From NCBI RefSeq assembly GCF_022869805.1, contig NZ_CP094974.1:3162001-3226000 (forward strand): DNA of 64,000 nt, in the 5' to 3' direction. A program made the position numbers and the translations under genes. This DNA is from Halosolutus halophilus. GTDB taxonomy: Archaea > Halobacteriota > Halobacteria > Halobacteriales > Natrialbaceae. Positions 1 through 64,000 of this stretch are shown one piece after another. Numbering within the stretch: the first letter of the stretch is position 1; each line of letters opens with the position of its first letter. The notes under the pieces were generated by a model. It was given only the letters and a program-made list of their open reading frames with translations, made no database searches and was not told the origin of the DNA.

Positions 1-183
1 CCAGTGACTTAATTATACACAATCAGTGTTTACGTCGGTTACACAAAAAGGATAAGAGAGCCGATGACAATCGTGTCCTATAGTCGCCGCTGAAAGTCGG
101 ACGCGCCCGCTCGCGGGTTCGCGATCGGGTGCGTCTCGATCCAGTGGCAACGAAACGCGTCACCGCGACGCGGGAGACCCCAC

Positions 184-1167
184 ATGAACGCACATTCAGA
201 CGCACATCCGGACGTCGTCGTTCTCCGAGAGGGGACGGAAGGACTGTCGATGGAATCGTACGCCGAAGCCCTGCGCGAGCGACTGTCCGATCACACCGTC
301 GCACTCGCGCGGACGCCGAAAGAAGAGCGCGACCTCGTCCCGCAGGCGCGGGTCGTGACCGGCATCACGATCGAAGCGGACCTCCTCGAGCGGGCCGACC
401 GACTCGAACTGTTCGCGTGCACCTTCGCCGGCACCGATCACGTGCCGACGGACGCGCTGGCTGACCACGGCGTCACGGTGACGAACGCGGGTGGAATCCA
501 CGCTCCCGGAATCGCGGAGCAGGCCATCGGGAACATGCTCGTCTTCTCCCGGCGGCTTCACGAGGGGTGGCGGCGCAAGCAAAACGGCGAGTGGCGACAC
601 TTCCAGTCGTTCGAGTTCACCGACAGCACCGTGACGATCGTCGGCCTCGGCTCGATCGGCCAGGAGATCGTAACGCGCCTCGGGGGGTTCGAGGTCGAGA
701 CGATCGGCATCCGCTACACGCCCGAGAAGGGGGGTCCGACCGACGAGGTGCTCGGCTTCGAGGCCGACGACGTCCACGACGCGTTCGCCCGGAGCGACTA
801 CGTCGTCCTCGCGTGTCCGCTCAACGACCTGACGCGCGGGCTCGTCGGCGAGGAGGAACTGGCGACGCTCCCGCCGAACGCCGTCGTGGTCAACGCGGCG
901 CGCGGCGCCATTGTCGATACCGACGCGCTCGTCTCGGCGCTCCAGTCGAGCACGATCCGTGGCGCCGCCCTCGACGTCACCGACCCCGAACCGCTCCCGA
1001 ACGACCACCCGCTCTGGGACCTCGAGAACTGTCTCATTACGCCACACACCGGCGGCCACACGCCGAAGCACTGGGAGCGGCTGGCCGACATCGTCGCGCA
1101 CAACGTCGAGGCGCTCGAGACCGGCGGTGACCTGGAGAACGCGGTGTACCAGCCCGATTCGAGCTGA
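184..1167 (+). CDS. D-2-hydroxyacid dehydrogenase (NAD(P)-dependent)
   Basis: A 327-residue protein of the D-isomer-specific 2-hydroxyacid dehydrogenase family, which interconverts 2-oxo acids and D-2-hydroxy acids in the cytosol. The Rossmann signature GLGSIG is at residues 154-159. The family's catalytic Arg (NAARGAIVD), Glu (DPEPLPNDHP) and His (TPHTGGH) motifs follow in the right order, and length is normal. The stop codon is 5 nt before the next gene, an FAD/Fe-S oxidase of the D-lactate/glycolate type, so the two are probably co-transcribed and may act on the same 2-hydroxy acid. The exact substrate cannot be read from the sequence. The 183 nt upstream hold no gene. Confidence 0.9.
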   Translation: MNAHSDAHPDVVVLREGTEGLSMESYAEALRERLSDHTVALARTPKEERDLVPQARVVTGITIEADLLERADRLELFACTFAGTDHVPTDALADHGVTVTNAGGIHAPGIAEQAIGNMLVFSRRLHEGWRRKQNGEWRHFQSFEFTDSTVTIVGLGSIGQEIVTRLGGFEVETIGIRYTPEKGGPTDEVLGFEADDVHDAFARSDYVVLACPLNDLTRGLVGEEELATLPPNAVVVNAARGAIVDTDALVSALQSSTIRGAALDVTDPEPLPNDHPLWDLENCLITPHTGGHTPKHWERLADIVAHNVEALETGGDLENAVYQPDSS

Positions 1168-1172
1168 GATCG

Positions 1173-4100
1173 ATGGCGACGAACGACGATTCTCCGACCG
1201 ACGCCAGCGATCCGGCGGCGGACCCGCGAGCCGAGTACGACTACGTCGGTGGCGACGTCGACCGCCCGGAACTCGTGTCGGCGCTGCGAAACCGCATCGA
1301 CGGCGAGGTCCGCTTCGACGACTACAACAGACGACTCTACGCGACCGACGCGAGCGCCTACGAGGCGACGCCCGTCGGCGTCGTCTTTCCGGCGTCGACC
1401 GGCGACGTCGCCGCCGTCGTCGACTACTGTGCCGACGAGGGGGTTCCGGTCCTTCCGCGGGGCGGCGGCACCAGCCTCGCCGGCCAGGCGGTCAACGAGG
1501 CCGTCGTCCTCGATCTCACGACGCACATGGGCGACGTGCTCGCAGTCGCGCCCGACGAACGACTGGCGACCGTACAGGCGGGGACGGTCCTCGCGGACCT
1601 GAACGACGACCTCGAATCACACGGCCTGAAATTCGCGCCCGATCCCGCCGCGGGGAATCGGAGCACGATCGGCGGCGCGATCGGCAACAACTCCACCGGG
1701 GCGCACTCGCTGCAGTACGGCAAGACGGACGCCTACGTGGAGGCCGTGGAGGGCGTCCTCGCCGACGGCTCCGTCGAACGGTTCGGTGAGGTGACGGTCG
1801 CCGAACTCCGCGAGCGCGCCGACCCGGACGGCGACCTGCTCGGGCGAATTCACGAGGCGCTCCGCCGCGTCGTCGACGAGGAAGCCGACGCCGTTCGCGA
1901 CGTCTTCCCGCAACTCAAACGGAACGTCTCCGGCTACAACCTCGATCGACTGGTCGCGGAGGCCTACGGCGAGCCGGACGCATTCGACGAGAACACCGAC
2001 GGCGCGGCCGCGATCGACGGCGATCCCGATCCCGACGCGACCGTCAACCTCGCCCGCGTCTTCGCCGGCAGCGAGGGGACCCTCGGCGTCGTCACGGAAG
2101 CGACGGTCTCGCTCGAGCCGATTCCCGAGACGACGGGCGTCGTCCTGTTGACCTACGGGGACCTGCTCGAGGCGATGGCCGACGTCGATACGATCGTCCG
2201 CAACCACGACCCCGCAGCGATCGAGGCGATCGACGACGTGTTGCTCGACCTCGCCCGCGACACCGAGGAGTTCGCCGACGTGGCTGCGACCCTCCCCGCG
2301 GGAACCGAGACGGCGCTGCTCGTCGAGTTCTACGCCGACAGCGAGGCCGACGCTCGGGCGACGGTCTCCGAACTGCTCGCCGATCGGCTCCCCGACCCGC
2401 AGGCTCCGACACCGAACGGCGGGCCCGGTGCGGCCGGCACCGAAACCGATACCGCGGACGACCCCGTCCGCGCGTTCGACGCCATCGAAGCCTACGAACC
2501 CGACGCCCGCGCCGACCTCTGGAAGCTCCGCAAGAGCGCGGCACCGATCCTCCTTTCGAGGACGTCGGACGCCAAGCACATCTCCTTCATCGAGGATACC
2601 GCCGTCCCGACCGAGAACCTCGCGGACTACGTCGCCGACTTTCAGGAGGTACTCGAGGAACGGGACACGTTCGCGAGCTTCTACGCCCACGCCGGTCCCG
2701 GTTGCATGCACATGCGGCCGCTGGTCGACACCAAGAGCCCGGCCGGCCTGAACCAGTTCGAGGCGATCTCGGACGCCGTCACCGATCTCGTCGTCGAGTA
2801 CGGCGGGTCGGTCTCGGGCGAACACGGCGACGGTCGCGCCCGGACCCAGTGGAACCGGAAACTCTACGGCGACGACGTCTGGTCGCTCTTCCGCGACCTG
2901 AAGACGGCGTTCGATCCCGATTGGCTGTACAACCCCGGAAACGTCTGCGGCGACCACAAAATGGACGAACGGCTCCGCTTTTCGCCGGACTACGAGTTCG
3001 ACGCCGGCTTCGAGCCCGCTCTCGAGTGGAACACCGACAACGGCATGCAGGGCATGGTCGAACTCTGTCACGGCTGTGCCGGGTGTCGCGGGTCCCAGGA
3101 GACGACCGGCGGCGTGATGTGCCCGACCTACCGCGCGGCAGAGGAAGAGGGGCTGAGCACTCGCGGGCGCGCGAACATGCTCCGAGGCGCGATGAACGGC
3201 GAACTCGACGCCGAGGCCACCGATCCGGAGTTCCTGGCCGAAGTGATGGATCTCTGTATCGGCTGCAAGGGCTGTGCGCGGGACTGCCCGAGCGAGGTCG
3301 ACGTGGCGAAACTCAAGGCCGAGGTCGAACACGCGAACCACCGGGAAAACGGCGCGAGCCTCCGCGATCGGCTCTTCGCCGACGTCGATCGGCTGAACGC
3401 GATCGGCTCCGCGCTCGCGCCGCTCTCGAACTGGGCCGCGTCGCTCCCCGGTGCCGGGACGATCGCCGAGAAGACCGTCGGCATCGCACGCGAACGCGAC
3501 CTCCCGTCGTTCGCCGACGAGAGCTTCGAGGACTGGTTCGACGCGCGCGGCGGTTCCCGGATTCCGCTCGAGGAGGCCTCCCGGAAGGTCCTCCTCTTCC
3601 CCGATACGTACACTAACTACAACTACCCGCGGGCGGGGAAGGCGGCCGTTCAGGTACTCGAGACCGCAGGTGTCCACGTCGCGATTCCCGACGGGGTGAC
3701 CTCGACCGGCCGTCCGGCGCACTCGAAGGGCTTTCTCGACGTTTCACGGGAGCGCGCCCGAACCAACGTCGAGGCGCTGGCACCCCGTGTCGCGGACGGC
3801 TGGGAAATCGTTCTGGTCGAACCCTCCGACGCGGTGATGGTCCAGTCGGATTACCTGGACCTCCTCACCGGCCGCGACGCGGAGCGAGTCGCAGCGAGTA
3901 CCTACGGCGTCATGGAGTTCCTCGATCGGTTCGAACTGGCGTCCGGGCTGCCCACCGCAGCCAGCGAAGAACCGGCGGAGCGACTGACCTATCACGGCCA
4001 CTGCCACCAGAAGGCGACGAAGAAGGACGGGCACGCGGCCACCGTCCTCGAGACGGTCGGTTACGAGGTCGACGCGCTCGATTCGGGCTGTTGTGGGATG

Positions 4101-4301
4101 GCCGGTTCCTTCGGCTACGAGGCCGAACACTACTCGCTGAGCCGAGCGATCGGTCGGATCCTGTTCGAGCAGGTCGACGAGAGCGACGGCGAGACGGTCG
4201 TCGCGCCCGGCGCGTCCTGTCGAACGCAACTCTCGGCCCACGACGGCTGTGGGGAGCCGCCGCATCCGATCGAGAAAGTCGCTGCAACGCTTTCGGCGTG
4301 A
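1173..4301 (+). CDS. FAD-binding and Fe-S-binding D-lactate/glycolate-type dehydrogenase
   Basis: A 1042-residue fusion of a GlcD-like flavoprotein and a GlcF-like iron-sulfur protein. The N-terminal half has the type 4 FAD-binding (PCMH) loop, with PRGGGTSLAGQA near residue 95, and then the FAD-oxidase C-terminal domain. From about residue 630 come Cys clusters: CHGCAGCRG, CIGCKGCARDCP (the 4Fe-4S motif) and, near the C-terminus, the CCG-type GHCHQKATKK and SGCCGMAGSFG motifs. The family oxidises D-lactate or a related 2-hydroxy acid and passes electrons to quinone at the membrane. It follows the 2-hydroxyacid dehydrogenase by 5 nt. D-lactate is the default substrate, but that is inference. 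Confidence 0.9.
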   Translation: MATNDDSPTDASDPAADPRAEYDYVGGDVDRPELVSALRNRIDGEVRFDDYNRRLYATDASAYEATPVGVVFPASTGDVAAVVDYCADEGVPVLPRGGGTSLAGQAVNEAVVLDLTTHMGDVLAVAPDERLATVQAGTVLADLNDDLESHGLKFAPDPAAGNRSTIGGAIGNNSTGAHSLQYGKTDAYVEAVEGVLADGSVERFGEVTVAELRERADPDGDLLGRIHEALRRVVDEEADAVRDVFPQLKRNVSGYNLDRLVAEAYGEPDAFDENTDGAAAIDGDPDPDATVNLARVFAGSEGTLGVVTEATVSLEPIPETTGVVLLTYGDLLEAMADVDTIVRNHDPAAIEAIDDVLLDLARDTEEFADVAATLPAGTETALLVEFYADSEADARATVSELLADRLPDPQAPTPNGGPGAAGTETDTADDPVRAFDAIEAYEPDARADLWKLRKSAAPILLSRTSDAKHISFIEDTAVPTENLADYVADFQEVLEERDTFASFYAHAGPGCMHMRPLVDTKSPAGLNQFEAISDAVTDLVVEYGGSVSGEHGDGRARTQWNRKLYGDDVWSLFRDLKTAFDPDWLYNPGNVCGDHKMDERLRFSPDYEFDAGFEPALEWNTDNGMQGMVELCHGCAGCRGSQETTGGVMCPTYRAAEEEGLSTRGRANMLRGAMNGELDAEATDPEFLAEVMDLCIGCKGCARDCPSEVDVAKLKAEVEHANHRENGASLRDRLFADVDRLNAIGSALAPLSNWAASLPGAGTIAEKTVGIARERDLPSFADESFEDWFDARGGSRIPLEEASRKVLLFPDTYTNYNYPRAGKAAVQVLETAGVHVAIPDGVTSTGRPAHSKGFLDVSRERARTNVEALAPRVADGWEIVLVEPSDAVMVQSDYLDLLTGRDAERVAASTYGVMEFLDRFELASGLPTAASEEPAERLTYHGHCHQKATKKDGHAATVLETVGYEVDALDSGCCGMAGSFGYEAEHYSLSRAIGRILFEQVDESDGETVVAPGASCRTQLSAHDGCGEPPHPIEKVAATLSA

Positions 4302-4465
4302 GAGCGATCACGGCGGGCCGGTCGGCCGCTTCGACTCGTCGGAGCGGCGGGCCGGTCGGCGTTTCGAGTCGGCGGAGCGCCGACTCGTCGCCGATCGCTG
4401 ATCCGGATTCGCCGTCCGTCGCTCAAAACGGAAAACGGCGTTCGTGGGCGTTCGGCGACTCGATC

Positions 4466-5644
4466 CTACGTGGTGAACAGTTCCCGCGGGAACTCGGCGA
4501 GCGTCTCGGCACCGCTGCCGGTGACGTGGAACGTCTCGCTGATCTCGACGCCGAAGTCGTCGGTCCAGATGCCGGGGATCATGTGGAAGGTCATGTCCTC
4601 CTCGAGGACCGTCTCGTCGCCCGGCCGCAGGCTCGCGGTGTGTTCGCCCCAGTCCGGCGGGTAGCCCAGTCCCATCGAGTAGCCGATTCGATCCTCCTTC
4701 TCGATGTCGTACTGGGCGATGGTCTCCCGCCAGGCTTTCTCGACGGCTTCGCAGGTGACGCCCGGTTCTGCCACGTCGAGGGCTGCCTCGAGTCCTTCGA
4801 CGACGACCTCCGCGGTGTGTTCGATTTCCTCGGGCGGATCGCCGACGAAGGTCGTGCGCGCGAGCGGTGAGTGGTATCGGTGCCGACAGCCGGAGAGTTC
4901 GATGATGACCGGATCGCCGTCCCGAAACGGCCGATCGGTCCAAGTCAGGTGCGGCGTGCCGGTGTGATCGCCGGAGGGCATCAGCGGGACGATGGACGGG
5001 TAGTCGCCGCCGTACTCCTCGGTGCCGGTGATCAATTGGTCGTAAATCGCGGCCGCGGCTTCGTACTCCGGAACCCCTTCCTCGATGACGTCGAGCCCCG
5101 CCTGCATCGCGTTCTCCGAGATGCGGGCGGCCTCGCGCATGTACTCGAGTTCCTGTTCGGACTTCGTGATGCGAACCCAGTTGACCAGCAAGGTGGTATC
5201 CTCGAACTCGGCCTCGGGGAGGTTCTCCTGCAGGCGCGTGTAGGATTTCGCCGTGAAGTAGGAGGCGTCCATCTCGAGACCGATCCGGCCGTCCGCGACG
5301 TCGAGTTCCTCGAGGACGCCGGCGACGTAGTCCATCGGATGGAGGTCGTACGGCGACTGGACGTGGTCGTCGCTGTAGGAGCGGATGCTCTCCTCCGAGA
5401 GCCAGGTGGTCGCCCGAGCGCCGTTCGCGTCCATCTCGCGGCCGACCCAGACCGGTTCGTCGCGGTCCGGGGTGACGACGACCGCCTGGTGGACGTAGAA
5501 CGACCAGCCGTCGTACCCCGCGAGGTAGTTCATGTTCGCCGGATCGGCGACGACGATCGCGTCGAGGCGCTCCTCGCGGAGCCGTTCTTTCGTCCGGGTC
5601 AGCCGTCGTTCGTACTCTCGCTCGTCGAAAATATCCTGAGACAT
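4466..5644 (-). CDS. M24-family creatinase/ectoine-hydrolase-like protein (DoeA-like)
   Basis: A 392-residue pita-bread-fold (M24) protein with an N-terminal creatinase domain (residues about 15-150) and a C-terminal catalytic domain. The metal ligands of true Xaa-Pro peptidases are not in their usual places: the first Asp position reads IELSGCRHRYHSPLART, as in metal-independent creatinase and ectoine hydrolase. The segment GLGYPPDWGEHTASLRPGD followed by MTFHMIPGIW recalls DoeA ectoine hydrolases. The likely reaction is hydrolysis of an amidine or cyclic C-N bond, not peptide cleavage. No doeB-like deacetylase lies next to it. A TTTTAC box lies about 40 nt upstream of the ATG at 5644. It stands alone between genes of unrelated function. 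Confidence 0.75.
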   Translation of the reverse strand: MSQDIFDEREYERRLTRTKERLREERLDAIVVADPANMNYLAGYDGWSFYVHQAVVVTPDRDEPVWVGREMDANGARATTWLSEESIRSYSDDHVQSPYDLHPMDYVAGVLEELDVADGRIGLEMDASYFTAKSYTRLQENLPEAEFEDTTLLVNWVRITKSEQELEYMREAARISENAMQAGLDVIEEGVPEYEAAAAIYDQLITGTEEYGGDYPSIVPLMPSGDHTGTPHLTWTDRPFRDGDPVIIELSGCRHRYHSPLARTTFVGDPPEEIEHTAEVVVEGLEAALDVAEPGVTCEAVEKAWRETIAQYDIEKEDRIGYSMGLGYPPDWGEHTASLRPGDETVLEEDMTFHMIPGIWTDDFGVEISETFHVTGSGAETLAEFPRELFTT

Positions 5645-5803
5645 GGTAACGCGTGCTCTACCGAGTCAGTCGATCAGGAGTGGTAAAAGTTTTTCGTAGA
5701 TGTCGAAAACGGATAGTGTGTACATTCGTTCGAGCGGGTGACGGGGCGAGTCGACGTCGCGGTTCCACACCGCTTATTTCGGTCGAACGCGCCTGTCCGG
5801 ACA

Positions 5804-6331
5804 ATGACGACCCAGGATCTCATCGACGCCCTGCGCGAGTCGGAGGCCGTGCAGTTCGGCGAGTTCGAACTCGCCCACGGCGGCACGAGCGAGTACTACG
5901 TCGACAAGTACCTCTTCGAGACCGACCCGCGCTGTCTCGAGGCCATCGCCGAGGCCTTCGCCGATCGACTCGCGGACGACGACAAACTCGGCGGCGTGGC
6001 GCTCGGCGGGGTCCCGCTGGCGGCCGCGACCAGCGTCGCCGCGGGCGTCCCCTACGTCATCGCCCGCAAACAGCGCAAGGAGTACGGCACCGCGAACCAG
6101 ATCGAGGGCCGCTTGGAAGAGGGCGAGACGGTCGTCGTCGTCGAGGACATCGTCACGACGGGAACGAGTCTCGTCGACGCCGTCGAGGCGCTGCGCGACG
6201 CCGGCGCGACCGTCGATCGGGCGCTGGTCGTCGTCGATCGGCAGGAAGGCGGCCGCGAGAACGTCGCGGACGCGGGCGTCGAGATGGAGGCGCTCGTGAC
6301 GGCCGAGGAACTGCTGGCCGATCGGGACTGA
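5804..6331 (+). CDS. pyrE: Orotate phosphoribosyltransferase
   Basis: A 175-residue type I PRTase that joins orotate and PRPP to give OMP in pyrimidine synthesis. The PRPP-binding loop [14 protein letters not shown] is intact, and the catalytic loop with ARKQRKEYG is present. The reading frame is open further upstream to 5738. I chose the ATG at 5804 because it begins the conserved [18 protein letters not shown] segment and a TTATTT box sits 27-32 nt ahead, as expected for a leaderless haloarchaeal transcript. pyrE of this kind is the classic 5-FOA-selectable gene in haloarchaea. The gene downstream (NUDIX) starts about 50 nt later. Confidence 0.93.
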
Positions 6332-6383
6332 CGCTGACCGGCACCATCCCGTCGACGCACTCGAAATCGAACGAATCGGCGCA

Positions 6384-6875
6384 ATGAGCCACGAAATCTC
6401 GTCAGACGTTCCTCGAGAACGGCAGACCGTTCGACTGTCACGATCGAGACTGGCGTCCCTTCGAGCGTGGGCGATCGAGGGATCCGGACTGACGGCCGCG
6501 GCGCGAGTGATCGATCCCGACGGGCGGATCGCACTCGTCGAAAACGGCTGGTCCGACGGCTGGATCCTGCCCGGGGGCGGCGTCGAACCCGACGAGGACC
6601 CGATCGACGCTGCCCGGCGCGAGGTCCGCGAAGAAACGGGGCTGCGTGCGACGATCGGATCGCCGCTCGTCGTCGTCGATCAGACGTACGTCTCGAGACG
6701 CGACGGCGGAGAGCAGTTTTCGGGCCAGTACGTCGTCTATTCGGCCCGCGCCGAGGGGACGATCCCCGACGCCGATCGATTGGGTGTCACCGACGACGAA
6801 ATCGCGGCAGCGCGCTGGTTCGAAACGCTTCCCGAGAACCTCCACGACCGGGCCCTGCTCGAACCGTACCTCTGA
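6384..6875 (+). CDS. NUDIX hydrolase
   Basis: A 163-residue NUDIX-fold pyrophosphatase. The Nudix box GX5EX7REUXEEXGU is complete: the sequence runs GGVEPDEDPIDAARREVREE then TGL, around residues 67-90. A short N-terminal extension (about 35 residues) precedes the fold. The substrate, such as a nucleotide sugar or damaged nucleotide, cannot be deduced. It lies 52 nt after pyrE on the same strand and may share its transcript. Confidence 0.88.
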   Translation: MSHEISSDVPRERQTVRLSRSRLASLRAWAIEGSGLTAAARVIDPDGRIALVENGWSDGWILPGGGVEPDEDPIDAARREVREETGLRATIGSPLVVVDQTYVSRRDGGEQFSGQYVVYSARAEGTIPDADRLGVTDDEIAAARWFETLPENLHDRALLEPYL

Positions 6876-6984
6876 GCGAACCCCTCGCGAACGCGGATTT
6901 CGAGAGATGCGCTCGTGACTGCCGACGAACTGCCGATGCTGGGCGATGTACGTACCCTTTGGTGTGGGAAAATAATCATCACGC

Positions 6985-8152
6985 ATGCGTTCCGTGCGTC
7001 GGCGGCAGGTGCTGATGGGCGCATCCGCCGCGATCGTCGGCCTCGCCGGATGTGCCACCGCTCGGGAACGCGTCGGTGACGTCCGCCGCAGTCCGCCGGA
7101 GCGCCGCGTCGATCCCGACTGGCGTCCCGAGGCAGGAACGTGGGCCGAACGCGATTACGGGCCCGCGAAACGCCGGCACAACCCCCGCGCGACGCCACCG
7201 CGAACCGAACCCGGCGTCGACTGGGAACACGACCTCGACGCGCCGCTCGGTGACGGGTGGCTCGTCGTCGTCGACGACACGGTGTACGTTGCAACGGAGC
7301 GTCGACTGCTGGCACTCGACGCCCGCGACGAACGGGTACGGTGGGAGCACGGTATCGCCGGACCTGCCGGGCTGAAGTACGTCGATGGGCGGCTGTATCA
7401 GCTGAACTGGGCGCTTCAAGAGCCGGATCTGGTGGCGCGATCGCTCGACGGGGAGGAACGATGGCGGACCACCGTCCCGGATCAGGGGCGTACACGAGCA
7501 GAGCGGATACGCGTTCGTCGCGGGCCGGGATCGGTACTGGACGCTCCACGCGGATACCGGCGAGGTCGTGCGCGAGCGCGACGACTGGGTGCGGAACGTG
7601 GCGTCCGCCGGCGATGCGTTGTACGCAGCATTTTCGGGCATTCTCGTCAGGTACGAGGTCGACGGTCGAGTACTGGAGGCACGCTGGCGGACGCGGCGTG
7701 ACTACCCGATCGAATCGGCACAACCCGTCGTCGGGGAGGAGCTGATCGACGTTCCACTGTATGCTCCCGGCCGCGACGATGGCGCCGTGCTGGTCGCCGA
7801 GCCATCCGGGGAGGACCGGACCGAAATCGAACTCGACTACAATCCGCTCCAGCTCACCACCACCGAGGACGGACCAGTCGTCGTGCCGTCAGCGACGATC
7901 GGAGCGGGACTCCGCGCGATACGTCCCGACGGTGGCCGGCGGTGGACGGCCGACGTGAGCGGGCACGCCAGCGCAATCTCCGCCAACGGTACGGTGTACG
8001 CCGGGAACCCGCTGATCGCACTGGACAGCGAATCCGGCGAGCGGCTCTGGGAGCGGAACGTGGTCGGCGTTGGCGGCGTCGTCCGACTCGCCGCTGCAGA
8101 CTCGACGCTATACGTCGCGACTCACGATCGCGTCGTGGCGTTCCGGGAGTGA
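6985..8152 (+). pseudogene. PQQ-like beta-propeller lipoprotein, split by a frameshift
   Basis: The first part (6985 to about 7487) opens with a Tat-type lipoprotein signal: RRRQ near the start, then a hydrophobic stretch and the lipobox LAGC at about residue 20. It continues with PQQ/quinoprotein blades (VYVATERRLLALDARDERVRW). At 7485-7488 there is a run of four G. After it the blade sequence continues in the next frame (EQSGYAFVAGRDRYWTL onward) to the stop at 8152. Removing one G would give a continuous protein of about 388 residues. The lesion is either a one-base insertion inactivating a secreted propeller protein, or a sequencing error in a homopolymer. The propeller probably sits outside the cell; its ligand is unknown. 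Confidence 0.8.
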
Positions 8153-8225
8153 GCGATCTCGACTCGATGGCGTTCTGTTCCGAAACGGGACTCGACGACG
8201 CTATTATTCGCGGGAGCGCGGCGAG

Positions 8226-8867
8226 TCACTGCCCGTAGGATTCGAACTTCTCGATCACCGTCTCGAGTTGCTCGTCCGAGAGCGTCTCAGGCTCCAGACC
8301 GGCCGATCGCGCCTCGAGATAGAGCCGAGCGAGACTCTCGACGTGGGCCGTGTTCTCGAGGGCGGCCTCGATATCGGGGGCAGTGACGACCAGGCCGTGG
8401 TTCTCGATGAACGACGCCGTCGCGTCGGCCGCCTCCATCGCCGCCACGATGTTCTCCGCGAGTTCGTCGGTCCCGTAGGGCGCGTACTCGGCGACGGGGA
8501 CGCGCTTGCCCACGGCGACGATCATGTAGTGGATCGGCGGCAGCGGTTCGTGAGCAACCGCCATCGTCGTCGACCACGGCGAGTGGGTGTGGACGATCGC
8601 GCCGACGTCTTCGCGCCGGTAGATGGCGGCGTGCATCGGCACCTCGCTGCTGGGTGCCATCCGGCCGTCGCGCTGTTCGCCGTCGACGCCGACGACGGGG
8701 ACGTCCGCGTCGTCGAAACTGGCGTAGGGGACGCCCGTCGGTGTGATCGTGAAGGCGTCGCCGTCGGTCCCGTCGCGAACGCTGAGATTGCCCGTTCGAC
8801 CGGGCGTCAGCGTCGCGAGATCCGAAGCGTACTCGACGACGAGTCGTCGTTCGGACTTGAGGATCAC
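8226..8867 (-). CDS. Class II aldolase/adducin family protein (fuculose-phosphate-aldolase-like)
   Basis: A 213-residue zinc-dependent class II aldolase. The zinc ligands are visible: the VHTHSPW pair near residue 93-95 and the later ENHGLV His. A Glu in PSSEVPMH occupies the catalytic position. The family cleaves phosphorylated sugars (L-fuculose-1-P, L-ribulose-5-P epimerisation, or methylthioribulose-1-P dehydration); the true substrate is not decidable here. Its ATG overlaps the stop of the upstream HAD gene by 4 nt (8864-8867). That makes a two-gene operon in which a HAD phosphatase precedes a sugar-phosphate aldolase. Confidence 0.85.
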
Positions 8868-9565
8868 AGTACCACCTCCGTTAGCTCCGCGAACGCATCT
8901 ATCCTGTGGTCGGGTTCCCGCTGGCCCTCGAGGGGGTCGTCGGGGTCGGCGTTGAACAGCACCGTCTCGAGACCGACGGCGTTTGCTCCCACGACGTCGG
9001 CCGCGACGTCGTCGCCGACCATCACCGTCTCCGACGCTCGGCGATCGAGTCGTACCAGCGGGAGCGTGAACATGACCGCCCCCGGTTTCTCCCGGCCGGT
9101 CTCCTCGGACGTGAGCAAGAGATCGATGTCGGGCCCGAGACCCAGTCGATCGAGTTTCTCGAGTTGAATCCGCGTCGTGAGGTTGGTCACGATGGCGACG
9201 TCGATCCCCGCCTCCCGGAGAGCGGCGAGCGTGTCCTCGACGCCCGGAAAGAGCTCCATCGCCTCGAAGTAGGCGTTCCAGTAGGCGTTCCCGAGGGCCA
9301 GCGCGTCGTCCGGCTTCGCCGTCCCCGTGTGTTCCTCGATGGCGGCTTTGAAGTAGAGGTACCGCTCGTGGGAGGCGGCCGTCCCGGGGACCTCTCGTTT
9401 CACGTTCCGACGACCTGTCTGGTAGAAGGCCTCGAACGACTCGGTGTCGAACTCGTAGCCCAGTTCCAGGGCGGTTTCCCGGGCGGCGTCCTTCCCTGCG
9501 CGATTACACGGCGGGTACGGGTAGAACGTGTCGTCGAAGTCGAACAACACGGCGTTCGCAGTCAT
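8864..9565 (-). CDS. HAD-superfamily hydrolase
   Basis: A 233-residue haloacid-dehalogenase-fold hydrolase. Motif I is [13 protein letters not shown] (nucleophilic and acid/base Asp at residues 9 and 11). Motif II lies in VAIVTNLTT, motif III is the Lys in GREKPGA, and motif IV is [10 protein letters not shown]. An alpha-helical cap lies between motifs I and II. It resembles phosphoglycolate phosphatase or haloacid-type HADs and most likely removes phosphate from a small metabolite. It is the first gene of a pair with the overlapping class II aldolase, which hints at a sugar-phosphate substrate. Confidence 0.85.
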
Positions 9566-9702
9566 ACGCGTACGTCGACCGGGCGGGAAAAACGAGTACC
9601 GGTTGCGTGGACGGCGTCGCTCCGAACCGAGAGGTCGCGGCGAAATCCCGATCGTCCGGGAATCCCGGTTGGTTTATCACGGCCCGATTCCTGCCACCAG
9701 CC

Positions 9703-11844
9703 GTGAAATTCATCTCATCTGAATACGACCCGGCTACGGCCGGCGTCGACGCCGAGTTGACCGTCTGGGGGCGGCTCAAGCGGTGTTTCACGCCAGAGGA
9801 CGACGGCATCTGTTACTACCGATATCCGATCGTCGACCAGCAAAACGACGAGTTAGACCGGGAGGCGGACTTCGTCCTCCTGCACAGGCGCTACGGACTC
9901 GTCGTGATCGAGTGCAAGGGGTATCGGATCGACCACATCGAGTCGATAGCGGGCGCACGGTGGTCCTTGCGGGGGACGAGACAGGATCACGCGGCTCCGT
10001 ACTCGCAGGCGCGTGACCACGGGTTCCGGCTCCGATCGCCGATGATGCGCGAACCGACGCTGGTCGACGAGCGCGGCAACTGCCACATCACGATGACCCC
10101 GCTCGTCGCGTTGCCGAACGTCAGCCGCAGGGAGTGGGAAGAACGGGGGTTCGACGACCTCCCGTCGGCACCGCGGGTGATCCTGCAGGACGATCTCACG
10201 AGCGCGTCGCTGCGCGAGGTCTTCGAGTCGCTGCCCGGCGAGACCGAACTGACGAGCGAACAGTACGCCGACGCGCGGGCGGTCCTCGGCGGGGGGCAGG
10301 CGATCAGCGGCGATCGGGGCCCGGTCCTGGCGGACGGGACGACGAAAGCGGGGCTCTACGAGACCGTCCAGAAGGGGCTCGAACGATTCGACGACCGACA
10401 GGAGGAAATCGGCATCCAGATCCCGGACGGCCCCCAGCAGATCCGCGGCATCGCCGGGTCCGGCAAGACCGCGCTCATCGCGCGGAAGGCCGCGGCGATG
10501 CACGCAAGACACCCCGACTGGCGGATCGCCCTCACGTTCAACACGCGGAGCCTCTATCAGACGGTTCGCGAATCCGTCCGCCGGTTCTACACCGGTCTGG
10601 GCGGCGACGACCCCGACTGGGATCGGCTCGAGATCCTCCACGGGTGGGGTGGCAAGAGCGAGCACGGAATGTACTACAAGGTCGCCCAGGACGCGGGCGT
10701 CTCTCCTCGCACCGTCGGGACTGCCAAGGACGAGTTCGGCGATCTGGGCCCGGGCGACCTGTTCGATGCCTGCTGTCGGGAACTCGTCGAGGACGCGCCG
10801 ATCCAGGAACGCTACGACGCGATCCTCATCGACGAGGCCCAGGACTTCGAACCGGCGTTCTACGAGATGTGTTACCGGGCGCTGACGCCGCCGAAGCGGT
10901 TGATCTGGGCCTACGACGAGGCCCAGAATCTCACGAGCCTCTCCGCGCCGAGTCCGAAACACATCTTCGGCGTCGACGACGACGGAGAGCCGACGGTCGA
11001 TCTGAGCGGCTCGTACCCCGGTGGCATCCAGAAGAGCCAGGTCATGCGCAAGTCCTACCGGACGCCACGATCGGTCCTGATGCTCGCGCACGTCTTCGGG
11101 ATGGGACTCACGAGCGAGCGCGGTGCCGTGCAGGCGATTACGACACAGGAGGGGTGGGAGGACATCGGGTACGAGGTGCTCGACGGGGACTTTCGTCGGA
11201 CCGGAGAGCCGGTTTCGATCCGCCGACCGGCGGCTCACTCCCCGCATCCGCTCTCCGACGTTCCGGAAGCGAAGCCGTTCGTCGATTTCGAGGCCTACGA
11301 GAACGAGACCGCCGAACTCAACGCCGTCGCGGACGCGATCGCCGCGGACGTCCACGAGCACGGGCTCGAACCCGAGAACGTGCTGGCGATTCCGCTCGGG
11401 TCGCCGTTCGACACGCGTTCGACCGGCGAGAAACTCGCGAACCGGCTCCGGAACCGCGGCCTCGAGACGAACCTCGTCTGGGAAGGAAACAAGAGCGTCT
11501 TCAGAGAACCGGGAGCCGTAACGATCTCGGGAGTCAATCGGGCGAAGGGAAACGAGGCCGCGGCCGTCTACCTGACGTCCCTCGACTATCTCGACGATCC
11601 CTACTGGCACGACACGCGAGTGAAGCCGCGAAACGAGGCGTTCGTCGGCATCACCCGGACCCGCGCCTGGTGTCGGGTCACCGGGTCCGGGTCCCACCAC
11701 GAACTGTTCCGGGAGATCGATCGTCTCGTCGACGCGGTCACGGACGACGATCCGGTCGTCACGTTTCCCGCACCGGATCCGACCGCTCTCGAGAACGAGA
11801 TGGGAGACGACGAGACGATCGCGACGACGATCGACCAGTTCTGA
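9703..11844 (+). CDS. NERD-domain / UvrD-like superfamily 1 helicase protein
   Basis: A 713-residue protein. The N-terminal 200 residues look like a NERD nuclease-related domain (EADFVLLHRRYGLVVIECKG, with D...E-x-K spacing). Then comes a P-loop helicase core with Walker A GIAGSGKTALIARKA (near residue 250), Walker B LIDEAQDFEPAF, and a C-terminal UvrD-like block with VNRAKGNEAAAV and ITRTRAWCRVTG. I place the start at GTG 9703, because a TTTATC box is 27-31 nt upstream and the frame above it has no homology-like content. NERD helicases are suspected to act in DNA repair or anti-plasmid/phage defence, but no partner defence genes flank this one. It stands alone between the HAD operon and thrS. 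Confidence 0.82.
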   Translation: MKFISSEYDPATAGVDAELTVWGRLKRCFTPEDDGICYYRYPIVDQQNDELDREADFVLLHRRYGLVVIECKGYRIDHIESIAGARWSLRGTRQDHAAPYSQARDHGFRLRSPMMREPTLVDERGNCHITMTPLVALPNVSRREWEERGFDDLPSAPRVILQDDLTSASLREVFESLPGETELTSEQYADARAVLGGGQAISGDRGPVLADGTTKAGLYETVQKGLERFDDRQEEIGIQIPDGPQQIRGIAGSGKTALIARKAAAMHARHPDWRIALTFNTRSLYQTVRESVRRFYTGLGGDDPDWDRLEILHGWGGKSEHGMYYKVAQDAGVSPRTVGTAKDEFGDLGPGDLFDACCRELVEDAPIQERYDAILIDEAQDFEPAFYEMCYRALTPPKRLIWAYDEAQNLTSLSAPSPKHIFGVDDDGEPTVDLSGSYPGGIQKSQVMRKSYRTPRSVLMLAHVFGMGLTSERGAVQAITTQEGWEDIGYEVLDGDFRRTGEPVSIRRPAAHSPHPLSDVPEAKPFVDFEAYENETAELNAVADAIAADVHEHGLEPENVLAIPLGSPFDTRSTGEKLANRLRNRGLETNLVWEGNKSVFREPGAVTISGVNRAKGNEAAAVYLTSLDYLDDPYWHDTRVKPRNEAFVGITRTRAWCRVTGSGSHHELFREIDRLVDAVTDDDPVVTFPAPDPTALENEMGDDETIATTIDQF

Positions 11845-11868
11845 ATCGCGCAAGCACCATCACAACGC

Positions 11869-12056
11869 TTTTATCCCATTCGAGACTACGCGTATCCACG
11901 ATGGTAGGTGTCCGCTTTACAGGGGCTTTCGCCCGCTTCTAATCTCCACCTACCGCCGGCCGTGTCGGAACCGACCCACGGCCGAGCGGGACGCGCGGAC
12001 CACCCACCGAACTTCTCACCGAAGTTCCCAGATCAGCGACAGCCACAGTAACAGCC
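11869..12056 (+). promoter_or_regulatory. thrS promoter and structured leader
   Basis: A TTTTAT box (11869-11874) lies 27-32 nt before an ATG at 11901, so transcription should start at or very near that codon, about 155 nt ahead of thrS. The leader then holds three perfect inverted repeats. GGTAGGTG (11903-11910) pairs with CACCTACC (11947-11954), with GGGC/GCCC nested at 11923-11934. CGGCCGTG (11957-11964) pairs with CACGGCCG (11977-11984). GAACTTC (12009-12015) pairs with GAAGTTC (12021-12027). The first strand can instead pair downstream: GGTAGGTGTCCGC (11903-11915) with GCGGACCACCCACC (11995-12008), with one bulge and one mismatch. These mutually exclusive folds suggest a switching leader. 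No Shine-Dalgarno-like sequence precedes thrS. Confidence 0.6.
11901..11942 (+). CDS. 13-codon leader micro-ORF of thrS
   Basis: ATG at 11901 opens MVGVRFTGAFARF and stops with TAA at 11940-11942. The position of the TATA-like box makes this the expected first codon of the thrS mRNA, so it would be read as a leaderless ORF. It contains one Thr, encoded by ACA, and a TTT Phe, both uncommon codons in this GC-rich genome. The coding bases form the 5' strand of the first leader hairpin, so a translating ribosome would open it. The product may be irrelevant and translation itself the signal. The coding status is inferred from position and not from homology. Confidence 0.45.
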   Translation: MVGVRFTGAFARF

Positions 12057-14000
12057 ATGTCAGAATCAGAATCACAGGAGCAGATCGCGGTCGTACTGCC
12101 AGACGGATCCGAACTCGACGTCGACCCCGGCGCGGCGGTCGAGGACTGTGCCTACGAGATCGGGCCCGGCCTCGGGAGCGACACCGTCGCCGGCAAACTC
12201 GACGGCGACCTCGTCGCCAAGGAGGAACCGGTCTACGACGGGGCCGAACTCGAGATCGTCACCGATCAGTCGGACGAGTATCTCGACGTCATGCGCCACT
12301 CCGCGGCCCACTGTCTCGCCCAGGCCGTCGAGCGCCACTACGACGACGTCGATCTCGCGATCGGGCCGCCGACGGACGAGGGCTTCTACTACGACTTCGA
12401 CAACCTGGAAATCGACGAGGAGGACCTCGCGGACCTCGAAGACGAGATCGAGGAGATCATCGCGGCCGACTACGACATCGAGCGCGAGGCGGTCTCGATC
12501 GAGGAGGCCGAAGAGCGACTGGCCGACGAACCGTACAAACTCGAACTGCTCTCCGAGTTCGCCGACGAGAACGATACCGTTACGTTCTACAGCCAGGGCG
12601 AGTGGGAAGACCTCTGTGCCGGCCCGCACGTCGACTCGACGGGCGAGATCGGCGTCGTCGAACTGCTCGAGATCGCCGGCGCCTACTGGCGCGGCGACGA
12701 GGAAAATCCGATGCAGACGCGGATCTACGGCACCGCCTTCGAGGACGAGAGCGATCTGGAGGCGTTCCTGGAGCGCAAACGCGAGGCCGAGAAGCGCGAT
12801 CACCGCCGGATCGGCAACGAGATGGATCTGTTCTCCATTCAGGACGTGACGGGGCCGGGCCTGCCGCTCTATCACCCCGCCGGGAAGACCGTCCTCTCGG
12901 AACTCGAGGCGTTCGTCAGGGATCTGAACGAGGACGCGGGGTACGACTACGTCGAGACGCCCCACGTCTTCAAGACGGATCTCTGGCACCGATCGGGTCA
13001 CTACGAGAACTACCAGGACGACATGTTCATCTTCGACGTCGGCGACGACGAGTTCGGCCTGAAGCCGATGAACTGTCCCGGCCACGCCGCCATCTTCCAG
13101 GACCACTCCTGGAGCTACCGCGACCTCCCCGTTCGGTACGCCGAGAACGGCAAAGTCTACCGGAAAGAGCAGCGCGGCGAGTTGTCGGGCCTCTCCCGGG
13201 TCTGGGCGTTTACGATCGACGACGGCCACCTGTTCATCCGCCCCAACCAGATCGAGCGCGAGGTCGAGGAGATCATGGACATGATCACGGACGTCCTCGA
13301 GACGTTCGACCTCGAGTACGAGATGGCCCTCGCGACGCGCCCCGAGAAGAGCGTCGGCAGCGACGAGATCTGGGAGCGCGCGGAGTCCCAACTCGAGAGC
13401 GTCCTGGAGGACCACGGCCACGAGTACGAACTCGAGGAGGGCGACGGCGCGTTCTACGGGCCGAAGATCGACTTCGCGTTCGAGGACGCGATCGGGCGCT
13501 CGTGGGACGGCCCGACGGTGCAACTCGACTTCAACATGCCCGAGCGGTTCGACCTCTCCTACGTGGGCGAGGACAACGAGGAGCACCGCCCCGTCATGAT
13601 CCACCGCGCGCTGTACGGCAGCTACGAGCGGTTCTTCATGATGCTCATCGAGCACTACGAGGGACGGTTCCCGCTGTGGCTGGCTCCCGAACAGGTCCGC
13701 ATGCTGCCGATCTCCGACGACAACCTCGGCTACGCCCATCGGATCGCAAACGAGTTCGACGACTTCCGCGTCGAGGTCGACGATCGCGACTCGACGCTCG
13801 AGCGCAAGATCCGCGCGGCCCACGACGATCGGGTCCCCTACCAGATCATCGTCGGCGACGACGAGGAAGAAGCGGGGAACATCTCGGTCCGCGATCGCTT
13901 CGAGGACCAGGAGTACGACGTCGAAATCGAGGCGTTCCGCGATCATCTCGAGGCCGAACGGGACGAGCAGCGGACGGAACCGGACTTCCTGCAGGACTGA
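12057..14000 (+). CDS. thrS: Threonine--tRNA ligase
   Basis: A 647-residue class II synthetase that charges tRNA-Thr. It has the bacterial-type architecture: N-terminal TGS domain (residues about 8-70), SAD editing domain with [13 protein letters not shown] and [13 protein letters not shown], catalytic core, and C-terminal anticodon-binding domain (about 540-640). Motif 2 ([19 protein letters not shown]) and motif 3 ([17 protein letters not shown]) are intact, and the zinc-binding Cys is in MNCPGHAA. Length is normal. The ATG at 12057 follows a structured, probably regulatory leader with its own micro-ORF. Confidence 0.96.
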
Positions 14001-14179
14001 GACCGCACCGGGATCGCTTCGACGTTCGAGCCACTCTGGCTCGGTTTCTCGGCGCCCCGGTCCGCGATCGACGATCCGGTGTTCGATCGTCCGGTTCCCC
14101 GGCAGAACCACGTTCGTGCTGATCGTACGGATTGAGAAGGATCGAAATACCCATACTTGTGGAATCGTGGATATCCAGC

Positions 14180-14890
14180 ATGAACAGAGCCGAGAAGGCT
14201 GCCCTCCAGTTGCGGGCCGTCGACGTGTTGCGGATGCTGAAGGAGACCCGGACCTACGAGGAACTCGCCGCGACGACCGGACTCCCGGCGGGCGATCTCA
14301 ACCGGTACGTCAACGGGCACGTCCTCCCCGGCACCGATCGCGCGCGGGAGATCGTCGACGACCTCGGACGGGAGGCGCTGGCCGACGAACTCGAGGCCCG
14401 GATCCGGGTCGACGACGAAGGGTACGTCGACAACTCCGGAACGGTCTTCGACCAGTCGTTCCTGGATCTCGTCGCCCCGGTCGTCGCGAACGGCTACGAG
14501 TTCGATCGGCCGGACGTCGTCCTCACCGCCGCGACCGACGGGATCACCCTGGCCGCGGCGCTGGCGAGTTACTACGGCACGCGGTGTGCCTACGCGAAGA
14601 AACGCAAGGAAACCGCCGTCGAGGACTTCATCGAGGCTCGCGAGCGCCTCGAGTCCGGGATCGAACTCACCTACTACCTGCCCGCCGCCGCGATCGATTC
14701 CGGGGAATCCGTCCTCGTCGTGGACGACCTCATCCGATCGGGCGAGACGCAGGAACTCCTCCTCGACATCGTCGAGACGGCCGAAGCGGACGTGGCCGGC
14801 GTCTTCGCCCTCATCGCCGCCGGGGAAGACGGGATCGAGCGGGCGCGCGAACGGACCGACGCCCCGGTCGGTGCGCTCACGACCGTCTGA
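14180..14890 (+). CDS. gfcR: HTH-phosphoribosyltransferase-domain transcription regulator (GfcR type)
   Basis: A 236-residue protein. An N-terminal helix-turn-helix (residues about 1-60, ALQLRAVDVLRMLKETRTYE then AATTGLPAGDLNRYVNG) is joined to a type I PRTase domain with the PRPP loop SVLVVDDLIRSGETQELL. This is the architecture of the haloarchaeal family once annotated as orotate-PRTase-like and shown in Haloferax to be GfcR, an activator of sugar catabolism genes. I use the ATG at 14180, 48 nt inside the longest open frame, because a GAAATAC box lies about 30 nt ahead and the conserved HTH begins there. The symbol is by family likeness; the regulon here is unknown. Confidence 0.75.
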   Translation: MNRAEKAALQLRAVDVLRMLKETRTYEELAATTGLPAGDLNRYVNGHVLPGTDRAREIVDDLGREALADELEARIRVDDEGYVDNSGTVFDQSFLDLVAPVVANGYEFDRPDVVLTAATDGITLAAALASYYGTRCAYAKKRKETAVEDFIEARERLESGIELTYYLPAAAIDSGESVLVVDDLIRSGETQELLLDIVETAEADVAGVFALIAAGEDGIERARERTDAPVGALTTV

Positions 14891-15080
14891 TCGTCTCGAT
14901 CCGCGGAGAGTCTCCGCGACCGGTACGACGGAGACGGCAGTGGAACGGACGTTCGTCGAGTTCCCTCGCGGAACGATTGCTCTCGTATGCCCGGTTCGCA
15001 TTCGAGCTATCGATTCGGTCTCGCGACCGGCAGTTGCGCTCGACGAATGGGCACTATCGCAAGACGGCTACCGTGTGATC

Positions 15081-15117
15081 GACCCACACATGATTAATGA
15101 TTAAGTTTATGTGGGTC
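15081..15117. promoter_or_regulatory. Inverted repeat over the mamA promoter
   Basis: GACCCACA (15081-15088) and TGTGGGTC (15110-15117) form a perfect 8-bp inverted repeat. They flank an AT-rich core with TTAATGATTAAGTTTAT, which contains the likely TATA element. It ends 24 nt before the mamA start codon. The arrangement (dyad with the TATA box between its arms) is typical of a repressor operator, though in RNA it could not matter if transcription starts downstream. The regulator is not known. Confidence 0.45.
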
Positions 15118-15141
15118 CCCGCAGTTTGTGGTGGTACGACC

Positions 15142-15588
15142 ATGACGCAGACAGTCATCCTCGGCGTGATCGGTTCCGATGCGCACGTCGTCGGGATTAC
15201 CATTCTCGAACAGGCGCTGGAGGCGAGTGGGTTCGACGTCGTCAACCTGGGCGTCCAGACGTCCCAGGAGGAGTTCATCGAAGCCGCAACGTCCCGGGAC
15301 GCCGAAGCCGTACTCGTCTCGTCGCTGTACGGCCACGCCGAGCAGGACTGTCAGGGGTTCCACCAGCGGATCGCGGAGTCAGACCTCGACGTCACCACCT
15401 ACATCGGCGGCAACCTCGCCGTCGGCCAGGACGACTTCGAGAAGACGCGCACGAAGTTCCGCGAGATGGGATTCGATCGGGTCTTCGACTCCGAAACCGA
15501 TCCCGAAGAGGCGATCGAGGCGCTGAAAGCCGATCTGGATATGCGCTCGACGGAGGCCGAACGAGAGAATCAGACCCTCTCGGCCTGA
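15142..15588 (+). CDS. mamA: Methylaspartate (glutamate) mutase small subunit, B12-binding
   Basis: A 148-residue cobalamin-binding protein, the S/sigma component of glutamate mutase, which with the large subunit MamB converts glutamate to 3-methylaspartate. The B12 motif DxHxxG is present as SDAHVVG at residues 11-17, and the GG-containing part of the Rossmann-like fold (YIGGNLAVG) follows. In haloarchaea this enzyme starts the methylaspartate cycle for acetyl-CoA assimilation, and mamA usually lies beside mamB and the methylaspartase gene. Here the next gene is convergent and no partner is in view. Start at 15142 instead of 15097, because the B12 domain begins there. Confidence 0.88.
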   Translation: MTQTVILGVIGSDAHVVGITILEQALEASGFDVVNLGVQTSQEEFIEAATSRDAEAVLVSSLYGHAEQDCQGFHQRIAESDLDVTTYIGGNLAVGQDDFEKTRTKFREMGFDRVFDSETDPEEAIEALKADLDMRSTEAERENQTLSA

Positions 15589-15683
15589 TCCGGACGCGTC
15601 GGATTACGTTTTAGCGTCCGATATCGACTGGCGAGCAGTGGGCCAGACAGGTGGACAGATGGGGAATCCGGACCAGCGACCCG

Positions 15684-16850
15684 TCAGTGATTGTCCGCCC
15701 CATCGCTGATGCTGACGAATTCGAAGTCCCCCGACCGATCGTCGAACCGATCGAGTTCGAACGGAGCGGTCGGAAACGGTACGTCCTCGTCGACGACCAG
15801 CGCGCGCACGAGTGCCGCGGCGACCGGTGCGGTCATCACGCCGCGCCCGTGAAAGCCGGTCGCGACGACGAGACCGTCGGGACCGTCGGTCGGCGCGTCG
15901 ACGATCGGTCTGGTATCGGGCGTCGCGGCGTCGATTCCGGCCCAGTCGCCGCTGAGACCGGCCTCGTCGAGCGATCGAAGGAACGCCGGAACGAGGTCGG
16001 CGACGTGTTCGACGAACTCCCCGTCGGCGTCCCTGCTCGCGCCCGCCGGGTCGTCCTCGGCAAACGACCAGCCGCCGACCAGCAGGTCGCCGTTCAGTTC
16101 GGGACGGAAGTAGACGTGCTTGCCGGGGATCCAGCCCATCGGGAACGACTCGCCCATAGGCTCGTCCGGTTCGAGGACGAGAATCTGCGTTCGATAGGGT
16201 CGGATCGGCAGTTCGACGTGGTCGCGGAGAAACGCCGGAGTCCGCCAGCCCGCGGCCACCACGACGTGGTCGGCGCGGACGATACCGGACGCCGTGTCGA
16301 CGCCCGCGACCTGCCCGTCCTCGACGACGAGTTCGTCGACCTGCGTTCCCGTTCGCAGGTTCGCGCCGTTCTCTTCGGCGTCCGTCGCGAGGGCCATCGT
16401 CAGCGTGTACGGGTCGATAAACCCCGTGTCGCCGTGACGGACCGCTCCGGCGTACGACTCCAGATCGAATCGGGGGTATCGACGTTCGACGTCGGCTGGC
16501 TCGAGGAACGACACGTCGAACCCCTCCGAAGAGAGGCGGTCGGTTCGCCGTCGAGCCGCATCCTCGCTAGCGGGCACGACGAGTTCGAGACTGTGCCGCT
16601 CGCTGAATTCGACGCGTTCGTGCCCGTCGTACTCGCGAAAGAAGTCCATCGCGTACTCGCCGATGCCGGGGTAGTCGGTGTACGACGGGATCGTCGTGAC
16701 CTCACCTGCGGCGCGGGCGGTCGCGCCGCTCGCGATCACGTCTCGTTCGAACAGCGTCACGTCGAACGCCGGCGCGAGCGCCCGCGCCACTGCACAGCCG
16801 ATGACGCCGCCACCCACTATCGCAACGTCGCAGTGTGTTTCGTCAGTCAT
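15684..16850 (-). CDS. FAD-dependent amino-acid/amine oxidoreductase (DAO family)
   Basis: A 388-residue flavoprotein of the DAO fold (glycine oxidase, sarcosine oxidase, D-amino acid dehydrogenase). The dinucleotide-binding motif VAIVGGGVIGCAVA is at residues 9-22 and the family's ATARAAGEVT follows. The C-terminal GxG segment ATGFHGRGVMTAP closes the FAD site. The substrate is a secondary or D-amine by family. It is the last gene of a leftward operon, 6 nt after a class III aminotransferase, so it probably oxidises an amino compound in the same pathway. Confidence 0.85.
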   Translation of the reverse strand: MTDETHCDVAIVGGGVIGCAVARALAPAFDVTLFERDVIASGATARAAGEVTTIPSYTDYPGIGEYAMDFFREYDGHERVEFSERHSLELVVPASEDAARRRTDRLSSEGFDVSFLEPADVERRYPRFDLESYAGAVRHGDTGFIDPYTLTMALATDAEENGANLRTGTQVDELVVEDGQVAGVDTASGIVRADHVVVAAGWRTPAFLRDHVELPIRPYRTQILVLEPDEPMGESFPMGWIPGKHVYFRPELNGDLLVGGWSFAEDDPAGASRDADGEFVEHVADLVPAFLRSLDEAGLSGDWAGIDAATPDTRPIVDAPTDGPDGLVVATGFHGRGVMTAPVAAALVRALVVDEDVPFPTAPFELDRFDDRSGDFEFVSISDGADNH

Positions 16851-16856
16851 CGCGAT

Positions 16857-18200
<1,344 letters not shown>

Positions 18201-18208
18201 AAGTTGGG

Positions 18209-19603
18209 TCAGTTATCGTACGGATGATCGACCGCCCGGAACGCCTCCTCGGCGACTTCCAGCGCATCGTCGATCTGCTCGTCGGTGTGCGTGTACGTCG
18301 TGAAGAACCGTTCTCCCTGCATCGGATTGCCGAACAGCACGCCGCGACCGGCGGCCTCGAGCCACCAGTCGGCGAACTGCTCGTCGTTCGACTTCCAGCT
18401 GTCGCGGTAGAAGTGAATGTCCGCGTCGGTCATGTACACCTGCCCCATCGACCCGACGTGCTGGACGTTCACCGGAAGGCCGACGTCGTCGGCGACCTCC
18501 TGCAGGCCGGTGAAGAGCCGATCGCCGAGGCGTTCGATGTGGTCGTAGACGTCTTCTTCTTCGAGGATTTCGAGGGTCTTCAGCCCCGCCGCGGCGGAGA
18601 CGGGATGGCCGTTGTAGGTGCCGCCGTGGAACGCAGAGGAGTGCCACTTCTCGTCTTCGTTCTTCTCCGGCGGCTCGATTTCACGCATGATCTCGGCTGT
18701 CCCGCCGAAGCCGCCGGTCTGGTAGCCGCCGCCGGCGACCTTCGCGAAAGTGGTCATGTCGGGCGTGACGCCGAATCGCTCCTGTGCGCTCCCGAGGCCC
18801 AGCCGGAAGCCGGTCATCACTTCGTCCCAGATGAGGACGATGCCGAGTTCCTCGGTCAGGTCGCGAAGGAACTCGTGGTAGCCGTCACGCGGTTTGAGAC
18901 AGCCACAGGAGAACATCACGGGCTCGATGATGACCGCCGCGAGGTCGTCGGCCTGTTCGCGCAGGATCTCCTCCGTGGCTTCCTTGTCGTTGAACGGGAA
19001 GGCGACGACCGTATCGCTGACGGCATCGGGGATTCCGGTGCCGTACGAGACCGTGTTCGGTCGATCCGCGGGACCGAGCGCCTCCTCGCTGGCGTAGACG
19101 CTCTGGAGCGCGTAGTCGTGTGCGCCCGCGTACCCGCCCTCGGGTTTGGCGATCTTCTCTTTCCCCGTGTACGAACGGGCGACCCGGAGCGCGTGCATCG
19201 TCGCCTCGGTGCCGCTGTTGGCGAGGCGAACCATCTCGATGCTCGGGGTCAACTCGACGATCTTCTCCATGAACTCGATGGCGATCGGCTGTGGCGTCGC
19301 CGTGAGGTCGCACGTGTCGACCTGCGTCTTCGCTGCCTCGCGCACGTCGGGGTGGCCGTGTCCGAGGATGATCGGCCCGAGAGCCAGCAAGAAGTCGAGG
19401 TACTCGTTATCGTCGACGTCGTAGACGTACGAACCGTCGGCTTCGTCGATGTAGAAAGGGTACGGATCGAACGCACGGACGTTCGACTCGACTCCGAGCG
19501 GCGTTACGTCCGCTGCACGCTCGTGCAGTCGTTCGCTCTCCGGCGTTCGCTGGCGCAGCAGTTCGGCGTGGTCGTACTCGTGTTCCTCGTCACCAAGACT
19601 CAT
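18209..19603 (-). CDS. Class III aminotransferase (glutamate-1-semialdehyde-aminomutase-like)
   Basis: A 464-residue class III PLP enzyme closer to the GSA-aminomutase branch: LGPIILGHGHPDV, RLANSGTEATMHALRVAR, LIWDEVMTGFRLGLG and the presumed Schiff-base Lys in FAKVAGGGYQTGG. Whether it is an aminotransferase or an aminomutase cannot be told. A housekeeping hemL is not expected in a catabolic operon, so I favour a role in amine breakdown. The longest frame starts at TTG 19630, but the ATG at 19603 has a TTTATT box about 27 nt upstream and is the better start. This gives the operon a promoter of its own, separate from the Lrp gene. Confidence 0.82.
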   Translation of the reverse strand: MSLGDEEHEYDHAELLRQRTPESERLHERAADVTPLGVESNVRAFDPYPFYIDEADGSYVYDVDDNEYLDFLLALGPIILGHGHPDVREAAKTQVDTCDLTATPQPIAIEFMEKIVELTPSIEMVRLANSGTEATMHALRVARSYTGKEKIAKPEGGYAGAHDYALQSVYASEEALGPADRPNTVSYGTGIPDAVSDTVVAFPFNDKEATEEILREQADDLAAVIIEPVMFSCGCLKPRDGYHEFLRDLTEELGIVLIWDEVMTGFRLGLGSAQERFGVTPDMTTFAKVAGGGYQTGGFGGTAEIMREIEPPEKNEDEKWHSSAFHGGTYNGHPVSAAAGLKTLEILEEEDVYDHIERLGDRLFTGLQEVADDVGLPVNVQHVGSMGQVYMTDADIHFYRDSWKSNDEQFADWWLEAAGRGVLFGNPMQGERFFTTYTHTDEQIDDALEVAEEAFRAVDHPYDN

Positions 19604-19697
19604 CGGCGACAACGACGGAGGGGTGTCCAATAAATCTTTGGAGTTACTGGAGGCTAGCCGAAATTAGTACGAAACAAAACCGAAATACCCGTAAACA

Positions 19698-20585
19698 TCA
19701 CTCAGGAGGGGCGCGCTCGAGGGGCAGTACGAGTCCCTTCAGGCCACCGCCGGCCTTCTTCGTCTCCCTGATCGACAACTCCGTCACCTCGATCCCGCGG
19801 TCGCGAAGCGCCGATCGGACGGTCTGGTTCCCCGCCGGCAGCAAAACCGACCCGGGCTCGACGACGACGGTGCTCGTGGCCCGGTTTCGCTGTTCGCGCA
19901 TCGGAACCGGGATGGCGTCGATGCCGCGATCCGCGAGCAGTTCGAGGAACTCGTCCGGAACTGCCTCCGGGTACACGAGCGCGAGTTCGGACGTGACCAT
20001 CGAGAACACGAGCGCCAGGTGGGTTTGACCGGTGCTGTCGGTGCTGCCGAAGATCGGTACCTCGACGACGTCGATGTCGTAGGTCTCGAGCAGCGTTCGA
20101 ACCTGTCGAATACCTTCGGCGTTGGTCGTCTGAGAGCGCCCGATCGCGATGGTCTCCTCGTCCACCCAGACGACGTTGCCGACCTCGAAGCTCCCGGGAC
20201 CGTGCACCGAATGGTAGATCGGGGAGCCGAGTTCGACGCATCGTTCGGTGACGTGGCATTCTTCACCGCGTCGCGTTTCCTCGACCATCTTGCCGATGCA
20301 CATCCCGCCCTCGACGGCAAAACCGACGTCGCGAACGAAAAGCGACTCCGCGAACTGCTCCGGGACGTCGCCCAGGTAGTGGACCGTAACGCCGTTGTCC
20401 TCGAGTTCGTCGACGAGGGCCCCGTGTTCCTCGGCGACTTTCTTCTGGCGCGGGAGGCCGTCCCAGTTCCACGCGTCGGGGTCGACGACCGTGTTGAACT
20501 CGGATCCCGGTTCGTGGACGAGTACCCGCTCCAGGCGACCGACTTCCGAGCTCACGGAAGGTGAGAGTTCCCACATCGTACTCAT
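19698..20585 (-). CDS. Amidinotransferase/DDAH-fold protein lacking catalytic residues
   Basis: A 295-residue beta/alpha-propeller (pentein) protein of the arginine deiminase/dimethylarginine hydrolase superfamily. Fold landmarks are present: FVRDVGFAV (like FTRD), TIAIGRSQTTNAEGIRQV and the C-terminal GGG. The catalytic positions have changed. EGGD reads EVGN, the HLDxVF motif reads HLALVF, and the C-terminal GGGxxC reads GGGLKG, so the nucleophilic Cys is Gly (codon GGA). It may therefore bind a guanidino compound without hydrolysing it, or use another chemistry. Its ATG overlaps the stop of the Lrp-type regulator by 4 nt, so the two are translated as a pair. Confidence 0.75.
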   Translation of the reverse strand: MSTMWELSPSVSSEVGRLERVLVHEPGSEFNTVVDPDAWNWDGLPRQKKVAEEHGALVDELEDNGVTVHYLGDVPEQFAESLFVRDVGFAVEGGMCIGKMVEETRRGEECHVTERCVELGSPIYHSVHGPGSFEVGNVVWVDEETIAIGRSQTTNAEGIRQVRTLLETYDIDVVEVPIFGSTDSTGQTHLALVFSMVTSELALVYPEAVPDEFLELLADRGIDAIPVPMREQRNRATSTVVVEPGSVLLPAGNQTVRSALRDRGIEVTELSIRETKKAGGGLKGLVLPLERAPPE

Positions 20586-21040
20586 CGATCGGTGTCGAGG
20601 TTGAGTGCCTGTTCTTCCTTGACGTTCCGGAGCGCGACGTCGGTCGAGGTTTCGCGGACGCCCTCGTAGGAGCCGATTTGACGGAGCAACTCGGTGAGTT
20701 CGCTGCGCTCGCGGACTCGGACCTTCAGCTGGAGGTCGGCGTCGCCGGTGATCTCGTGGATCTCCTGGACGTCGGGTTCCTCGACGAGTCGCTCCGCGAC
20801 TTCCGAGAACCGGCCCGGTTCGGTGCTGATACGAACGAACGCGACCTGGTTGATCTCGAGCAGTTCCGGGTCGAGTACGGCTCGGTACTCCCGGATGTAT
20901 CCTTCCGACTCCAGGCGATTCGCACGTTCGTGAATCGTCGCCGAGCCCATATCGAGTCGACGCGCGATCTCCGACAGAGCCGTTCGTCCGTCGGCCTGAA
21001 GAATCTTCAGAATCTTCCTGTCAACTTCGTCGAGCTCCAT
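20582..21040 (-). CDS. Lrp/AsnC-family transcription regulator
   Basis: A 152-residue Lrp/AsnC regulator: N-terminal winged HTH (LDEVDRKILKILQADGRTAL, then SEIARRLDMGSATIHERANRL) and C-terminal RAM ligand-binding domain (residues about 65-145). Start at ATG 21040, where the conserved HTH begins. Such proteins bind amino acids and control transport and catabolism genes. It is divergent from the transporter genes at 21230 and co-translated with the pentein-fold gene, so it is the natural candidate regulator for both arms of this locus. Confidence 0.88.
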   Translation of the reverse strand: MELDEVDRKILKILQADGRTALSEIARRLDMGSATIHERANRLESEGYIREYRAVLDPELLEINQVAFVRISTEPGRFSEVAERLVEEPDVQEIHEITGDADLQLKVRVRERSELTELLRQIGSYEGVRETSTDVALRNVKEEQALNLDTDR

Positions 21041-21229
21041 ACCGATTCCTTTCGGCTCTCGTGTCCTATGTGTTTTCATCGGTTTACATTTCGGTTGTTA
21101 CTCGTCGTTCTCGGAGCTACAGTATAACGTTTGTCAAAAATACCACTGAAGGGGAAGATTATCGGTGTAATTGGACCACTGTCAAAACTTATTTGGTGCT
21201 TGGAGGGGCAATGGTCGAGAAGGACACCC
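21041..21229. promoter_or_regulatory. Divergent promoter region between the Lrp gene and the transporter operon
   Basis: This 189-nt AT-rich gap separates the two divergent arms. It holds two direct copies of TGTCAAAA (near 21132 and 21180), a TTATTTGG box at 21190-21197 ahead of the permease gene, and a GGAGGGG tract at about 21202. These are candidate elements for Lrp binding and rightward transcription. I see no gene in it. Confidence 0.4.
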
Positions 21230-22249
21230 ATGGGAGCCGAGCACAGTATCGAGAGCGGAGAACCGTCGTCGGTTCGTCGAGCGGTCCGGGCTGTCCGCCG
21301 GAATCGATGGACCGGACTAGTCGTGAACGTCACACCGAGCCTGTTCTGGTTGACGGTGTTTTTCCTGATCCCGCTGGGAGTGATGTTCTATTACAGCTTC
21401 GGCGAGCGTGGCGCGTTCGGGGAGGTGCTGCTGGGCGCGGAACACCTCGGACTCCAGCAGTACAGGCTCTTCGTCGTGCCATCGGACGCGTCGGTTCTGC
21501 AGGCGATCTGGTGGACGATCGCCTGGATCGTCGACGGACTGGTTCCGATCGAACTCGGACTCGCCGCCGGCGAACCGACCCCGTACGTCCAGCTAACGAT
21601 AAAGAGCATCGCGTACGGACTCCTCTCGACCGCCGTCTCGCTCGCCATCGGGTATCCGACGGCGTACTACATCGGTCACGTCGCGCCGTCTCGCTACCAG
21701 AGCGTGCTCCTCGTGCTCGTCATCCTGCCGTTCTGGGCCTCGTATCTCGTTCGCGTGTACGCGATCCAGATCCTGCTGGCGCGAAACAGCATCCTGACGA
21801 ACGCCCTCGGAATTCTGCCGTTTTACGAGACGGGACAGTCGTTGATGAACACGCAGTTTGCGGTGATCGTCGGGTTGACCTACATCTGGATTCCGTTCAT
21901 GATCTTGCCGGTCTACGCCAGCATCGAGCAGATCGATTTCACCCTCCAGGAAGCGGCGATGGACCTCGGTGCCGATCGGTTCGAGGCGTTTCGCAGAGTG
22001 ATTTTCCCGCTCTCGATGCCCGGCGTAATCGCCGGGAGCATTCTCGTGTTCATACCGACGACCGGTGCGTACGTCATTCCGGAACTGCTCGGCGGGACAC
22101 GGAGCCAGATGATCGGGAACTTCATCGCGAACCAGTTCGGTTCGGCCGGGAACTGGCCGCTCGGGGCCGCCGCGTCGTTCGTCCTCATGGGGGTCATGCT
22201 CGCCGCGATCGGGATCTACCAGCGCTACGGGGACGGTGATCTGGCGTGA
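21230..22249 (+). CDS. ABC transporter permease, PotB type
   Basis: A 339-residue membrane permease of the spermidine/putrescine (PotB) class. A first membrane segment is near residue 35-60, and several follow. The EAA loop that contacts the ATPase reads EAAMDLGADRFEAFRRVIFP. The frame is open from 21131, but ATG 21230 gives the normal short cytoplasmic N-terminus. It overlaps potC by 4 nt. With the following permease, binding protein and ATPase it forms a complete importer. Polyamines are the family's usual cargo, but related systems carry other amines and amino acids. Confidence 0.85.
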   Translation: MGAEHSIESGEPSSVRRAVRAVRRNRWTGLVVNVTPSLFWLTVFFLIPLGVMFYYSFGERGAFGEVLLGAEHLGLQQYRLFVVPSDASVLQAIWWTIAWIVDGLVPIELGLAAGEPTPYVQLTIKSIAYGLLSTAVSLAIGYPTAYYIGHVAPSRYQSVLLVLVILPFWASYLVRVYAIQILLARNSILTNALGILPFYETGQSLMNTQFAVIVGLTYIWIPFMILPVYASIEQIDFTLQEAAMDLGADRFEAFRRVIFPLSMPGVIAGSILVFIPTTGAYVIPELLGGTRSQMIGNFIANQFGSAGNWPLGAAASFVLMGVMLAAIGIYQRYGDGDLA

Positions 22250-23100
22250 GCCTCGCCGACGGCCCGTCGTTCTCGAAACGGGTGCGCCGGGTGCGGTCTC
22301 GTCTCTTCGAATACGCGTCCGTCGCCCTCGCCTTTCAGGCGCTGCTCGTCTATCTGTTCCTGTACGTTCCGATCGTCGTCGTCATCGCGCTCTCGTTCAA
22401 CGACTCCCGACACGCCGTCGTCTGGCAGGGGTTCACGACGGAGTGGTACGAAGCCCTGCTCGCCGGCGAGACCGTCGCTCGGATCAATCCAGACGCCGCG
22501 TTTCAGTCGCTGCTGTACTCGCTCGAGATTGCCGTCGTGACAGTGCTTGTGAGCGCCGTCTTCGGTACGATGCTCGCGTTCGCACTGGACCGATACGACT
22601 TCCCCGGAAAGGGGCTGTTCATCGGCCTCGTCTACATGCCGATCATCATCCCGAGCATCGTGATGGGGATCTCGCTGCTGTTGTTCTTCAATATCGTCGG
22701 CATGAGCCTGGGGATTCAGACGGCGATGATCGCGCACATCGCCTTCGGGATCAGTTTCGTCGCCGTCGTCGTCGCCGCCAGGCTCCAGTCGTTCGATCGG
22801 ACGCTGGAGGAGGCAGCGATGGACCTCGGCGCGAACGAACTGGAGACGTTCCGGTACGTGACGTTCCCGGTGATCAAACCGGGCGTGGTCGCCGGTTCGC
22901 TGCTCGCGTTCGCGATGAGCTTCGACGACTTCGTCGTCACGTTCTTCGTCATCGGCCGGGAGAACACGCTTCCGATCTTCTTCTTCTCGATGGTCAGGCA
23001 GGGAATCTCGCCGGGAGTGAACGTCATCGCGTCGCTCATTCTCATCGCGACGCTACTCCTCGTCGGACTCGCACAGTGGATCGAAGGGCCAGTCTGGTAA
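22246..23100 (+). CDS. ABC transporter permease, PotC type
   Basis: A 284-residue second permease of the same importer, starting with GTG inside the potB stop (GTGA overlap). Six hydrophobic segments are visible, with the EAA loop EAAMDLGANELETFRYVTFP. The strong likeness of its EAA loop to that of the upstream permease fits a heterodimeric membrane channel. Its stop is 85 nt before the binding-protein gene. That gap holds a TTATCCATAAACC stretch (about 23129-23141), which may be a further promoter for the binding protein. Confidence 0.85.
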   Translation: MSLADGPSFSKRVRRVRSRLFEYASVALAFQALLVYLFLYVPIVVVIALSFNDSRHAVVWQGFTTEWYEALLAGETVARINPDAAFQSLLYSLEIAVVTVLVSAVFGTMLAFALDRYDFPGKGLFIGLVYMPIIIPSIVMGISLLLFFNIVGMSLGIQTAMIAHIAFGISFVAVVVAARLQSFDRTLEEAAMDLGANELETFRYVTFPVIKPGVVAGSLLAFAMSFDDFVVTFFVIGRENTLPIFFFSMVRQGISPGVNVIASLILIATLLLVGLAQWIEGPVW

Positions 23101-23185
23101 CATAAATAGTTCCTCTGGCCCGGCATTTATCCATAAACCTTATCACTGTGAGATACATTTGACGAAAAGAATAAGGTTGGTTGTG

Positions 23186-24325
23186 ATGGACACGCACGAC
23201 ATACACCAGGACAGACGAACCGTTCTCAAGTCGACCGGCGCACTCGCGACGATCGGAGTCACCGGGTTCGCCGGTTGTCTCGGTGACGAGGACAACGATA
23301 CCGGCAGTGCGGACATCGACACCGACGACCTCGAAGATAGCCTCAACATCTTCCAGTGGGGAGATTACTGGCCGGACGGCTTCGTCCAGTCGTTCGAGGA
23401 GGAACACGACGTCGCCGTCAGCGTCTCGAATTTCGCGTCGAACGAGGAGATGTTCAACAGTCTGCAGGCGGGTGGGACCGATCAGTACGACCTCATCTTC
23501 CCGAGTGACTACATGGTCAACGTCCTCCAGGAGCAGGACATGATCCAGCCGCTCGACCTCGACGAACTCTCCAACTTCGGGAACCTTTCCGAAATGTTCC
23601 AGGAAGCGCCGTACGATCCCGGCGACGATCGATACTCCGCCCCGTACCAGTGGGGAACCTCCGGGATCGGATGGAACGAGAACATGATCGGCGAGGTCGA
23701 GATCGACTCCTGGGACGCGCTCTGGAACGACGAGTGGGCGGGCCAGATCACGATGCTCAACGACATGCGCGAGACGATGGGCGCCGCGCTCAAACGGCTC
23801 GGATACTCGTTGAACACCACCGACGAGGACGAGATCGAGGAGGCCAAAGAGACGCTCATCCAGCAGAAAGACCTCCTTCGGGCGTACGACTCGACCAACG
23901 TCCAGACGAACCTCATCAACAAGCAGAACAGTCCCCTTCACGGCTGGTCAGGGGACATCTTCGTGGCTCTCTGGGAGACGTACGACGAGGACGAGGGCTA
24001 CTCCCCGGTCAATTACACCATCCCAACCGAAGGCGGCGTCGTCTGGGTCGACACGGCTGCCGTGACCGCGAAGGCGCGTCACCCGAACGCCGCACACGCG
24101 TTCATCGACTACTTCCTCGACGCCGAAAACGCCGCCGAGGTCACGAACTACACGTACTACGGCAGCCCGAACGCAGCCGCAGAGGAGTACATCTACGACG
24201 AGATCCTCGAGAACGAATCGATCTACCCGGACGACGAGACGCTGGAAAACCTCGAGTTCATCGAGAACATCGGACAGGCGACGCAAACGTACGATCAGGC
24301 CTGGACGGAGATCCAGAACGCGTGA
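23186..24325 (+). CDS. Extracellular solute-binding lipoprotein, PotD type
   Basis: A 379-residue substrate-binding protein. A Tat/lipoprotein signal opens it: DRRTVLKSTGALATIG followed by the lipobox FAGC at about residue 31, then a D/T-rich linker. The mature domain starts with LNIFQWGDYW, the signature of polyamine-binding PotD/PotF proteins, and has FPSDYMVN and TVEGGVVWVD-like segments. It should be anchored outside the cell and deliver the ligand to the two permeases. I start it at ATG 23186, so that the twin Arg lies near the N-terminus. A polyamine or a related cationic amine is the likely ligand. Confidence 0.85.
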   Translation: MDTHDIHQDRRTVLKSTGALATIGVTGFAGCLGDEDNDTGSADIDTDDLEDSLNIFQWGDYWPDGFVQSFEEEHDVAVSVSNFASNEEMFNSLQAGGTDQYDLIFPSDYMVNVLQEQDMIQPLDLDELSNFGNLSEMFQEAPYDPGDDRYSAPYQWGTSGIGWNENMIGEVEIDSWDALWNDEWAGQITMLNDMRETMGAALKRLGYSLNTTDEDEIEEAKETLIQQKDLLRAYDSTNVQTNLINKQNSPLHGWSGDIFVALWETYDEDEGYSPVNYTIPTEGGVVWVDTAAVTAKARHPNAAHAFIDYFLDAENAAEVTNYTYYGSPNAAAEEYIYDEILENESIYPDDETLENLEFIENIGQATQTYDQAWTEIQNA

Positions 24326-24329
24326 ACGA

Positions 24330-25487
24330 ATGACTCAGTACGACGTTCAACTGTCGGACATCACGAAGCGGTTCGGGGACGTGATCGCCGTCGACGACCT
24401 CTCGCTGGACATCGAACGGGGGGAGTTTCTCACGCTGCTCGGTCCGAGCGGCTGCGGCAAGACGACGACGTTACGCTGTATCGCGGGGTTCGAGACGCCG
24501 ACGGAGGGTAACGTGTCCATCCGCGACGAGCGCGTCAACAGTGTGCCGCCGTTCGAACGCGACACGAGCATGGTCTTCCAGTCGTACGCGCTATTCCCGC
24601 ACATGACAGTCGGCGAAAACGTCGCGTTCGGCCTCGAGAGACAGGGAATCCCGGAGTCCCACGCTACCGATGGCGGAACGGTTACCCGGTCCGGCGGGCT
24701 GCGCGAGTCCCTCGGGGGGCTGATCGGCCGCCACGGTCGCGAGGAAATCGACGCGCGCGTGTCGAAGGTCCTCGAACTCGTCGAGATGCCGGGCTACGAA
24801 GACAGATCGATCGGCGAACTCTCGGGCGGGCAACAACAGCGAGTCGCACTCGCCAGGGCGATCGTGACCGAACCGGCCGTGCTGTTGCTCGACGAACCGC
24901 TCGGTGCCCTCGACCTCAAACTGCGGAAGAACATGCAAGTGGAACTCAAGAACCTCCAGGAGGAACTCGGGGTCACGTTCGTCTACGTCACCCACGACCA
25001 GGAGGAGGCGTTGACGATGAGCGACAAGATCGCGGTGATGAACGAGGGCCGGATCGAGCAACTGGGCACCGCGACCGAGATCTACGAACAGCCCGAGACG
25101 GAGTTCGTCGCGGACTTCATCGGGGAGACGAATCTCGTTCGCGGGAGCTACCGAGAGACCGACGCCGGCGCGGTGATCGCGGCCGACGGTCTCGAGTTCG
25201 CCGTCTCACCGGACGCCGAGGCCGCCGACACGAACGACGCATCGTTCGCGATCCGGCCGGAAAAGCTCCGACTCGGTGCTGACGCCCGTGGGCAGGACAA
25301 CGAGTTCGAGGGCGAGGTGATCGACGAAATCTACAAGGGGAACCTCGGAAAGTTCGTCGTCCGCCTCGAGAACGGCCAGCAGCTCACGGTCGACATGCAG
25401 ATCCGCGATCAGGGCGTCTATCGATCGACCGGGGAGACAGTTCGCGTCGGCTGGTCCCGGGAGAACGCGGTCGTGCTCACAGAGTAG
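24330..25487 (+). CDS. ABC transporter ATP-binding protein, PotA type
   Basis: A 385-residue ATPase of the importer. Walker A GPSGCGKTT is at residues 38-46, Q-loop VFQSYALFP near 82-90, signature LSGGQQQRVA at 164-173, Walker B LLLDEP at 185-190, and a C-terminal TOBE domain follows from about 280. Unusual for PotA is an insert of roughly 28 residues (about 110-138, Gly-rich) between the Q-loop and the signature helix. It starts 4 nt after the binding-protein stop, completing the cassette in the order permease, permease, binding protein, ATPase. Confidence 0.88.
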   Translation: MTQYDVQLSDITKRFGDVIAVDDLSLDIERGEFLTLLGPSGCGKTTTLRCIAGFETPTEGNVSIRDERVNSVPPFERDTSMVFQSYALFPHMTVGENVAFGLERQGIPESHATDGGTVTRSGGLRESLGGLIGRHGREEIDARVSKVLELVEMPGYEDRSIGELSGGQQQRVALARAIVTEPAVLLLDEPLGALDLKLRKNMQVELKNLQEELGVTFVYVTHDQEEALTMSDKIAVMNEGRIEQLGTATEIYEQPETEFVADFIGETNLVRGSYRETDAGAVIAADGLEFAVSPDAEAADTNDASFAIRPEKLRLGADARGQDNEFEGEVIDEIYKGNLGKFVVRLENGQQLTVDMQIRDQGVYRSTGETVRVGWSRENAVVLTE

Positions 25488-25607
25488 GCGACGCGATCGG
25501 GAAGTCGGCTCCTGGACCGGTGGCCGAAGATATTTTATCTTTATCGGGGAACGCCCGATCGATTTTCGGATAAGTATTTGTTCGTGGAGGCCAACGTTTG
25601 AGACGGC

Positions 25608-27446
25608 ATGTCAGGGAGCGCCGATCAGGCGACCGAGGAACAGGACCTGCGATACCTTCTCCGGGTGAACCTCACCGAGCGAACCGTCGAAACCGAGACC
25701 GTCCCGGAATCGTACCGCGACCGATTCATCTCCGGGAAGGGACTGGGAGCGGCGTTGCTCCTGGACGAACTCGAGCCCGGAACGGACCCGTTGAGCCCCG
25801 ACAACCGGCTGTGTTTCATGCTCGGACCGCTGACCGGTTTCGCGCCGGGGACCTCCAGGTACGCCGTGGTGACGAAGTCGCCGCTGACGGGCGCGTTCGT
25901 GGACTCCTACTCCGGCGGGCACTTCCCGACGATGCTGCGGTGGGCCCTGCCGGACTACCTCGGCATCGTCTTCGAGGGGCAGGCCGACGAACCCGTCACG
26001 CTCCGCGTCACAGACGACGGGGTGACCATCGAGGACGCCACCGATCTGTGGGGACTCGATACGAAGGAGACCGCCGAACGCTTCGACGGGAAGCGAACGA
26101 AGACGGCCGCGATCGGACCGGCCGGTGAGAACCTGGTTCGGTACGCGACGATTTCGAGTGATGAAGCCACCCACCACGCCGGGCGCGGCGGCGTCGGTGC
26201 AGTCATGGGAAGCAAGAACCTGAAGGCGGTCGTCGCCACCGCGGGCGGACCGCCCGAGGCGCCGGACGTCCGCGACCTGCGAGTCGAGCACACACAGCGA
26301 CTCGGCACCAGCGAGGAGGTGAGCTGGGCGCGAAACGGAGGCACGCAACTCGTCGTCGACTGGACCCAGGAGATCGGTGCGCTTCCGACGCACAACTGGA
26401 CGCGCGGCCGGATCGAGGACGGCGACGACCTCAACATCGAGGCGTTCTCGTCGGGCCACGTCGACACCGACTCCTGTTACAGCTGCCCGGTCGCCTGCGG
26501 CCACGTCACCGACTTTTCGGAGTCGGACGTCGACGGCGCGTTCGAGGACGCGGACGTCGACTGGGGACCCGAGTACGAGACGATCGGCCTGATGGGCGCG
26601 AACGCCGACATTACCGACGTCACCGCCGTGACCGAACTCGCGAGCCGCGCGGATACGCTCGGAATGGACACGATCTCGCTGGGGAACGTCCTCTCGTGGG
26701 TGATGGAGTGCGTCGACGCGGGACTCCTCGAGTACGACATCGACTGGGGCGACGCGGCGGCGGCCGCCCGCCTGATCGAGGAGGTCGCCCACCGCGAGGG
26801 AATCGGCGACGCGCTCGCCGAGGGGACCGCCGTCGCCGCAGAACGGCTCTGCGACGGCGATCCGCGTGCCCGGGAGGCCGCCGTCGAGGTCAAGGGCATG
26901 GAACTCCCGGCGTACGAACCGCGAGCGTCGTTCGGCATGGCGCTCGCGTACGCGACCTCCGACCGCGGCGCGTGTCACCAGCGCGCCTGGCCGATCGGGT
27001 CCGACGCGATGGGCGGCGAGCGAGATCCGTACGACACCGAGGGTCACGCCACGGTCGTCGTCGAAGAGCAAGACGAACGCGCGCTCACGTACAGTATGGT
27101 GACCTGTGACTTCACCGCCTACAACTACGATCGAGTCGCCGAGTGGCTGAACGCGCTCGGCTACGACGTCGACGCAGGCGAGCTAGAGACCGTCGGCGAA
27201 CGGGCCTGGAACCTCGCCAGGCTGTTCAACGTCCGAGAAGGGTTCGACCGATCGGACGACGAGCTACCCGAGCGGATGAAACGGCCGTTAGAACGGGGCG
27301 GTCCGGCCGACGGCAATCAAATCACCGACGATACGTTCGAGACGATGCTGACCGAGTACTACGAACTGCGGGGATGGACGAGCGACGGCGAACCGACGCC
27401 GGAGACGCTCGAACGGCTCGACCTCGCGGAGTTCGCGTCGGCCTGA
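25608..27446 (+). CDS. Aldehyde:ferredoxin oxidoreductase family (tungsten/molybdopterin) enzyme
   Basis: A 612-residue AOR-family enzyme, which oxidises aldehydes to acids with ferredoxin as acceptor and a tungstopterin cofactor. The N-terminal AOR fold has SGKGLGAALLLDEL and GPLTGFAPGTSRYAVVTKSP. The 4Fe-4S ligands appear as CYSCPVAC (C-x2-C-x3-C) near residue 290, with the distal Cys in VTCDFTAYNYD. It follows the transporter ATPase by 120 nt, with an AT-rich stretch (TATTTTATCTTTATC at about 25530) that probably holds its own promoter. It would oxidise an aldehyde formed by the aminotransferases or oxidase of this locus. Confidence 0.88.
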   Translation: MSGSADQATEEQDLRYLLRVNLTERTVETETVPESYRDRFISGKGLGAALLLDELEPGTDPLSPDNRLCFMLGPLTGFAPGTSRYAVVTKSPLTGAFVDSYSGGHFPTMLRWALPDYLGIVFEGQADEPVTLRVTDDGVTIEDATDLWGLDTKETAERFDGKRTKTAAIGPAGENLVRYATISSDEATHHAGRGGVGAVMGSKNLKAVVATAGGPPEAPDVRDLRVEHTQRLGTSEEVSWARNGGTQLVVDWTQEIGALPTHNWTRGRIEDGDDLNIEAFSSGHVDTDSCYSCPVACGHVTDFSESDVDGAFEDADVDWGPEYETIGLMGANADITDVTAVTELASRADTLGMDTISLGNVLSWVMECVDAGLLEYDIDWGDAAAAARLIEEVAHREGIGDALAEGTAVAAERLCDGDPRAREAAVEVKGMELPAYEPRASFGMALAYATSDRGACHQRAWPIGSDAMGGERDPYDTEGHATVVVEEQDERALTYSMVTCDFTAYNYDRVAEWLNALGYDVDAGELETVGERAWNLARLFNVREGFDRSDDELPERMKRPLERGGPADGNQITDDTFETMLTEYYELRGWTSDGEPTPETLERLDLAEFASA

Positions 27447-27560
27447 GTGGGCCGAAGAATGATGTATGAATAACGTATAGTTCCGATTGTTTTCCGATCT
27501 ATCGGCAGATATTCAGAAAAACTTTTCCAGCCCCATTTCATTTGGTAGGTCGACACACGC

Positions 27561-28985
27561 ATGCGACGGCTATACATCGACGGCGAATGGGTCGACGCGG
27601 AGTCCTCGACGGGCATCGACGTCGAGTCCCCGGTCGACGGAACGGTAATCGACACCGTCCCGGCGGCGTCCGAACGGGACGTCCGCGAGGCGGTCGAAGC
27701 CGCCAGGCGCGCACAGCGGGAACTCGAGGAGATGACCGCCTTCGAGCGTGCGGCGGTGCTCGACGAAGTCACCGACTACTTCGAAGCGCACGAAGACGAG
27801 ATCGCGGAACTCATCACGCTCGAGGAGGGCAAACCGCTTCACGAGTCCTACGAGGAGACCGAATACGTCATTTCCTCGAGCGACGACTACGGCCACGACG
27901 CCATCCGACTGTTCGGCGACGTCGTCCCCTCCGAGCACCGGGGCCGATTCGCCTACACTCAGCGCGAACCGTACGGGCCGTGTGCGGTGATCAGTCCGTG
28001 GAACTTCCCGCTCGAGGTCCCCGGCGGGAGCATCTACTCGGCCATCGCGACGGCCAACCCGGTCGTGTTCAAGCCGGCCGAGGAGACGCCGCTTACGGCC
28101 TACCACATCGCGGAGGCGTTCGCCCAGTCGAGCCTTCCCGACGGCGCGTTCAACCTGATCACCGGCGCGGGCGAGACCGGACAGGCGCTCGTCGACCACC
28201 GAGATATTCGACTGATCGCGTTCACCGGAAGTACCGAGGTCGGCCAGGAGATCGCGAAGACCGCGGCCGATCGAAACGCACAGTGTCTCCTCGAGATGGG
28301 CGGCAAGGACCCGATTCTCGTCCTCGACGACGCCGACGTCGACCACGCCGCGGAGAGCATCGTCGTCGGTTCGAACTGGAACGCCGGCCAGGTCTGCTGT
28401 GGGACCGAACGCGTCGTCGCGACCGACGGCGTCCACGACGAACTGGTCGACGCGATCGTCGAGAAGACCGACGAACTCGTGCTCGGCGATCCCTTCGAGG
28501 AGGGGACGGACGTCGGACCGATGGTCTCGGAACGCATCCAGTCGAAGGCCGTCGAACACGTGGACGACGCGATCGATCAGGGCGCGACGCTGGAGACCGG
28601 CGGCGACACCGACGGCCTGTTCTACGAACCCGCGGTCGTCGATGACGTCACCGAAGAGATGGCGATCGCGCGAGAGGAGACGTTCGGCCCGGTGACGCCG
28701 ATCGTCCGCGCCGAGAGCTACGACGAGGCGATCGACGTCGCCAACCGATCGCGGTACGGACTCCAGGCCGCGATCTTCACCGACTCGCTCGAACGCGCAC
28801 ACGACGCCGCCAACCGACTGAAAGCCGGCGGCGTGTTCGTCAACGAGACGAACAATTACTGGGAACGGTTGCTCCCGTTCGGCGGCTACGGCGAATCGGG
28901 ATCGGGCGGGCGCTACGGCAGCAAGTGGCACCTCGAAGCGATGACGCAAGTGAAAGCGGTCATGCTGAACTACAAGGACTACTGA
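27561..28985 (+). CDS. NAD(P)-dependent aldehyde dehydrogenase
   Basis: A 474-residue ALDH. It has the substrate-pocket Asn of PWNFPLEVP, the coenzyme motif FTGSTEVGQEIA, the general-base Glu in LLEMGGKDP and the nucleophilic Cys in GQVCCGTERV (residue near 280). The family includes succinate-semialdehyde and aminobutyraldehyde dehydrogenases; the substrate here is unknown. It lies 114 nt after the AOR gene and 1 nt before the saccharopine-dehydrogenase-like gene. Two chemically different aldehyde-oxidising enzymes in one cluster suggest two aldehydes in the route. Confidence 0.88.
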   Translation: MRRLYIDGEWVDAESSTGIDVESPVDGTVIDTVPAASERDVREAVEAARRAQRELEEMTAFERAAVLDEVTDYFEAHEDEIAELITLEEGKPLHESYEETEYVISSSDDYGHDAIRLFGDVVPSEHRGRFAYTQREPYGPCAVISPWNFPLEVPGGSIYSAIATANPVVFKPAEETPLTAYHIAEAFAQSSLPDGAFNLITGAGETGQALVDHRDIRLIAFTGSTEVGQEIAKTAADRNAQCLLEMGGKDPILVLDDADVDHAAESIVVGSNWNAGQVCCGTERVVATDGVHDELVDAIVEKTDELVLGDPFEEGTDVGPMVSERIQSKAVEHVDDAIDQGATLETGGDTDGLFYEPAVVDDVTEEMAIAREETFGPVTPIVRAESYDEAIDVANRSRYGLQAAIFTDSLERAHDAANRLKAGGVFVNETNNYWERLLPFGGYGESGSGGRYGSKWHLEAMTQVKAVMLNYKDY

Positions 28986-28986
28986 C

Positions 28987-30141
28987 ATGAAGGTAACTGC
29001 ACTCGGTGGCTGCGGCGCGATGGGGCGGGCCACCTCACGGGAACTGGCGGAGAACGACACGGTCGACGAACTGCTGATCGCCGACGCGGATCTCGACGCG
29101 GCGACGGAATTCGCCGACGAACTGCGCGAGGACGAGTACACGGGCGAGATCACGACGGAGAGAGTCGACGTGACCGACCACGAGGCGCTCGTGGCGACGA
29201 TCGAGGACGGCGAAGTCGTCGCGAACGCGCTCCCGTACGCGTTCAACGTCGACGTGATGGAAGCCTGCCTCGAGGCCGGTTGTCACTACCTCGACCTCGG
29301 AGGACTGTATCACAAGACTCAGGACCAGCTCGAACTGGACGCGGAGTTCGACGAGGCAGGGCTGACGGCCGTCCTCGGCATCGGCGCGAGTCCGGGGCTG
29401 ACGAACGTCGCGACCGCACGGGGCGCCCAGCAACTCGATTCGGTCGAGGAGATCCACATTCGCACCGGCGCGAAAGGAGGCGGTGAGGGCTTTGCCTACT
29501 CCGCGAAGACGATCCTCGACGAACTGACCATGGAGCCGATCGTCTACGAGGACGGCGAGTTCCAGACGCTAGACCCGCTTTCGGGACGGGAAACGTACGA
29601 GATGCCCGACCCCGTCGGCGAGGTCGAGGGCTTTCACAGCATTCACTCCGAACTCGCGACGATGCCCTACGCGTTCGAGGGCGTCGAGACCGTCGACTTC
29701 CGGGTGGCGTTCTCGCCGGACCTCGTGAACATCTGCGACGTCCTCATCGGCCTGAACCTCACCAGCGAAGAGACGGTCGAGTTCAAGGGCGTCGAGACGA
29801 CCCCCCGCGAGTTCCTCGACTGGCACCTCGATCGACAGCCGAAGCCCGGTGCCGTCGAGGAGTGGAAGTCGTTCCGCGTCGACGTCCACGGCACCGAAGA
29901 CGGTGAGTCCGCTCACTACCGCTACACCGTCGTCGTCGAGTCCCGACTCGAGGACTGGGGACTGAAGGCTACGGCCGTCTGGACCGGCGTCCCGATGGGC
30001 GTCGCGGCCGCGGCCGTCGGACGCGGCGAGGCCCTCGAGACGGGGGCGAAGCCACCCGAAGAGGTACTCGACCCCGAGGCGTTCATCGCCGAACTCCGCA
30101 AGCGCGACATCGCGATCGAGGGCCAACGGATCCAGCCATGA
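28987..30141 (+). CDS. Saccharopine dehydrogenase family protein (lysine-6-dehydrogenase-like)
   Basis: A 384-residue NAD(P)-binding protein. The Rossmann motif LGGCGAMGRATSREL sits at residues 5-19, and the saccharopine dehydrogenase domain follows, with LEAGCHYLDLGG and GIGASPGLTNV. Its size and these segments recall L-lysine 6-dehydrogenase, which deaminates the omega-amino group of a diamino acid to a semialdehyde. That would fit a cluster that imports cationic amines and oxidises aldehydes. The start ATG is 1 nt after the ALDH stop, and the end overlaps the next gene by 4 nt, so translation is coupled. Confidence 0.8.
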   Translation: MKVTALGGCGAMGRATSRELAENDTVDELLIADADLDAATEFADELREDEYTGEITTERVDVTDHEALVATIEDGEVVANALPYAFNVDVMEACLEAGCHYLDLGGLYHKTQDQLELDAEFDEAGLTAVLGIGASPGLTNVATARGAQQLDSVEEIHIRTGAKGGGEGFAYSAKTILDELTMEPIVYEDGEFQTLDPLSGRETYEMPDPVGEVEGFHSIHSELATMPYAFEGVETVDFRVAFSPDLVNICDVLIGLNLTSEETVEFKGVETTPREFLDWHLDRQPKPGAVEEWKSFRVDVHGTEDGESAHYRYTVVVESRLEDWGLKATAVWTGVPMGVAAAAVGRGEALETGAKPPEEVLDPEAFIAELRKRDIAIEGQRIQP

Positions 30142-31646
30142 CCGACGAACCAGCGACGTCGACCCTCGAACGGCCCGTTCGAAATTACGTCGGCGGCGAG
30201 TGGGTGGCACCGGCCGGCGACGGGAGTCGAGGCATCGTCGACCCGGCGACCGGCGAGCGCGTCGCCGAGACGCCGTTCAGTTCCGACGCGGACGTCGATA
30301 CGGCCGTCGAAACGGCGCAGGCGGCCTTCGAGGAGTGGCGCCACCGTCCGATCGAGGAGCGCGTACAACCGCTGTTCGAGTTCAAGGACCTGCTCGAGGA
30401 GCGGATCGACGACCTGGCGTCGGTGATCGTCGCCGAACACGGCAAGACGCACGACGAGGCCCGCGGCGAACTGCGTCGGGGCATCGAGAACGTCGAGGTC
30501 GCGTGTGGCGCGCCGACGCTGATGCAGGCGGGATCGATCCAGCACGCCGCACCGGGGATCGACGAGAGCGCGATCCGCCACCCGCTCGGGGTCTTCACCG
30601 CGATCACGCCCTTCAACTTCCCGGGAATGATCCCGCTGTGGTTTCTACCCTACGCGGTCGCGACCGGGAACGCGTTCGTCCTCAAGCCCAGCGAGCGAAC
30701 GCCGCTGACGGCGCGGGCACTGATCGAGGTGCTCGCGGACACCAGCCTTCCGGACGGCGTCGTCTCGCTGGTCAACGGCGGTCCGGAGACGGTGAATCGA
30801 CTGCTGGACCACGAGGACGTCGTCGGCGCCTCGTTCGTCGGCAGCACGCCGGTCGCGAGGACCATCTACGAGACCGCGGCGGAAAACGGCAAGCGCGTCC
30901 AGGCACAGGGCGGCGCGAAGAACCACGTCGTCGTGTCGGACTCGGCGAACCTCGAGTACGCCGCCGAAAAGACGATCAGTTCGGCGTTCGCCAACTCCGG
31001 CCAGCGCTGTCTCGCAAACCCGATCGCCGTCGTCCACGAGGACGTCTACGACGAGTTCGCGGATCGCATCGTCGAGCGGGCCGCCGCGCTCGAGGTCGGC
31101 CCCGGCGACGATCCGGCGACCGAGATGGGGCCGCTCGTCTCGGCGGACCGTGTCGAGACCGTCCGGGAGTACGTCCGGACCGGGGTCGACGAGGGTGCGT
31201 CGCTCCTGCTCGACGGTCGCGACGCCGACGTCCCGGGCGACGGGTTCTACCTGGGCCCGACGATCTTCGGCGACGTGACCCGAGACATGACGATCGCCCG
31301 GGAGGAAATCTTCGGCCCCGTGCTCGGCCTCGTTCGCGCCGAAACCTTCGAGACGGCGCTCGAAACGGTCAATGCAAGCCGGTACGGGAACGCCGCGAGC
31401 CTCTTTACCGAACGCGGTCGCGAGGCCCGCGAGTTCCGGACGCGCGTCGAAGCGGGCAACGTCGGCGTCAACGTCGGAACGGCGGCCCCGATGGCGTTCT
31501 TCCACTTCGGCGGGCAGAACGACTCGTTCTTCGGCGACCTCCACGCCTAGGCCGAGGACGTGATTCGCTTCTACACCGACGAAACGGTGTACATCGAGCG
31601 GTGGCCCGACGCGACGGCCGAGACCGGAGACGACACCGACGACTGA
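30138..31646 (+). pseudogene. mmsA: Methylmalonate-semialdehyde dehydrogenase (acylating), broken by an in-frame TAG
   Basis: Frame 30138 encodes a CoA-acylating ALDH: ITPFNFPGMIPLWFLPYAV, catalytic Cys in NSGQRCLAN, and TRDMTIAREEIFGPVLG. These convert malonate or methylmalonate semialdehyde to acetyl- or propionyl-CoA. After FFGDLHA at 31548-31550 stands TAG. The same frame then continues, with homologous-looking sequence (AEDVIRFYTDETVYIERWPD), to TGA at 31644-31646. The full product would be 502 codons, normal for MmsA; the stop cuts it to 470 residues. A single C-to-T change of CAG would explain it. The lost 31 residues form the C-terminal part of the oligomerisation region, so activity is doubtful. 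Confidence 0.85.
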
Positions 31647-31787
31647 GGATCCACGAACACCGCCTCGACGCGCGTTGACTGAGGCGGCCGTCGTTGGTCG
31701 GCTAGGTCGGCCGTAACCCCCAGGTCGACCGTCGTCTCGCCGACGAAACCGATCGAGAATCGAATATCGATCGCGTATCCGGCTCTC

Positions 31788-32222
31788 TCAGCGAACGATC
31801 GTCACCGGAACCGGCGACCGCCGGGCGACGGTCTCCGCGACGCTGCCGAGCAGGATCCGACTCGCGCCGGTCCGGCCGTGGCTACCGATCGCGATGTGGT
31901 CGACGTCGTGGTCCTCGGCGTAGGTGACGATCGAACGGGAGACGCCGCCGATGACCTGCTCGGTGTCGATTTCGACGCCGTGTTCGGCCGCCCGCTCGCG
32001 GGCACCCTCGAGGATCTCCTCGGCTCGACTCTCGTGGTGTTTCTGGATCTCCTCGTAGTTGGCCATCGCGCCGCCTTCGACGCCGGTCGCCGTGTAGAAA
32101 TCGCCCGGGTCGAGGACGTGCAACGCCGTGATCCTGGCGTCGGGGTACTCCGTGCAGGCGAAGTCGATGGCGTCGGTCGATCGGTCCGACTCGTCGACGG
32201 GAACGAGGATGTGGTCCGGCAT
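31788..32222 (-). CDS. Universal stress protein (UspA family)
   Basis: A 144-residue UspA-fold protein. It has the N-terminal strand HILVPVDESDRSTDAIDFA and the ATP-binding motif G-x2-G-x9-G-(S/T), seen as GSHGRTGASRILLGSVAETV near residues 110-130. It therefore belongs to the ATP-binding class. A TTTATT box lies about 27 nt ahead of the ATG at 32222, which fits leaderless transcription. It is monocistronic. Its role in stress tolerance is by family only. Confidence 0.9.
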   Translation of the reverse strand: MPDHILVPVDESDRSTDAIDFACTEYPDARITALHVLDPGDFYTATGVEGGAMANYEEIQKHHESRAEEILEGARERAAEHGVEIDTEQVIGGVSRSIVTYAEDHDVDHIAIGSHGRTGASRILLGSVAETVARRSPVPVTIVR

Positions 32223-32442
32223 AGCCGTGCGTACGACGGCCCCCGAAATAAACGCCCACCCCGTCTCCCACCGATCGGGGAGATGGACAGCGGTCAGGGA
32301 GATGAACCGGTGTCAATCGATCGCCGCTCGGCGTCGATCGGGCGGGGCCTGTTACCCCGAGCCGTCGCTCCTGACCGTGAACGCGCGATAAAAAAACGGG
32401 ATCGAGTACGGCGGCGAGTGTGCGTGTGCGGTCGCGACGACG

Positions 32443-33033
32443 TTACTTCGCGCGACCCTGGCCGCCGTTGTTGGACGGCCGGACCTTCTCCGCACCCTTG
32501 CCGCGGTTGTTGAGCCCGCGGTTGGCCTTGCCCGCGTTGGTGAGGCCGCGGAAGGCGCGGTTCTGGTGGTTGTCGTCGCAGATCCAGTTGAGGTCGTCGT
32601 CGTTCTCGATCGCCGGGTGGTTGGGATCGACGAGGATCACTTCGAACCACTTCTGGCTGCCGTCTTCACCGACCCAGTAGCTGTTGAGCACCCGCAGGTT
32701 GGGGTACTTCCGGGAGACGCGCTCTTCGCCGATGCGCTGGATGTTCTTGCGCCGCCCGATGCGGTTGACACCCTGGCGCTTCGTCCGGCGTCCGGCCGTG
32801 AACCGCTCCTTGCGAGCGGTGCCTTTGCGGACCGAGACGCGGGTCATCACGATCCCCTGTTTGGCCTTGTAGCCGAGTTCGCGAGCCTTGTCGAGTCGCG
32901 TCGGGCGATCGATCCGTTCGATCGCGCCCTGCTTTCGCCATTCCTGCTTGCGCTGCCACTGGAGTTCCCCGAGCTTCCCGTCGCCGGGGTCCTTCCACGC
33001 GTCCTTGATGTGGGAGTAGAAGCTTTTTGCCAT
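32443..33033 (-). CDS. rpl15e: 50S ribosomal protein L15e
   Basis: A 196-residue highly basic protein matching archaeal/eukaryotic L15e: MAKSFYSHIKDAWKDPG at the start, RKGTARKERFTAGRRTKRQG in the middle, and the C-terminal AFRGLTNAGKANRGLNNRGK. It is a component of the large ribosomal subunit. The frame is open to 33063 but ATG 33033 begins the conserved MAKSFY segment. It is a single-gene unit. Confidence 0.95.
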   Translation of the reverse strand: MAKSFYSHIKDAWKDPGDGKLGELQWQRKQEWRKQGAIERIDRPTRLDKARELGYKAKQGIVMTRVSVRKGTARKERFTAGRRTKRQGVNRIGRRKNIQRIGEERVSRKYPNLRVLNSYWVGEDGSQKWFEVILVDPNHPAIENDDDLNWICDDNHQNRAFRGLTNAGKANRGLNNRGKGAEKVRPSNNGGQGRAK

Positions 33034-33225
33034 CGTAATCACCGCGGGCGTTTCCTGGTTCAATCCGAACGGGGCGAAGCCCCGCGGATCACATCCCGTC
33101 CTGTGGCGGCGTCGTGCCGAACAGGTGCCCGCTGGTGCCCGCGACCCAGCGAGTCTGCCCGAACGTACCCAGCGTTCGTGTATAAGCGCTTCGAACCGTC
33201 GAGGCGAAACCCGATCGGGTCCGCG

Positions 33226-33372
33226 TCACACCGTGTGGAAGCCCACGTCCGAGCCGTCGACGTCGGCCCGGAGGGTGCCGTCCGCGAGTTCCGAGACGTC
33301 GAGTCGATCGGACCCGCCCGTGAGCGCCGCCGCGTCGCCGAAGAGTCGCCCGGTCGCCGCGGGGACGACCAT
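33226..33372 (-). CDS. Small uncharacterised ORF next to the beta-galactosidase remnant
   Basis: A 48-codon frame starting at ATG 33372 and ending at TGA 33226-33228. Its composition is that of a haloarchaeal protein (ADVDGSDVG, LDVSELADG; acidic, few Arg), while the opposite strand here reads Ser/Pro/Arg-rich, as shadows do. I do not recognise it. It could be a small real gene or the relic of a larger one, since it abuts a truncated gene on the other strand. Confidence 0.35.
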   Translation of the reverse strand: MVVPAATGRLFGDAAALTGGSDRLDVSELADGTLRADVDGSDVGFHTV

Positions 33373-33389
33373 CGTCCGCCCCCTGCTGA

Positions 33390-33607
33390 GTCGTGCGGGC
33401 GTGTCCTACAGCGACCGCCTCCCCGACGGGCTCCGCGTCTGCGAGCGCGGCGGCCGGACGTGGGTGACGAACTTCTCGAGCGATCGGCATCGGGTCGCTG
33501 CCGAGGACGTCTCGTGGCTCGTCGGCGGCCCGACCGTCGAAGCGTTCGACGTGGCGGTCGCCGACGGCGAACTCGTCGACTGGCTCTCGGTCGACCGGAC
33601 CGAATAA
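33390..33607 (+). pseudogene. C-terminal remnant of a GH42-type beta-galactosidase
   Basis: The last 70 or so codons of an open frame that ends at TAA 33605-33607 read LPDGLRVCERGGRTWVTNFS and FDVAVADGELVDWL. This resembles the C-terminal beta-sandwich of haloarchaeal GH42 beta-galactosidases. The remaining 600 or so residues of such an enzyme are absent, and upstream of about 33390 the same frame reads like an antisense shadow. I take it as a leftover from a deletion. The identification is by memory of the family tail and needs alignment. Confidence 0.5.
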
Positions 33608-33610
33608 CGA

Positions 33611-33766
33611 TCACCGGTCGATCGGGAGCGTGTAATCGGACATGATCCAGGCGCGTCCGTCCGTCGGATGCCCGATCAACGCGAGCCTGACCGAGCCGAT
33701 CGCGTACTCCTCGTAGCGTTCTTCGATCACCGGAAACTCCGACGGCGGTGGATTCGCCCGCGCCAT
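33611..33766 (-). CDS. Small haloarchaeal protein, 51 residues
   Basis: ATG at 33766 opens a 51-residue protein (PPSEFPVIEERYEEYAIGSV, then HPTDGRAWIMSD) ending at TGA 33611-33613. The start codon overlaps the TGA of the HalOD1-domain gene by one base (TGATG), strong evidence for coupled translation. The composition fits a real halophilic protein. I do not recognise a domain. It is too short for many gene finders. It probably works together with the upstream HalOD1 protein. Confidence 0.6.
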   Translation of the reverse strand: MARANPPPSEFPVIEERYEEYAIGSVRLALIGHPTDGRAWIMSDYTLPIDR

Positions 33767-34065
33767 CAACCGAGACTTCGTTCGGGGTCGTCGCCCGGGT
33801 CGTACCCGACGCCGTCGATCGAAACCCGGCCGCCACTCCGGACCTGCACGGTGTGGTCCGCGTACTCGAACGTCACCCGGAGGTCGGTTGCGGGATCGGC
33901 ATCGAAGAGACGATCGAGCGCTTCCGGATCGACGGTATGATAGAGCGGCAGTTCGAGTTCTTCCGGCGGAACGTGCTGTGCAGTTGCCAGCGCCTCGATG
34001 ATCCGCATACTCGTGCGTTCGTCGGCGAGGTCGGCCAGTCGTCGGAGCCTGCTGTTGTGAGCCAT
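33766..34065 (-). CDS. HalOD1 output-domain protein
   Basis: A 99-residue protein: an N-terminal helical part (LADLADERTSMRIIEALATA) is followed by a HalOD1 domain (residues about 40-95; HTVDPEALDRLF, then LRVTFEYADHTVQVRSGG). HalOD1 is a haloarchaeal domain found at the end of signal-transduction proteins. Stand-alone copies like this are thought to be output modules; their targets are unknown. I start it at ATG 34065, not 34071, since a TTTTTCT stretch lies about 25 nt upstream. It is coupled to the 51-residue gene downstream. Confidence 0.75.
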   Translation of the reverse strand: MAHNSRLRRLADLADERTSMRIIEALATAQHVPPEELELPLYHTVDPEALDRLFDADPATDLRVTFEYADHTVQVRSGGRVSIDGVGYDPGDDPERSLG

Positions 34066-34403
34066 TACCACAGCGAAGGACGACGGAGAAAAAGTCGCTA
34101 CCTGTTACGTGTATTCACCAGCGGACGGATGGCTATTACGTGTATACCCCCGGTCGCCGTATCGAGTGACGGCGACGGTGCTCTTCGGAATCGAAACCGG
34201 TCTCGGGACCGATCGAGGACCAACGGTTCGGCAAGCGGGCCGAGCCGTGTCGTCTGTCGACTCCCCCAGCCGGAGCGCGGATTCGTCGGCCGGTCTCGGC
34301 CAGTCGAACGAACGGAGACGGCCGGCAGTACGGAACGCAGACGCTCCGACGCTCGGCCCGATCGCCCGACCTCTTTATTACTGCTGTTCACCTACGGGCC
34401 GCG

Positions 34404-37277
34404 ATGACACCGGACCGCGAGGTTCCGGCCCAGGTTCGCCGCTGGCACGCGTTGTACGAACGCGAGCAGGAACTCGGCCGCCAGAAGACCTACACGAACG
34501 AAATCCTGAACGCGCTCGACGACGTCTTCTACGTACTCGACGCGAACGGAGATCTCGAACGCTGGAACGATCGGTTGACAGAGGTGACCGGCTACAGCGA
34601 TCGGGAGGTCGCGTCGATGAACGCCCTCGAATTTTTCGGCGACGAGGATACGCAGCGGGTTGCGGACGCGCTCGAGAAGACAATCGACGACGGGCGGAAC
34701 CGACTGGCGGTCGATCTCCTGACGAAAGCGGGAACGCCGATCCCGTTCGAATTCGTCGGCGTCGAACTCGAGGACGCACGCGGCCGCCCGGTCGTCGCCG
34801 GAATCGGTCGCGACGTGAGCGAGCGCAACCGCCTCGCGACGGAACTCCGCACGGAGAAGGAGCACTTTCGGGTGGCGCTCGAGAACTCGCCGATGGTCGC
34901 GTTCAGACTGGATACCGATCTCCGTTACACGTGGATCAGTAGCCCACACCCCGATTTCCGGCCCGAAGACGTGCTCGGGAAGCGCGACGACGAGTTGCTG
35001 CCGACGGCCGCAGCCGAGACGGTCATGGCACCGAAACGGCAGGTGCTGGAGACGGGAACGGGCGTCCGCGAGGTGGTGACCTACGAGGTACCGAGCGGCG
35101 CGGTCACCTACGACCTGATCATCGAGCCACTGCGAGACGAGTCCGGGACGATCGCGGGCCTGACCTGTGCCGCGCTGGATATCACCGATCGGACGGAGCA
35201 CGAGCAGGTGCTCGAGCGAACCAGTGACCTGCTCCGACAGACACAACGGCTCGCAGGGGTCGGCGGCTGGGAACTCGACCTCCGATCGGACCCGCCCTAC
35301 AGCGGAATGTGGACCGACGAACTCTACCGGATTCACGAACTGCCGCTCGACACGGTCCACGACATGGAGCGCGGCATCGAGTTCTACCATCCGGGCGACC
35401 GGGACCGGATCCGGACGGCGGTCACCGGTGCGATCGAGGACGGAGAGGGCTACGATCTCGAGGCGCGACTGATCACGGCAGCCGGCAACGTCCGCTGGGT
35501 GCGGACGATCGGGACGCCCGTGTTCGAAGGAGATCGTCTCGTCGCGCTTCGCGGATCGCTGCAGGACGTTACTGCGCAAAAGCACCACGAGTTGGCCTTG
35601 CAGTCGCTCCACGACGCGACGCGCGGCTTGCTCAACACGGAGTCGCAATCCGACACCGCCGCACTCGTCGTCGACGTCGCGGCGGACGTCCTCGATCTTC
35701 CCGGCGTCGCAATGTACCTGCTCGATACCGAGATGAACGAGTTCGAACCGGTCGTGACCACACCGGCGTTCGACGAACTCTGTGACGACCCGCCGCCCGT
35801 CGCGATCGGCGACGAGGAATCGCCCATCTGGAATACCTTCGTCACCGGCACCGGGACCGTTCTCGACCCGTCGGACCGGTCCGACGGATCGCACGCCTTC
35901 GGCGACGACCGGAGCGGTCTCCTGGTGCCGATCGGCGATCACGGCGTCTTCGTCGCCGTTTCGGACGATCCGACCGTCGACGACGCGACGCGACAGCTGG
36001 TCGAAACGCTCGTCGCGACGACGGTCGCGGCGTTCGATCGACTGCGAAGCGAGTCGAATCTCGAGCAACGCGACGCGGAACTCGAGGCCCGGAACGAGAA
36101 CCTCACGCGGCAGGTCGCGATCAACGAACTACTGCGAACGATCGATCGATCGCTGGTTCGAGCGACGTCCCGCGACGGGATCGAAGCGGCCGTCTGCGAA
36201 CAGCTCGTCGAGAGCGACGGGATCGAATTCGCCTGGATCGGCGACGTCGAGTCGGACGGCCGGGACCTCGTCCCGCGAACGTGGCACGGGACCACGCTGA
36301 ACTACCTCGACGCGATCGCGGTCGACGGACGCGTGCCGATCGACGAGCCGGCGTGGCAAACCGCGCGGACCGACGAGTCGACGGTCGTCTCGAACGTCGT
36401 CGAGGGAATGCGAGACGAGCCGTGGCGAGGAACGGCGCTCTCGTTCGGGTTCCGGTCTCTCATCGCCGTGCCCCTGGTGTACGACGAGTACTCCTACGGC
36501 GTCCTGGCGGTGTACGCCACCGAACAGTCGGCCTTCAGCGACCTCGAACGAAACGTCTTCGAGGAACTCGGCGAGACGATCGCCAGTTCGATAAACGCGG
36601 TCGAGACCCGGCGCGGACTCCACTCGAGTACCACCCTCCAGTTGAAACTGCGATTCACCGACGCCGACTCGTTCATGATGCAACTCGCCCGCGACGCGAA
36701 CGCCCGCGTCCGATACGACGGACTCGTCGCCGCCTCGGACGACGAGACGCAGCTGTTCGTGACGGTCACCGGCGCGGCGGCGGAGACGATCGAGACCAGC
36801 CTGGACGACCTGGTTTCGGTCACGGAACACAGGTGCATCAGTTCGGTCGACGGCGACCACCGGTTCGAAATCCGGGCAAGGGGGCCGGTCGTCGCCGCAA
36901 AACTCGTTCGCCACGGGGGCAGCCCCCAGTCGATCGTCGCGGCTCCCGACGGGGCCGAGGTCGTGGTCGAGGTTCCGATCGAGACCGACGTCCGAGAGTT
37001 CGTCGAGATGCTCGGCGAGCAATTCCCGACCGTCGAACTCGTCTCCCGTCACGACGTCGAGCGGTCGACGAATACCGAACGGGAACTCGTCGACGCACTG
37101 AGCGACCGCCAGCAGGAGGTGCTCAACGCGGCCTACTTCGGCGGCTTCTTCGAGTGGCCACGCGAGAGCACGGGCGAAGAGATCGCCGAGATGCTCGGCG
37201 TGTCACAGCCGACCGTCAATCGGCACCTCCGGCTCGGCCAGAAAGAGCTGTTGAGTCGCCTGTTCGGGGACCGGTAG
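34404..37277 (+). CDS. Multi-PAS/GAF sensor with bacterio-opsin-activator (BAT) HTH domain
   Basis: A 957-residue signal-transducing transcription factor. In order: PAS (residues about 30-145), PAS (155-265), PAS with PAC (275-400), GAF (405-550), GAF (570-735), the BAT GAF-like domain (745-895) and the HTH_10 domain at the C-terminus (LSDRQQEVLNAAYFGGFFEW, then EEIAEMLGVSQPTVNRHL). No His-kinase core is present, so it should couple small-molecule, redox or light sensing directly to DNA binding. CTTTATTA at 34370-34377 lies about 27 nt ahead of the ATG, so it is leaderless. The genes next to it do not reveal its target. Confidence 0.88.
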   Translation: MTPDREVPAQVRRWHALYEREQELGRQKTYTNEILNALDDVFYVLDANGDLERWNDRLTEVTGYSDREVASMNALEFFGDEDTQRVADALEKTIDDGRNRLAVDLLTKAGTPIPFEFVGVELEDARGRPVVAGIGRDVSERNRLATELRTEKEHFRVALENSPMVAFRLDTDLRYTWISSPHPDFRPEDVLGKRDDELLPTAAAETVMAPKRQVLETGTGVREVVTYEVPSGAVTYDLIIEPLRDESGTIAGLTCAALDITDRTEHEQVLERTSDLLRQTQRLAGVGGWELDLRSDPPYSGMWTDELYRIHELPLDTVHDMERGIEFYHPGDRDRIRTAVTGAIEDGEGYDLEARLITAAGNVRWVRTIGTPVFEGDRLVALRGSLQDVTAQKHHELALQSLHDATRGLLNTESQSDTAALVVDVAADVLDLPGVAMYLLDTEMNEFEPVVTTPAFDELCDDPPPVAIGDEESPIWNTFVTGTGTVLDPSDRSDGSHAFGDDRSGLLVPIGDHGVFVAVSDDPTVDDATRQLVETLVATTVAAFDRLRSESNLEQRDAELEARNENLTRQVAINELLRTIDRSLVRATSRDGIEAAVCEQLVESDGIEFAWIGDVESDGRDLVPRTWHGTTLNYLDAIAVDGRVPIDEPAWQTARTDESTVVSNVVEGMRDEPWRGTALSFGFRSLIAVPLVYDEYSYGVLAVYATEQSAFSDLERNVFEELGETIASSINAVETRRGLHSSTTLQLKLRFTDADSFMMQLARDANARVRYDGLVAASDDETQLFVTVTGAAAETIETSLDDLVSVTEHRCISSVDGDHRFEIRARGPVVAAKLVRHGGSPQSIVAAPDGAEVVVEVPIETDVREFVEMLGEQFPTVELVSRHDVERSTNTERELVDALSDRQQEVLNAAYFGGFFEWPRESTGEEIAEMLGVSQPTVNRHLRLGQKELLSRLFGDR

Positions 37278-37371
37278 TGTAACGCGAAATGTGCGTTTCA
37301 GGGTACAAAACTGAATTTCAGGAAATCCTTATTCTCCGTTGCCACCTGGAATCCTACCGGAGATCAAATCC

Positions 37372-37974
37372 ATGACACGCTACGAACTGCCGCCGCTACC
37401 GTACGACTACGACGCGCTCGAACCGCACATCTCCGAACAGGCGCTCACCTGGCACCACGACACGCACCACCAGGGCTACGTCGACGGCTGGAACAGCGCC
37501 GAGGAAACGCTGGCCGCGAACCGCGAGGAGGGAGACTTCTCCTCGTCCGCCGGCGCGATCCGCAACGTCACGCACAACGGATCGGGTCACGTCCTCCACG
37601 ACCTGTTCTGGCAGAGCATGAGTCCCGACGGCGGCGACGAGCCGACAGGCGCGCTCGCCGACCGCATCGAGGAGGATTTCGGCTCCTACGGGGCCTGGAA
37701 GGGGGAGTTCGAGGCCGCCGCGTCCGCGGCCGGCGGGTGGGCGCTGCTCGTCTACGACAGTTTCTCCAATCGACTCCGCAACGTCGTGGTCGACAAGCAC
37801 GACCAGGGCGCGCTCTGGGGCTCGCACCCGGTGCTCGCGCTGGACGTCTGGGAGCACTCCTACTACCACGATTACGGACCCGGCCGCGGCGACTTCGTCG
37901 ACAACTTCTTCGAGGTCGTCGACTGGGAGGAGCCGTCCGACCGCTACGAGCAGGCCGTCGATCGCTTCGAGTAG
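37372..37974 (+). CDS. sod: Superoxide dismutase (Mn/Fe type)
   Basis: A 200-residue superoxide dismutase that converts superoxide to oxygen and peroxide in the cytosol. The metal ligands are visible: His in LTWHHDTHHQGYVDGWN, His in NGSGHVLHDLFW, and the C-terminal DVWEHSYYHDYG pair of Asp and His. Haloarchaeal enzymes of this type use Mn. I start at ATG 37372 (MTRYELPPLPYDYDALEPH), 33 nt inside the longest frame. A CCTTATTC box lies about 45 nt upstream, implying a short leader of about 15-20 nt. Confidence 0.93.
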   Translation: MTRYELPPLPYDYDALEPHISEQALTWHHDTHHQGYVDGWNSAEETLAANREEGDFSSSAGAIRNVTHNGSGHVLHDLFWQSMSPDGGDEPTGALADRIEEDFGSYGAWKGEFEAAASAAGGWALLVYDSFSNRLRNVVVDKHDQGALWGSHPVLALDVWEHSYYHDYGPGRGDFVDNFFEVVDWEEPSDRYEQAVDRFE

Positions 37975-38194
37975 ACGGGTCTAGCCGTCTCGACGCCGTG
38001 GGCATCCGTGGGCAGTTTCGTCGAGACGCGTTCGGAATCCGATTTCGTTTTCGAGGGACGTCGGGGGCCGCTCGCGGTGAAAGGCCGTAACGCAGTGCGT
38101 TTTGGACAGGGTCCCCCAGAGACCGTCCCATCGATCCGAATCGGCAGTGTGACCGTGTCCGACCTCGCTCGACGCCGCGAATGGCGTGCTGTCG

Positions 38195-38971
38195 TTACAG
38201 GGTGTCCAGAAACGCCGCCCCTCGATCGATCGACCCCGCCGGATCCGCCGGATCGTCGTGTTCGTAGATCAGCCACTCCGCGTCGACAGCCGCGGCCGCG
38301 TCGGCACAGGCCCCCATGTCGACGTCGCCCTGTCCGATTTCGACGAACTCGACGGCGTCCGAGTCGGCGGCGACCGGACCGGAAACCCCTCCGACGTCGA
38401 TGTCTTTCATGTGAACCTGAGACACCCGATCGCCGAGTTCGCGGATGCGTTCGGCGGGATCGTCGCCGCCGACGAGCGCCCAGCCGACGTCGAGTTCGAT
38501 GCCGATCGCGGTTCTCTCGCAGAAGCGATCGAACGCCCGCTCGCCGTCGAGGGCCGCGTACTCGTGGGCGTGATTGTGGTAGTGGAGGTCCCATCCGTCG
38601 GCAGCGAGCGCCGCCGCGAGGTCGTCGAGTTCGGTCGCAGCCTCGTCGACCGCCGCGGCCGATTCGAAGTGCGATTCGTCGAGCCACGGTACGACGACGC
38701 CGTCGACGTCGAACGGCCCGTACGCCGAGCGGACGCTTTCGCGATCGTCTCGCAGCGCCTCGAACCCGACGTGTGGCGGCGTCGCCTCGAGGTCGCGGTC
38801 GGCGAGCGCGTCCGCGATCGCGTCCGGGTCGGCGGCGGCGATCGGGCTGTACTGACCGGCGAACTGAACGCCGTCGTAGCCGGCGGCGGCGACCCGATCG
38901 AGCACCTCGGTGAGCGATTCGTCGAGGGCGCGCACGCTGTAGAGATTGATCGCGGTCTTCGGTGTCGACAT
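38195..38971 (-). CDS. Sugar phosphate isomerase/epimerase (TIM-barrel, xylose-isomerase-like)
   Basis: A 258-residue AP-endonuclease-2/xylose-isomerase-like TIM barrel. Features are INLYSVRALDESLTEVLDRV at the N-terminus, DLHYHNHAHEYA (metal-binding His), GIELDVGWALVGG and VSQVHMKDID near the C-terminal strands, and a closing EWLIYEHDDP. Such enzymes isomerise or dehydrate sugars and inositol derivatives with a divalent metal; the substrate is unknown. It is divergent from a KDPG-aldolase relic only 11 nt away, which suggests it once belonged to a sugar-acid pathway. Confidence 0.82.
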   Translation of the reverse strand: MSTPKTAINLYSVRALDESLTEVLDRVAAAGYDGVQFAGQYSPIAAADPDAIADALADRDLEATPPHVGFEALRDDRESVRSAYGPFDVDGVVVPWLDESHFESAAAVDEAATELDDLAAALAADGWDLHYHNHAHEYAALDGERAFDRFCERTAIGIELDVGWALVGGDDPAERIRELGDRVSQVHMKDIDVGGVSGPVAADSDAVEFVEIGQGDVDMGACADAAAAVDAEWLIYEHDDPADPAGSIDRGAAFLDTL

Positions 38972-38982
38972 GAGAAAACGTC

Positions 38983-39288
38983 GTGACGCCGGTGACTTCA
39001 GTCCTCGCGTACGCGGTAGTCGGGGAGCGTAACGCCGGCGTCGGCGCGATCGAGGTCACTGCGAACGACCCGCACGTGAGCGAGAAGGTGGCGGCCGTCG
39101 ACGAGGCGCTGGCCGACGCGGACGCCGTCGTCGGGGCGGGAACCGTCCTCGACGAGGCGACCGCCCAGTCGGTGATCGACGCCGGGGCCGAGTTCGTCCT
39201 CGCACCGGGCGTAAATCCCGACGTCGTCGAAAACCGACGACTCGATCCCGGGTTCGATCTATATACACATGCTGATAGTACTGGCTAA
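38983..39288 (+). pseudogene. KDPG/KDG aldolase (Eda family) remnant, truncated at both ends
   Basis: The frame keeps only the central part of an Eda-type 2-dehydro-3-deoxy-phosphogluconate aldolase: GVGAIEVTANDPH, DADAVVGAGTVLDEATAQS and AGAEFVLAPGVNPDVVE. A normal enzyme has about 210 residues. The N-terminal 30 residues and everything after about residue 85, including the Schiff-base Lys region, are missing. From about 39255 the sequence becomes AT-rich (TATATACACATG...) with no coding character, marking a deletion or insertion junction. Confidence 0.65.
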
Positions 39289-39402
39289 CAAAATTCGAAC
39301 TCCCCTCGAACAACCCGCTATTCCCAGGAATACCGATCGATCAGATTCGCCGATACACATAACGAGTGCTACACATATCTGTACGGGGCGCGTACTACCC
39401 GT

Positions 39403-40137
39403 ATGGTCTTCAGTATCATCGACGCGATGGCCGAGGGATTCGACCGGACTCGCCAGCGAAACGGACTGCTCCTCGCCGCGATCTTCGCCGTTCTCGCCGT
39501 CGGAAACGCCCTCGTAACCCGATCGACGCTCGGTCCGATGGGCACAGGTGAGGCGCCGGCGGGCGGACTCGTGACCTTCGGCGCCGGACTCCTCTCGATC
39601 GTTCTCGCCCTGGCGACGCTCGTCGCGACGATCGTCGCGCTCAGGACCTTCGTCTCCGACGAGACCGAGACGATCCCTCGCGAGTTCGTCCGCCGGAACG
39701 TCGGTCTCGTCGCGCTCAACATGCTCGTCGGCGCGATCGTGTTCGCGCTCGTGGTCGCCCTCGGGAGTCTGTTTCTCCTCCTGCCGGGCCTGTTCCTCCT
39801 CGTCAGTCTCTACTACTGGGGCGTCTTCGTCGCAGTCGAGAATCAGAACTTCGTTCGCGCGTTCCGGAGTAGCTGGGCTCTCACCCGCGGCAGTCGGCTC
39901 CGACTGTTCGGTCTCGGCGTCGCGGTCCTCGCGATCGGGCTGGCCGTCAACGCGGTCGTCGGCCTCCCGGCGCTCCTGATCGGTGGCGTCTTCGGGCTCG
40001 TCCTCACGCAGGTCGCCGGGGCGGCCCTCACCGTCTACACGCTCGCGACCACGGCTCGCGCGTACGAGCAGCTCCGGCACCCCGAACGGCCGATCGAGCC
40101 GGATCGACAGCCGGACCTCTCGGGAACGCCGGTCTGA
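39403..40137 (+). CDS. Haloarchaeal multi-pass membrane protein (DUF7847-like)
   Basis: A 244-residue membrane protein with about five to six hydrophobic segments: AAIFAVLAVGNALV, GLLSIVLALATLVATIVAL, NMLVGAIVFALVVALGSLF, LLPGLFLLVSLYYWGVFVAV, and two more between 165 and 215. A soluble segment (AVENQNFVRAFRSSWALTRG) lies between. This layout is common among haloarchaeal proteins of the DUF7847/glycerophosphoryl-diester-phosphodiesterase-membrane-domain type. Its function is unknown. It starts right after the AT-rich junction that ends the aldolase relic. Confidence 0.7.
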   Translation: MVFSIIDAMAEGFDRTRQRNGLLLAAIFAVLAVGNALVTRSTLGPMGTGEAPAGGLVTFGAGLLSIVLALATLVATIVALRTFVSDETETIPREFVRRNVGLVALNMLVGAIVFALVVALGSLFLLLPGLFLLVSLYYWGVFVAVENQNFVRAFRSSWALTRGSRLRLFGLGVAVLAIGLAVNAVVGLPALLIGGVFGLVLTQVAGAALTVYTLATTARAYEQLRHPERPIEPDRQPDLSGTPV

Positions 40138-40708
40138 ACCGACGGGACGCCATCGTCTCGGCTCGTCCGGCACCGGAAGCACGCGATTTCGTATATCGAT
40201 ATTTGATTTACCACCGCCAGCGAGCGGCTGCGACGGCGATCGGAGCAACAGGCGGTAGCAGCTTCACAGACGCCGAAACAGGCGGTTCGACCGCCGCGCC
40301 GATCGGGCGGGTTCCGATCGACCCGTCACCCGTCGTCGAACCGGGGAGGCGGTAGAACGGCGTCGGTGGCGGCTTCGAGTGAGTCACCGGACACCACCAG
40401 ACGAGCAGGAACGTCCCCGTCGTCCAGTGTCGGGGGAACGATCGCAGCCAACTCCTGATGCGGGCGGGATTCAGAACGGCCACACCCGGGCTGAGTCGGC
40501 GACACCAGGGCCGAACTGGCGACGGACGAAACCGACGCGAATGCGCGCGGACCCGGGACGATCGACCCGGCAGGTCGCGTGTTCGGACTGATGAAAGCGC
40601 TGACCGGCGACGTCGTGCGGACGGGACTGGGTCCGGGTTCGAATTCGGTTCGGGTTCCGGAGTCGATCGACTACCAGTCGAGGCGTCCACGCGGCAGGAC
40701 AGCCCCGG
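40138..40708. other. 571-nt stretch without a supportable gene
   Basis: Between the DUF7847-like gene and the Rio kinase gene I find no frame with convincing halophilic composition over its length. A Trp/Pro-rich frame on the minus strand (40208-40690) and a short plus-strand start at 40579 (FGLMKALTGDVVRTG) that turns Arg-rich after about 35 codons may be gene debris. A GATATTTGATTTACC AT-rich patch lies at 40198-40212. Confidence 0.5.
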
Positions 40709-41617
40709 TCACACGAACTCGGTCACGGTCTCGAACGAGCCGTCCTCGATCGACGCCGCGAGATCGTCGCTCGCGACGTCGTCCGGCACGTGCTGGGGGT
40801 ACTTTCGCCGGAAGTAGCCGACGACGTTCCCCAGATCGCGACGGAGGAACTCGTCGGCGTTCTCGTGGTCCGTCGGCACGGCCTGTGGCCAGTCGAAAAT
40901 CGTGACGCCCCCTTTGTCGACGAAGACGTTGTACTCGCTCATGTCCGCGTGGACGTATCCGATCTCGTGTGCGCGTTCGATCTCGGAAACCAGCAGATCG
41001 AGAACTCCGACCACCTGGTCGTCCTCGAGTTTCGTCCGGGAGAGTTCCACGCCGTCCATCTTCTCCATCACGATCGCGTGACGGTTCTGGTCGATCGGCT
41101 GCGGGACCGAAACGTCCGGGTACAGGTCCTCCAAGATGTCGTGCTCCCGTTCGGCGGCCTTGCGGGCGGTGTACATCCAGGAGACGTGTTCCTTGTCGGA
41201 CGCGTAGTCGCGTTCCTTGTGGACCTCCCGGAAGTTCGTGTACCCCTCGCGGTGGTACTTCAGGGCCAGGGGTTTGTACGATCGAACCTCGTAGACGTCG
41301 CTTTCCTTGCCGACGCCCAGCGGCGAGCCGAACTCGGAAATCGTATCCTGTTCGACGAGTGCTCGCAACGCCAGGACGTCGTACCCTTCGAATTGGAGGG
41401 TGTACCCCTCGTACTGGATCGTCTCCTTCTCGACTAGCCCGCGCTTGAGACAGCGCTCGAGCCGGTAGTCGACCTCCTCCTCGGTCATATTGGTGAACTT
41501 CGGGAGCTTCTCTCGCTGGACCCACTCGGAGAACCGCATCCCCTGTTCGACCCCCGAGAGGAGATAGAAGTCTTCCTCGTCGAGTTCCGGGAGTAGCCCG
41601 GCGACGTTTCGCACCAT
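40709..41617 (-). CDS. rio2: RIO-type serine/threonine protein kinase Rio2
   Basis: A 302-residue atypical kinase of the RIO2 class, involved in maturation of the small ribosomal subunit. The N-terminal winged helix (residues 1-90, LLPELDEEDFYLLSGVEQGM) is the RIO2 hallmark. The kinase part has a nucleotide loop in SPLGVGKESDVYEV, the Lys in LALKYHREGYTNFREV, the catalytic loop YVHADMSEYNVFVD and the metal-binding Asp in TIFDWPQAV. A TTTTTACG box 24-31 nt ahead of the ATG at 41617 indicates a leaderless message. Confidence 0.92.
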   Translation of the reverse strand: MVRNVAGLLPELDEEDFYLLSGVEQGMRFSEWVQREKLPKFTNMTEEEVDYRLERCLKRGLVEKETIQYEGYTLQFEGYDVLALRALVEQDTISEFGSPLGVGKESDVYEVRSYKPLALKYHREGYTNFREVHKERDYASDKEHVSWMYTARKAAEREHDILEDLYPDVSVPQPIDQNRHAIVMEKMDGVELSRTKLEDDQVVGVLDLLVSEIERAHEIGYVHADMSEYNVFVDKGGVTIFDWPQAVPTDHENADEFLRRDLGNVVGYFRRKYPQHVPDDVASDDLAASIEDGSFETVTEFV

Positions 41618-41897
41618 AGGCGTGGGTAGCCGTCGTATACGTAAAAACGGCGTGACGCACGCTCGAGTGCGTCACAGTCGGCGAGGGAGTCGTGTCCGTC
41701 GCTCTCGTCGGCTGGGCTACTGATGCACCACCGTGGTATAAATCAGATGTCGGTATATCGAATTAGCTACCCCTACCGTACTACTTCCTCCGGATGGCAG
41801 TCCGTTCACTGTGCGTGTTCGTGTCGGATTTCATCGTGTTCTCAACGAACGGGACCGGGCGTCGGTTTGACGGGTATCGCTGTTCGCGGATGAATCG

Positions 41898-42647
41898 TTA
41901 CTTCCGTTTTTCTCGCTCTCGAGCGAGTTCGACGGCTGTCTCGGTGTGACCGTACCACGGCTCGCCGTGGCCCGGCAGGATGAAGACCTCGCCGATCGAC
42001 TCGAGTCGGGACAGCGACTTGTACGCGCGGTCGTGATCCGGGTTGAACCAGTCGGCGAGCAGTTGCGGCCGGTGGCCGCGGCCGGCGACGAAATCGGTCG
42101 TGACGAGTTCATCGCCGCAGAAGAGGGCCTCCTGCTCGGGGAAGTGGTACGCGACGTGCCCCTCGCTGTGGCCGGGGGTGTGAACGACTCGCGGCGAGCC
42201 CGGCACGTCGAGCGTCTCGCCGTCCGCGACCGTACGAAACGTCGTCAGCGGCGGGACAGAGAGGCCACCCGAGCGAACGAATTCGACCGCATACCGGGCG
42301 AGCTCCGGCCGCCAGAGGCGAACGATTCCTTTGGTGAGAGCCACCTCGGCGTCGCCTCGAGCGTGTGCGGCGTCGGCTTCATGGACCCACACCGGGACCC
42401 CGGCTTCCCTGTGGAGTCGCTCGGCGAACCCCGCGTGGTCGGGATGCGCGTGAGTCAGTATGCAGGCGTCGACGTCCGTCACGCCGTGGCCCATCGTCTC
42501 GAGTTGACTGTCGAACTGTTCCCAGTGTGCCGGAAAGCCAGTATCGACGACCGTGATGCCGTCGGCCGTCTCCACGAGGTACCAGTTCACTCGCTCGCTC
42601 CCGCACCGGTAGACGCCGTCCGCAACGCGTTCCGAGATCATCGCCAT
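41898..42647 (-). CDS. MBL-fold metallo-hydrolase
   Basis: A 249-residue metallo-beta-lactamase-fold hydrolase with the metal motif THAHPDHAG (HxHxDH) near residue 58-66. The further ligands are in HTPGHSEGHVAY and the C-terminal GHGEPWYGH. The open frame runs far upstream to 43427 but that part is an antisense shadow of the lipoate ligase. I start at ATG 42647, 24-30 nt after a TTTATTC box. It is a glyoxalase II/thioesterase-like member with an unknown substrate. Confidence 0.85.
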   Translation of the reverse strand: MAMISERVADGVYRCGSERVNWYLVETADGITVVDTGFPAHWEQFDSQLETMGHGVTDVDACILTHAHPDHAGFAERLHREAGVPVWVHEADAAHARGDAEVALTKGIVRLWRPELARYAVEFVRSGGLSVPPLTTFRTVADGETLDVPGSPRVVHTPGHSEGHVAYHFPEQEALFCGDELVTTDFVAGRGHRPQLLADWFNPDHDRAYKSLSRLESIGEVFILPGHGEPWYGHTETAVELAREREKRK

Positions 42648-42815
42648 CGATACGCCGACCGAGATCACGACAGCGAATAAACACCTCGAGCCGTTCTTGG
42701 GAACTGGGAATCGAACACGCAGGTGACCCATCCGCGGACACGGCCCCGTTCCGGATGCAGGTCCACGGACCGTCCGAACCCTACCTCTAACCTCCTCGAG
42801 CGCAACTGGGGGGAT

Positions 42816-43679
42816 ATGAGCGACACCACAGACCGTTCGACCGATACGGACCTCGCGGATCGGGACTGGCGGCTGATCCGGGACGAGCCTCGCGACGGAG
42901 CGACGCAGATGGCACTCGAGGAAGTCGCCGCGCGAACGGCGCTCGAGGACGACGTTCGAACCGTCCGCACGTACTCGTGGGAGCCGAGCACGCTCTCGCT
43001 TGGGTATCGACAGGACGCCGACACTGTCGACTGGGACTTCTGCGAACGGGAGGGGATCGACGTCACGCGCCGACAGACCGGCGGCGGCGGGATCTATCAC
43101 GACCGGTACGCCGACATTTCCTACACCATCGTCGCCCCGGCCGACGAGGTTCCGGGGGACCTGATGGACTGTTACGAACTGTTCTGCGAACCGATCCTCG
43201 AGGCGTTGGATCGGATGGGCGTCGACGCCGCCTTCGCGTCGGTCGAGCAGGACGCAATCTACCAGCCCTCGTGCTATCTTCGGGACATCAACCCGGCCCA
43301 CGACATCGTCGCGCCGGCGGACGCGGGCGACGACGCCGAGAAGATCAGCGGCAACGCCCAGTACCGACAGCGGGACGTCGTCATCCAGCACGGCTCGATC
43401 AGTTACGCTCTCGAGCCGCGGGCACACGTCGGCGTCTTCGACGCGGATATCGACGAATCGACGTTTACCGGTCGAGTGACCGCCATCCGCGACGAAGCGG
43501 GAATCGACCGCGACGAAGCGGTCGAGACGATCGCGGGAGCGCTGCGGGATTGGTGTGACGCGGCCGAGTCGACCTGGAACGACGACGAACTCGAGGCCGC
43601 TCGCGACCTCGCCGACCGGAAGTTCGGTACCGATGCGTGGGTGCGGGATCGAGAGGTCCTCGAGGCGGGCGAACAGTGA
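42816..43679 (+). CDS. lplA: Lipoate--protein ligase A family protein
   Basis: A 287-residue biotin/lipoate transferase-fold protein. It has the RRQTGGGGIYHD loop (RR-TGGG) near residue 85-95 and the acyl-adenylate-contacting Lys in AEKISGNAQYRQRDVVIQHGS, both typical of LplA-type ligases that attach lipoate to E2 and GcvH proteins. A separate LplB-like C-terminal piece may be needed in archaea and is not seen here. ATG 42816 begins the conserved part; the longer frame to 42723 has no such character. Confidence 0.85.
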   Translation: MSDTTDRSTDTDLADRDWRLIRDEPRDGATQMALEEVAARTALEDDVRTVRTYSWEPSTLSLGYRQDADTVDWDFCEREGIDVTRRQTGGGGIYHDRYADISYTIVAPADEVPGDLMDCYELFCEPILEALDRMGVDAAFASVEQDAIYQPSCYLRDINPAHDIVAPADAGDDAEKISGNAQYRQRDVVIQHGSISYALEPRAHVGVFDADIDESTFTGRVTAIRDEAGIDRDEAVETIAGALRDWCDAAESTWNDDELEAARDLADRKFGTDAWVRDREVLEAGEQ

Positions 43680-43759
43680 TTACCGACAGCTGAGATCCAG
43701 TCACGCATCGATCGCGTTCCTCCGAAGTACCTATCACGACCCGGGACTGACGAGTGGCT

Positions 43760-44629
43760 ATGAAGGTCGGCGCACACGTTTCGATCTCCGGTTCGCGCGT
43801 CTCGTCCGACGAGGAAACACCGCCGTACGACGACATCCGCAACGCGGTCCACCGCCAGCGCGCCTTCGGCGGTAACTGCGGGCAGATCTTCACGACCTCG
43901 CCGCAGGTCTGGCAACAGCCAGAGATCAGCGACGAGGCCGCCGACGGGTTCCGGGAAGAGACCGACGAACTGCTCGAGGGGCCGTGGGTGATTCACTCGG
44001 CCTACCTCGTCAACCTCTGTACGCCGAAAGACGACCTCCGCCGGAAGTCGATGGAGAGCATGCAGGCCGAACTCGACGCCGCGGACAAACTCGGCCTTCC
44101 GTACGTCAACGTTCACCTCGGTGCGCACACGGGCGCGGGCGTCGAAGGTGGCCTCGACAACGCGGCGAGCGTCATCGACGAACTCGACGTCCCCGACGGC
44201 GTCCGGATCCTCATCGAGTCCGACGCCGGCAGCGGCACCAAACTCGGCGGCGAGTTCGAGCACCTGGCCGGCATCATCGATCGGACCGAGACCGACATCG
44301 GCATCTGCATCGACACCGCCCACACCCTGGTCGCGGGCAACGACCTCACGACCCCCGAGGCGGTCGACGAGACGGTCGGGCGGTTCGACGACGTGGTCGG
44401 CCTGGAGTATCTCGAGTACGTCCACCTCAACGACTCGAAACACGACGTGGGAACTCACAAGGACGAACACGCCCACGTCGGCGAGGGCTACATCGGCGAG
44501 GACGGCATGAAGGCGATCGTCAACCACCCCGACCTGCGGGAGTTGCCGTTCGCGCTCGAGACGCCGACCGAGGACGGCCGCGGGTTCGCCTGGAACATCG
44601 AGAAGGTCAAGGAACTGCGCGAGGAGTAG
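43760..44629 (+). CDS. nfo: Endonuclease IV (deoxyribonuclease IV)
   Basis: A 289-residue AP endonuclease of the Nfo family, which cleaves DNA 5' of abasic sites in base-excision repair. The TIM-barrel zinc-site motifs are visible: [10 protein letters not shown] at the start, [60 protein letters not shown] and [14 protein letters not shown]. Start at ATG 43760, where the family begins. A CCTATCACG stretch about 30 nt ahead may serve as promoter. Confidence 0.93.
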
Positions 44630-44722
44630 ACGCCGCGAATCGGGACGACGATCGGCCGGGGCGACCCCGCGACCGGATCCGAGATCGACCCGTTTTTGGT
44701 TGCGACCCCGTTACCTGTCGCC

Positions 44723-45526
44723 GTGCGCGAGTTCTCCGAAGACTACCTGCGCCGTACCCGCTCCGGGATGTGGGACGACTCCCGGGAGGCCCTCGAGCCG
44801 CTGGACCTGTCGTCCCGCGATCGCGTTCTCGACGTCGGCTGCGGGACCGGCGAGTTGAGCCGCGTGCTCGCATCGGAGTGTCCCGGCGAGGTGATCGGCT
44901 GCGACGCCGATCGGGACCTCCTCGCGGTCGCCGGCGAGCACGTCCCGGTGGTCGCCGGCGACGCGCTCCAACTACCGTTTCCCGACGACGCGTTCGACCT
45001 CGTCGTCTGTCAGGCGCTGTTGATCAACCTGCCCGATCCGGCCGCTGCGCTGGCGGAGTTCGCTCGCGTCTCGACGACCCTCGTCGCAGCGATCGAACCC
45101 GACAACGGTGCGGTCGCCGTCGACTCGAGCGTCGACGCCGAGGAGTCACTCGAACGGCGGGCGCGACGAGCCTATCTCGAGGGCGTCGACACCGACGTCA
45201 CGCTGGGATCCGGTGCGAAAACGGCGTTTACGGACGCCGGACTCGACGTGTGCGAGACGCGGCGCTACGATCACGTCCGGACGATCGAACCGCCGTACGA
45301 CGAGCACGCCCTGACCGTCGCCCGCCGCAAGGCGACGGGGGCCGGGCTGGCCGACGATCGCGAGACGATGCTCGACGGCGAGTTGACCGGGCCGGAGTAC
45401 GACGAACTCCGGGGCGCCTGGCGTGAGATGGGCCGGGACGTGATCGATCAGATGGGCAACCGCGAGTACCGCCGCACCGAGACGGTGCCGTTCTACGTGA
45501 CCGTCGGCCGGGTGACGGACGCATAG
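44723..45526 (+). CDS. Class I SAM-dependent methyltransferase
   Basis: A 267-residue Rossmann-fold methyltransferase. Motif I VLDVGCGTGELSRVL is at residues about 35-49, motif II Asp is in IGCDADRDLLAVAGEHVPVVAG, and FPDDAFDLVVCQALLINLPDP follows. It resembles UbiE/Methyltransf_11 members acting on small molecules; the substrate is unknown. I use GTG 44723 because TTTTTGGTT (44692-44700) lies 23-31 nt ahead and the sequence before has no family character. Confidence 0.82.
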   Translation: MREFSEDYLRRTRSGMWDDSREALEPLDLSSRDRVLDVGCGTGELSRVLASECPGEVIGCDADRDLLAVAGEHVPVVAGDALQLPFPDDAFDLVVCQALLINLPDPAAALAEFARVSTTLVAAIEPDNGAVAVDSSVDAEESLERRARRAYLEGVDTDVTLGSGAKTAFTDAGLDVCETRRYDHVRTIEPPYDEHALTVARRKATGAGLADDRETMLDGELTGPEYDELRGAWREMGRDVIDQMGNREYRRTETVPFYVTVGRVTDA

Positions 45527-45636
45527 GCACTCGTCGACGCGACGGATCGCCGGGAGTACGGGGACAGCAACCGGTCAGTTCGACCGACCTATTCTCCTGT
45601 CGACAACACCTTGATCCCCCCGTCCGTAGCCATCGT

Positions 45637-46644
45637 ATGGCTGCGATCGAACTCGAAGGACTGACGAAGGATTACGGCGAGGTCCTCGCCAACGACGACG
45701 TGACGTTCACCGTCGAACGGGGCGAGGTGTTCGGCTACCTCGGCCCGAACGGCGCCGGGAAGACGACGACGATCCGGACCCTGCTCGGCTTTCTCTCGCC
45801 GACCGCCGGCACGGTGCGCCTGCTCGGCCACGAGATCGACGCGGAACGCGACCTCATCGAGGCCAAACGGCGGATCGGCTACCTCCCGGACGATCCGGCG
45901 TTCGACGAGCGGGCGACCGGCCGCGAGGTGCTCGACTTACACGCCAGCATCAAGGGTGACGAGCGCAGCGAGGAGTTGCTCCAACTGTTCGATCCGCCGC
46001 TCGACCGACCGATCCGCGAGTACTCGCAGGGAAACGTCCAGAAGCTCGGACTCGTGACGGCGTTCATGCACGAACCCGACCTCGTGATCCTCGACGAGCC
46101 GACGAACGGCCTCGATCCCCTGTTGAAACAGCGCTTCGCGAGCTTCGTCCGGGACGAACGAGCCCGCGGAGTGACGATCTTTTTCTCCTCGCACGTCCTC
46201 GGCGAGGTCCGGCGGCTCTGCGATCGGGTCGGGATCATTCGCAACGGGCGGATCGTCACCATCGAACCCGTCGAGGCGTTGCTCGATCGGAGCGGGAAAG
46301 TCGTCCGGCTCAAAGCTTCGGAGCCGATTCCGGTCGACGCGCTCGATCTGCCGGGCGTCCACGACCTCGAAGTCGGGCAGCACGACGGGCCCGAACGTGA
46401 GACGGTAGAGGCGGCGGGAAACCCCGACGAGACGAGGGTAGAGACGATGGGCGGATCGGACGGATCCGCGACGGTTACGAGTTCGACACCCGACACCGTC
46501 GACGAGTGTACGTTCACGTTCACCGGCAACGTCAACGAGCTGCTGGCGGCGCTGTCCGAGTATCAACTGCAGGACTGTTCGATCGAGGAAGCGCCGCTCG
46601 AGGACGTTTTCATGCGTTTCTACGGGGGTGAAGAGGATGTTTGA
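45637..46644 (+). CDS. ABC-2 type exporter, ATP-binding protein
   Basis: A 335-residue ABC ATPase: Walker A GPNGAGKTTT near residue 38, the signature as YSQGNVQKLGLVTAFM (QGN in place of SGGQ, as usual in CcmA/NatA-like members), Walker B LVILDEPTNGLDP and FFSSHVLGEVRRLCD. A C-terminal extension of about 110 residues follows. It overlaps the permease gene downstream by 8 nt, forming a two-gene exporter. The cargo is unknown. Confidence 0.88.
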   Translation: MAAIELEGLTKDYGEVLANDDVTFTVERGEVFGYLGPNGAGKTTTIRTLLGFLSPTAGTVRLLGHEIDAERDLIEAKRRIGYLPDDPAFDERATGREVLDLHASIKGDERSEELLQLFDPPLDRPIREYSQGNVQKLGLVTAFMHEPDLVILDEPTNGLDPLLKQRFASFVRDERARGVTIFFSSHVLGEVRRLCDRVGIIRNGRIVTIEPVEALLDRSGKVVRLKASEPIPVDALDLPGVHDLEVGQHDGPERETVEAAGNPDETRVETMGGSDGSATVTSSTPDTVDECTFTFTGNVNELLAALSEYQLQDCSIEEAPLEDVFMRFYGGEEDV

Positions 46645-47428
46645 GATCGCCCGCTACGACGGCGAACATCGACTCACCGGCAGTGCCGTCCTCGGAGTCG
46701 GGATGGCCCTGCTCGCGGCGCTCGTGATCTGGGTCTATCCCTCCTTCGGGGAGGCGTTCGAGGACGCCGACGCGCTCCTCGAGGCCTATCCCGAGCAGAT
46801 CATCCAGTTGTTCGACGTCCAGACGATGGCCAGCCTCGAGGGATTTCTCGCGTTCGAACTCTACATGTTCGGCTGGATCATCCTGCTGGGACTGTACGTC
46901 GCCTACGCCACGGCGGGCGTGATCGCCGACGACGTCGAACGCGGGCGGATGGACCTCCTGCTCTCGATGCCGATCTCGCGGGCCCGCGTCGTCGGGGAGA
47001 AGTTCGGCGCGATGGTCGTCCCGATCGTCGTCGTCAACCTTCCGACGCCGTTCGTCGTCTACGTCGGTTCCCGGCTGATCGACCACCCCGTCGCCGCGAG
47101 CGACGTGCTCGCCGTTCACTTGCTGTCCATCCCGTATCTCTTCGCCTGCGCGGGGATCGGCCTGCTCGCGTCCGTCGTCTTCGATCGAACGAGTATCGCC
47201 CAGCGAGTCGCGCTGGGGGTGACGTTCGGACTCTACCTGTTCGAGTCGCTGCTCGCCGAAACCGACTCCGAGGCGCTGGGTGCGATCGCCCCGATGCGGT
47301 ACTACGACCCGAACGCGATCCTGCTCGACGGACAGTACGACTTCGCCGGCGTCGGCGCCCTGCTCGCGATGACGATCGGACTGGTACTGCTCAGCCAGTT
47401 CTGGTTCGTCCGGAAGGATCTGAACTGA
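46637..47428 (+). CDS. ABC-2 type exporter, permease
   Basis: A 263-residue ABC-2 membrane protein with about six hydrophobic segments. The first is VLGVGMALLAALVIWVYP, followed by ELYMFGWIILLGLYVAYATAG. The cytoplasmic motif DDVERGRMDLLLSMPISRARVV is characteristic of NatB/CcmB-like permeases. An in-frame GTG at 46628 is an alternative start. It pairs with the ATPase whose stop it overlaps. Confidence 0.85.
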   Translation: MFEIARYDGEHRLTGSAVLGVGMALLAALVIWVYPSFGEAFEDADALLEAYPEQIIQLFDVQTMASLEGFLAFELYMFGWIILLGLYVAYATAGVIADDVERGRMDLLLSMPISRARVVGEKFGAMVVPIVVVNLPTPFVVYVGSRLIDHPVAASDVLAVHLLSIPYLFACAGIGLLASVVFDRTSIAQRVALGVTFGLYLFESLLAETDSEALGAIAPMRYYDPNAILLDGQYDFAGVGALLAMTIGLVLLSQFWFVRKDLN

Positions 47429-47663
47429 TGCCGTCGGACGACCCGCTGTCCGCATCGATCGCACCCGAACGGTCGTCACCCGCTGCGACGATCGCTGAGA
47501 CGCGAGCGAGCGATCGCTGACTGGTGTCCGACGGCAGCGTCGTCCCGTCTGACCGTCTCCGACTCCACGGACTCTCCGGTCTCGAACCTGTCGACGCGCA
47601 CTATTATGGTGTTTGGTAACATCTGACAATCTCTAAATACGCCGGCGGAGAACTAGTCCCGCC
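47429..47663. promoter_or_regulatory. Promoter region of the GNAT gene
   Basis: This 235-nt gap holds no gene. A CTAAATAC box at about 47633-47640 lies about 25-30 nt ahead of the ATG at 47664 and fits a leaderless start. An AT-rich patch (TATTATGGTGTTTGGTAACA) precedes it at 47602-47621. Confidence 0.4.
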
Positions 47664-48395
47664 ATGCAAGCCATCGACCAGCCGCGATTCGAGACCAGAG
47701 ACTACAGAGACATTTACGACTACATCGAGCGAAACGGTGCCGTCGCCATCGAAGAACTCGAGACGGCACTCTCGATCGAACCGAACCGCCTGCGAGAAGC
47801 GATCGACGAACTCAAACGAGACGAATACCTCGAGGAAGAAGGGAGCCTGTTACGGATCGCGATCGACACCGGTGCCGAGGTAGAACACACGACCGACGAC
47901 CTCACGTTCACGATTCGACCGGCGAACCAGGGCGACCTCAAGGGGATCGTGGGCGTGATGCGCGAGGTCGCCGAGGAGAACGACTACCTCGTCGCGGAGA
48001 CCGTCGTGGACCTGCTGGACCACGAGGAGGTCGTCTTCCGGCACAACGACATCGAGTCCCGGATCTTCTTCGTGGCCACAGTCGACGACGACGTGGTCGG
48101 CTGGGCCCACCTGCACGCGCCGAACTACGAGAAACTGGCACACACCGCCGAACTCACGATGGGCGTGCTCGAAGAGTACCGCGGCCACGGGATCGGCAGC
48201 CACCTCATGGAGCGAGGCCTCAGGTGGGCGCGGGAGAACGGGTTCGAGAAGGTATACCAGAGCGTTCCGGCGACGAACCAGGACGCCGTTCGGTTCCTCG
48301 AGGATCACCGCTGGGAGACCGAAGCGCTCCGGCAGGCCCACTACAAGATCGACGACGACTACGTCGCCGAGCAGATGATGGGCATCATGCTGTAG
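47664..48395 (+). CDS. GNAT acetyltransferase with N-terminal winged-helix domain
   Basis: A 243-residue protein. Residues 1-75 form a winged-helix-like domain (YIERNGAVAIEELETALSIE, then LREAIDELKRDEYLEEEG). Residues 85-235 are a GNAT fold, with the acetyl-CoA loop LEEYRGHGIGSHLMERGLRW and the C-terminal NQDAVRFLEDHRW. The fusion of DNA-binding-like and acetyltransferase parts is a known haloarchaeal arrangement. The substrate (protein N-terminus, lysine or small amine) is unknown. Confidence 0.87.
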   Translation: MQAIDQPRFETRDYRDIYDYIERNGAVAIEELETALSIEPNRLREAIDELKRDEYLEEEGSLLRIAIDTGAEVEHTTDDLTFTIRPANQGDLKGIVGVMREVAEENDYLVAETVVDLLDHEEVVFRHNDIESRIFFVATVDDDVVGWAHLHAPNYEKLAHTAELTMGVLEEYRGHGIGSHLMERGLRWARENGFEKVYQSVPATNQDAVRFLEDHRWETEALRQAHYKIDDDYVAEQMMGIML

Positions 48396-48410
48396 GCTCT
48401 CGCGATCGGC

Positions 48411-49097
48411 TCAGACGACGTCCCCTCGCACCGTCACGCCGTCCTGTCGTTCCCGCCAGGCGTGGAGTTCCCGTGCGGCCTCGGTCGCTTCCTCCTCGTC
48501 CATCCCGAGCATCTCCAGGGCCGCCGACAGCGTCGGTAGCGCCAGTTCGCTCTCGCGGAGTTTGCGGAACGCCTCGCCGCTTCGGGTACCGTCGGCCCAG
48601 AGACAGACGCCGCGGGGATCGAGCAACTGGGTGTAATCCTCGCGCAGTTTCGCCCCCCGGAGGCGCTGCGTGACGTTGTCCTCGAAGGGCGCGTTACAGA
48701 CCTCGAGGTGGATCGGTTCGTTCTCGCCGAGCAGGTGGGCGGCGAGGCACTTCTCGGGTGCGGCGTGGCCGTTCGCGTTCGCCCGGAGGTACTCCGGGTG
48801 GTCGGCGGCCCAGTCGGCACGAACCGACTTGCCGACGCCCTCGATCCCGTGTGATTCGCGGAACCGTGCCGCCGGCTCCCGATCGTCGTCGCCAGCGTCC
48901 GACGCGGCCCTGCTATCGTCTCGCATCAGCACGTCTTTCGTCAGGTACACGTCGAGCCGATCGACGGGATCGAGTCCGAGCGCGACGTCGCCGAACGCCC
49001 AGACTTCACGGACGGGGACGGGCATCCGCTCTTCCGCGACGGTGTCGACGAGGTCCTCGAGCCGATCGACCGCGTCGCTGCGGTCAAAGCCAGTCAT
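48411..49097 (-). CDS. Haloarchaeal conserved protein of unknown function (DUF7095-like)
   Basis: A 228-residue soluble acidic protein (VREVWAFGDVALGLDPVDRL, DVYLTKDVLM, LRGAKLREDYTQLLDPRGV, HAWRERQDGVTV at the end). I recognise it only as a conserved haloarchaeal protein of the DUF7095 kind. It has no membrane segment and no obvious catalytic motif. The N-terminal part (GDVALG...DVYLT) faintly recalls nucleotidyltransferase folds, which is weak. Start at ATG 49097. Confidence 0.65.
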   Translation of the reverse strand: MTGFDRSDAVDRLEDLVDTVAEERMPVPVREVWAFGDVALGLDPVDRLDVYLTKDVLMRDDSRAASDAGDDDREPAARFRESHGIEGVGKSVRADWAADHPEYLRANANGHAAPEKCLAAHLLGENEPIHLEVCNAPFEDNVTQRLRGAKLREDYTQLLDPRGVCLWADGTRSGEAFRKLRESELALPTLSAALEMLGMDEEEATEAARELHAWRERQDGVTVRGDVV

Positions 49098-49166
49098 CGG
49101 CCGAAGTTCGGTCTCGAGGCGCAAAACCGTTTCTCAGTCCGACGGTCCGCCCACTCTCGGTGCGTC

Positions 49167-49640
49167 TCAGGCTTTCTTCGACTGGTCCGTCGTGACGTAG
49201 ATCGTCTTCCGGACAGTCGCGTGGACCTCGCCCGTCGCGTCGACCAGATCGACCGTGTAGTGGCGATCGATCGACTCCGCGTCCGGCCGATCGAGTTCGG
49301 CACGGATCGCCTCGAGTTCCGCGTCGGAGAGCGTAAACCTCGCGTACAGCGTCTCGCGTCCGGGTTTCTTGAACCGGATCTCGGCCTCTTTATCCCAGAC
49401 GACGTACTCGTCGCCGAGCGTTTTGAGCAGCATGATCATGTAGAACGGGTCGACCGCGGCGTACATGCTCCCGCCGAAGGTCGTCCCGACGTAGTTTCGC
49501 GTGCGCCACGAGAGCGGCAGTTCGATCCGGATTTCCCGCCAGTCCGGGTCGATGTGGGTAACTCGCGCGCCGGTCCCCCGGTAGGCGGGAAACAGGTTGA
49601 ACGCGATCCGGTAGAGGCGGGCCCGCAGGGCGTCGAACAT
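49167..49640 (-). CDS. DUF4442/hotdog-fold thioesterase-like protein
   Basis: A 157-residue hotdog-fold protein of the DUF4442 family, related to PaaI-type acyl-CoA thioesterases. Landmarks: FPAYRGTGARVTHIDPDWRE, then the hotdog helix region GTTFGGSMYAAVDPFYMIML and a C-terminal EVHATVRKTIYV strand. The substrate is unknown. The longer frame to 49730 has no conserved part; ATG 49640 is the better start. It diverges from the alpha/beta hydrolase gene by 119 nt. Confidence 0.8.
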   Translation of the reverse strand: MFDALRARLYRIAFNLFPAYRGTGARVTHIDPDWREIRIELPLSWRTRNYVGTTFGGSMYAAVDPFYMIMLLKTLGDEYVVWDKEAEIRFKKPGRETLYARFTLSDAELEAIRAELDRPDAESIDRHYTVDLVDATGEVHATVRKTIYVTTDQSKKA

Positions 49641-49759
49641 ACCCGTTACTGGTGTGCAACGGCGAAAGTCCTTGTCAAACGGCGGATCGGTTCGCCCTCG
49701 TTTTCCCAGGCTCGTGTCAAGAGACCACATTTTTGTCCGTTCCCGGCAAACTGAGACGT

Positions 49760-50488
49760 ATGAGACACCGCGTCTTCAACGAGGACGGCGAGACGGAACT
49801 CGTCTTCGTCATGGGCTGGGGGAACCGATGGACCCACGAGAACGTCAGCTGGCTCATCGGCGAGTTGACCGACGCCGGCTATCGCGTCCACGCGTTCGAG
49901 TTGCCGACCAACATCGACGACTTCAAAGCCGACTGGCTCGAGCCGATCGCCGAGTACGTCCTCGACCTGGAGGGGTACCAGCTGCTGGGCCACAGCGCCG
50001 GCGCACTCGTCGCGCAGGCCCTCGACGGCGCGGACAACCACGTCTACCTGAGTCCGTGGTGGGGATACAGCGAGGACTACCCGGAGACGGTTCTCGATCT
50101 GGTCGCGACCGTCCCGACGACGTTCCCGTGCCTGCCGATCGCCGAGCTGGACGCGGACGCCCTCGGCGAACTGGCGACCGACCACCAGATCGCGACGACC
50201 CCGCGCTGGGTCTCGCCCGCGTTCGTCCGGGAGACCCGCCGCGCACAGCAGGAACTGCTGACGATCGACCACGACGCCGTCGTCTTCTGTTCGCTTCGCG
50301 ATCCCGTCGTCAGCCTGCGCCCGATCGGGGAGCGGGTCCCTGCCAGACACGTCGTGCTGTACGACGGCGGCCACGAACTGTTCTCCTCGCGGAGTCGCGA
50401 GGCCCACGTCGACACGCTACTCGCGGCGCTCGACGAGGGTGCCGCCGCGGTCGAGGAGCGAGACGAGGAAGACGAGATCCCCGCCTGA
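49760..50488 (+). CDS. Alpha/beta hydrolase
   Basis: A 242-residue small alpha/beta hydrolase. The nucleophile elbow is GHSAGALVAQALDG (Ser near residue 76), the oxyanion region is in FVMGWGNRW, the Asp is likely in FCSLRDPVV and the His in YDGGHELFSSR. Length and simple fold suggest an esterase or thioesterase-like enzyme. It starts at ATG 49760, not at the longer 49652 frame. It is followed by ncsA after 78 nt on the same strand. Confidence 0.8.
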   Translation: MRHRVFNEDGETELVFVMGWGNRWTHENVSWLIGELTDAGYRVHAFELPTNIDDFKADWLEPIAEYVLDLEGYQLLGHSAGALVAQALDGADNHVYLSPWWGYSEDYPETVLDLVATVPTTFPCLPIAELDADALGELATDHQIATTPRWVSPAFVRETRRAQQELLTIDHDAVVFCSLRDPVVSLRPIGERVPARHVVLYDGGHELFSSRSREAHVDTLLAALDEGAAAVEERDEEDEIPA

Positions 50489-50566
50489 CGACCGCCGCCG
50501 CCCGATCGACCTCGCTCGCTCTCGCAGACGAAACCGTGATGGAGGGCGACCCACAACGGACCGCTA

Positions 50567-51526
50567 ATGGACTGTAACCGGTGTGACGAAGAGGCGGTGA
50601 TGCACGCCGCCTACTCCGGAGCGCACCTCTGTGCGGATCACTTCCGCGAATCGGTCGAGAAGCGGGTGCGCCGTCGGGTGCGTCGGGACGACCTCGTCCC
50701 ACACGACGCGACGCCCGAAGACCCCCAGACGTGGGTGATCGGACTCTCGGGGGGAAAGGACAGCGTCGTCCTCACGCAGATCCTCCACGACACCTTTTCC
50801 GAGGACCCCCGCATCGAACTCGTCGGCCTGACGATTCACGAGGGCATCGAGGGCTACCGGGACAGATCGGTCGAGGCCTGCGTGGAACTCACGGACGACC
50901 TGGGGATTCGTCACGAACTCGTCACCTACGAGGACGAGTTCGGGGTTCGGATGGACGACGTCGTCGAAGACGACCCCGAGAATATGGCCGCCTGCGCCTA
51001 CTGCGGCGTCTTCCGGCGGGACGTGCTCTCTCGGTACGCCGCGGACCTCGGGGCCGACCTCCTGTTGACGGGCCACAACCTCGACGACGAAGCCCAGACG
51101 GCGCTGATGAACGTCCTCGAAGGCGACGTCGCCCAGATCGCCAAACACTTCGACGCCAGCCTCGGCCCGCTGTCGGAACGCGACGACCAGGAGGAGTTCG
51201 TCCCGCGCGCGAAACCACTTCGTGACGTTCCCGAGAAGGAAGTCGCCCTCTACGCCCACATCGACGACCTCCCGGCCCACATCACCGAGTGTCCCCACGC
51301 CAGCGAGGCCTACCGGGGCGAGATCCAGCAGTTGCTGTACGATCTCGAGGAGAACCATCCCGGGACGCGCCACTCGATCCTCGCCGGTTACGAGGAACTC
51401 GCCGGCATCGCCGCCGACGAATACGGCGGCGACGACGGCGCCGACCTGCAGGAGTGCGTCGAATGTGGCTCGACCACTACCCGCGAGGTCTGTCGGAAGT
51501 GTTCGCTCCTCGAGTCGCTGGCCTGA
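50567..51526 (+). CDS. ncsA: tRNA 2-thiolation protein NcsA (TtuA/Ncs6 family)
   Basis: A 319-residue PP-loop ATPase that thiolates the wobble uridine of tRNA together with the ubiquitin-like SAMP2. The N-terminal zinc finger CNRCDEEAVMH...CADH, the PP-loop GLSGGKDSVVL (residues about 64-74), a CAYCGVFRRDVL motif, GHNLDDEAQTALMN and the C-terminal zinc finger CVECGSTTTREVCRKC are all present. In Haloferax volcanii ncsA likewise lies next to ftsZ2. Here the two genes are convergent. Confidence 0.92.
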   Translation: MDCNRCDEEAVMHAAYSGAHLCADHFRESVEKRVRRRVRRDDLVPHDATPEDPQTWVIGLSGGKDSVVLTQILHDTFSEDPRIELVGLTIHEGIEGYRDRSVEACVELTDDLGIRHELVTYEDEFGVRMDDVVEDDPENMAACAYCGVFRRDVLSRYAADLGADLLLTGHNLDDEAQTALMNVLEGDVAQIAKHFDASLGPLSERDDQEEFVPRAKPLRDVPEKEVALYAHIDDLPAHITECPHASEAYRGEIQQLLYDLEENHPGTRHSILAGYEELAGIAADEYGGDDGADLQECVECGSTTTREVCRKCSLLESLA

Positions 51527-52141
51527 CCTGCGGTCCTCGACCGATCGGACGCGGTCGCTCGTCCGTTCGGGCCGGATCGGCAGTCCGCACCGCCGATCAT
51601 CGGATCGATCGTAAACGCGCTATTTCCCCCGTTTACGAGGAATTAGCTCCAGGCACCCGCGTGCAATCGGCACGTCTGCCGGCGTAGTGACGGACAGGTG
51701 CCACCCGTCGCGGTCTCTCCCGTCGCCGGTACGGTCGCCGATCGCGACGACGTTTTCGTCGACGCCGGAATCAACCACGGCACGGTGACGGTGTGCGAGC
51801 AGTAGAGTCCCCGCGATCTCGAAGTTGCTTCGGCCCGTCGTCCGTCAGCGGGCGGACTCTCGTACCACGTCCGGCCGGAAAAACGACTGCGCACGTCGGA
51901 CGGGCACCGAATGTGCACGCGATGAGCGTCGTCCGTCGATCGCAATCACGATCGCCGTCGCTCTCGCGCTTCGATCTTTCTGAATCGGCCACTGGTTCCA
52001 AAGAGAGCGTCGAACCGACGCTGAACCGGCGGTGTGTCGGTCGATCCGGGTGTACGGATCGGTGGTGTGTCGGACGATCCGAGCGTCGTATCGAGAGGGA
52101 AACAGCCGGTTCGAACGTCGGACCGGAAGTGTGTCGGACCG
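51527..52141. other. 615-nt gap between ncsA and ftsZ2 with repeats and one coding-like fragment
   Basis: No complete gene is supported. At about 51658-51807 the plus strand reads like the end of a halophilic protein (SDGQVPPVAVSPVAGTVAD, then DVFVDAGINHGTVTVCEQ, stop TAG) but a stop lies just upstream and there is no start, so it is at best a relic. At 52028-52138 the motif GTGTGTCGG occurs three times (GGTGTGTCGG at 52031 and 52064, AGTGTGTCGG at 52128), each within GATCCG/ACCGG-rich flanks, downstream of the ftsZ2 stop. Confidence 0.45.
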
Positions 52142-53323
52142 CTAGCGGATGACGTCGACGCCGTTCTGTTTCTCGAGTTCGCGCTTGCCCCCGTCGCTCT
52201 GGGCACCGAACTCGCGACTCTCGACGTTCTGGCTCGCGTCGAAGTCGGCCTCCGTGACGCCTTCGATGCTCTGGCGCGACTTGTCGGCCTGTTTCTGCGT
52301 CGTCGGCCCGAGCACCTGTGCGCTCTGGACGCCCGTCATGATCGCCATCACGCGGACCTTGCCCTTGTAGTTCTCCTGGATCCGGGCACCCCAGATGACG
52401 TTCGCCGACGCCTCGAGGCGTTCGGTGATGTTGTCGGCGATCCCTTCGGCCTCCTTGAGAGTGAGATCCGGCCCACCGGTGATGTGGACGAGGCCACCCG
52501 AGGCCCCACGGTAGTCGACGTCGAGCAGGGGGTGGTTCATTGCGTCCTTGACGACCTCGTCGGTCTTGTTCTTGTCCTGTGTCTCTCCGACCAGCATGAC
52601 CGCGACCCCGCCCTGGTTCATGATCGTGGACATGTCCGCGTAGTCTAAGTTGATCAGCGAGGGCTGGGTGATCGTCTCCGAGATTCCCTTGACGGTCTCG
52701 GCAATGATCTGATCCATCACCGAGAACGCCTTGCCGATCGGGAGGTTCGGGACGTAATCGAGCAGTCGGTTGTTGTCGAGGACGATGATCGAGTCGGCGC
52801 GATCGCGAAGCTTCTCGAGGCCCTCTTCGGCTTTCACCGTGCGGGCGCGCTCGACGTTGAACGGCGTCGAGACCATCCCGACGACGATCGCTCCCTGTTC
52901 CTTGGCGATCTTCGAGACGACGGGGGCGGCACCCGTGCCGGTACCACCGCCCATGCCCGCCGTCACGAACACGAGGTCGGCCTCGCCGAGGACTTCCTTG
53001 ATCGTACCCTGGGCCATCTCGGTGGCGCGTTCGCCCATCGAGGGGTCGCCGCCCGCCCCGAGCCCGTTGGTGAGGGACTTGCCGACGAGGATCTTCGTGT
53101 CGGCCTCGATCATCTTGAGGTGCTGTTTGTCGGTGTTGATCGCGATCGTGTCCGCACCGTCGACGCCGATGTTGTACAGTCGGTTGATCGTGTTGTTACC
53201 CGCGCCGCCGCAGCCGACGATGACGATTCGTGGATCCCCGAACTCGTCGCCGTCCATCTCGGCGTCCATCTCGCGGGCCTCTTCCTCGGCGTTCTCCAGG
53301 GCGTCCTGAACGATATCCTGCAT
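52142..53323 (-). CDS. ftsZ2: Cell division protein FtsZ2
   Basis: A 393-residue tubulin-like GTPase that forms the division ring. The N-terminal GTP-binding half has [17 protein letters not shown], the tubulin signature [15 protein letters not shown] near residue 125, and the T7-loop region [11 protein letters not shown]. The C-terminal tail ends NGVDVIR, as in haloarchaeal FtsZ2, and the N-terminus [20 protein letters not shown] matches that paralogue as I remember it. FtsZ2 drives constriction while FtsZ1 organises the ring in Haloferax. It lies 2 nt after cdrS, so the pair is one operon, as described in Halobacterium and Haloferax. Confidence 0.92.
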
Positions 53324-53325
53324 CG

Positions 53326-53505
53326 TTACACCTTCGCCCAGGTGCGTTTACCGGACTGCTCGCTGTGTCCGTCGTACTGTTCGTTGATCATCTCTCGGAC
53401 CGCCGACCGAATCGCTTCGCTCCGGTTCGGGAACTCGCCCGAGTCGACCAGTTGTTCTACCTCCTCGATCTGCTGTTTCGGGATTCGCAGTGTCACACGC
53501 TCCAT
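53326..53505 (-). CDS. cdrS: Ribbon-helix-helix transcription regulator CdrS
   Basis: A 59-residue ribbon-helix-helix protein: strand [19 protein letters not shown], then helices [19 protein letters not shown]. It matches the short cell division regulator CdrS, shown in Halobacterium and Haloferax to control ftsZ2 and cell division. The frame is open to 53586, but ATG 53505 begins the conserved strand. It is followed by ftsZ2 after 2 nt. Its promoter region carries a repeated GTAAGAC motif that is probably an RHH operator. Confidence 0.85.
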
Positions 53506-53525
53506 GATTGTATTCCCCGTTGAGG

Positions 53526-53698
53526 GTAAGACGGATCGCGCGCCCCTGTCAGACGCAGCGTGTCTTACGTCGGAACCGCCCGACATCGGGCGTTTTCCGG
53601 CCCCAGCCGACCGCTGTAAGACAACCGTCTTACGCGAATAAGGAAGAGACTGGCCGATACAATAAAACTTTCGTCCATCATCACTTTCTGTGTCTTAC
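53526..53698. promoter_or_regulatory. cdrS-ftsZ2 promoter with GTAAGAC/GTCTTAC operator array
   Basis: Five copies of the heptamer GTAAGAC or its complement GTCTTAC occur within 173 nt: 53526-53532, 53562-53568, a full dyad 53616-53622 with 53627-53633 (AACC spacer), and 53692-53698. On the minus strand a TTATTC box (complement of 53635-53642) sits directly ahead of the dyad, so the dyad would cover the expected start of the cdrS-ftsZ2 transcript. A second TTTTATT box is at about 53660-53667. Binding by CdrS and/or the long regulator CdrL is the obvious reading; ribbon-helix-helix dimers favour such short dyads. Confidence 0.65.
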
Positions 53699-53716
53699 GA
53701 CTGTCGTCGGTTCCGA

Positions 53717-54247
53717 CTATTTCGAGTCGAGCACGTCCGCGGCGGGCGTTCGGCGACCGCAGCTGGGACAGAACGCCCAGTCCGATCGGAGTTCGTCGCC
53801 GCACTCACAGAACGACCGCCGAGACGCTTTCTCCCCGCAATTGGGGCAGTAGACGTGGTCCGCGTCGACGTCTTCGCCACACTGGCTGCACCGGCGATCG
53901 CGGTCGGCGGGCTCCGCCGGGACGCCAGTCGATTGTGAGACATCTGTATTACGGTCCGCGGCGTTCCCGTCGAGTGTGATTGACACGTTGACGTCCTGTG
54001 GTTCTCGTGGGGGTCGCTCTCCGACTCGCTCCGACAACAGTGTGTCCACGCGCTCGCGAATCAGATCGTCGATCGGACCCGTCCCGTCCTGTCGAACGCC
54101 TTCGTCCGCGTTCTGGTTCCCCTCGCGCTGCTCCGCGTCCGTAAGATATGCCCGGAGCGCCTCCCGCATCACTTCGCTTTTCGAGGCGTCCAGGGTCTCG
54201 AGTTCGTCGACGAGATCGTCGTCGGCGCGGAACGTGATCTTGCTCAT
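53717..54247 (-). CDS. cdrL: Ribbon-helix-helix/zinc-ribbon regulator CdrL
   Basis: A 176-residue protein. The N-terminus is a ribbon-helix-helix (MSKITFRADDDLVDELETL, then SKSEVMREALRAYLTDAEQR). A polar linker (about 45-115) follows, then a double zinc ribbon at the C-terminus (CSQCGEDVDADHVYCPNCG and CECGDELRSDWAFCPSCG). This is the architecture and place of CdrL, the long cell division regulator upstream of cdrS-ftsZ2 in Halobacterium. It has its own start region at 54248 and is separated from cdrS by the operator array. Confidence 0.85.
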   Translation of the reverse strand: MSKITFRADDDLVDELETLDASKSEVMREALRAYLTDAEQREGNQNADEGVRQDGTGPIDDLIRERVDTLLSERVGERPPREPQDVNVSITLDGNAADRNTDVSQSTGVPAEPADRDRRCSQCGEDVDADHVYCPNCGEKASRRSFCECGDELRSDWAFCPSCGRRTPAADVLDSK

Positions 54248-54379
54248 GGGGGATAGGTACCTTGCATGTTAACACTTCACCCATATTAATCATTCTTCCG
54301 TTCACGGTTTGTTACACACTCGCATTCGAGGATGAATGGTAACCCTTATGTTTGCACCGGCGACTACGTTCTGGTGTAC

Positions 54380-54453
54380 CCGCCCTTAGCTCAGACTGGT
54401 AGAGCAGTCGACTGTAGATCGACTTGTCCCCCGTTCAAATCGGGGAGGGCGGA
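54380..54453 (+). tRNA. tRNA-Tyr (GUA)
   Basis: A 74-nt cloverleaf without intron. The acceptor arms CCGCCCT (54380-54386) and AGGGCGG (54446-54452) pair fully, with discriminator A at 54453. The D arm GCTC...GAGC, the anticodon arm GTCGA/TCGAC with anticodon GTA at 54414-54416, and the T arm CCCCG-TTCAAAT-CGGGG are all intact. CCA is not encoded. A TTATG patch about 30 nt ahead may be its promoter. Its 3' part is repeated at 57711, so it marks an integration site. Confidence 0.96.
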
Positions 54454-54457
54454 CTTC
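54428..54457 (+). repeat. att-like direct repeat, left copy (in tRNA-Tyr)
   Basis: Thirty bases from CCCCCGTTCAAATCGGGG to the ACTTC beyond the tRNA end are identical to 57711-57740. This copy completes the functional tRNA. The flanks diverge on both sides. Confidence 0.85.
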
Positions 54458-54569
54458 TCCTGCGAACGGATTACAGTCGACGTACAGCGGACGACATTCA
54501 TCTCGCTTACACTTCTGGTTCTGGCCTTCCCATCGCTTATCTTGGTCGCGTTTGGCGAGCGCGCGGAAC

Positions 54570-55784
54570 TTACGCCGCCGGATCTCCCCCAGATCCGACG
54601 TCGGAACGGTCTGTCTCGGACGGACGGTCGTCCTGCTGGTCGGCCACGCTATCGGAGTACTCGTCGAGCGTGTGCTCGGGTTCGCCGTCGGCGCGCTCGT
54701 GCTCCGGATCGGCCAGGACCGGGAGAATCATCTGGACGAATATCACGATGAACAGCATCAGGAACGGTCCGAGGAAGATCCCTGACCAGCCAAACAGTGG
54801 CGGACCGAACAGGTACGCGAACATGACCAGCCCGGTGTTGAGCAACCGGCCGGAGAGGTACGGTCGGATGTACGTCCGGACGAGATTGTCGAACGCAACG
54901 ATCATGACCGCGAGGAACACCAGCGGAACCCAGAGGAATATCGGATCGACAGCGACCGCCTGAACGGCAAGGATCGCGGCGATCATGGCGTAAACGATCG
55001 ATCGCCCGACGAGCGGGACGAGCGTGAAGAGGCCGGTGACGACGGCAAACAGCACCGCTGAGGGGATCGCTATTCCTCTTGGAGCGGCGAGGTTGAACAC
55101 CGCGTAGATGACCGCCGAGAGGATGATGACCGCGAAGATGGTCATCGTGTAGCCGAAGTAGACCGAACCCAGCCCGCGATCGACGGCCGACAGGTACTCC
55201 GATGTGAGGGTGTCCTCGCCGAACACGTTCGATTCGAACCAGACTGCGATGTCGCGGTCGCTGATCAGCAGGAAGAACGCGATCAACAGCGAGATGAACG
55301 CGTTGAAAAGCACTGCGCCGATCGCACCGACTACGCCGCCGACCGTGCCCAATAGGTTCTGGACGGACGGTTCCTGGATCAGCACGAGCGTCGTGTCGTA
55401 CACCTCCGAGGGCGTGTTCGGGAGATCCGAGATCGGGATCGGTAACTGCGCGACGATCCTGTCGACCGGCACGTTCGAGACTGCCGTCACGAGTTGCCCG
55501 AGCGCGACGAGCAAGATCACGCCGGCCACCAGGACGATCGGGACGATGATCAGGAGCAGCGTCAGGGCCGCGACGAGAGTCGGCGAGGCGATGTGCTGTT
55601 CGAGTCGCCGGGTGATGGGCCGCGCGACGTAGTAAATAAACAGGCCGAAGACGAGCCACGGGAGATACTGGTTGACGACGAGTCCAAGGACGGCCAGTAG
55701 CACAGCCCCCAGACCCCACCATCCGAGGTGTTCGCGCGCCGCCCAGACGCGGACGTTACGAACCGGAGAGTCAGTTTCGCCCAT
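54570..55784 (-). CDS. AI-2E family transporter (PerM/TqsA-like)
   Basis: A 404-residue membrane protein of the AI-2E transporter family. About eight hydrophobic segments are arranged as in PerM: LGAVLLAVLGLVVNQYLPWL, FGLFIYYVARPITRRLEQH, LLLIIVPIVLVAGVILLVAL, a long loop, then VVGAIGAVLFNAFISLLIAF and several more. The segment AYLFGPPLFGWSGIFLGPF near the end matches the family's conserved C-terminal part. Haloarchaea do not make AI-2 in a known way; relatives export small molecules or work as Na+/H+ antiporters. It is the first gene inside the tRNA-Tyr islet. Confidence 0.88.
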   Translation of the reverse strand: MGETDSPVRNVRVWAAREHLGWWGLGAVLLAVLGLVVNQYLPWLVFGLFIYYVARPITRRLEQHIASPTLVAALTLLLIIVPIVLVAGVILLVALGQLVTAVSNVPVDRIVAQLPIPISDLPNTPSEVYDTTLVLIQEPSVQNLLGTVGGVVGAIGAVLFNAFISLLIAFFLLISDRDIAVWFESNVFGEDTLTSEYLSAVDRGLGSVYFGYTMTIFAVIILSAVIYAVFNLAAPRGIAIPSAVLFAVVTGLFTLVPLVGRSIVYAMIAAILAVQAVAVDPIFLWVPLVFLAVMIVAFDNLVRTYIRPYLSGRLLNTGLVMFAYLFGPPLFGWSGIFLGPFLMLFIVIFVQMILPVLADPEHERADGEPEHTLDEYSDSVADQQDDRPSETDRSDVGSGGDPAA

Positions 55785-56021
55785 GGTAGTGATTCCACAG
55801 TGAGAGTATTAACGAAATTGCATCTTCAGGCTGAATTACCAAGAAACAGGCTTCCAGGCAACGACACGTTCGTGTATGAGGGGGGAGTTTTGTTTGAAAT
55901 CGTTGTATAGACTGCCCGTATCGATACCCGAGTACTACTGTATATACAGTCCGCGGGATCGTACTGTCCGTATCCTGTGAAACGCTCTTTATCACCACTA
56001 ACAGCGTACTAACGCTTGATT

Positions 56022-56426
56022 ATGAGCATCAACTGGACGGCTGTAATAACCGGATTCGTCACGACCCTCGCGTTAGGGTTCATCAGCGGGCTCATCTACG
56101 TGGGATCGGAAGCCTCGGTCGTGCTACTGTACTGGGGTGGAATCGGTGTCCTCGGTGGCCTCACCGCCGGATATCTCGCTGGCGGGGCGGTAAGTTCCGG
56201 TGCGATCCACGGCGGTATCGCGACCGTCTTCGGGTCCCTGGTCTTGTTAGCCCTTGCGACGTTCACGACCCTGCTATTCGCAGGTCTCGTCGCGTCGTTC
56301 AGTGTGCTTGTCCTCGGGATACTCATGCTCGCCTTCTACGCCATCCCCGGTGCCCTGGGTGGTGCGATCGGCTCGTGGGCCAAGGGACGCCGGACCGCTC
56401 CGGAACCGACGGGCACGCGGGCCTGA
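56022..56426 (+). CDS. DUF5518-type small membrane protein
   Basis: A 134-residue very hydrophobic protein with four predicted membrane segments: WTAVITGFVTTLALGFISGL, VVLLYWGGIGVLGGLTAGYL, ATVFGSLVLLALATFTTLLF, and SFSVLVLGILMLAFYAIPGA. Gly-rich helices and the GGLTAGYLAGG segment fit the haloarchaeal DUF5518 family, whose function is unknown. TTTATC lies 30 nt or so upstream of the ATG at 56022. It is inside the tRNA-Tyr islet. Confidence 0.7.
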   Translation: MSINWTAVITGFVTTLALGFISGLIYVGSEASVVLLYWGGIGVLGGLTAGYLAGGAVSSGAIHGGIATVFGSLVLLALATFTTLLFAGLVASFSVLVLGILMLAFYAIPGALGGAIGSWAKGRRTAPEPTGTRA

Positions 56427-56486
56427 GCGATCGTTGGCAGCAACAGTAACAGTCCGTCTCCGTGACCAGGTAACCGGTTCCTTACC

Positions 56487-56582
56487 GAAGATGGTTGCAG
56501 AGTCACTGAACAGCGTCCCGGGGATACCGGCCGCTCGGCGCTGACCACCGGAGAGTTCGATACCGTACTCACCGATGGTCGT
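56487..56582 (-). pseudogene. ABC-transporter ATPase remnant (signature region)
   Basis: About 32 codons on the minus strand read TTIGEYGIELSGGQRR and then GTLFSDSATIF. This is a degraded version of the signature-to-Walker-B stretch of MsbA-like exporters (GE.G..LSGGQRQR..IARA). Nothing recognisable as Walker A or membrane domain is left on either side. It indicates that the islet once carried, or captured, an ABC exporter gene. Confidence 0.55.
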
Positions 56583-56696
56583 GCCGGATCCGTCCCCGGC
56601 CACGAGACTAACTCCGCTTTCTGACGGACACGTCATCTCACAGTACGGTTCAGTAGCGGCCGAAGCTTCAAGCGATGCCGGACACATCTATGTGGT

Positions 56697-57566
56697 GTGT
56701 TCACAAATTTCGATGGGCAGTACATCGACGTTGGCGAGGCCGAGATCCACCTTCAGAAGGGCGGGGACGGGCCGCCGCTGCTCCTCCTGCACGGCTATCC
56801 CCAGACCCACGTTACGTGGCACAAAATAGCCCCGCAGCTGGCGGAGAAGTATACCGTCGTCGCGCCGGACCTCCGCGGGTACGGCGACAGTATCGGCCCC
56901 GACGATCCGGAAACGGCCGACTACGCGAATCGGGTCATGGCCGAGGATATGGTCACAGTCATGGAGGCACTCGGCTACGACGAATATCTGCTCGCCGGCC
57001 ACGACCGCGGTGCACGCGTCGGCTATCGGTTCGCGTTCGACCACCCCGAGCGTATCCGGAAGCTCGCCGTCCTCGATATCGTCCCCACGCTCGAAACGGC
57101 GGAGGCGATGGACTACGCGTACGCGAAGGCGATGTACCACTGGCTGTTCCTCGCTCAACCCCATCCGATTCCCGAGCGGCTTATCAGTCACGAGCCGACG
57201 TTCTACGTCGACCACCTCATCGAGAACTGGGCCGAACATCCGGAGGAACTCGACGACGAGGCCGTGGCCGAGTACCACCGCTGTTTCGAGCAGGAGTCGG
57301 TCGTCAGAGCCAGTTGCGAAGACTACCGCGCCGGATTGAGCATCGACCTCGACCACGATCGCGCATCACGTGAGGCGGGTGAACGTATCGAGTGCCCAGT
57401 TCTCGCCCTGTGGGGCGCCGGTTCAGGGACCGTCTCGTTCGATCCTCTCGACGTCTGGGAGCGCTGGGCGACCGACGTCACCGGCCAGGGGCTCTCGTGT
57501 GGCCACTTCCTACCAGAGGAAGCCCCAGAGCGGACACTGGAAGAGCTCCGCGGGTTTCTACTCTGA
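56697..57566 (+). CDS. Haloacetate/fluoroacetate-dehalogenase-like alpha/beta hydrolase
   Basis: A 289-residue alpha/beta hydrolase starting at GTG 56697. Features match the fluoroacetate dehalogenase family: HGYPQTHVTWHKIAPQLAEK, the nucleophilic Asp and carboxylate-binding Args in GHDRGARVGYR (D, R, R at near 104, 105, 108), the third acid in VLDIVPT, the halide-site HW in AMYHWLFLAQPHP, and the catalytic His in CGHFLPEE. Epoxide hydrolases share much of this, but DRGAR plus HW favours a haloacid substrate. It is the last gene before the right att copy and probably arrived with the islet. Confidence 0.75.
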   Translation: MFTNFDGQYIDVGEAEIHLQKGGDGPPLLLLHGYPQTHVTWHKIAPQLAEKYTVVAPDLRGYGDSIGPDDPETADYANRVMAEDMVTVMEALGYDEYLLAGHDRGARVGYRFAFDHPERIRKLAVLDIVPTLETAEAMDYAYAKAMYHWLFLAQPHPIPERLISHEPTFYVDHLIENWAEHPEELDDEAVAEYHRCFEQESVVRASCEDYRAGLSIDLDHDRASREAGERIECPVLALWGAGSGTVSFDPLDVWERWATDVTGQGLSCGHFLPEEAPERTLEELRGFLL

Positions 57567-57710
57567 AGCGTCGGCTGCCCGTCGTACGACGGAGAGATCG
57601 GCTGCTCGCTTTGATGCGATGGGATCGACGCTTCAGGTCATCTCTGCGAACCCATGGTCGGAAAATCCGAGCCAGTTAGGCCGACGCAGTCCGTTCTTTT
57701 GTGCTGAAGA

Positions 57711-57740
57711 CCCCCGTTCAAATCGGGGAGGGCGGACTTC
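57711..57740 (+). repeat. att-like direct repeat, right copy of the tRNA-Tyr 3' end
   Basis: An exact 30-nt repeat of 54428-54457. No tRNA 5' half lies ahead of it (the upstream bases TGTGCTGAAGA do not fold), so it is a displaced tRNA fragment and not a gene. Confidence 0.85.
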
Positions 57741-57911
57741 GTTCTCGATCGAAGCGTGGCATACTGCTGAAGCTTCGTTATCATCCGTTCCAAGCTATCT
57801 ACTGCCAGTTTTTCTGTCTGGGATCACCCGAGGAAACGATGAACTGAACTGGTTCCACGTCGCGGATCGCCGCCGTCTTGCGAAAGTAGTAGCAGAAACG
57901 GGGTGGTCGCC

Positions 57912-58361
57912 GTGACGATCGCGCCGTGGTCGGCAGTCGATCGGTCGACGTGCCGTCACTGCGGAGCCCACGTCACCGATCGATTCCGTCGCGTCTTCGG
58001 TGACGATCGCACCCATCGTTGCAGCGACTGCGATAGCTACCGCCGACTGAGCCACGGGTCCGCTGCTGGCTCGCCGTCGGAATTCCCGATCCGGAGACGT
58101 CTCCCGGTCGTCACGGAGGTGAGGCGACTGCGTGACGGACTGTTCGGCCCGACGAGTCTGCTGTACGACGTCGAGTCCCGGACGGCGATCTCCCATCCTG
58201 CCGAACAGGCAACGGATGAGCAGGTTCGTCTTGCCGTCGAGAATCGAGGTGAGTCGGCGCGAACGACGATGCTCACTGTGCGGACGGTACCGTTCACCCT
58301 AACGGCCGGAAGTCTCCGCTGCCACAGCTACAACCTTGCTTTATTCCGATGGGGCGAATAG
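57912..58361 (+). CDS. Small zinc-finger protein (DUF7563-like), C-terminal part doubtful
   Basis: From GTG 57912 the frame has a zinc-binding segment at residues about 14-43: CRHCGAHVTDRFRRVFGDD followed by HRCSDCDSY. This is like the short haloarchaeal DUF7563 proteins, which are about 50-60 residues. Here the frame runs on for another 100 codons of weaker character (EVRRLRDGLFGPTSLLYDVE) and its end overlaps an antisense zinc-ribbon ORF. Either the short protein has been fused to debris or the extension is real. It lies just outside the right att copy. Confidence 0.45.
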   Translation: MTIAPWSAVDRSTCRHCGAHVTDRFRRVFGDDRTHRCSDCDSYRRLSHGSAAGSPSEFPIRRRLPVVTEVRRLRDGLFGPTSLLYDVESRTAISHPAEQATDEQVRLAVENRGESARTTMLTVRTVPFTLTAGSLRCHSYNLALFRWGE

Positions 58362-58545
58362 TCCCATCCGCGCCGATCTCGGAAGCGAAGATAGAGTGGC
58401 AGTTTTCACACCTCGCAGCGAGTTTCTTCCGTCCGCTTGCGGTTGACATCGCAATTGGTCCAGCGTGGCGTATCGTAATCACAGTAGCCCCAAATTCTGT
58501 TGGATCAAAAACCGGATTGTCGACCGCTGATCCTTCAGGAAACAC
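58294..58545 (-). CDS. Zinc-ribbon protein, 5' end uncertain
   Basis: A frame ending at 58294 carries a clear zinc ribbon (ARCENCHSIFASEIGADGTI, then GCSCGSGDF) with halophilic composition. GTG 58545 is the longest start, ATG 58449 another. The frame stays open and protein-like for about 45 codons further upstream (ADVARTVSTQSAKRVDAI, then ALVGLDEAVPRES) but without a start codon. It loses character at a run of seven C at 58704-58710. The gene may be 5'-truncated or frameshifted there. The function is unknown. Confidence 0.5.
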   Translation of the reverse strand: MFPEGSAVDNPVFDPTEFGATVITIRHAGPIAMSTASGRKKLAARCENCHSIFASEIGADGTIRPIGIKQGCSCGSGDFRPLG

Positions 58546-58688
58546 CCTTTCTGGCCACGAGGACGGTGATTCGCGAGGAACCGCCTCGTCGAGTCCGACG
58601 AGCGCTGCGGCGATCGCGTCGACGCGCTTCGCCGACTGTGTGCTGACTGTACGCGCGACGTCCGCGAACTCATAGCGGACCCTCCCGC

Positions 58689-58901
58689 GTGACGCGGACG
58701 TCGCCCCCCCGAGAGTCCGAAAGCCAGCGGGGACTTACAGATGTAGGCAACACAGAAACTGTTGACGCAAATGCAGGAGGCAGTTCTGCTTGGTCTGATG
58801 GCGATACTGTTACTGTTCGAATTGATGCCGTCGCAGTTTCTGGTGACGACGAGAACTCAATCAATAGTAACGAATTCACAACGGACCTCCAAGAAAACTA
58901 G
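58689..58901 (+). pseudogene. Tail fragment of a secreted or pilin-like protein
   Basis: The last 50 codons of a frame ending at TAG 58899-58901 read GNTETVDANAGGSSAWSDGD, then TVTVRIDAVAVSGDDENSIN. This is an acidic, Asn/Thr/Ser-rich stretch with low-GC codons, unlike its surroundings, and resembles the C-terminal strand region of haloarchaeal pilins and archaellins. No N-terminal hydrophobic segment precedes it. I take it as a 3' gene fragment; the family assignment is a guess. Confidence 0.3.
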
Positions 58902-58918
58902 GGGAAATGTACCCCTTT

Positions 58919-59221
58919 TCATTCGAGTTCTTTCGCGGCAAGTTCACTCGATAGCCGACGATCGAGATACGCGTGGCCGCGACTAGCGATCTGATAGAGC
59001 CCCCGGTTTTCGTAGTATTCGACGAATCCATCCCCTTGTAACGCCCGCAGCCGCCGTCTTCCGTGTGAGATTTTGTAGTCGATATTCGCCCCGACGGTGG
59101 ACGGATTCGCGACGATCGGTTCGGGGCCGCGACGGCGAACGCGGCTCGAAGGGATCGACTCCTGAGAGGTAGACTTATTTTTCAGTGGTCGAGAACAGAC
59201 GCGTAATGGATCTCTTTCCAA
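58919..59221 (-). pseudogene. Winged-helix repressor (phage phiH1-type) fragment
   Basis: The C-terminal 65 codons of this frame read NPSTVGANIDYKISHGRRRL, then GFVEYYENRGLYQIASRGH and YLDRRLSSEL. This resembles the phiH1-repressor-like winged-helix proteins abundant in haloarchaeal genomes and proviruses. The expected N-terminal helix is missing, and the first 30 codons read as Arg/Ser-rich noise, so the gene looks 5'-truncated. Its place beside the tRNA-Tyr islet fits former provirus material. Confidence 0.5.
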
Positions 59222-59730
59222 ACCGCCGTCGGTTTCTCGGGCTCGCAGGAACCGGAGCGGCGGTCTCCGTAGCTGGGTGTAGCCAACTCGACAGTGCCAG
59301 TCCGACCGGCTCGGACGGCGAAGACGATTCCACCGACGACGGTGACGGCGACGGCTCGGGCGAGACCCTCGGACCGACGTCCACGGTCACGGCGTACATC
59401 CAGCCGGATCAGGAGGACCTGGTCGAACTCCAGCAGCGCCAGCTCAATCTGAGTCGACAGCGGACGGAACTCAACGAATCCGAGTACCGGGCGGAACTCG
59501 AGCAGATACAACAGGAGCAACTCGAGTTGATCGAAGCCGCCATCGAGGACTTCGAATCGTCCGTCGAGGATATGGATGCGCTCGCGATCGCCGATTCGTC
59601 GGCCCAGATGGGGATAGTATTACTCGAAGGGACGACGGGGGCGCTCATCGAGGCGCTCAACGAGGGAGCGGTCGACGGACTGTTTCCGGAAGCGACCTTC
59701 AGGGGGACCCAACCGGGAACACTACCCTGA
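59206..59730 (+). CDS. Tat-exported lipoprotein with Glu/Gln-rich helical domain
   Basis: A 174-residue protein. The signal has the twin Arg in NRRRFLGLAGTGAAVSVAGC (lipobox VAGC at about residue 24), then a D/S/G-rich linker typical of secreted haloarchaeal lipoproteins. The mature domain is mainly helical and Gln/Glu-rich (residues 75-120, EDLVELQQRQLNLSRQRTEL onward), probably a coiled coil. No known domain is recognised. TTATTTTT lies about 30 nt ahead of ATG 59206, so it is leaderless. Confidence 0.75.
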   Translation: MDLFPNRRRFLGLAGTGAAVSVAGCSQLDSASPTGSDGEDDSTDDGDGDGSGETLGPTSTVTAYIQPDQEDLVELQQRQLNLSRQRTELNESEYRAELEQIQQEQLELIEAAIEDFESSVEDMDALAIADSSAQMGIVLLEGTTGALIEALNEGAVDGLFPEATFRGTQPGTLP

Positions 59731-59774
59731 GGAGGATGCCCTTGTGGGGTATTCGCGCGATCTGTGTGCTGATA

Positions 59775-60473
59775 TTAGTTATCGAGAAGGGAGAGAACGC
59801 GCAGTACCAATTGCAGGATGTGGACGAAGACGCCCATCACGGCGACGTAGATTCCGAGCGCGTTCCGGAGCGCGCTCGCATACTTGTGCTCCTTCACGGC
59901 CCAGATTTCGTACGTGAGATCCGTGACGAACCCCAGGAAGAACAGGACGAAAGCGAAAATCATGAGCGAGGAGTTGAGGAAGAACCCGACTCCGCCAGCA
60001 CCGAACCCAGCGACGAACAGCCCTCTGGAGTAAGTCTGCCAGCGCTCGAACGACCGATCGGTGCGGTACACGAGAACCACGACGCCGGCCGTGAGGAGAC
60101 CCGTAAGGATCGTCGTGATGCTGAGGGCCGGAACTCGAAGCGCGGACGGTGCGATCACGAGGATTGCGGAACCGAGAAGCGTGTAGCCAAACTGGATCAG
60201 TGCGACGCCAGCGCCTGCAACCGGCAGGGTACCCCGTTCGATACCCCTGTTCGAAATCCAGAATCCGCCACCGATCGTTACGACGAACGTGCCAACGCCG
60301 ACGAAGAAGTTCGAAAAGAGGACGAGTCCGAGGTCCGCGATCGGTGTGTAACTGCCCGCCAGCATCAGCAGAATGTTCACCGCGACGAGCACGGTTGCAA
60401 TCCCCGCGACCTTCGGAACATCGACTGTGGGGTGGTAGTGACTGGACTGTGTACTTCCGCGAATTGATGACAT
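59775..60473 (-). CDS. Seven-TM membrane protein, Bax-inhibitor-1-like
   Basis: A 232-residue protein with about seven hydrophobic segments: VAGIATVLVAVNILLMLAGS, LGLVLFSNFFVGVGTFVVTI, a third near 70-95, LSITTILTGLLTAGVVVLVY, GLFVAGFGAGGVGFFLNSSL, MIFAFVLFFLGFVTDLTYEI and a last one near 205-225. The closing EHKYASALRNALGIYVAVMG and a Leu-rich helix recall the end of BI-1/TMBIM channels (YxxAAxxLYxDxxNxF). The similarity is moderate. Start at ATG 60473. The upstream sequence is very AT-rich (CAATATTTATTAG on the coding strand). Confidence 0.6.
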   Translation of the reverse strand: MSSIRGSTQSSHYHPTVDVPKVAGIATVLVAVNILLMLAGSYTPIADLGLVLFSNFFVGVGTFVVTIGGGFWISNRGIERGTLPVAGAGVALIQFGYTLLGSAILVIAPSALRVPALSITTILTGLLTAGVVVLVYRTDRSFERWQTYSRGLFVAGFGAGGVGFFLNSSLMIFAFVLFFLGFVTDLTYEIWAVKEHKYASALRNALGIYVAVMGVFVHILQLVLRVLSLLDN

Positions 60474-60752
60474 GTATATGAACATAACTATAAAATGTGC
60501 TAATAAATATTGTCATAACAGATGAATTTGAGCACCGGGTGAGTGATATTGCGGCCGCGGGTGGCCGGTACCCGTCTCGTCCGCCCCGCTCTCGGGTACT
60601 CCGTAAAGCGGGTCGCCACGATCTGCTGCCCGAGTTGCGTGGCCAGCCGCAGCTAGCGTGGGGATCCTGCGGACCGATCGCGACTGGACTCCGACCGGTT
60701 CCCCGCTCACCGCCTCCTGAATCCTTTTTAGCTACCGCACAGAGGGATTCCT

Positions 60753-61958
60753 ATGGCCACCGAACTCCCCGATGCGGAATACGAGGATCGACTCGAGCGG
60801 ATTCGCGACCGGATCGCCGAGACCGACGCGGACGCCGGCCTCTGGTTCGGCGCGACGAGCATCGAGTACCTGACCGGCTTCGATCACATCCAGACGGAGC
60901 GCCCCGTCGTGCTGGCGGTGACCGAGGATCGCGCCGGGATCACGGTGCCGCGACTCGAAGTCGAGCGCGTCGAGTCCAACCCGCGGATCGACGCGGTGCA
61001 TCACTACCGCGACTACCCGGGCGGGCGGCCGATCGCGGTCGCAGTCGAGATGCTGGCGGATCTCGGCGCGGAACGCGTCGCGGCCGACGCCGAGGGTGCG
61101 CCCGGCACCATGGGCTACGAGGGGCCACCGCTCTCGGACCACGTCGACGTCGAAACGCAGTCGTGGATCTCGCGGCTGCGCTGGGAGAAGTCCGACGCGG
61201 AGATCGACCTGATCCGGGAGTCGGCGACGTGGGCGAACCTGGGCCATCGGTACCTCGCGGAGTACACCGAACCCGGCGCACACCCGGTGACGGTGAGTCA
61301 GCGCGCGTCGATGGACGCCTCGAGGGCGATGCTCGATACGCTGGGCGAACGGTACGTCCCGCGGACCCGTGGCGACGGCCCGGTTCACGCGGGCTACATT
61401 ACGGGCGAGCAGACGCGACTGCCCCACGGTCACACCGCGAATCGCCGGCTCGAGGAGGGCGACGTCCTGATCACGGGCGCGACGGCGACCGTCGACGGCT
61501 ACTACTCCGAACTCGAGCGGACGATGTTCGTCGGCGACCCGACGGACGAACAGGTCCACTACTTCGAACTCATGTGCGAGGCCCAGACGATCGCGATCGA
61601 GGCGCTCGGGCCGGGCGTTCCGATCGCCGACGTCGATCGAGCCGTCCAGGAGTACTTCGAGGAGCAGGGGGTCGCGGACCTCGCCCAGCACCACGTCGGA
61701 CACAACATCGGCCTCGGCGGCCACGAACCGCCGTACATCGATCGCGGCTGGGGCGACCACTGCGAGAGCGAGCACACCAGCTACGACGAGGACGATGCGG
61801 TGATGCGGCCGGGCCAGGTCTGGACGATCGAGCCCGGGATCTACACCGATACGTACGGCTATCGACACTCAGACACGATCGCCGTCACCGACGACGGGAT
61901 CGAGTGGCTGACCTACTATCCGCGCGACCTGGAGGCGAACGTGATTTCGATCGAGTAG
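60753..61958 (+). CDS. M24-family protein with altered metal ligands
   Basis: A 401-residue creatinase/prolidase-fold protein: N-terminal creatinase domain (residues 1-145), C-terminal pita-bread domain. Only part of the metal site of true Xaa-Pro peptidases is kept. The His in HHVGHNIGLGGHE and the Glu in WTIEPGIY are there, but the first Asp position reads LITGATATVDGYYSELERT and the final Glu position reads YRHSDTIAV. It may therefore be a metal-independent hydrolase (creatinase-like) rather than a peptidase. The CTTTTTAGC box about 27 nt ahead of the ATG fits a leaderless transcript. Confidence 0.8.
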   Translation: MATELPDAEYEDRLERIRDRIAETDADAGLWFGATSIEYLTGFDHIQTERPVVLAVTEDRAGITVPRLEVERVESNPRIDAVHHYRDYPGGRPIAVAVEMLADLGAERVAADAEGAPGTMGYEGPPLSDHVDVETQSWISRLRWEKSDAEIDLIRESATWANLGHRYLAEYTEPGAHPVTVSQRASMDASRAMLDTLGERYVPRTRGDGPVHAGYITGEQTRLPHGHTANRRLEEGDVLITGATATVDGYYSELERTMFVGDPTDEQVHYFELMCEAQTIAIEALGPGVPIADVDRAVQEYFEEQGVADLAQHHVGHNIGLGGHEPPYIDRGWGDHCESEHTSYDEDDAVMRPGQVWTIEPGIYTDTYGYRHSDTIAVTDDGIEWLTYYPRDLEANVISIE

Positions 61959-62070
61959 ACGCCGAGTCGGCGCGCAGGCACCGCAGCGGAGACTGGGCAA
62001 GGAGCAGAGAGCGGACGGGAACCCCGTTGTGCGACGCGTGCGCGGCCACCTTTTTGTCGTTACTTGTCGT

Positions 62071-62808
62071 ATGGCAACACACACCGTGACCATCACTCAG
62101 GCCGACGAGCGGGCCGCCGGCTCGCGGCTGGTGCTGGACATCTGGCACCCCGACTGTTGGGCGCTGGAGGTCACCGAGAGCGCTCCCGGCGGTCTGCTCG
62201 GTCACGGCGTCTACGCCATCGACGGGAAGGCTACCGGACGGTTTACCGCGTACGGGCAGTCGCTCGCCGACGTCGAGGCGCTCGTCGACGCCGTCGACGC
62301 CTCGCCGCTGACCGACGCCGTCTGGGAGGCCGACCACCACTACGCGACCGACGTCGGCACGCCGGATCCCGAGAGCGTCACGACCGGGCTGGTCGTGGAG
62401 TACGAACTGACCAACAGCATCGACGACGCGCTCGTCTCGCGGGGGTTCATCCCGGACGAACCCGTCCGGATGGCCGACGGACGCGAGTACTGGACGGTCG
62501 TGATCCACGAGGACCGGGAGACGATCGCCGAACGACTGGACGAGATCCGCGACGAGAAGTCAGCGAGCGTTCGGATCGAGTCGCTGCGATCGCTTCACGA
62601 CGGCCTAACGAACGGACTGTTCCGGACCGACCGGCTCTCGGAGCGCCAGCGTGAAGTGTTCGAACTCGCCCGCAGCAGGCACTACTACACCTGGCCGCGC
62701 GAAGTGGCCGCCGCCGATCTCGCGGCGGAACTCGACATCTCCGAAGCGACGCTGCTCGAACACCTCCGGAAAGCGGAAGCGAAGCTTCTCGATCCCGAGT
62801 CGACGTAG
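62071..62808 (+). CDS. Bacterio-opsin-activator-type HTH_10 regulator
   Basis: A 245-residue transcription factor: N-terminal BAT-like domain (residues about 1-160; RLVLDIWHPDCWALEVTES) and C-terminal HTH_10 (LSERQREVFELARSRHYYTW, then ADLAAELDISEATLLEHLRK). It has no PAS or GAF sensor. Start at ATG 62071 after a TTTTTG stretch. It lies upstream of an amino-acid permease, and a perfect GGGGTTAACCCC dyad lies between them, so it could regulate that transporter. Confidence 0.85.
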   Translation: MATHTVTITQADERAAGSRLVLDIWHPDCWALEVTESAPGGLLGHGVYAIDGKATGRFTAYGQSLADVEALVDAVDASPLTDAVWEADHHYATDVGTPDPESVTTGLVVEYELTNSIDDALVSRGFIPDEPVRMADGREYWTVVIHEDRETIAERLDEIRDEKSASVRIESLRSLHDGLTNGLFRTDRLSERQREVFELARSRHYYTWPREVAAADLAAELDISEATLLEHLRKAEAKLLDPEST

Positions 62809-62855
62809 ACGCGCCGAAGCGACCGGCTGGACCGGTCCCTGTGTACCTAGGGTGG

Positions 62856-62867
62856 GGGGTTAACCCC
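62856..62867. promoter_or_regulatory. GGGGTTAACCCC dyad at the permease promoter
   Basis: A perfect 12-bp palindrome centred 31-32 nt before the permease ATG, overlapping the position where the TATA box and its upstream BRE should be. It is a good candidate operator. The neighbouring BAT-type regulator is a possible ligand-responsive partner, which is inference. Confidence 0.5.
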
Positions 62868-62892
62868 AGGGATCACCTTGTTATTATCACCC

Positions 62893-64000
62893 ATGGCAAC
62901 TGATGACAAGTCCGGTCAAAGTCTCGCGCGCGACATCGGTCCGCTCGGCGCGATCGCGACCGTCGTCGCCGGGACGCTCGGCGCCGGGCTGTTCGTAACG
63001 CTCGGGACAGCCAGTACGACGACCGGTCCCAGCGTCATCCTGGTCATCGCCCTGTCGGGCGTGATCGCGATGGCGATCGCGGTCAACTACAGCTGGCTCG
63101 CGACGATCTTCCCCGCCGCCGGGTCGACGTACTCCTACGTCACGCGGGTGTTCCGGAACCGGCTGGCCGGGTTCGTCGCGACGTGGTCGCTCTGGCTGGG
63201 CTATATGGCAGCCGTCTCCGTGCTCGCTATCGGGTTCGGCAGCTACCTGCAGGTGTTTTACCCGGCCGTCGATCCGCGGTTCGCCGGGATCGGGCTGATC
63301 AGCGTCCTGTTCGTGATCAATATGCTCGGCGCCAAGCGGTACAGCATCTCCCAGAACGTCATCTTCATCCTGCTGCTCGTCTCGATCGCGGTACTGGTCA
63401 TCCCCGGGACGTTCTCCATCGAGGCCGGGAACTACACGCCGTTCTTCACGGGCGGATTCGACGGCGCGCTCGCCGCCGCCGTCCCGCTGTTCTACGCGTA
63501 CATCGGGATCGCCGTCGCCGGGGATATCGGCGCCGAGGTGAAAAACCCCTCGCGGAACCTGCCGCTCGCGATGGCCGGGGGGACGCTCGTCCTGATCGTG
63601 TTGTACATGTGGACCGCCGCGGTGATCTACGGCGTCGTCGGCGACTACACCGTCCTCGCGGCCTCGGACCGGCCGCTGTCAACGGCCGCCGAGACGTTCC
63701 TCTCGCTGAACGCGACCGCCGTCGTCGGCTTCGGGGGGCTGCTCGCGACCGCGTCGAGCGTCAACGCCGTGATGGCCGCCGGCATCAAGTTGCCGTACTG
63801 CTGGTCGTGGGACGAGGTGTTCTCGAAGAAGTTCTCGGAGGTCAACGAGCGCTGGCGGACGCCCCACTGGTCGCTGTTTACGCTGTTTGCGGTGTCGGTC
63901 GGCCTGACGTTGTGGACGGGCGGGCTGGGCCAGGTCATCGCCATCGCGACGTTCAGCTACCTGATCGCGTACGGGGCGACGTCCTTCACCGCGATGTTCG
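62893..64000 (+). CDS. APC-superfamily amino-acid permease (runs off the window)
   Basis: From ATG 62893 a frame stays open to the window edge (369 codons so far). It encodes an APC-type transporter: first helix PLGAIATVVAGTLGAGLFVT with the GxGxG-like unwound segment, then FPAAGSTYSYVTRVF, YIGIAVAGDIGAEVKNPSRN (helix 6/7 region) and IYGVVGDYTVLAASDRPLS. At least nine membrane segments are visible. It should import amino acids by cation or proton coupling. The C-terminus and any USP domain, frequent in halobacterial members, lie beyond the window. Confidence 0.88.
   Translation, partial: MATDDKSGQSLARDIGPLGAIATVVAGTLGAGLFVTLGTASTTTGPSVILVIALSGVIAMAIAVNYSWLATIFPAAGSTYSYVTRVFRNRLAGFVATWSLWLGYMAAVSVLAIGFGSYLQVFYPAVDPRFAGIGLISVLFVINMLGAKRYSISQNVIFILLLVSIAVLVIPGTFSIEAGNYTPFFTGGFDGALAAAVPLFYAYIGIAVAGDIGAEVKNPSRNLPLAMAGGTLVLIVLYMWTAAVIYGVVGDYTVLAASDRPLSTAAETFLSLNATAVVGFGGLLATASSVNAVMAAGIKLPYCWSWDEVFSKKFSEVNERWRTPHWSLFTLFAVSVGLTLWTGGLGQVIAIATFSYLIAYGATSFTAMF

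Follow-up and report, generated by a model that had tools for sequence, protein, structure and literature searches.

Bacterial thrS genes, which encode threonyl-tRNA synthetase (ThrRS), are controlled by leader RNA mimicry or by T-boxes. In the translational operator of Escherichia coli thrS, ThrRS binds tRNA-like hairpins. That a stalled ribosome can control synthetase and amino-acid genes is textbook knowledge for bacteria; we know of no described archaeal case, and searches of the literature (open-licence papers) and of Rfam retrieved no archaeal leader-peptide attenuator. Upstream open reading frames (uORFs) are on record in haloarchaea: for Haloferax volcanii, Table 2 of a dRNA-seq study lists 16 uORFs in long 5'-UTRs with mapped transcript starts, including one of 26 aa before pheS and one of 23 aa before a trpS (Babski et al. 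2016, PMC4983044).

The thrS leader of Halosolutus halophilus

The window analysed here comprises 64,000 nt of Halosolutus halophilus (GCF_022869805.1, NZ_CP094974.1, positions 3,162,001-3,226,000 of the forward strand), a haloarchaeal genome related to those of Natrialba, Natrinema and Natronococcus, among others. It carries a thrS gene whose product we take to be a ThrRS of the bacterial type, with TGS and editing domains. The gene and the parts of its leader are as follows.

11868..11874, + strand: TATA-like element CTTTTAT, beginning 33 nt before the uORF ATG
11901..11942, + strand: micro-ORF MVGVRFTGAFARF*, predicted to be leaderless; in frame across 125 unique leaders
11903..11915, + strand: 5' arm GGTAGGTGTCCGC, predicted from sequence and folding to pair with arm A or arm B
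11916..11921, + strand: codon pair TTT ACA (Phe6-Thr7); invariant alignment columns
11923..11934, + strand: small hairpin P2 (GGGC/GCCC), within the uORF, 5' of the stop
11940..11942, + strand: uORF stop codon TAA
11947..11954, + strand: arm A CACCTACC, partner of the 5' arm immediately 3' of the stop; compensatory changes
11957..11984, + strand: hairpin P3, between arm A and arm B; identified by inspection
11995..12008, + strand: arm B GCGGACCACCCACC, candidate alternative partner of the 5' arm; matched variants and a fixed offset from TTYTC
12013..12017, + strand: TTCTC, a pyrimidine/T-rich, terminator-like stretch immediately 3' of arm B; resembles the signature in PMC7237163
12009..12027, + strand: hairpin P4, surrounding TTCTC; in only part of the family
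12057..14000, + strand: thrS, threonyl-tRNA synthetase

A sequence-only reading of this DNA had proposed a TATA-like box followed by a 13-codon ORF that opens at ATG 11901, and re-reading of the sequence found both, with the stop at TAA 11940-11942. The pairings it described are also present: GGTAGGTG at 11903-11910 is the perfect complement of 11947-11954, and the longer arm at 11903-11915 is complementary to 11995-12008, with interruptions. Its two further hairpins lie where it had placed them (11957-11984 and 12009-12027), but the second occurs in only a subset of the family, and the conserved element within it is the TTYTC stretch at 12013-12017 and not the hairpin.

None of 200 dinucleotide shuffles folds as well as the 156-nt leader (z -3.9). 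Arm B is paired in the minimum-energy fold, which is approximately 6 kcal/mol better than the fold in which arm A is forced. A scan of the leader against Rfam, including the T-box model, yielded no family at the gathering threshold. Elsewhere in the window, at 33052-33125 on the - strand, Rfam recognizes the eL15-Euryarchaeota ribosomal protein leader (RF03144, 41.4 bits).

Conservation and distribution of the upstream reading frame

The uORF has the consensus ATG NNN GGT GNY NRN TTT ACA…stop. From the ATG to TTT ACA the distance is 15 nt in 123 of 125 unique leaders, a count that includes two leaders (L152, L228) in which ACG replaces ATG and an in-frame ATG lies one codon upstream; in the others the distance differs by multiples of 3. 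All of the start shifts and insertions (L070, L093, L152, L228, L495) are in frame. In L093 and L495, both from the window's family, some 50 nt have been inserted in frame between the uORF start and TTT ACA, with a matching displacement of the promoter. The 5' arm of these two leaders no longer adjoins TTT ACA or is lost; that of L495 has stayed at the uORF start, distant from ACA. The Thr codon ACA is in frame in 125/125 leaders and is codon 7 in almost all of them, as a single codon and not as a run. Changes after TTT ACA are distributed over the three codon positions as 22/19/43, i.e. with a third-position excess. In 104 of the 125 leaders, 33-34 nt separate the start of the TATA-like element from the uORF ATG, as expected if the transcripts are leaderless. 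The conservation of start, frame and stop through insertions and deletions is comparative evidence that the uORF is translated. Within the invariant pair, the rare ACA accounts for 4.3% of the Thr codons in the ORFs of the window and TTT for 9.9% of the Phe codons, and one gene for tRNA-Thr(UGU) was found in the genome.

Between the uORF ATG and the thrS ATG the distance ranges from 72 to 369 nt. The thrS start shares the frame of the uORF in 99/125 leaders, and of 57 distinct lengths 37 are divisible by 3, a bias for which we have no explanation. A coding spacer or readthrough of the stop, suggested by this bias, was ruled out by the lack of codon periodicity in the spacer (69/69/75).

The uORF with in-frame TTT ACA was present in 30/30 of the first loci examined in relatives, and of the 96 genomes of the window's family, the Natrialbaceae, 92 match its pattern. 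The four misses comprise two genomes without this thrS (G030, G352) and the leaders L093 and L495, which keep longer uORFs of 30 and 31 codons with TTT ACA still in frame. Three genomes of the family (G014, G030, G352; 98-99% complete) yielded neither a close match to this ThrRS nor a leader; their ThrRS has probably been replaced by another one. Across the order, 127 of 392 genomes matched the pattern, as opposed to 1/392 for a control pattern read backwards. Carriers occur in several families besides that of the window, among them Halorubellus, Halovenus, Halosimplex and Haloferax mucosum, and wherever the DNA of a haloarchaeal match was retrieved, the gene immediately downstream is thrS. 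Bacteria and other archaea show scattered matches; the ones inspected in archaea outside the order fall within unrelated coding sequence.

The motif searches demand TTT ACA; its invariance is therefore best judged from a survey based on the ThrRS protein, in which the regions upstream of thrS were chosen without the motif. This survey divides the haloarchaea in two, those in which thrS itself is leaderless and those in which thrS has a uORF leader, and it found no uORF leader without in-frame TTT ACA. Leaderless thrS genes are the majority in several families (66 counted automatically, others by inspection). In a tree of ThrRS, the leader is found on either side of the deepest haloarchaeal split, and at least six gains or losses are needed. 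The f17/g54 genomes (L293, L294, L300) have two thrS genes, one leaderless and the other with a uORF leader (MLGDCFTRRVLAR*).

Pairing arms and a candidate attenuator

In 65 aligned sequences, 82% of the cells between the 5' arm and arm A are paired, compared with at most 49% when one arm is slid along the other. Double-changed cells number 36, compared with 15.6 in shuffles, and none of 500 shuffles reached the observed number. One pair position shows U-A, C-G and U-G. Arm A is largely rewritten together with its partner in L070, L308 and L318, and when arms are swapped between leaders the duplex energies favour each leader's own arm A; these energies were used because a fixed 10-nt window proved too strict. 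RNAalifold recovered only a trivial 6-pair fold from the alignment, probably owing to the misalignment of a minority of the arm A segments, and counts over the named structures were used instead. The conservation and covariation that the sequence-only reading had proposed to look for in relatives are thus found for the uORF, its frame and arm A, the last with compensatory changes. P2 (helix 3) is paired in 86% of cells, with changes on both sides at two pairs; at the position of P3 most of the inspected leaders have a hairpin of variable sequence.

Arm B occurs mainly in the window's family, and several lineages lack it. Of 54 leaders with GTCCGC, 47 contain the exact complement of the six bases that precede TTTACA, and matched variants are found as ACGGAC in 5/19 GTCCGT leaders and as GCAGAC in 8/14 GTCTGC leaders. 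Measured from TTYTC, pairing reaches 88% only at offset 12, while covariation was not above shuffles in a test within the family anchored on TTYTC. Of the two mutually exclusive folds proposed from the sequence, the one with arm A is accordingly borne out by covariation, whereas the covariation of arm B is weak. TTYTC, a weak T stretch, follows the arms closely: among 65 leaders with arm B, 42 have it at the end of that arm, 11-12 nt beyond the hexamer, and among 60 leaders without arm B, 39 have it at most 12 nt beyond arm A. TTYTC resembles the intergenic terminators of Haloferax, in which a T stretch is combined with a conserved TC and, in some cases, immediately preceded by a hairpin (PMC7237163).

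GGTGNC...TTTACA is nearly invariant and keeps its distance to the TATA-like element, much as an operator would, and the block from +1 to +21 could be a DNA site for a regulator of thrS transcription that overlaps the transcription start by chance. We consider this the least probable of the alternatives, because arm A, which is located 3' of the stop, co-varies with the block, no matches were seen in haloarchaea other than at thrS, the block is split by the in-frame insertion in L495 and the motif is not palindromic.

The RNA itself might also be the sensor, with the leader binding uncharged tRNA-Thr(UGU) in a T-box-like manner, or ThrRS as in E. coli thrS, and the uORF being incidental. TTTACA is invariant base by base, it is unpaired between two stems in the arm A fold, and the anticodon loop of tRNA-Thr(UGU), CUUGUAA, is complementary to UUACA. 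Such binding is nonetheless very unlikely. The leader has no Rfam match, the ATG and stop stay in frame despite shifts and in-frame insertions, neither a conserved anticodon-like loop nor a bulge for binding the tRNA acceptor was seen, and the clusters of cognate codons at pheS and the second trpS described below point to translation. In leaders inspected by eye against tRNA-Thr with the anticodons GGU, CGU and UGU, no conserved NGU loop mimicking the anticodon arm was observed, and mimicry of the tRNA anticodon was dropped as a candidate. Binding of ThrRS, one of two branches suggested by the sequence-only reading, hence found no support. The other branch, control through the position of the ribosome on the rare ACA, is favoured by three observations: TTT ACA is invariant and in frame, promoter and ATG keep a fixed spacing, and pheS and the second trpS have cognate-codon uORFs.

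In the model we prefer, to which we assign a probability of roughly 0.6, the thrS leader is a ribosome-mediated attenuator. Transcription would start at or beside ATG 11901, leaving the nascent RNA with a bare 5' end for the first ribosome to load on. The rare ACA at codon 7 would be decoded by tRNA-Thr(UGU). When charged Thr-tRNA runs short, the ribosome would wait with ACA in its A site and cover the whole 5' arm (transcript nt 3-15), such that neither arm A nor arm B could pair, no stem would form beside TTYTC and RNA polymerase would continue into thrS. If Thr-tRNA is plentiful, the ribosome would reach the stop codon and cover arm A. The 5' arm would then be free; its partner could be arm B in the window's family and, in other families, arm A once the ribosome has been released. 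The resulting stem, together with TTYTC, would end or discourage the transcript. Folding with the ribosome footprint masked agrees with this scheme. In Haloferax there is evidence for coupled transcription and translation (PMC8576121). Attenuation is favoured because of the haloarchaeal terminator signature, the predicted covering of the arms by the ribosome and the agreement of the constrained folding. Comparison of the leaders bears out the uORF and its frame, the invariance of TTT ACA, the pairing of arm A and the restriction to thrS, whereas the leaderless start, the stalling, the direction of the switch and termination at TTYTC are inferred.

Arguing against an attenuator is the single Thr codon, whereas classical leader peptides have runs. 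In addition, TTT varies no more than ACA does. Since TTC never appears, for which codon identity is not a sufficient reason, an extra constraint at the level of RNA or DNA is implied. The weak covariation of arm B, its absence from several lineages and the weakness of TTYTC as a T stretch also count against an attenuator. Nor can a ribosome at ACA mask the 5' arm in the same way in L495 and L093, where that arm is lost or no longer adjoins TTT ACA. Attenuation explains neither the invariant TTT nor the split arrangement of L495.

Alternatively, the uORF and the folds may act on the finished mRNA as a translational switch, in which stalling at ACA alters accessibility or stability and thereby mRNA decay or re-initiation at thrS. 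As a terminator TTYTC is weak, and the frame shared by thrS and the uORF in 99/125 leaders, across a non-coding spacer, could hint at a ribosome passing from one to the other. The length of that spacer varies widely, with 72-369 nt from ATG to ATG, Shine-Dalgarno-like motifs were seen by inspection 5' of thrS in only some lineages and such motifs are unused at the 5'-UTRs of Haloferax (PMC3986360), and the T-rich stretch keeps its adjoining pairing arm. We therefore regard a translational switch as unlikely.

Other synthetase leaders and comparison with known systems

If thrS is regulated by attenuation, other synthetase genes may have such leaders, and we count those of pheS and a second trpS as independent support. 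Upstream of pheS, a uORF with clustered Phe codons is present in 22 of 30 genomes from six or more families of the Halobacteriales (loci L395-L422, with L404 an extra case from a looser scan). The cluster lies near the end of the uORF (…GFGFFFAR*; MAPEPHVRAGVARTPQRTRPGFGFFFAR* in the genome of the window, L410), and a TATA-like element is located 20-36 nt upstream. From its sequence, this leader looks like an archaeal pheL. Upstream of the second trpS, a uORF with two or three closely spaced Trp codons (…WRWRW…; for example MTPALEWRWRWQ…) occurs in 7/10 genomes (L463, the genome of the window, and L464, L466, L468, L470-L472). It is flanked by the complementary arms CCGCTCTCGAG and CTCGAGAGCGG, with TTTTC or TTCTC downstream. 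A crude scan of tyrS, ileS and leuS/valS-like genes detected no cognate-codon uORF. At what we judge to be even odds, haloarchaea possess a set of leader-peptide attenuators on thrS, pheS and the second trpS, built from leaderless uORFs with cognate codons, which would be the first amino-acid-specific ribosome-mediated attenuation in Archaea. If this is true, tRNA charging in Archaea would have a natural readout that is open to genetic tests, and attenuation may have arisen independently or be older than thought.

The uORFs in Table 2 of the Haloferax volcanii study are likewise haloarchaeal and located upstream of synthetase genes; as that table presents them they are only small proteins, with no regulatory role, no thrS case and no remark on cognate codons (PMC4983044). 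The eL15-Euryarchaeota leader (RF03144) resembles that of thrS as a structured archaeal 5' leader acting in cis, but it precedes a ribosomal-protein gene, lacks a uORF and is unrelated in sequence. With the E. coli thrS operator the archaeal leader has in common the gene and the proposed control by leader RNA; it differs in that a reading frame and a pairing arm are conserved and no anticodon-like hairpin was seen. It shares with the T-box leaders of Gram-positive thrS genes a cognate codon in a structured leader and, as predicted, a terminator-like choice at its end, whereas it has no T-box match and its conserved start, frame and stop point to translation. By analogy, the thrS leader appears to work like the known bacterial mechanism, with new features. 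As in trpL, thrL and pheL of E. coli, a short uORF with cognate codons is followed by stems, here predicted to be mutually exclusive, one of them beside a T-rich stretch. In contrast to these, the thrS leader is archaeal and predicted to be leaderless, has a single rare Thr codon and a weak T stretch, serves a synthetase gene of bacterial type and carries its pairing arm within the uORF, at the extreme 5' end of the transcript.
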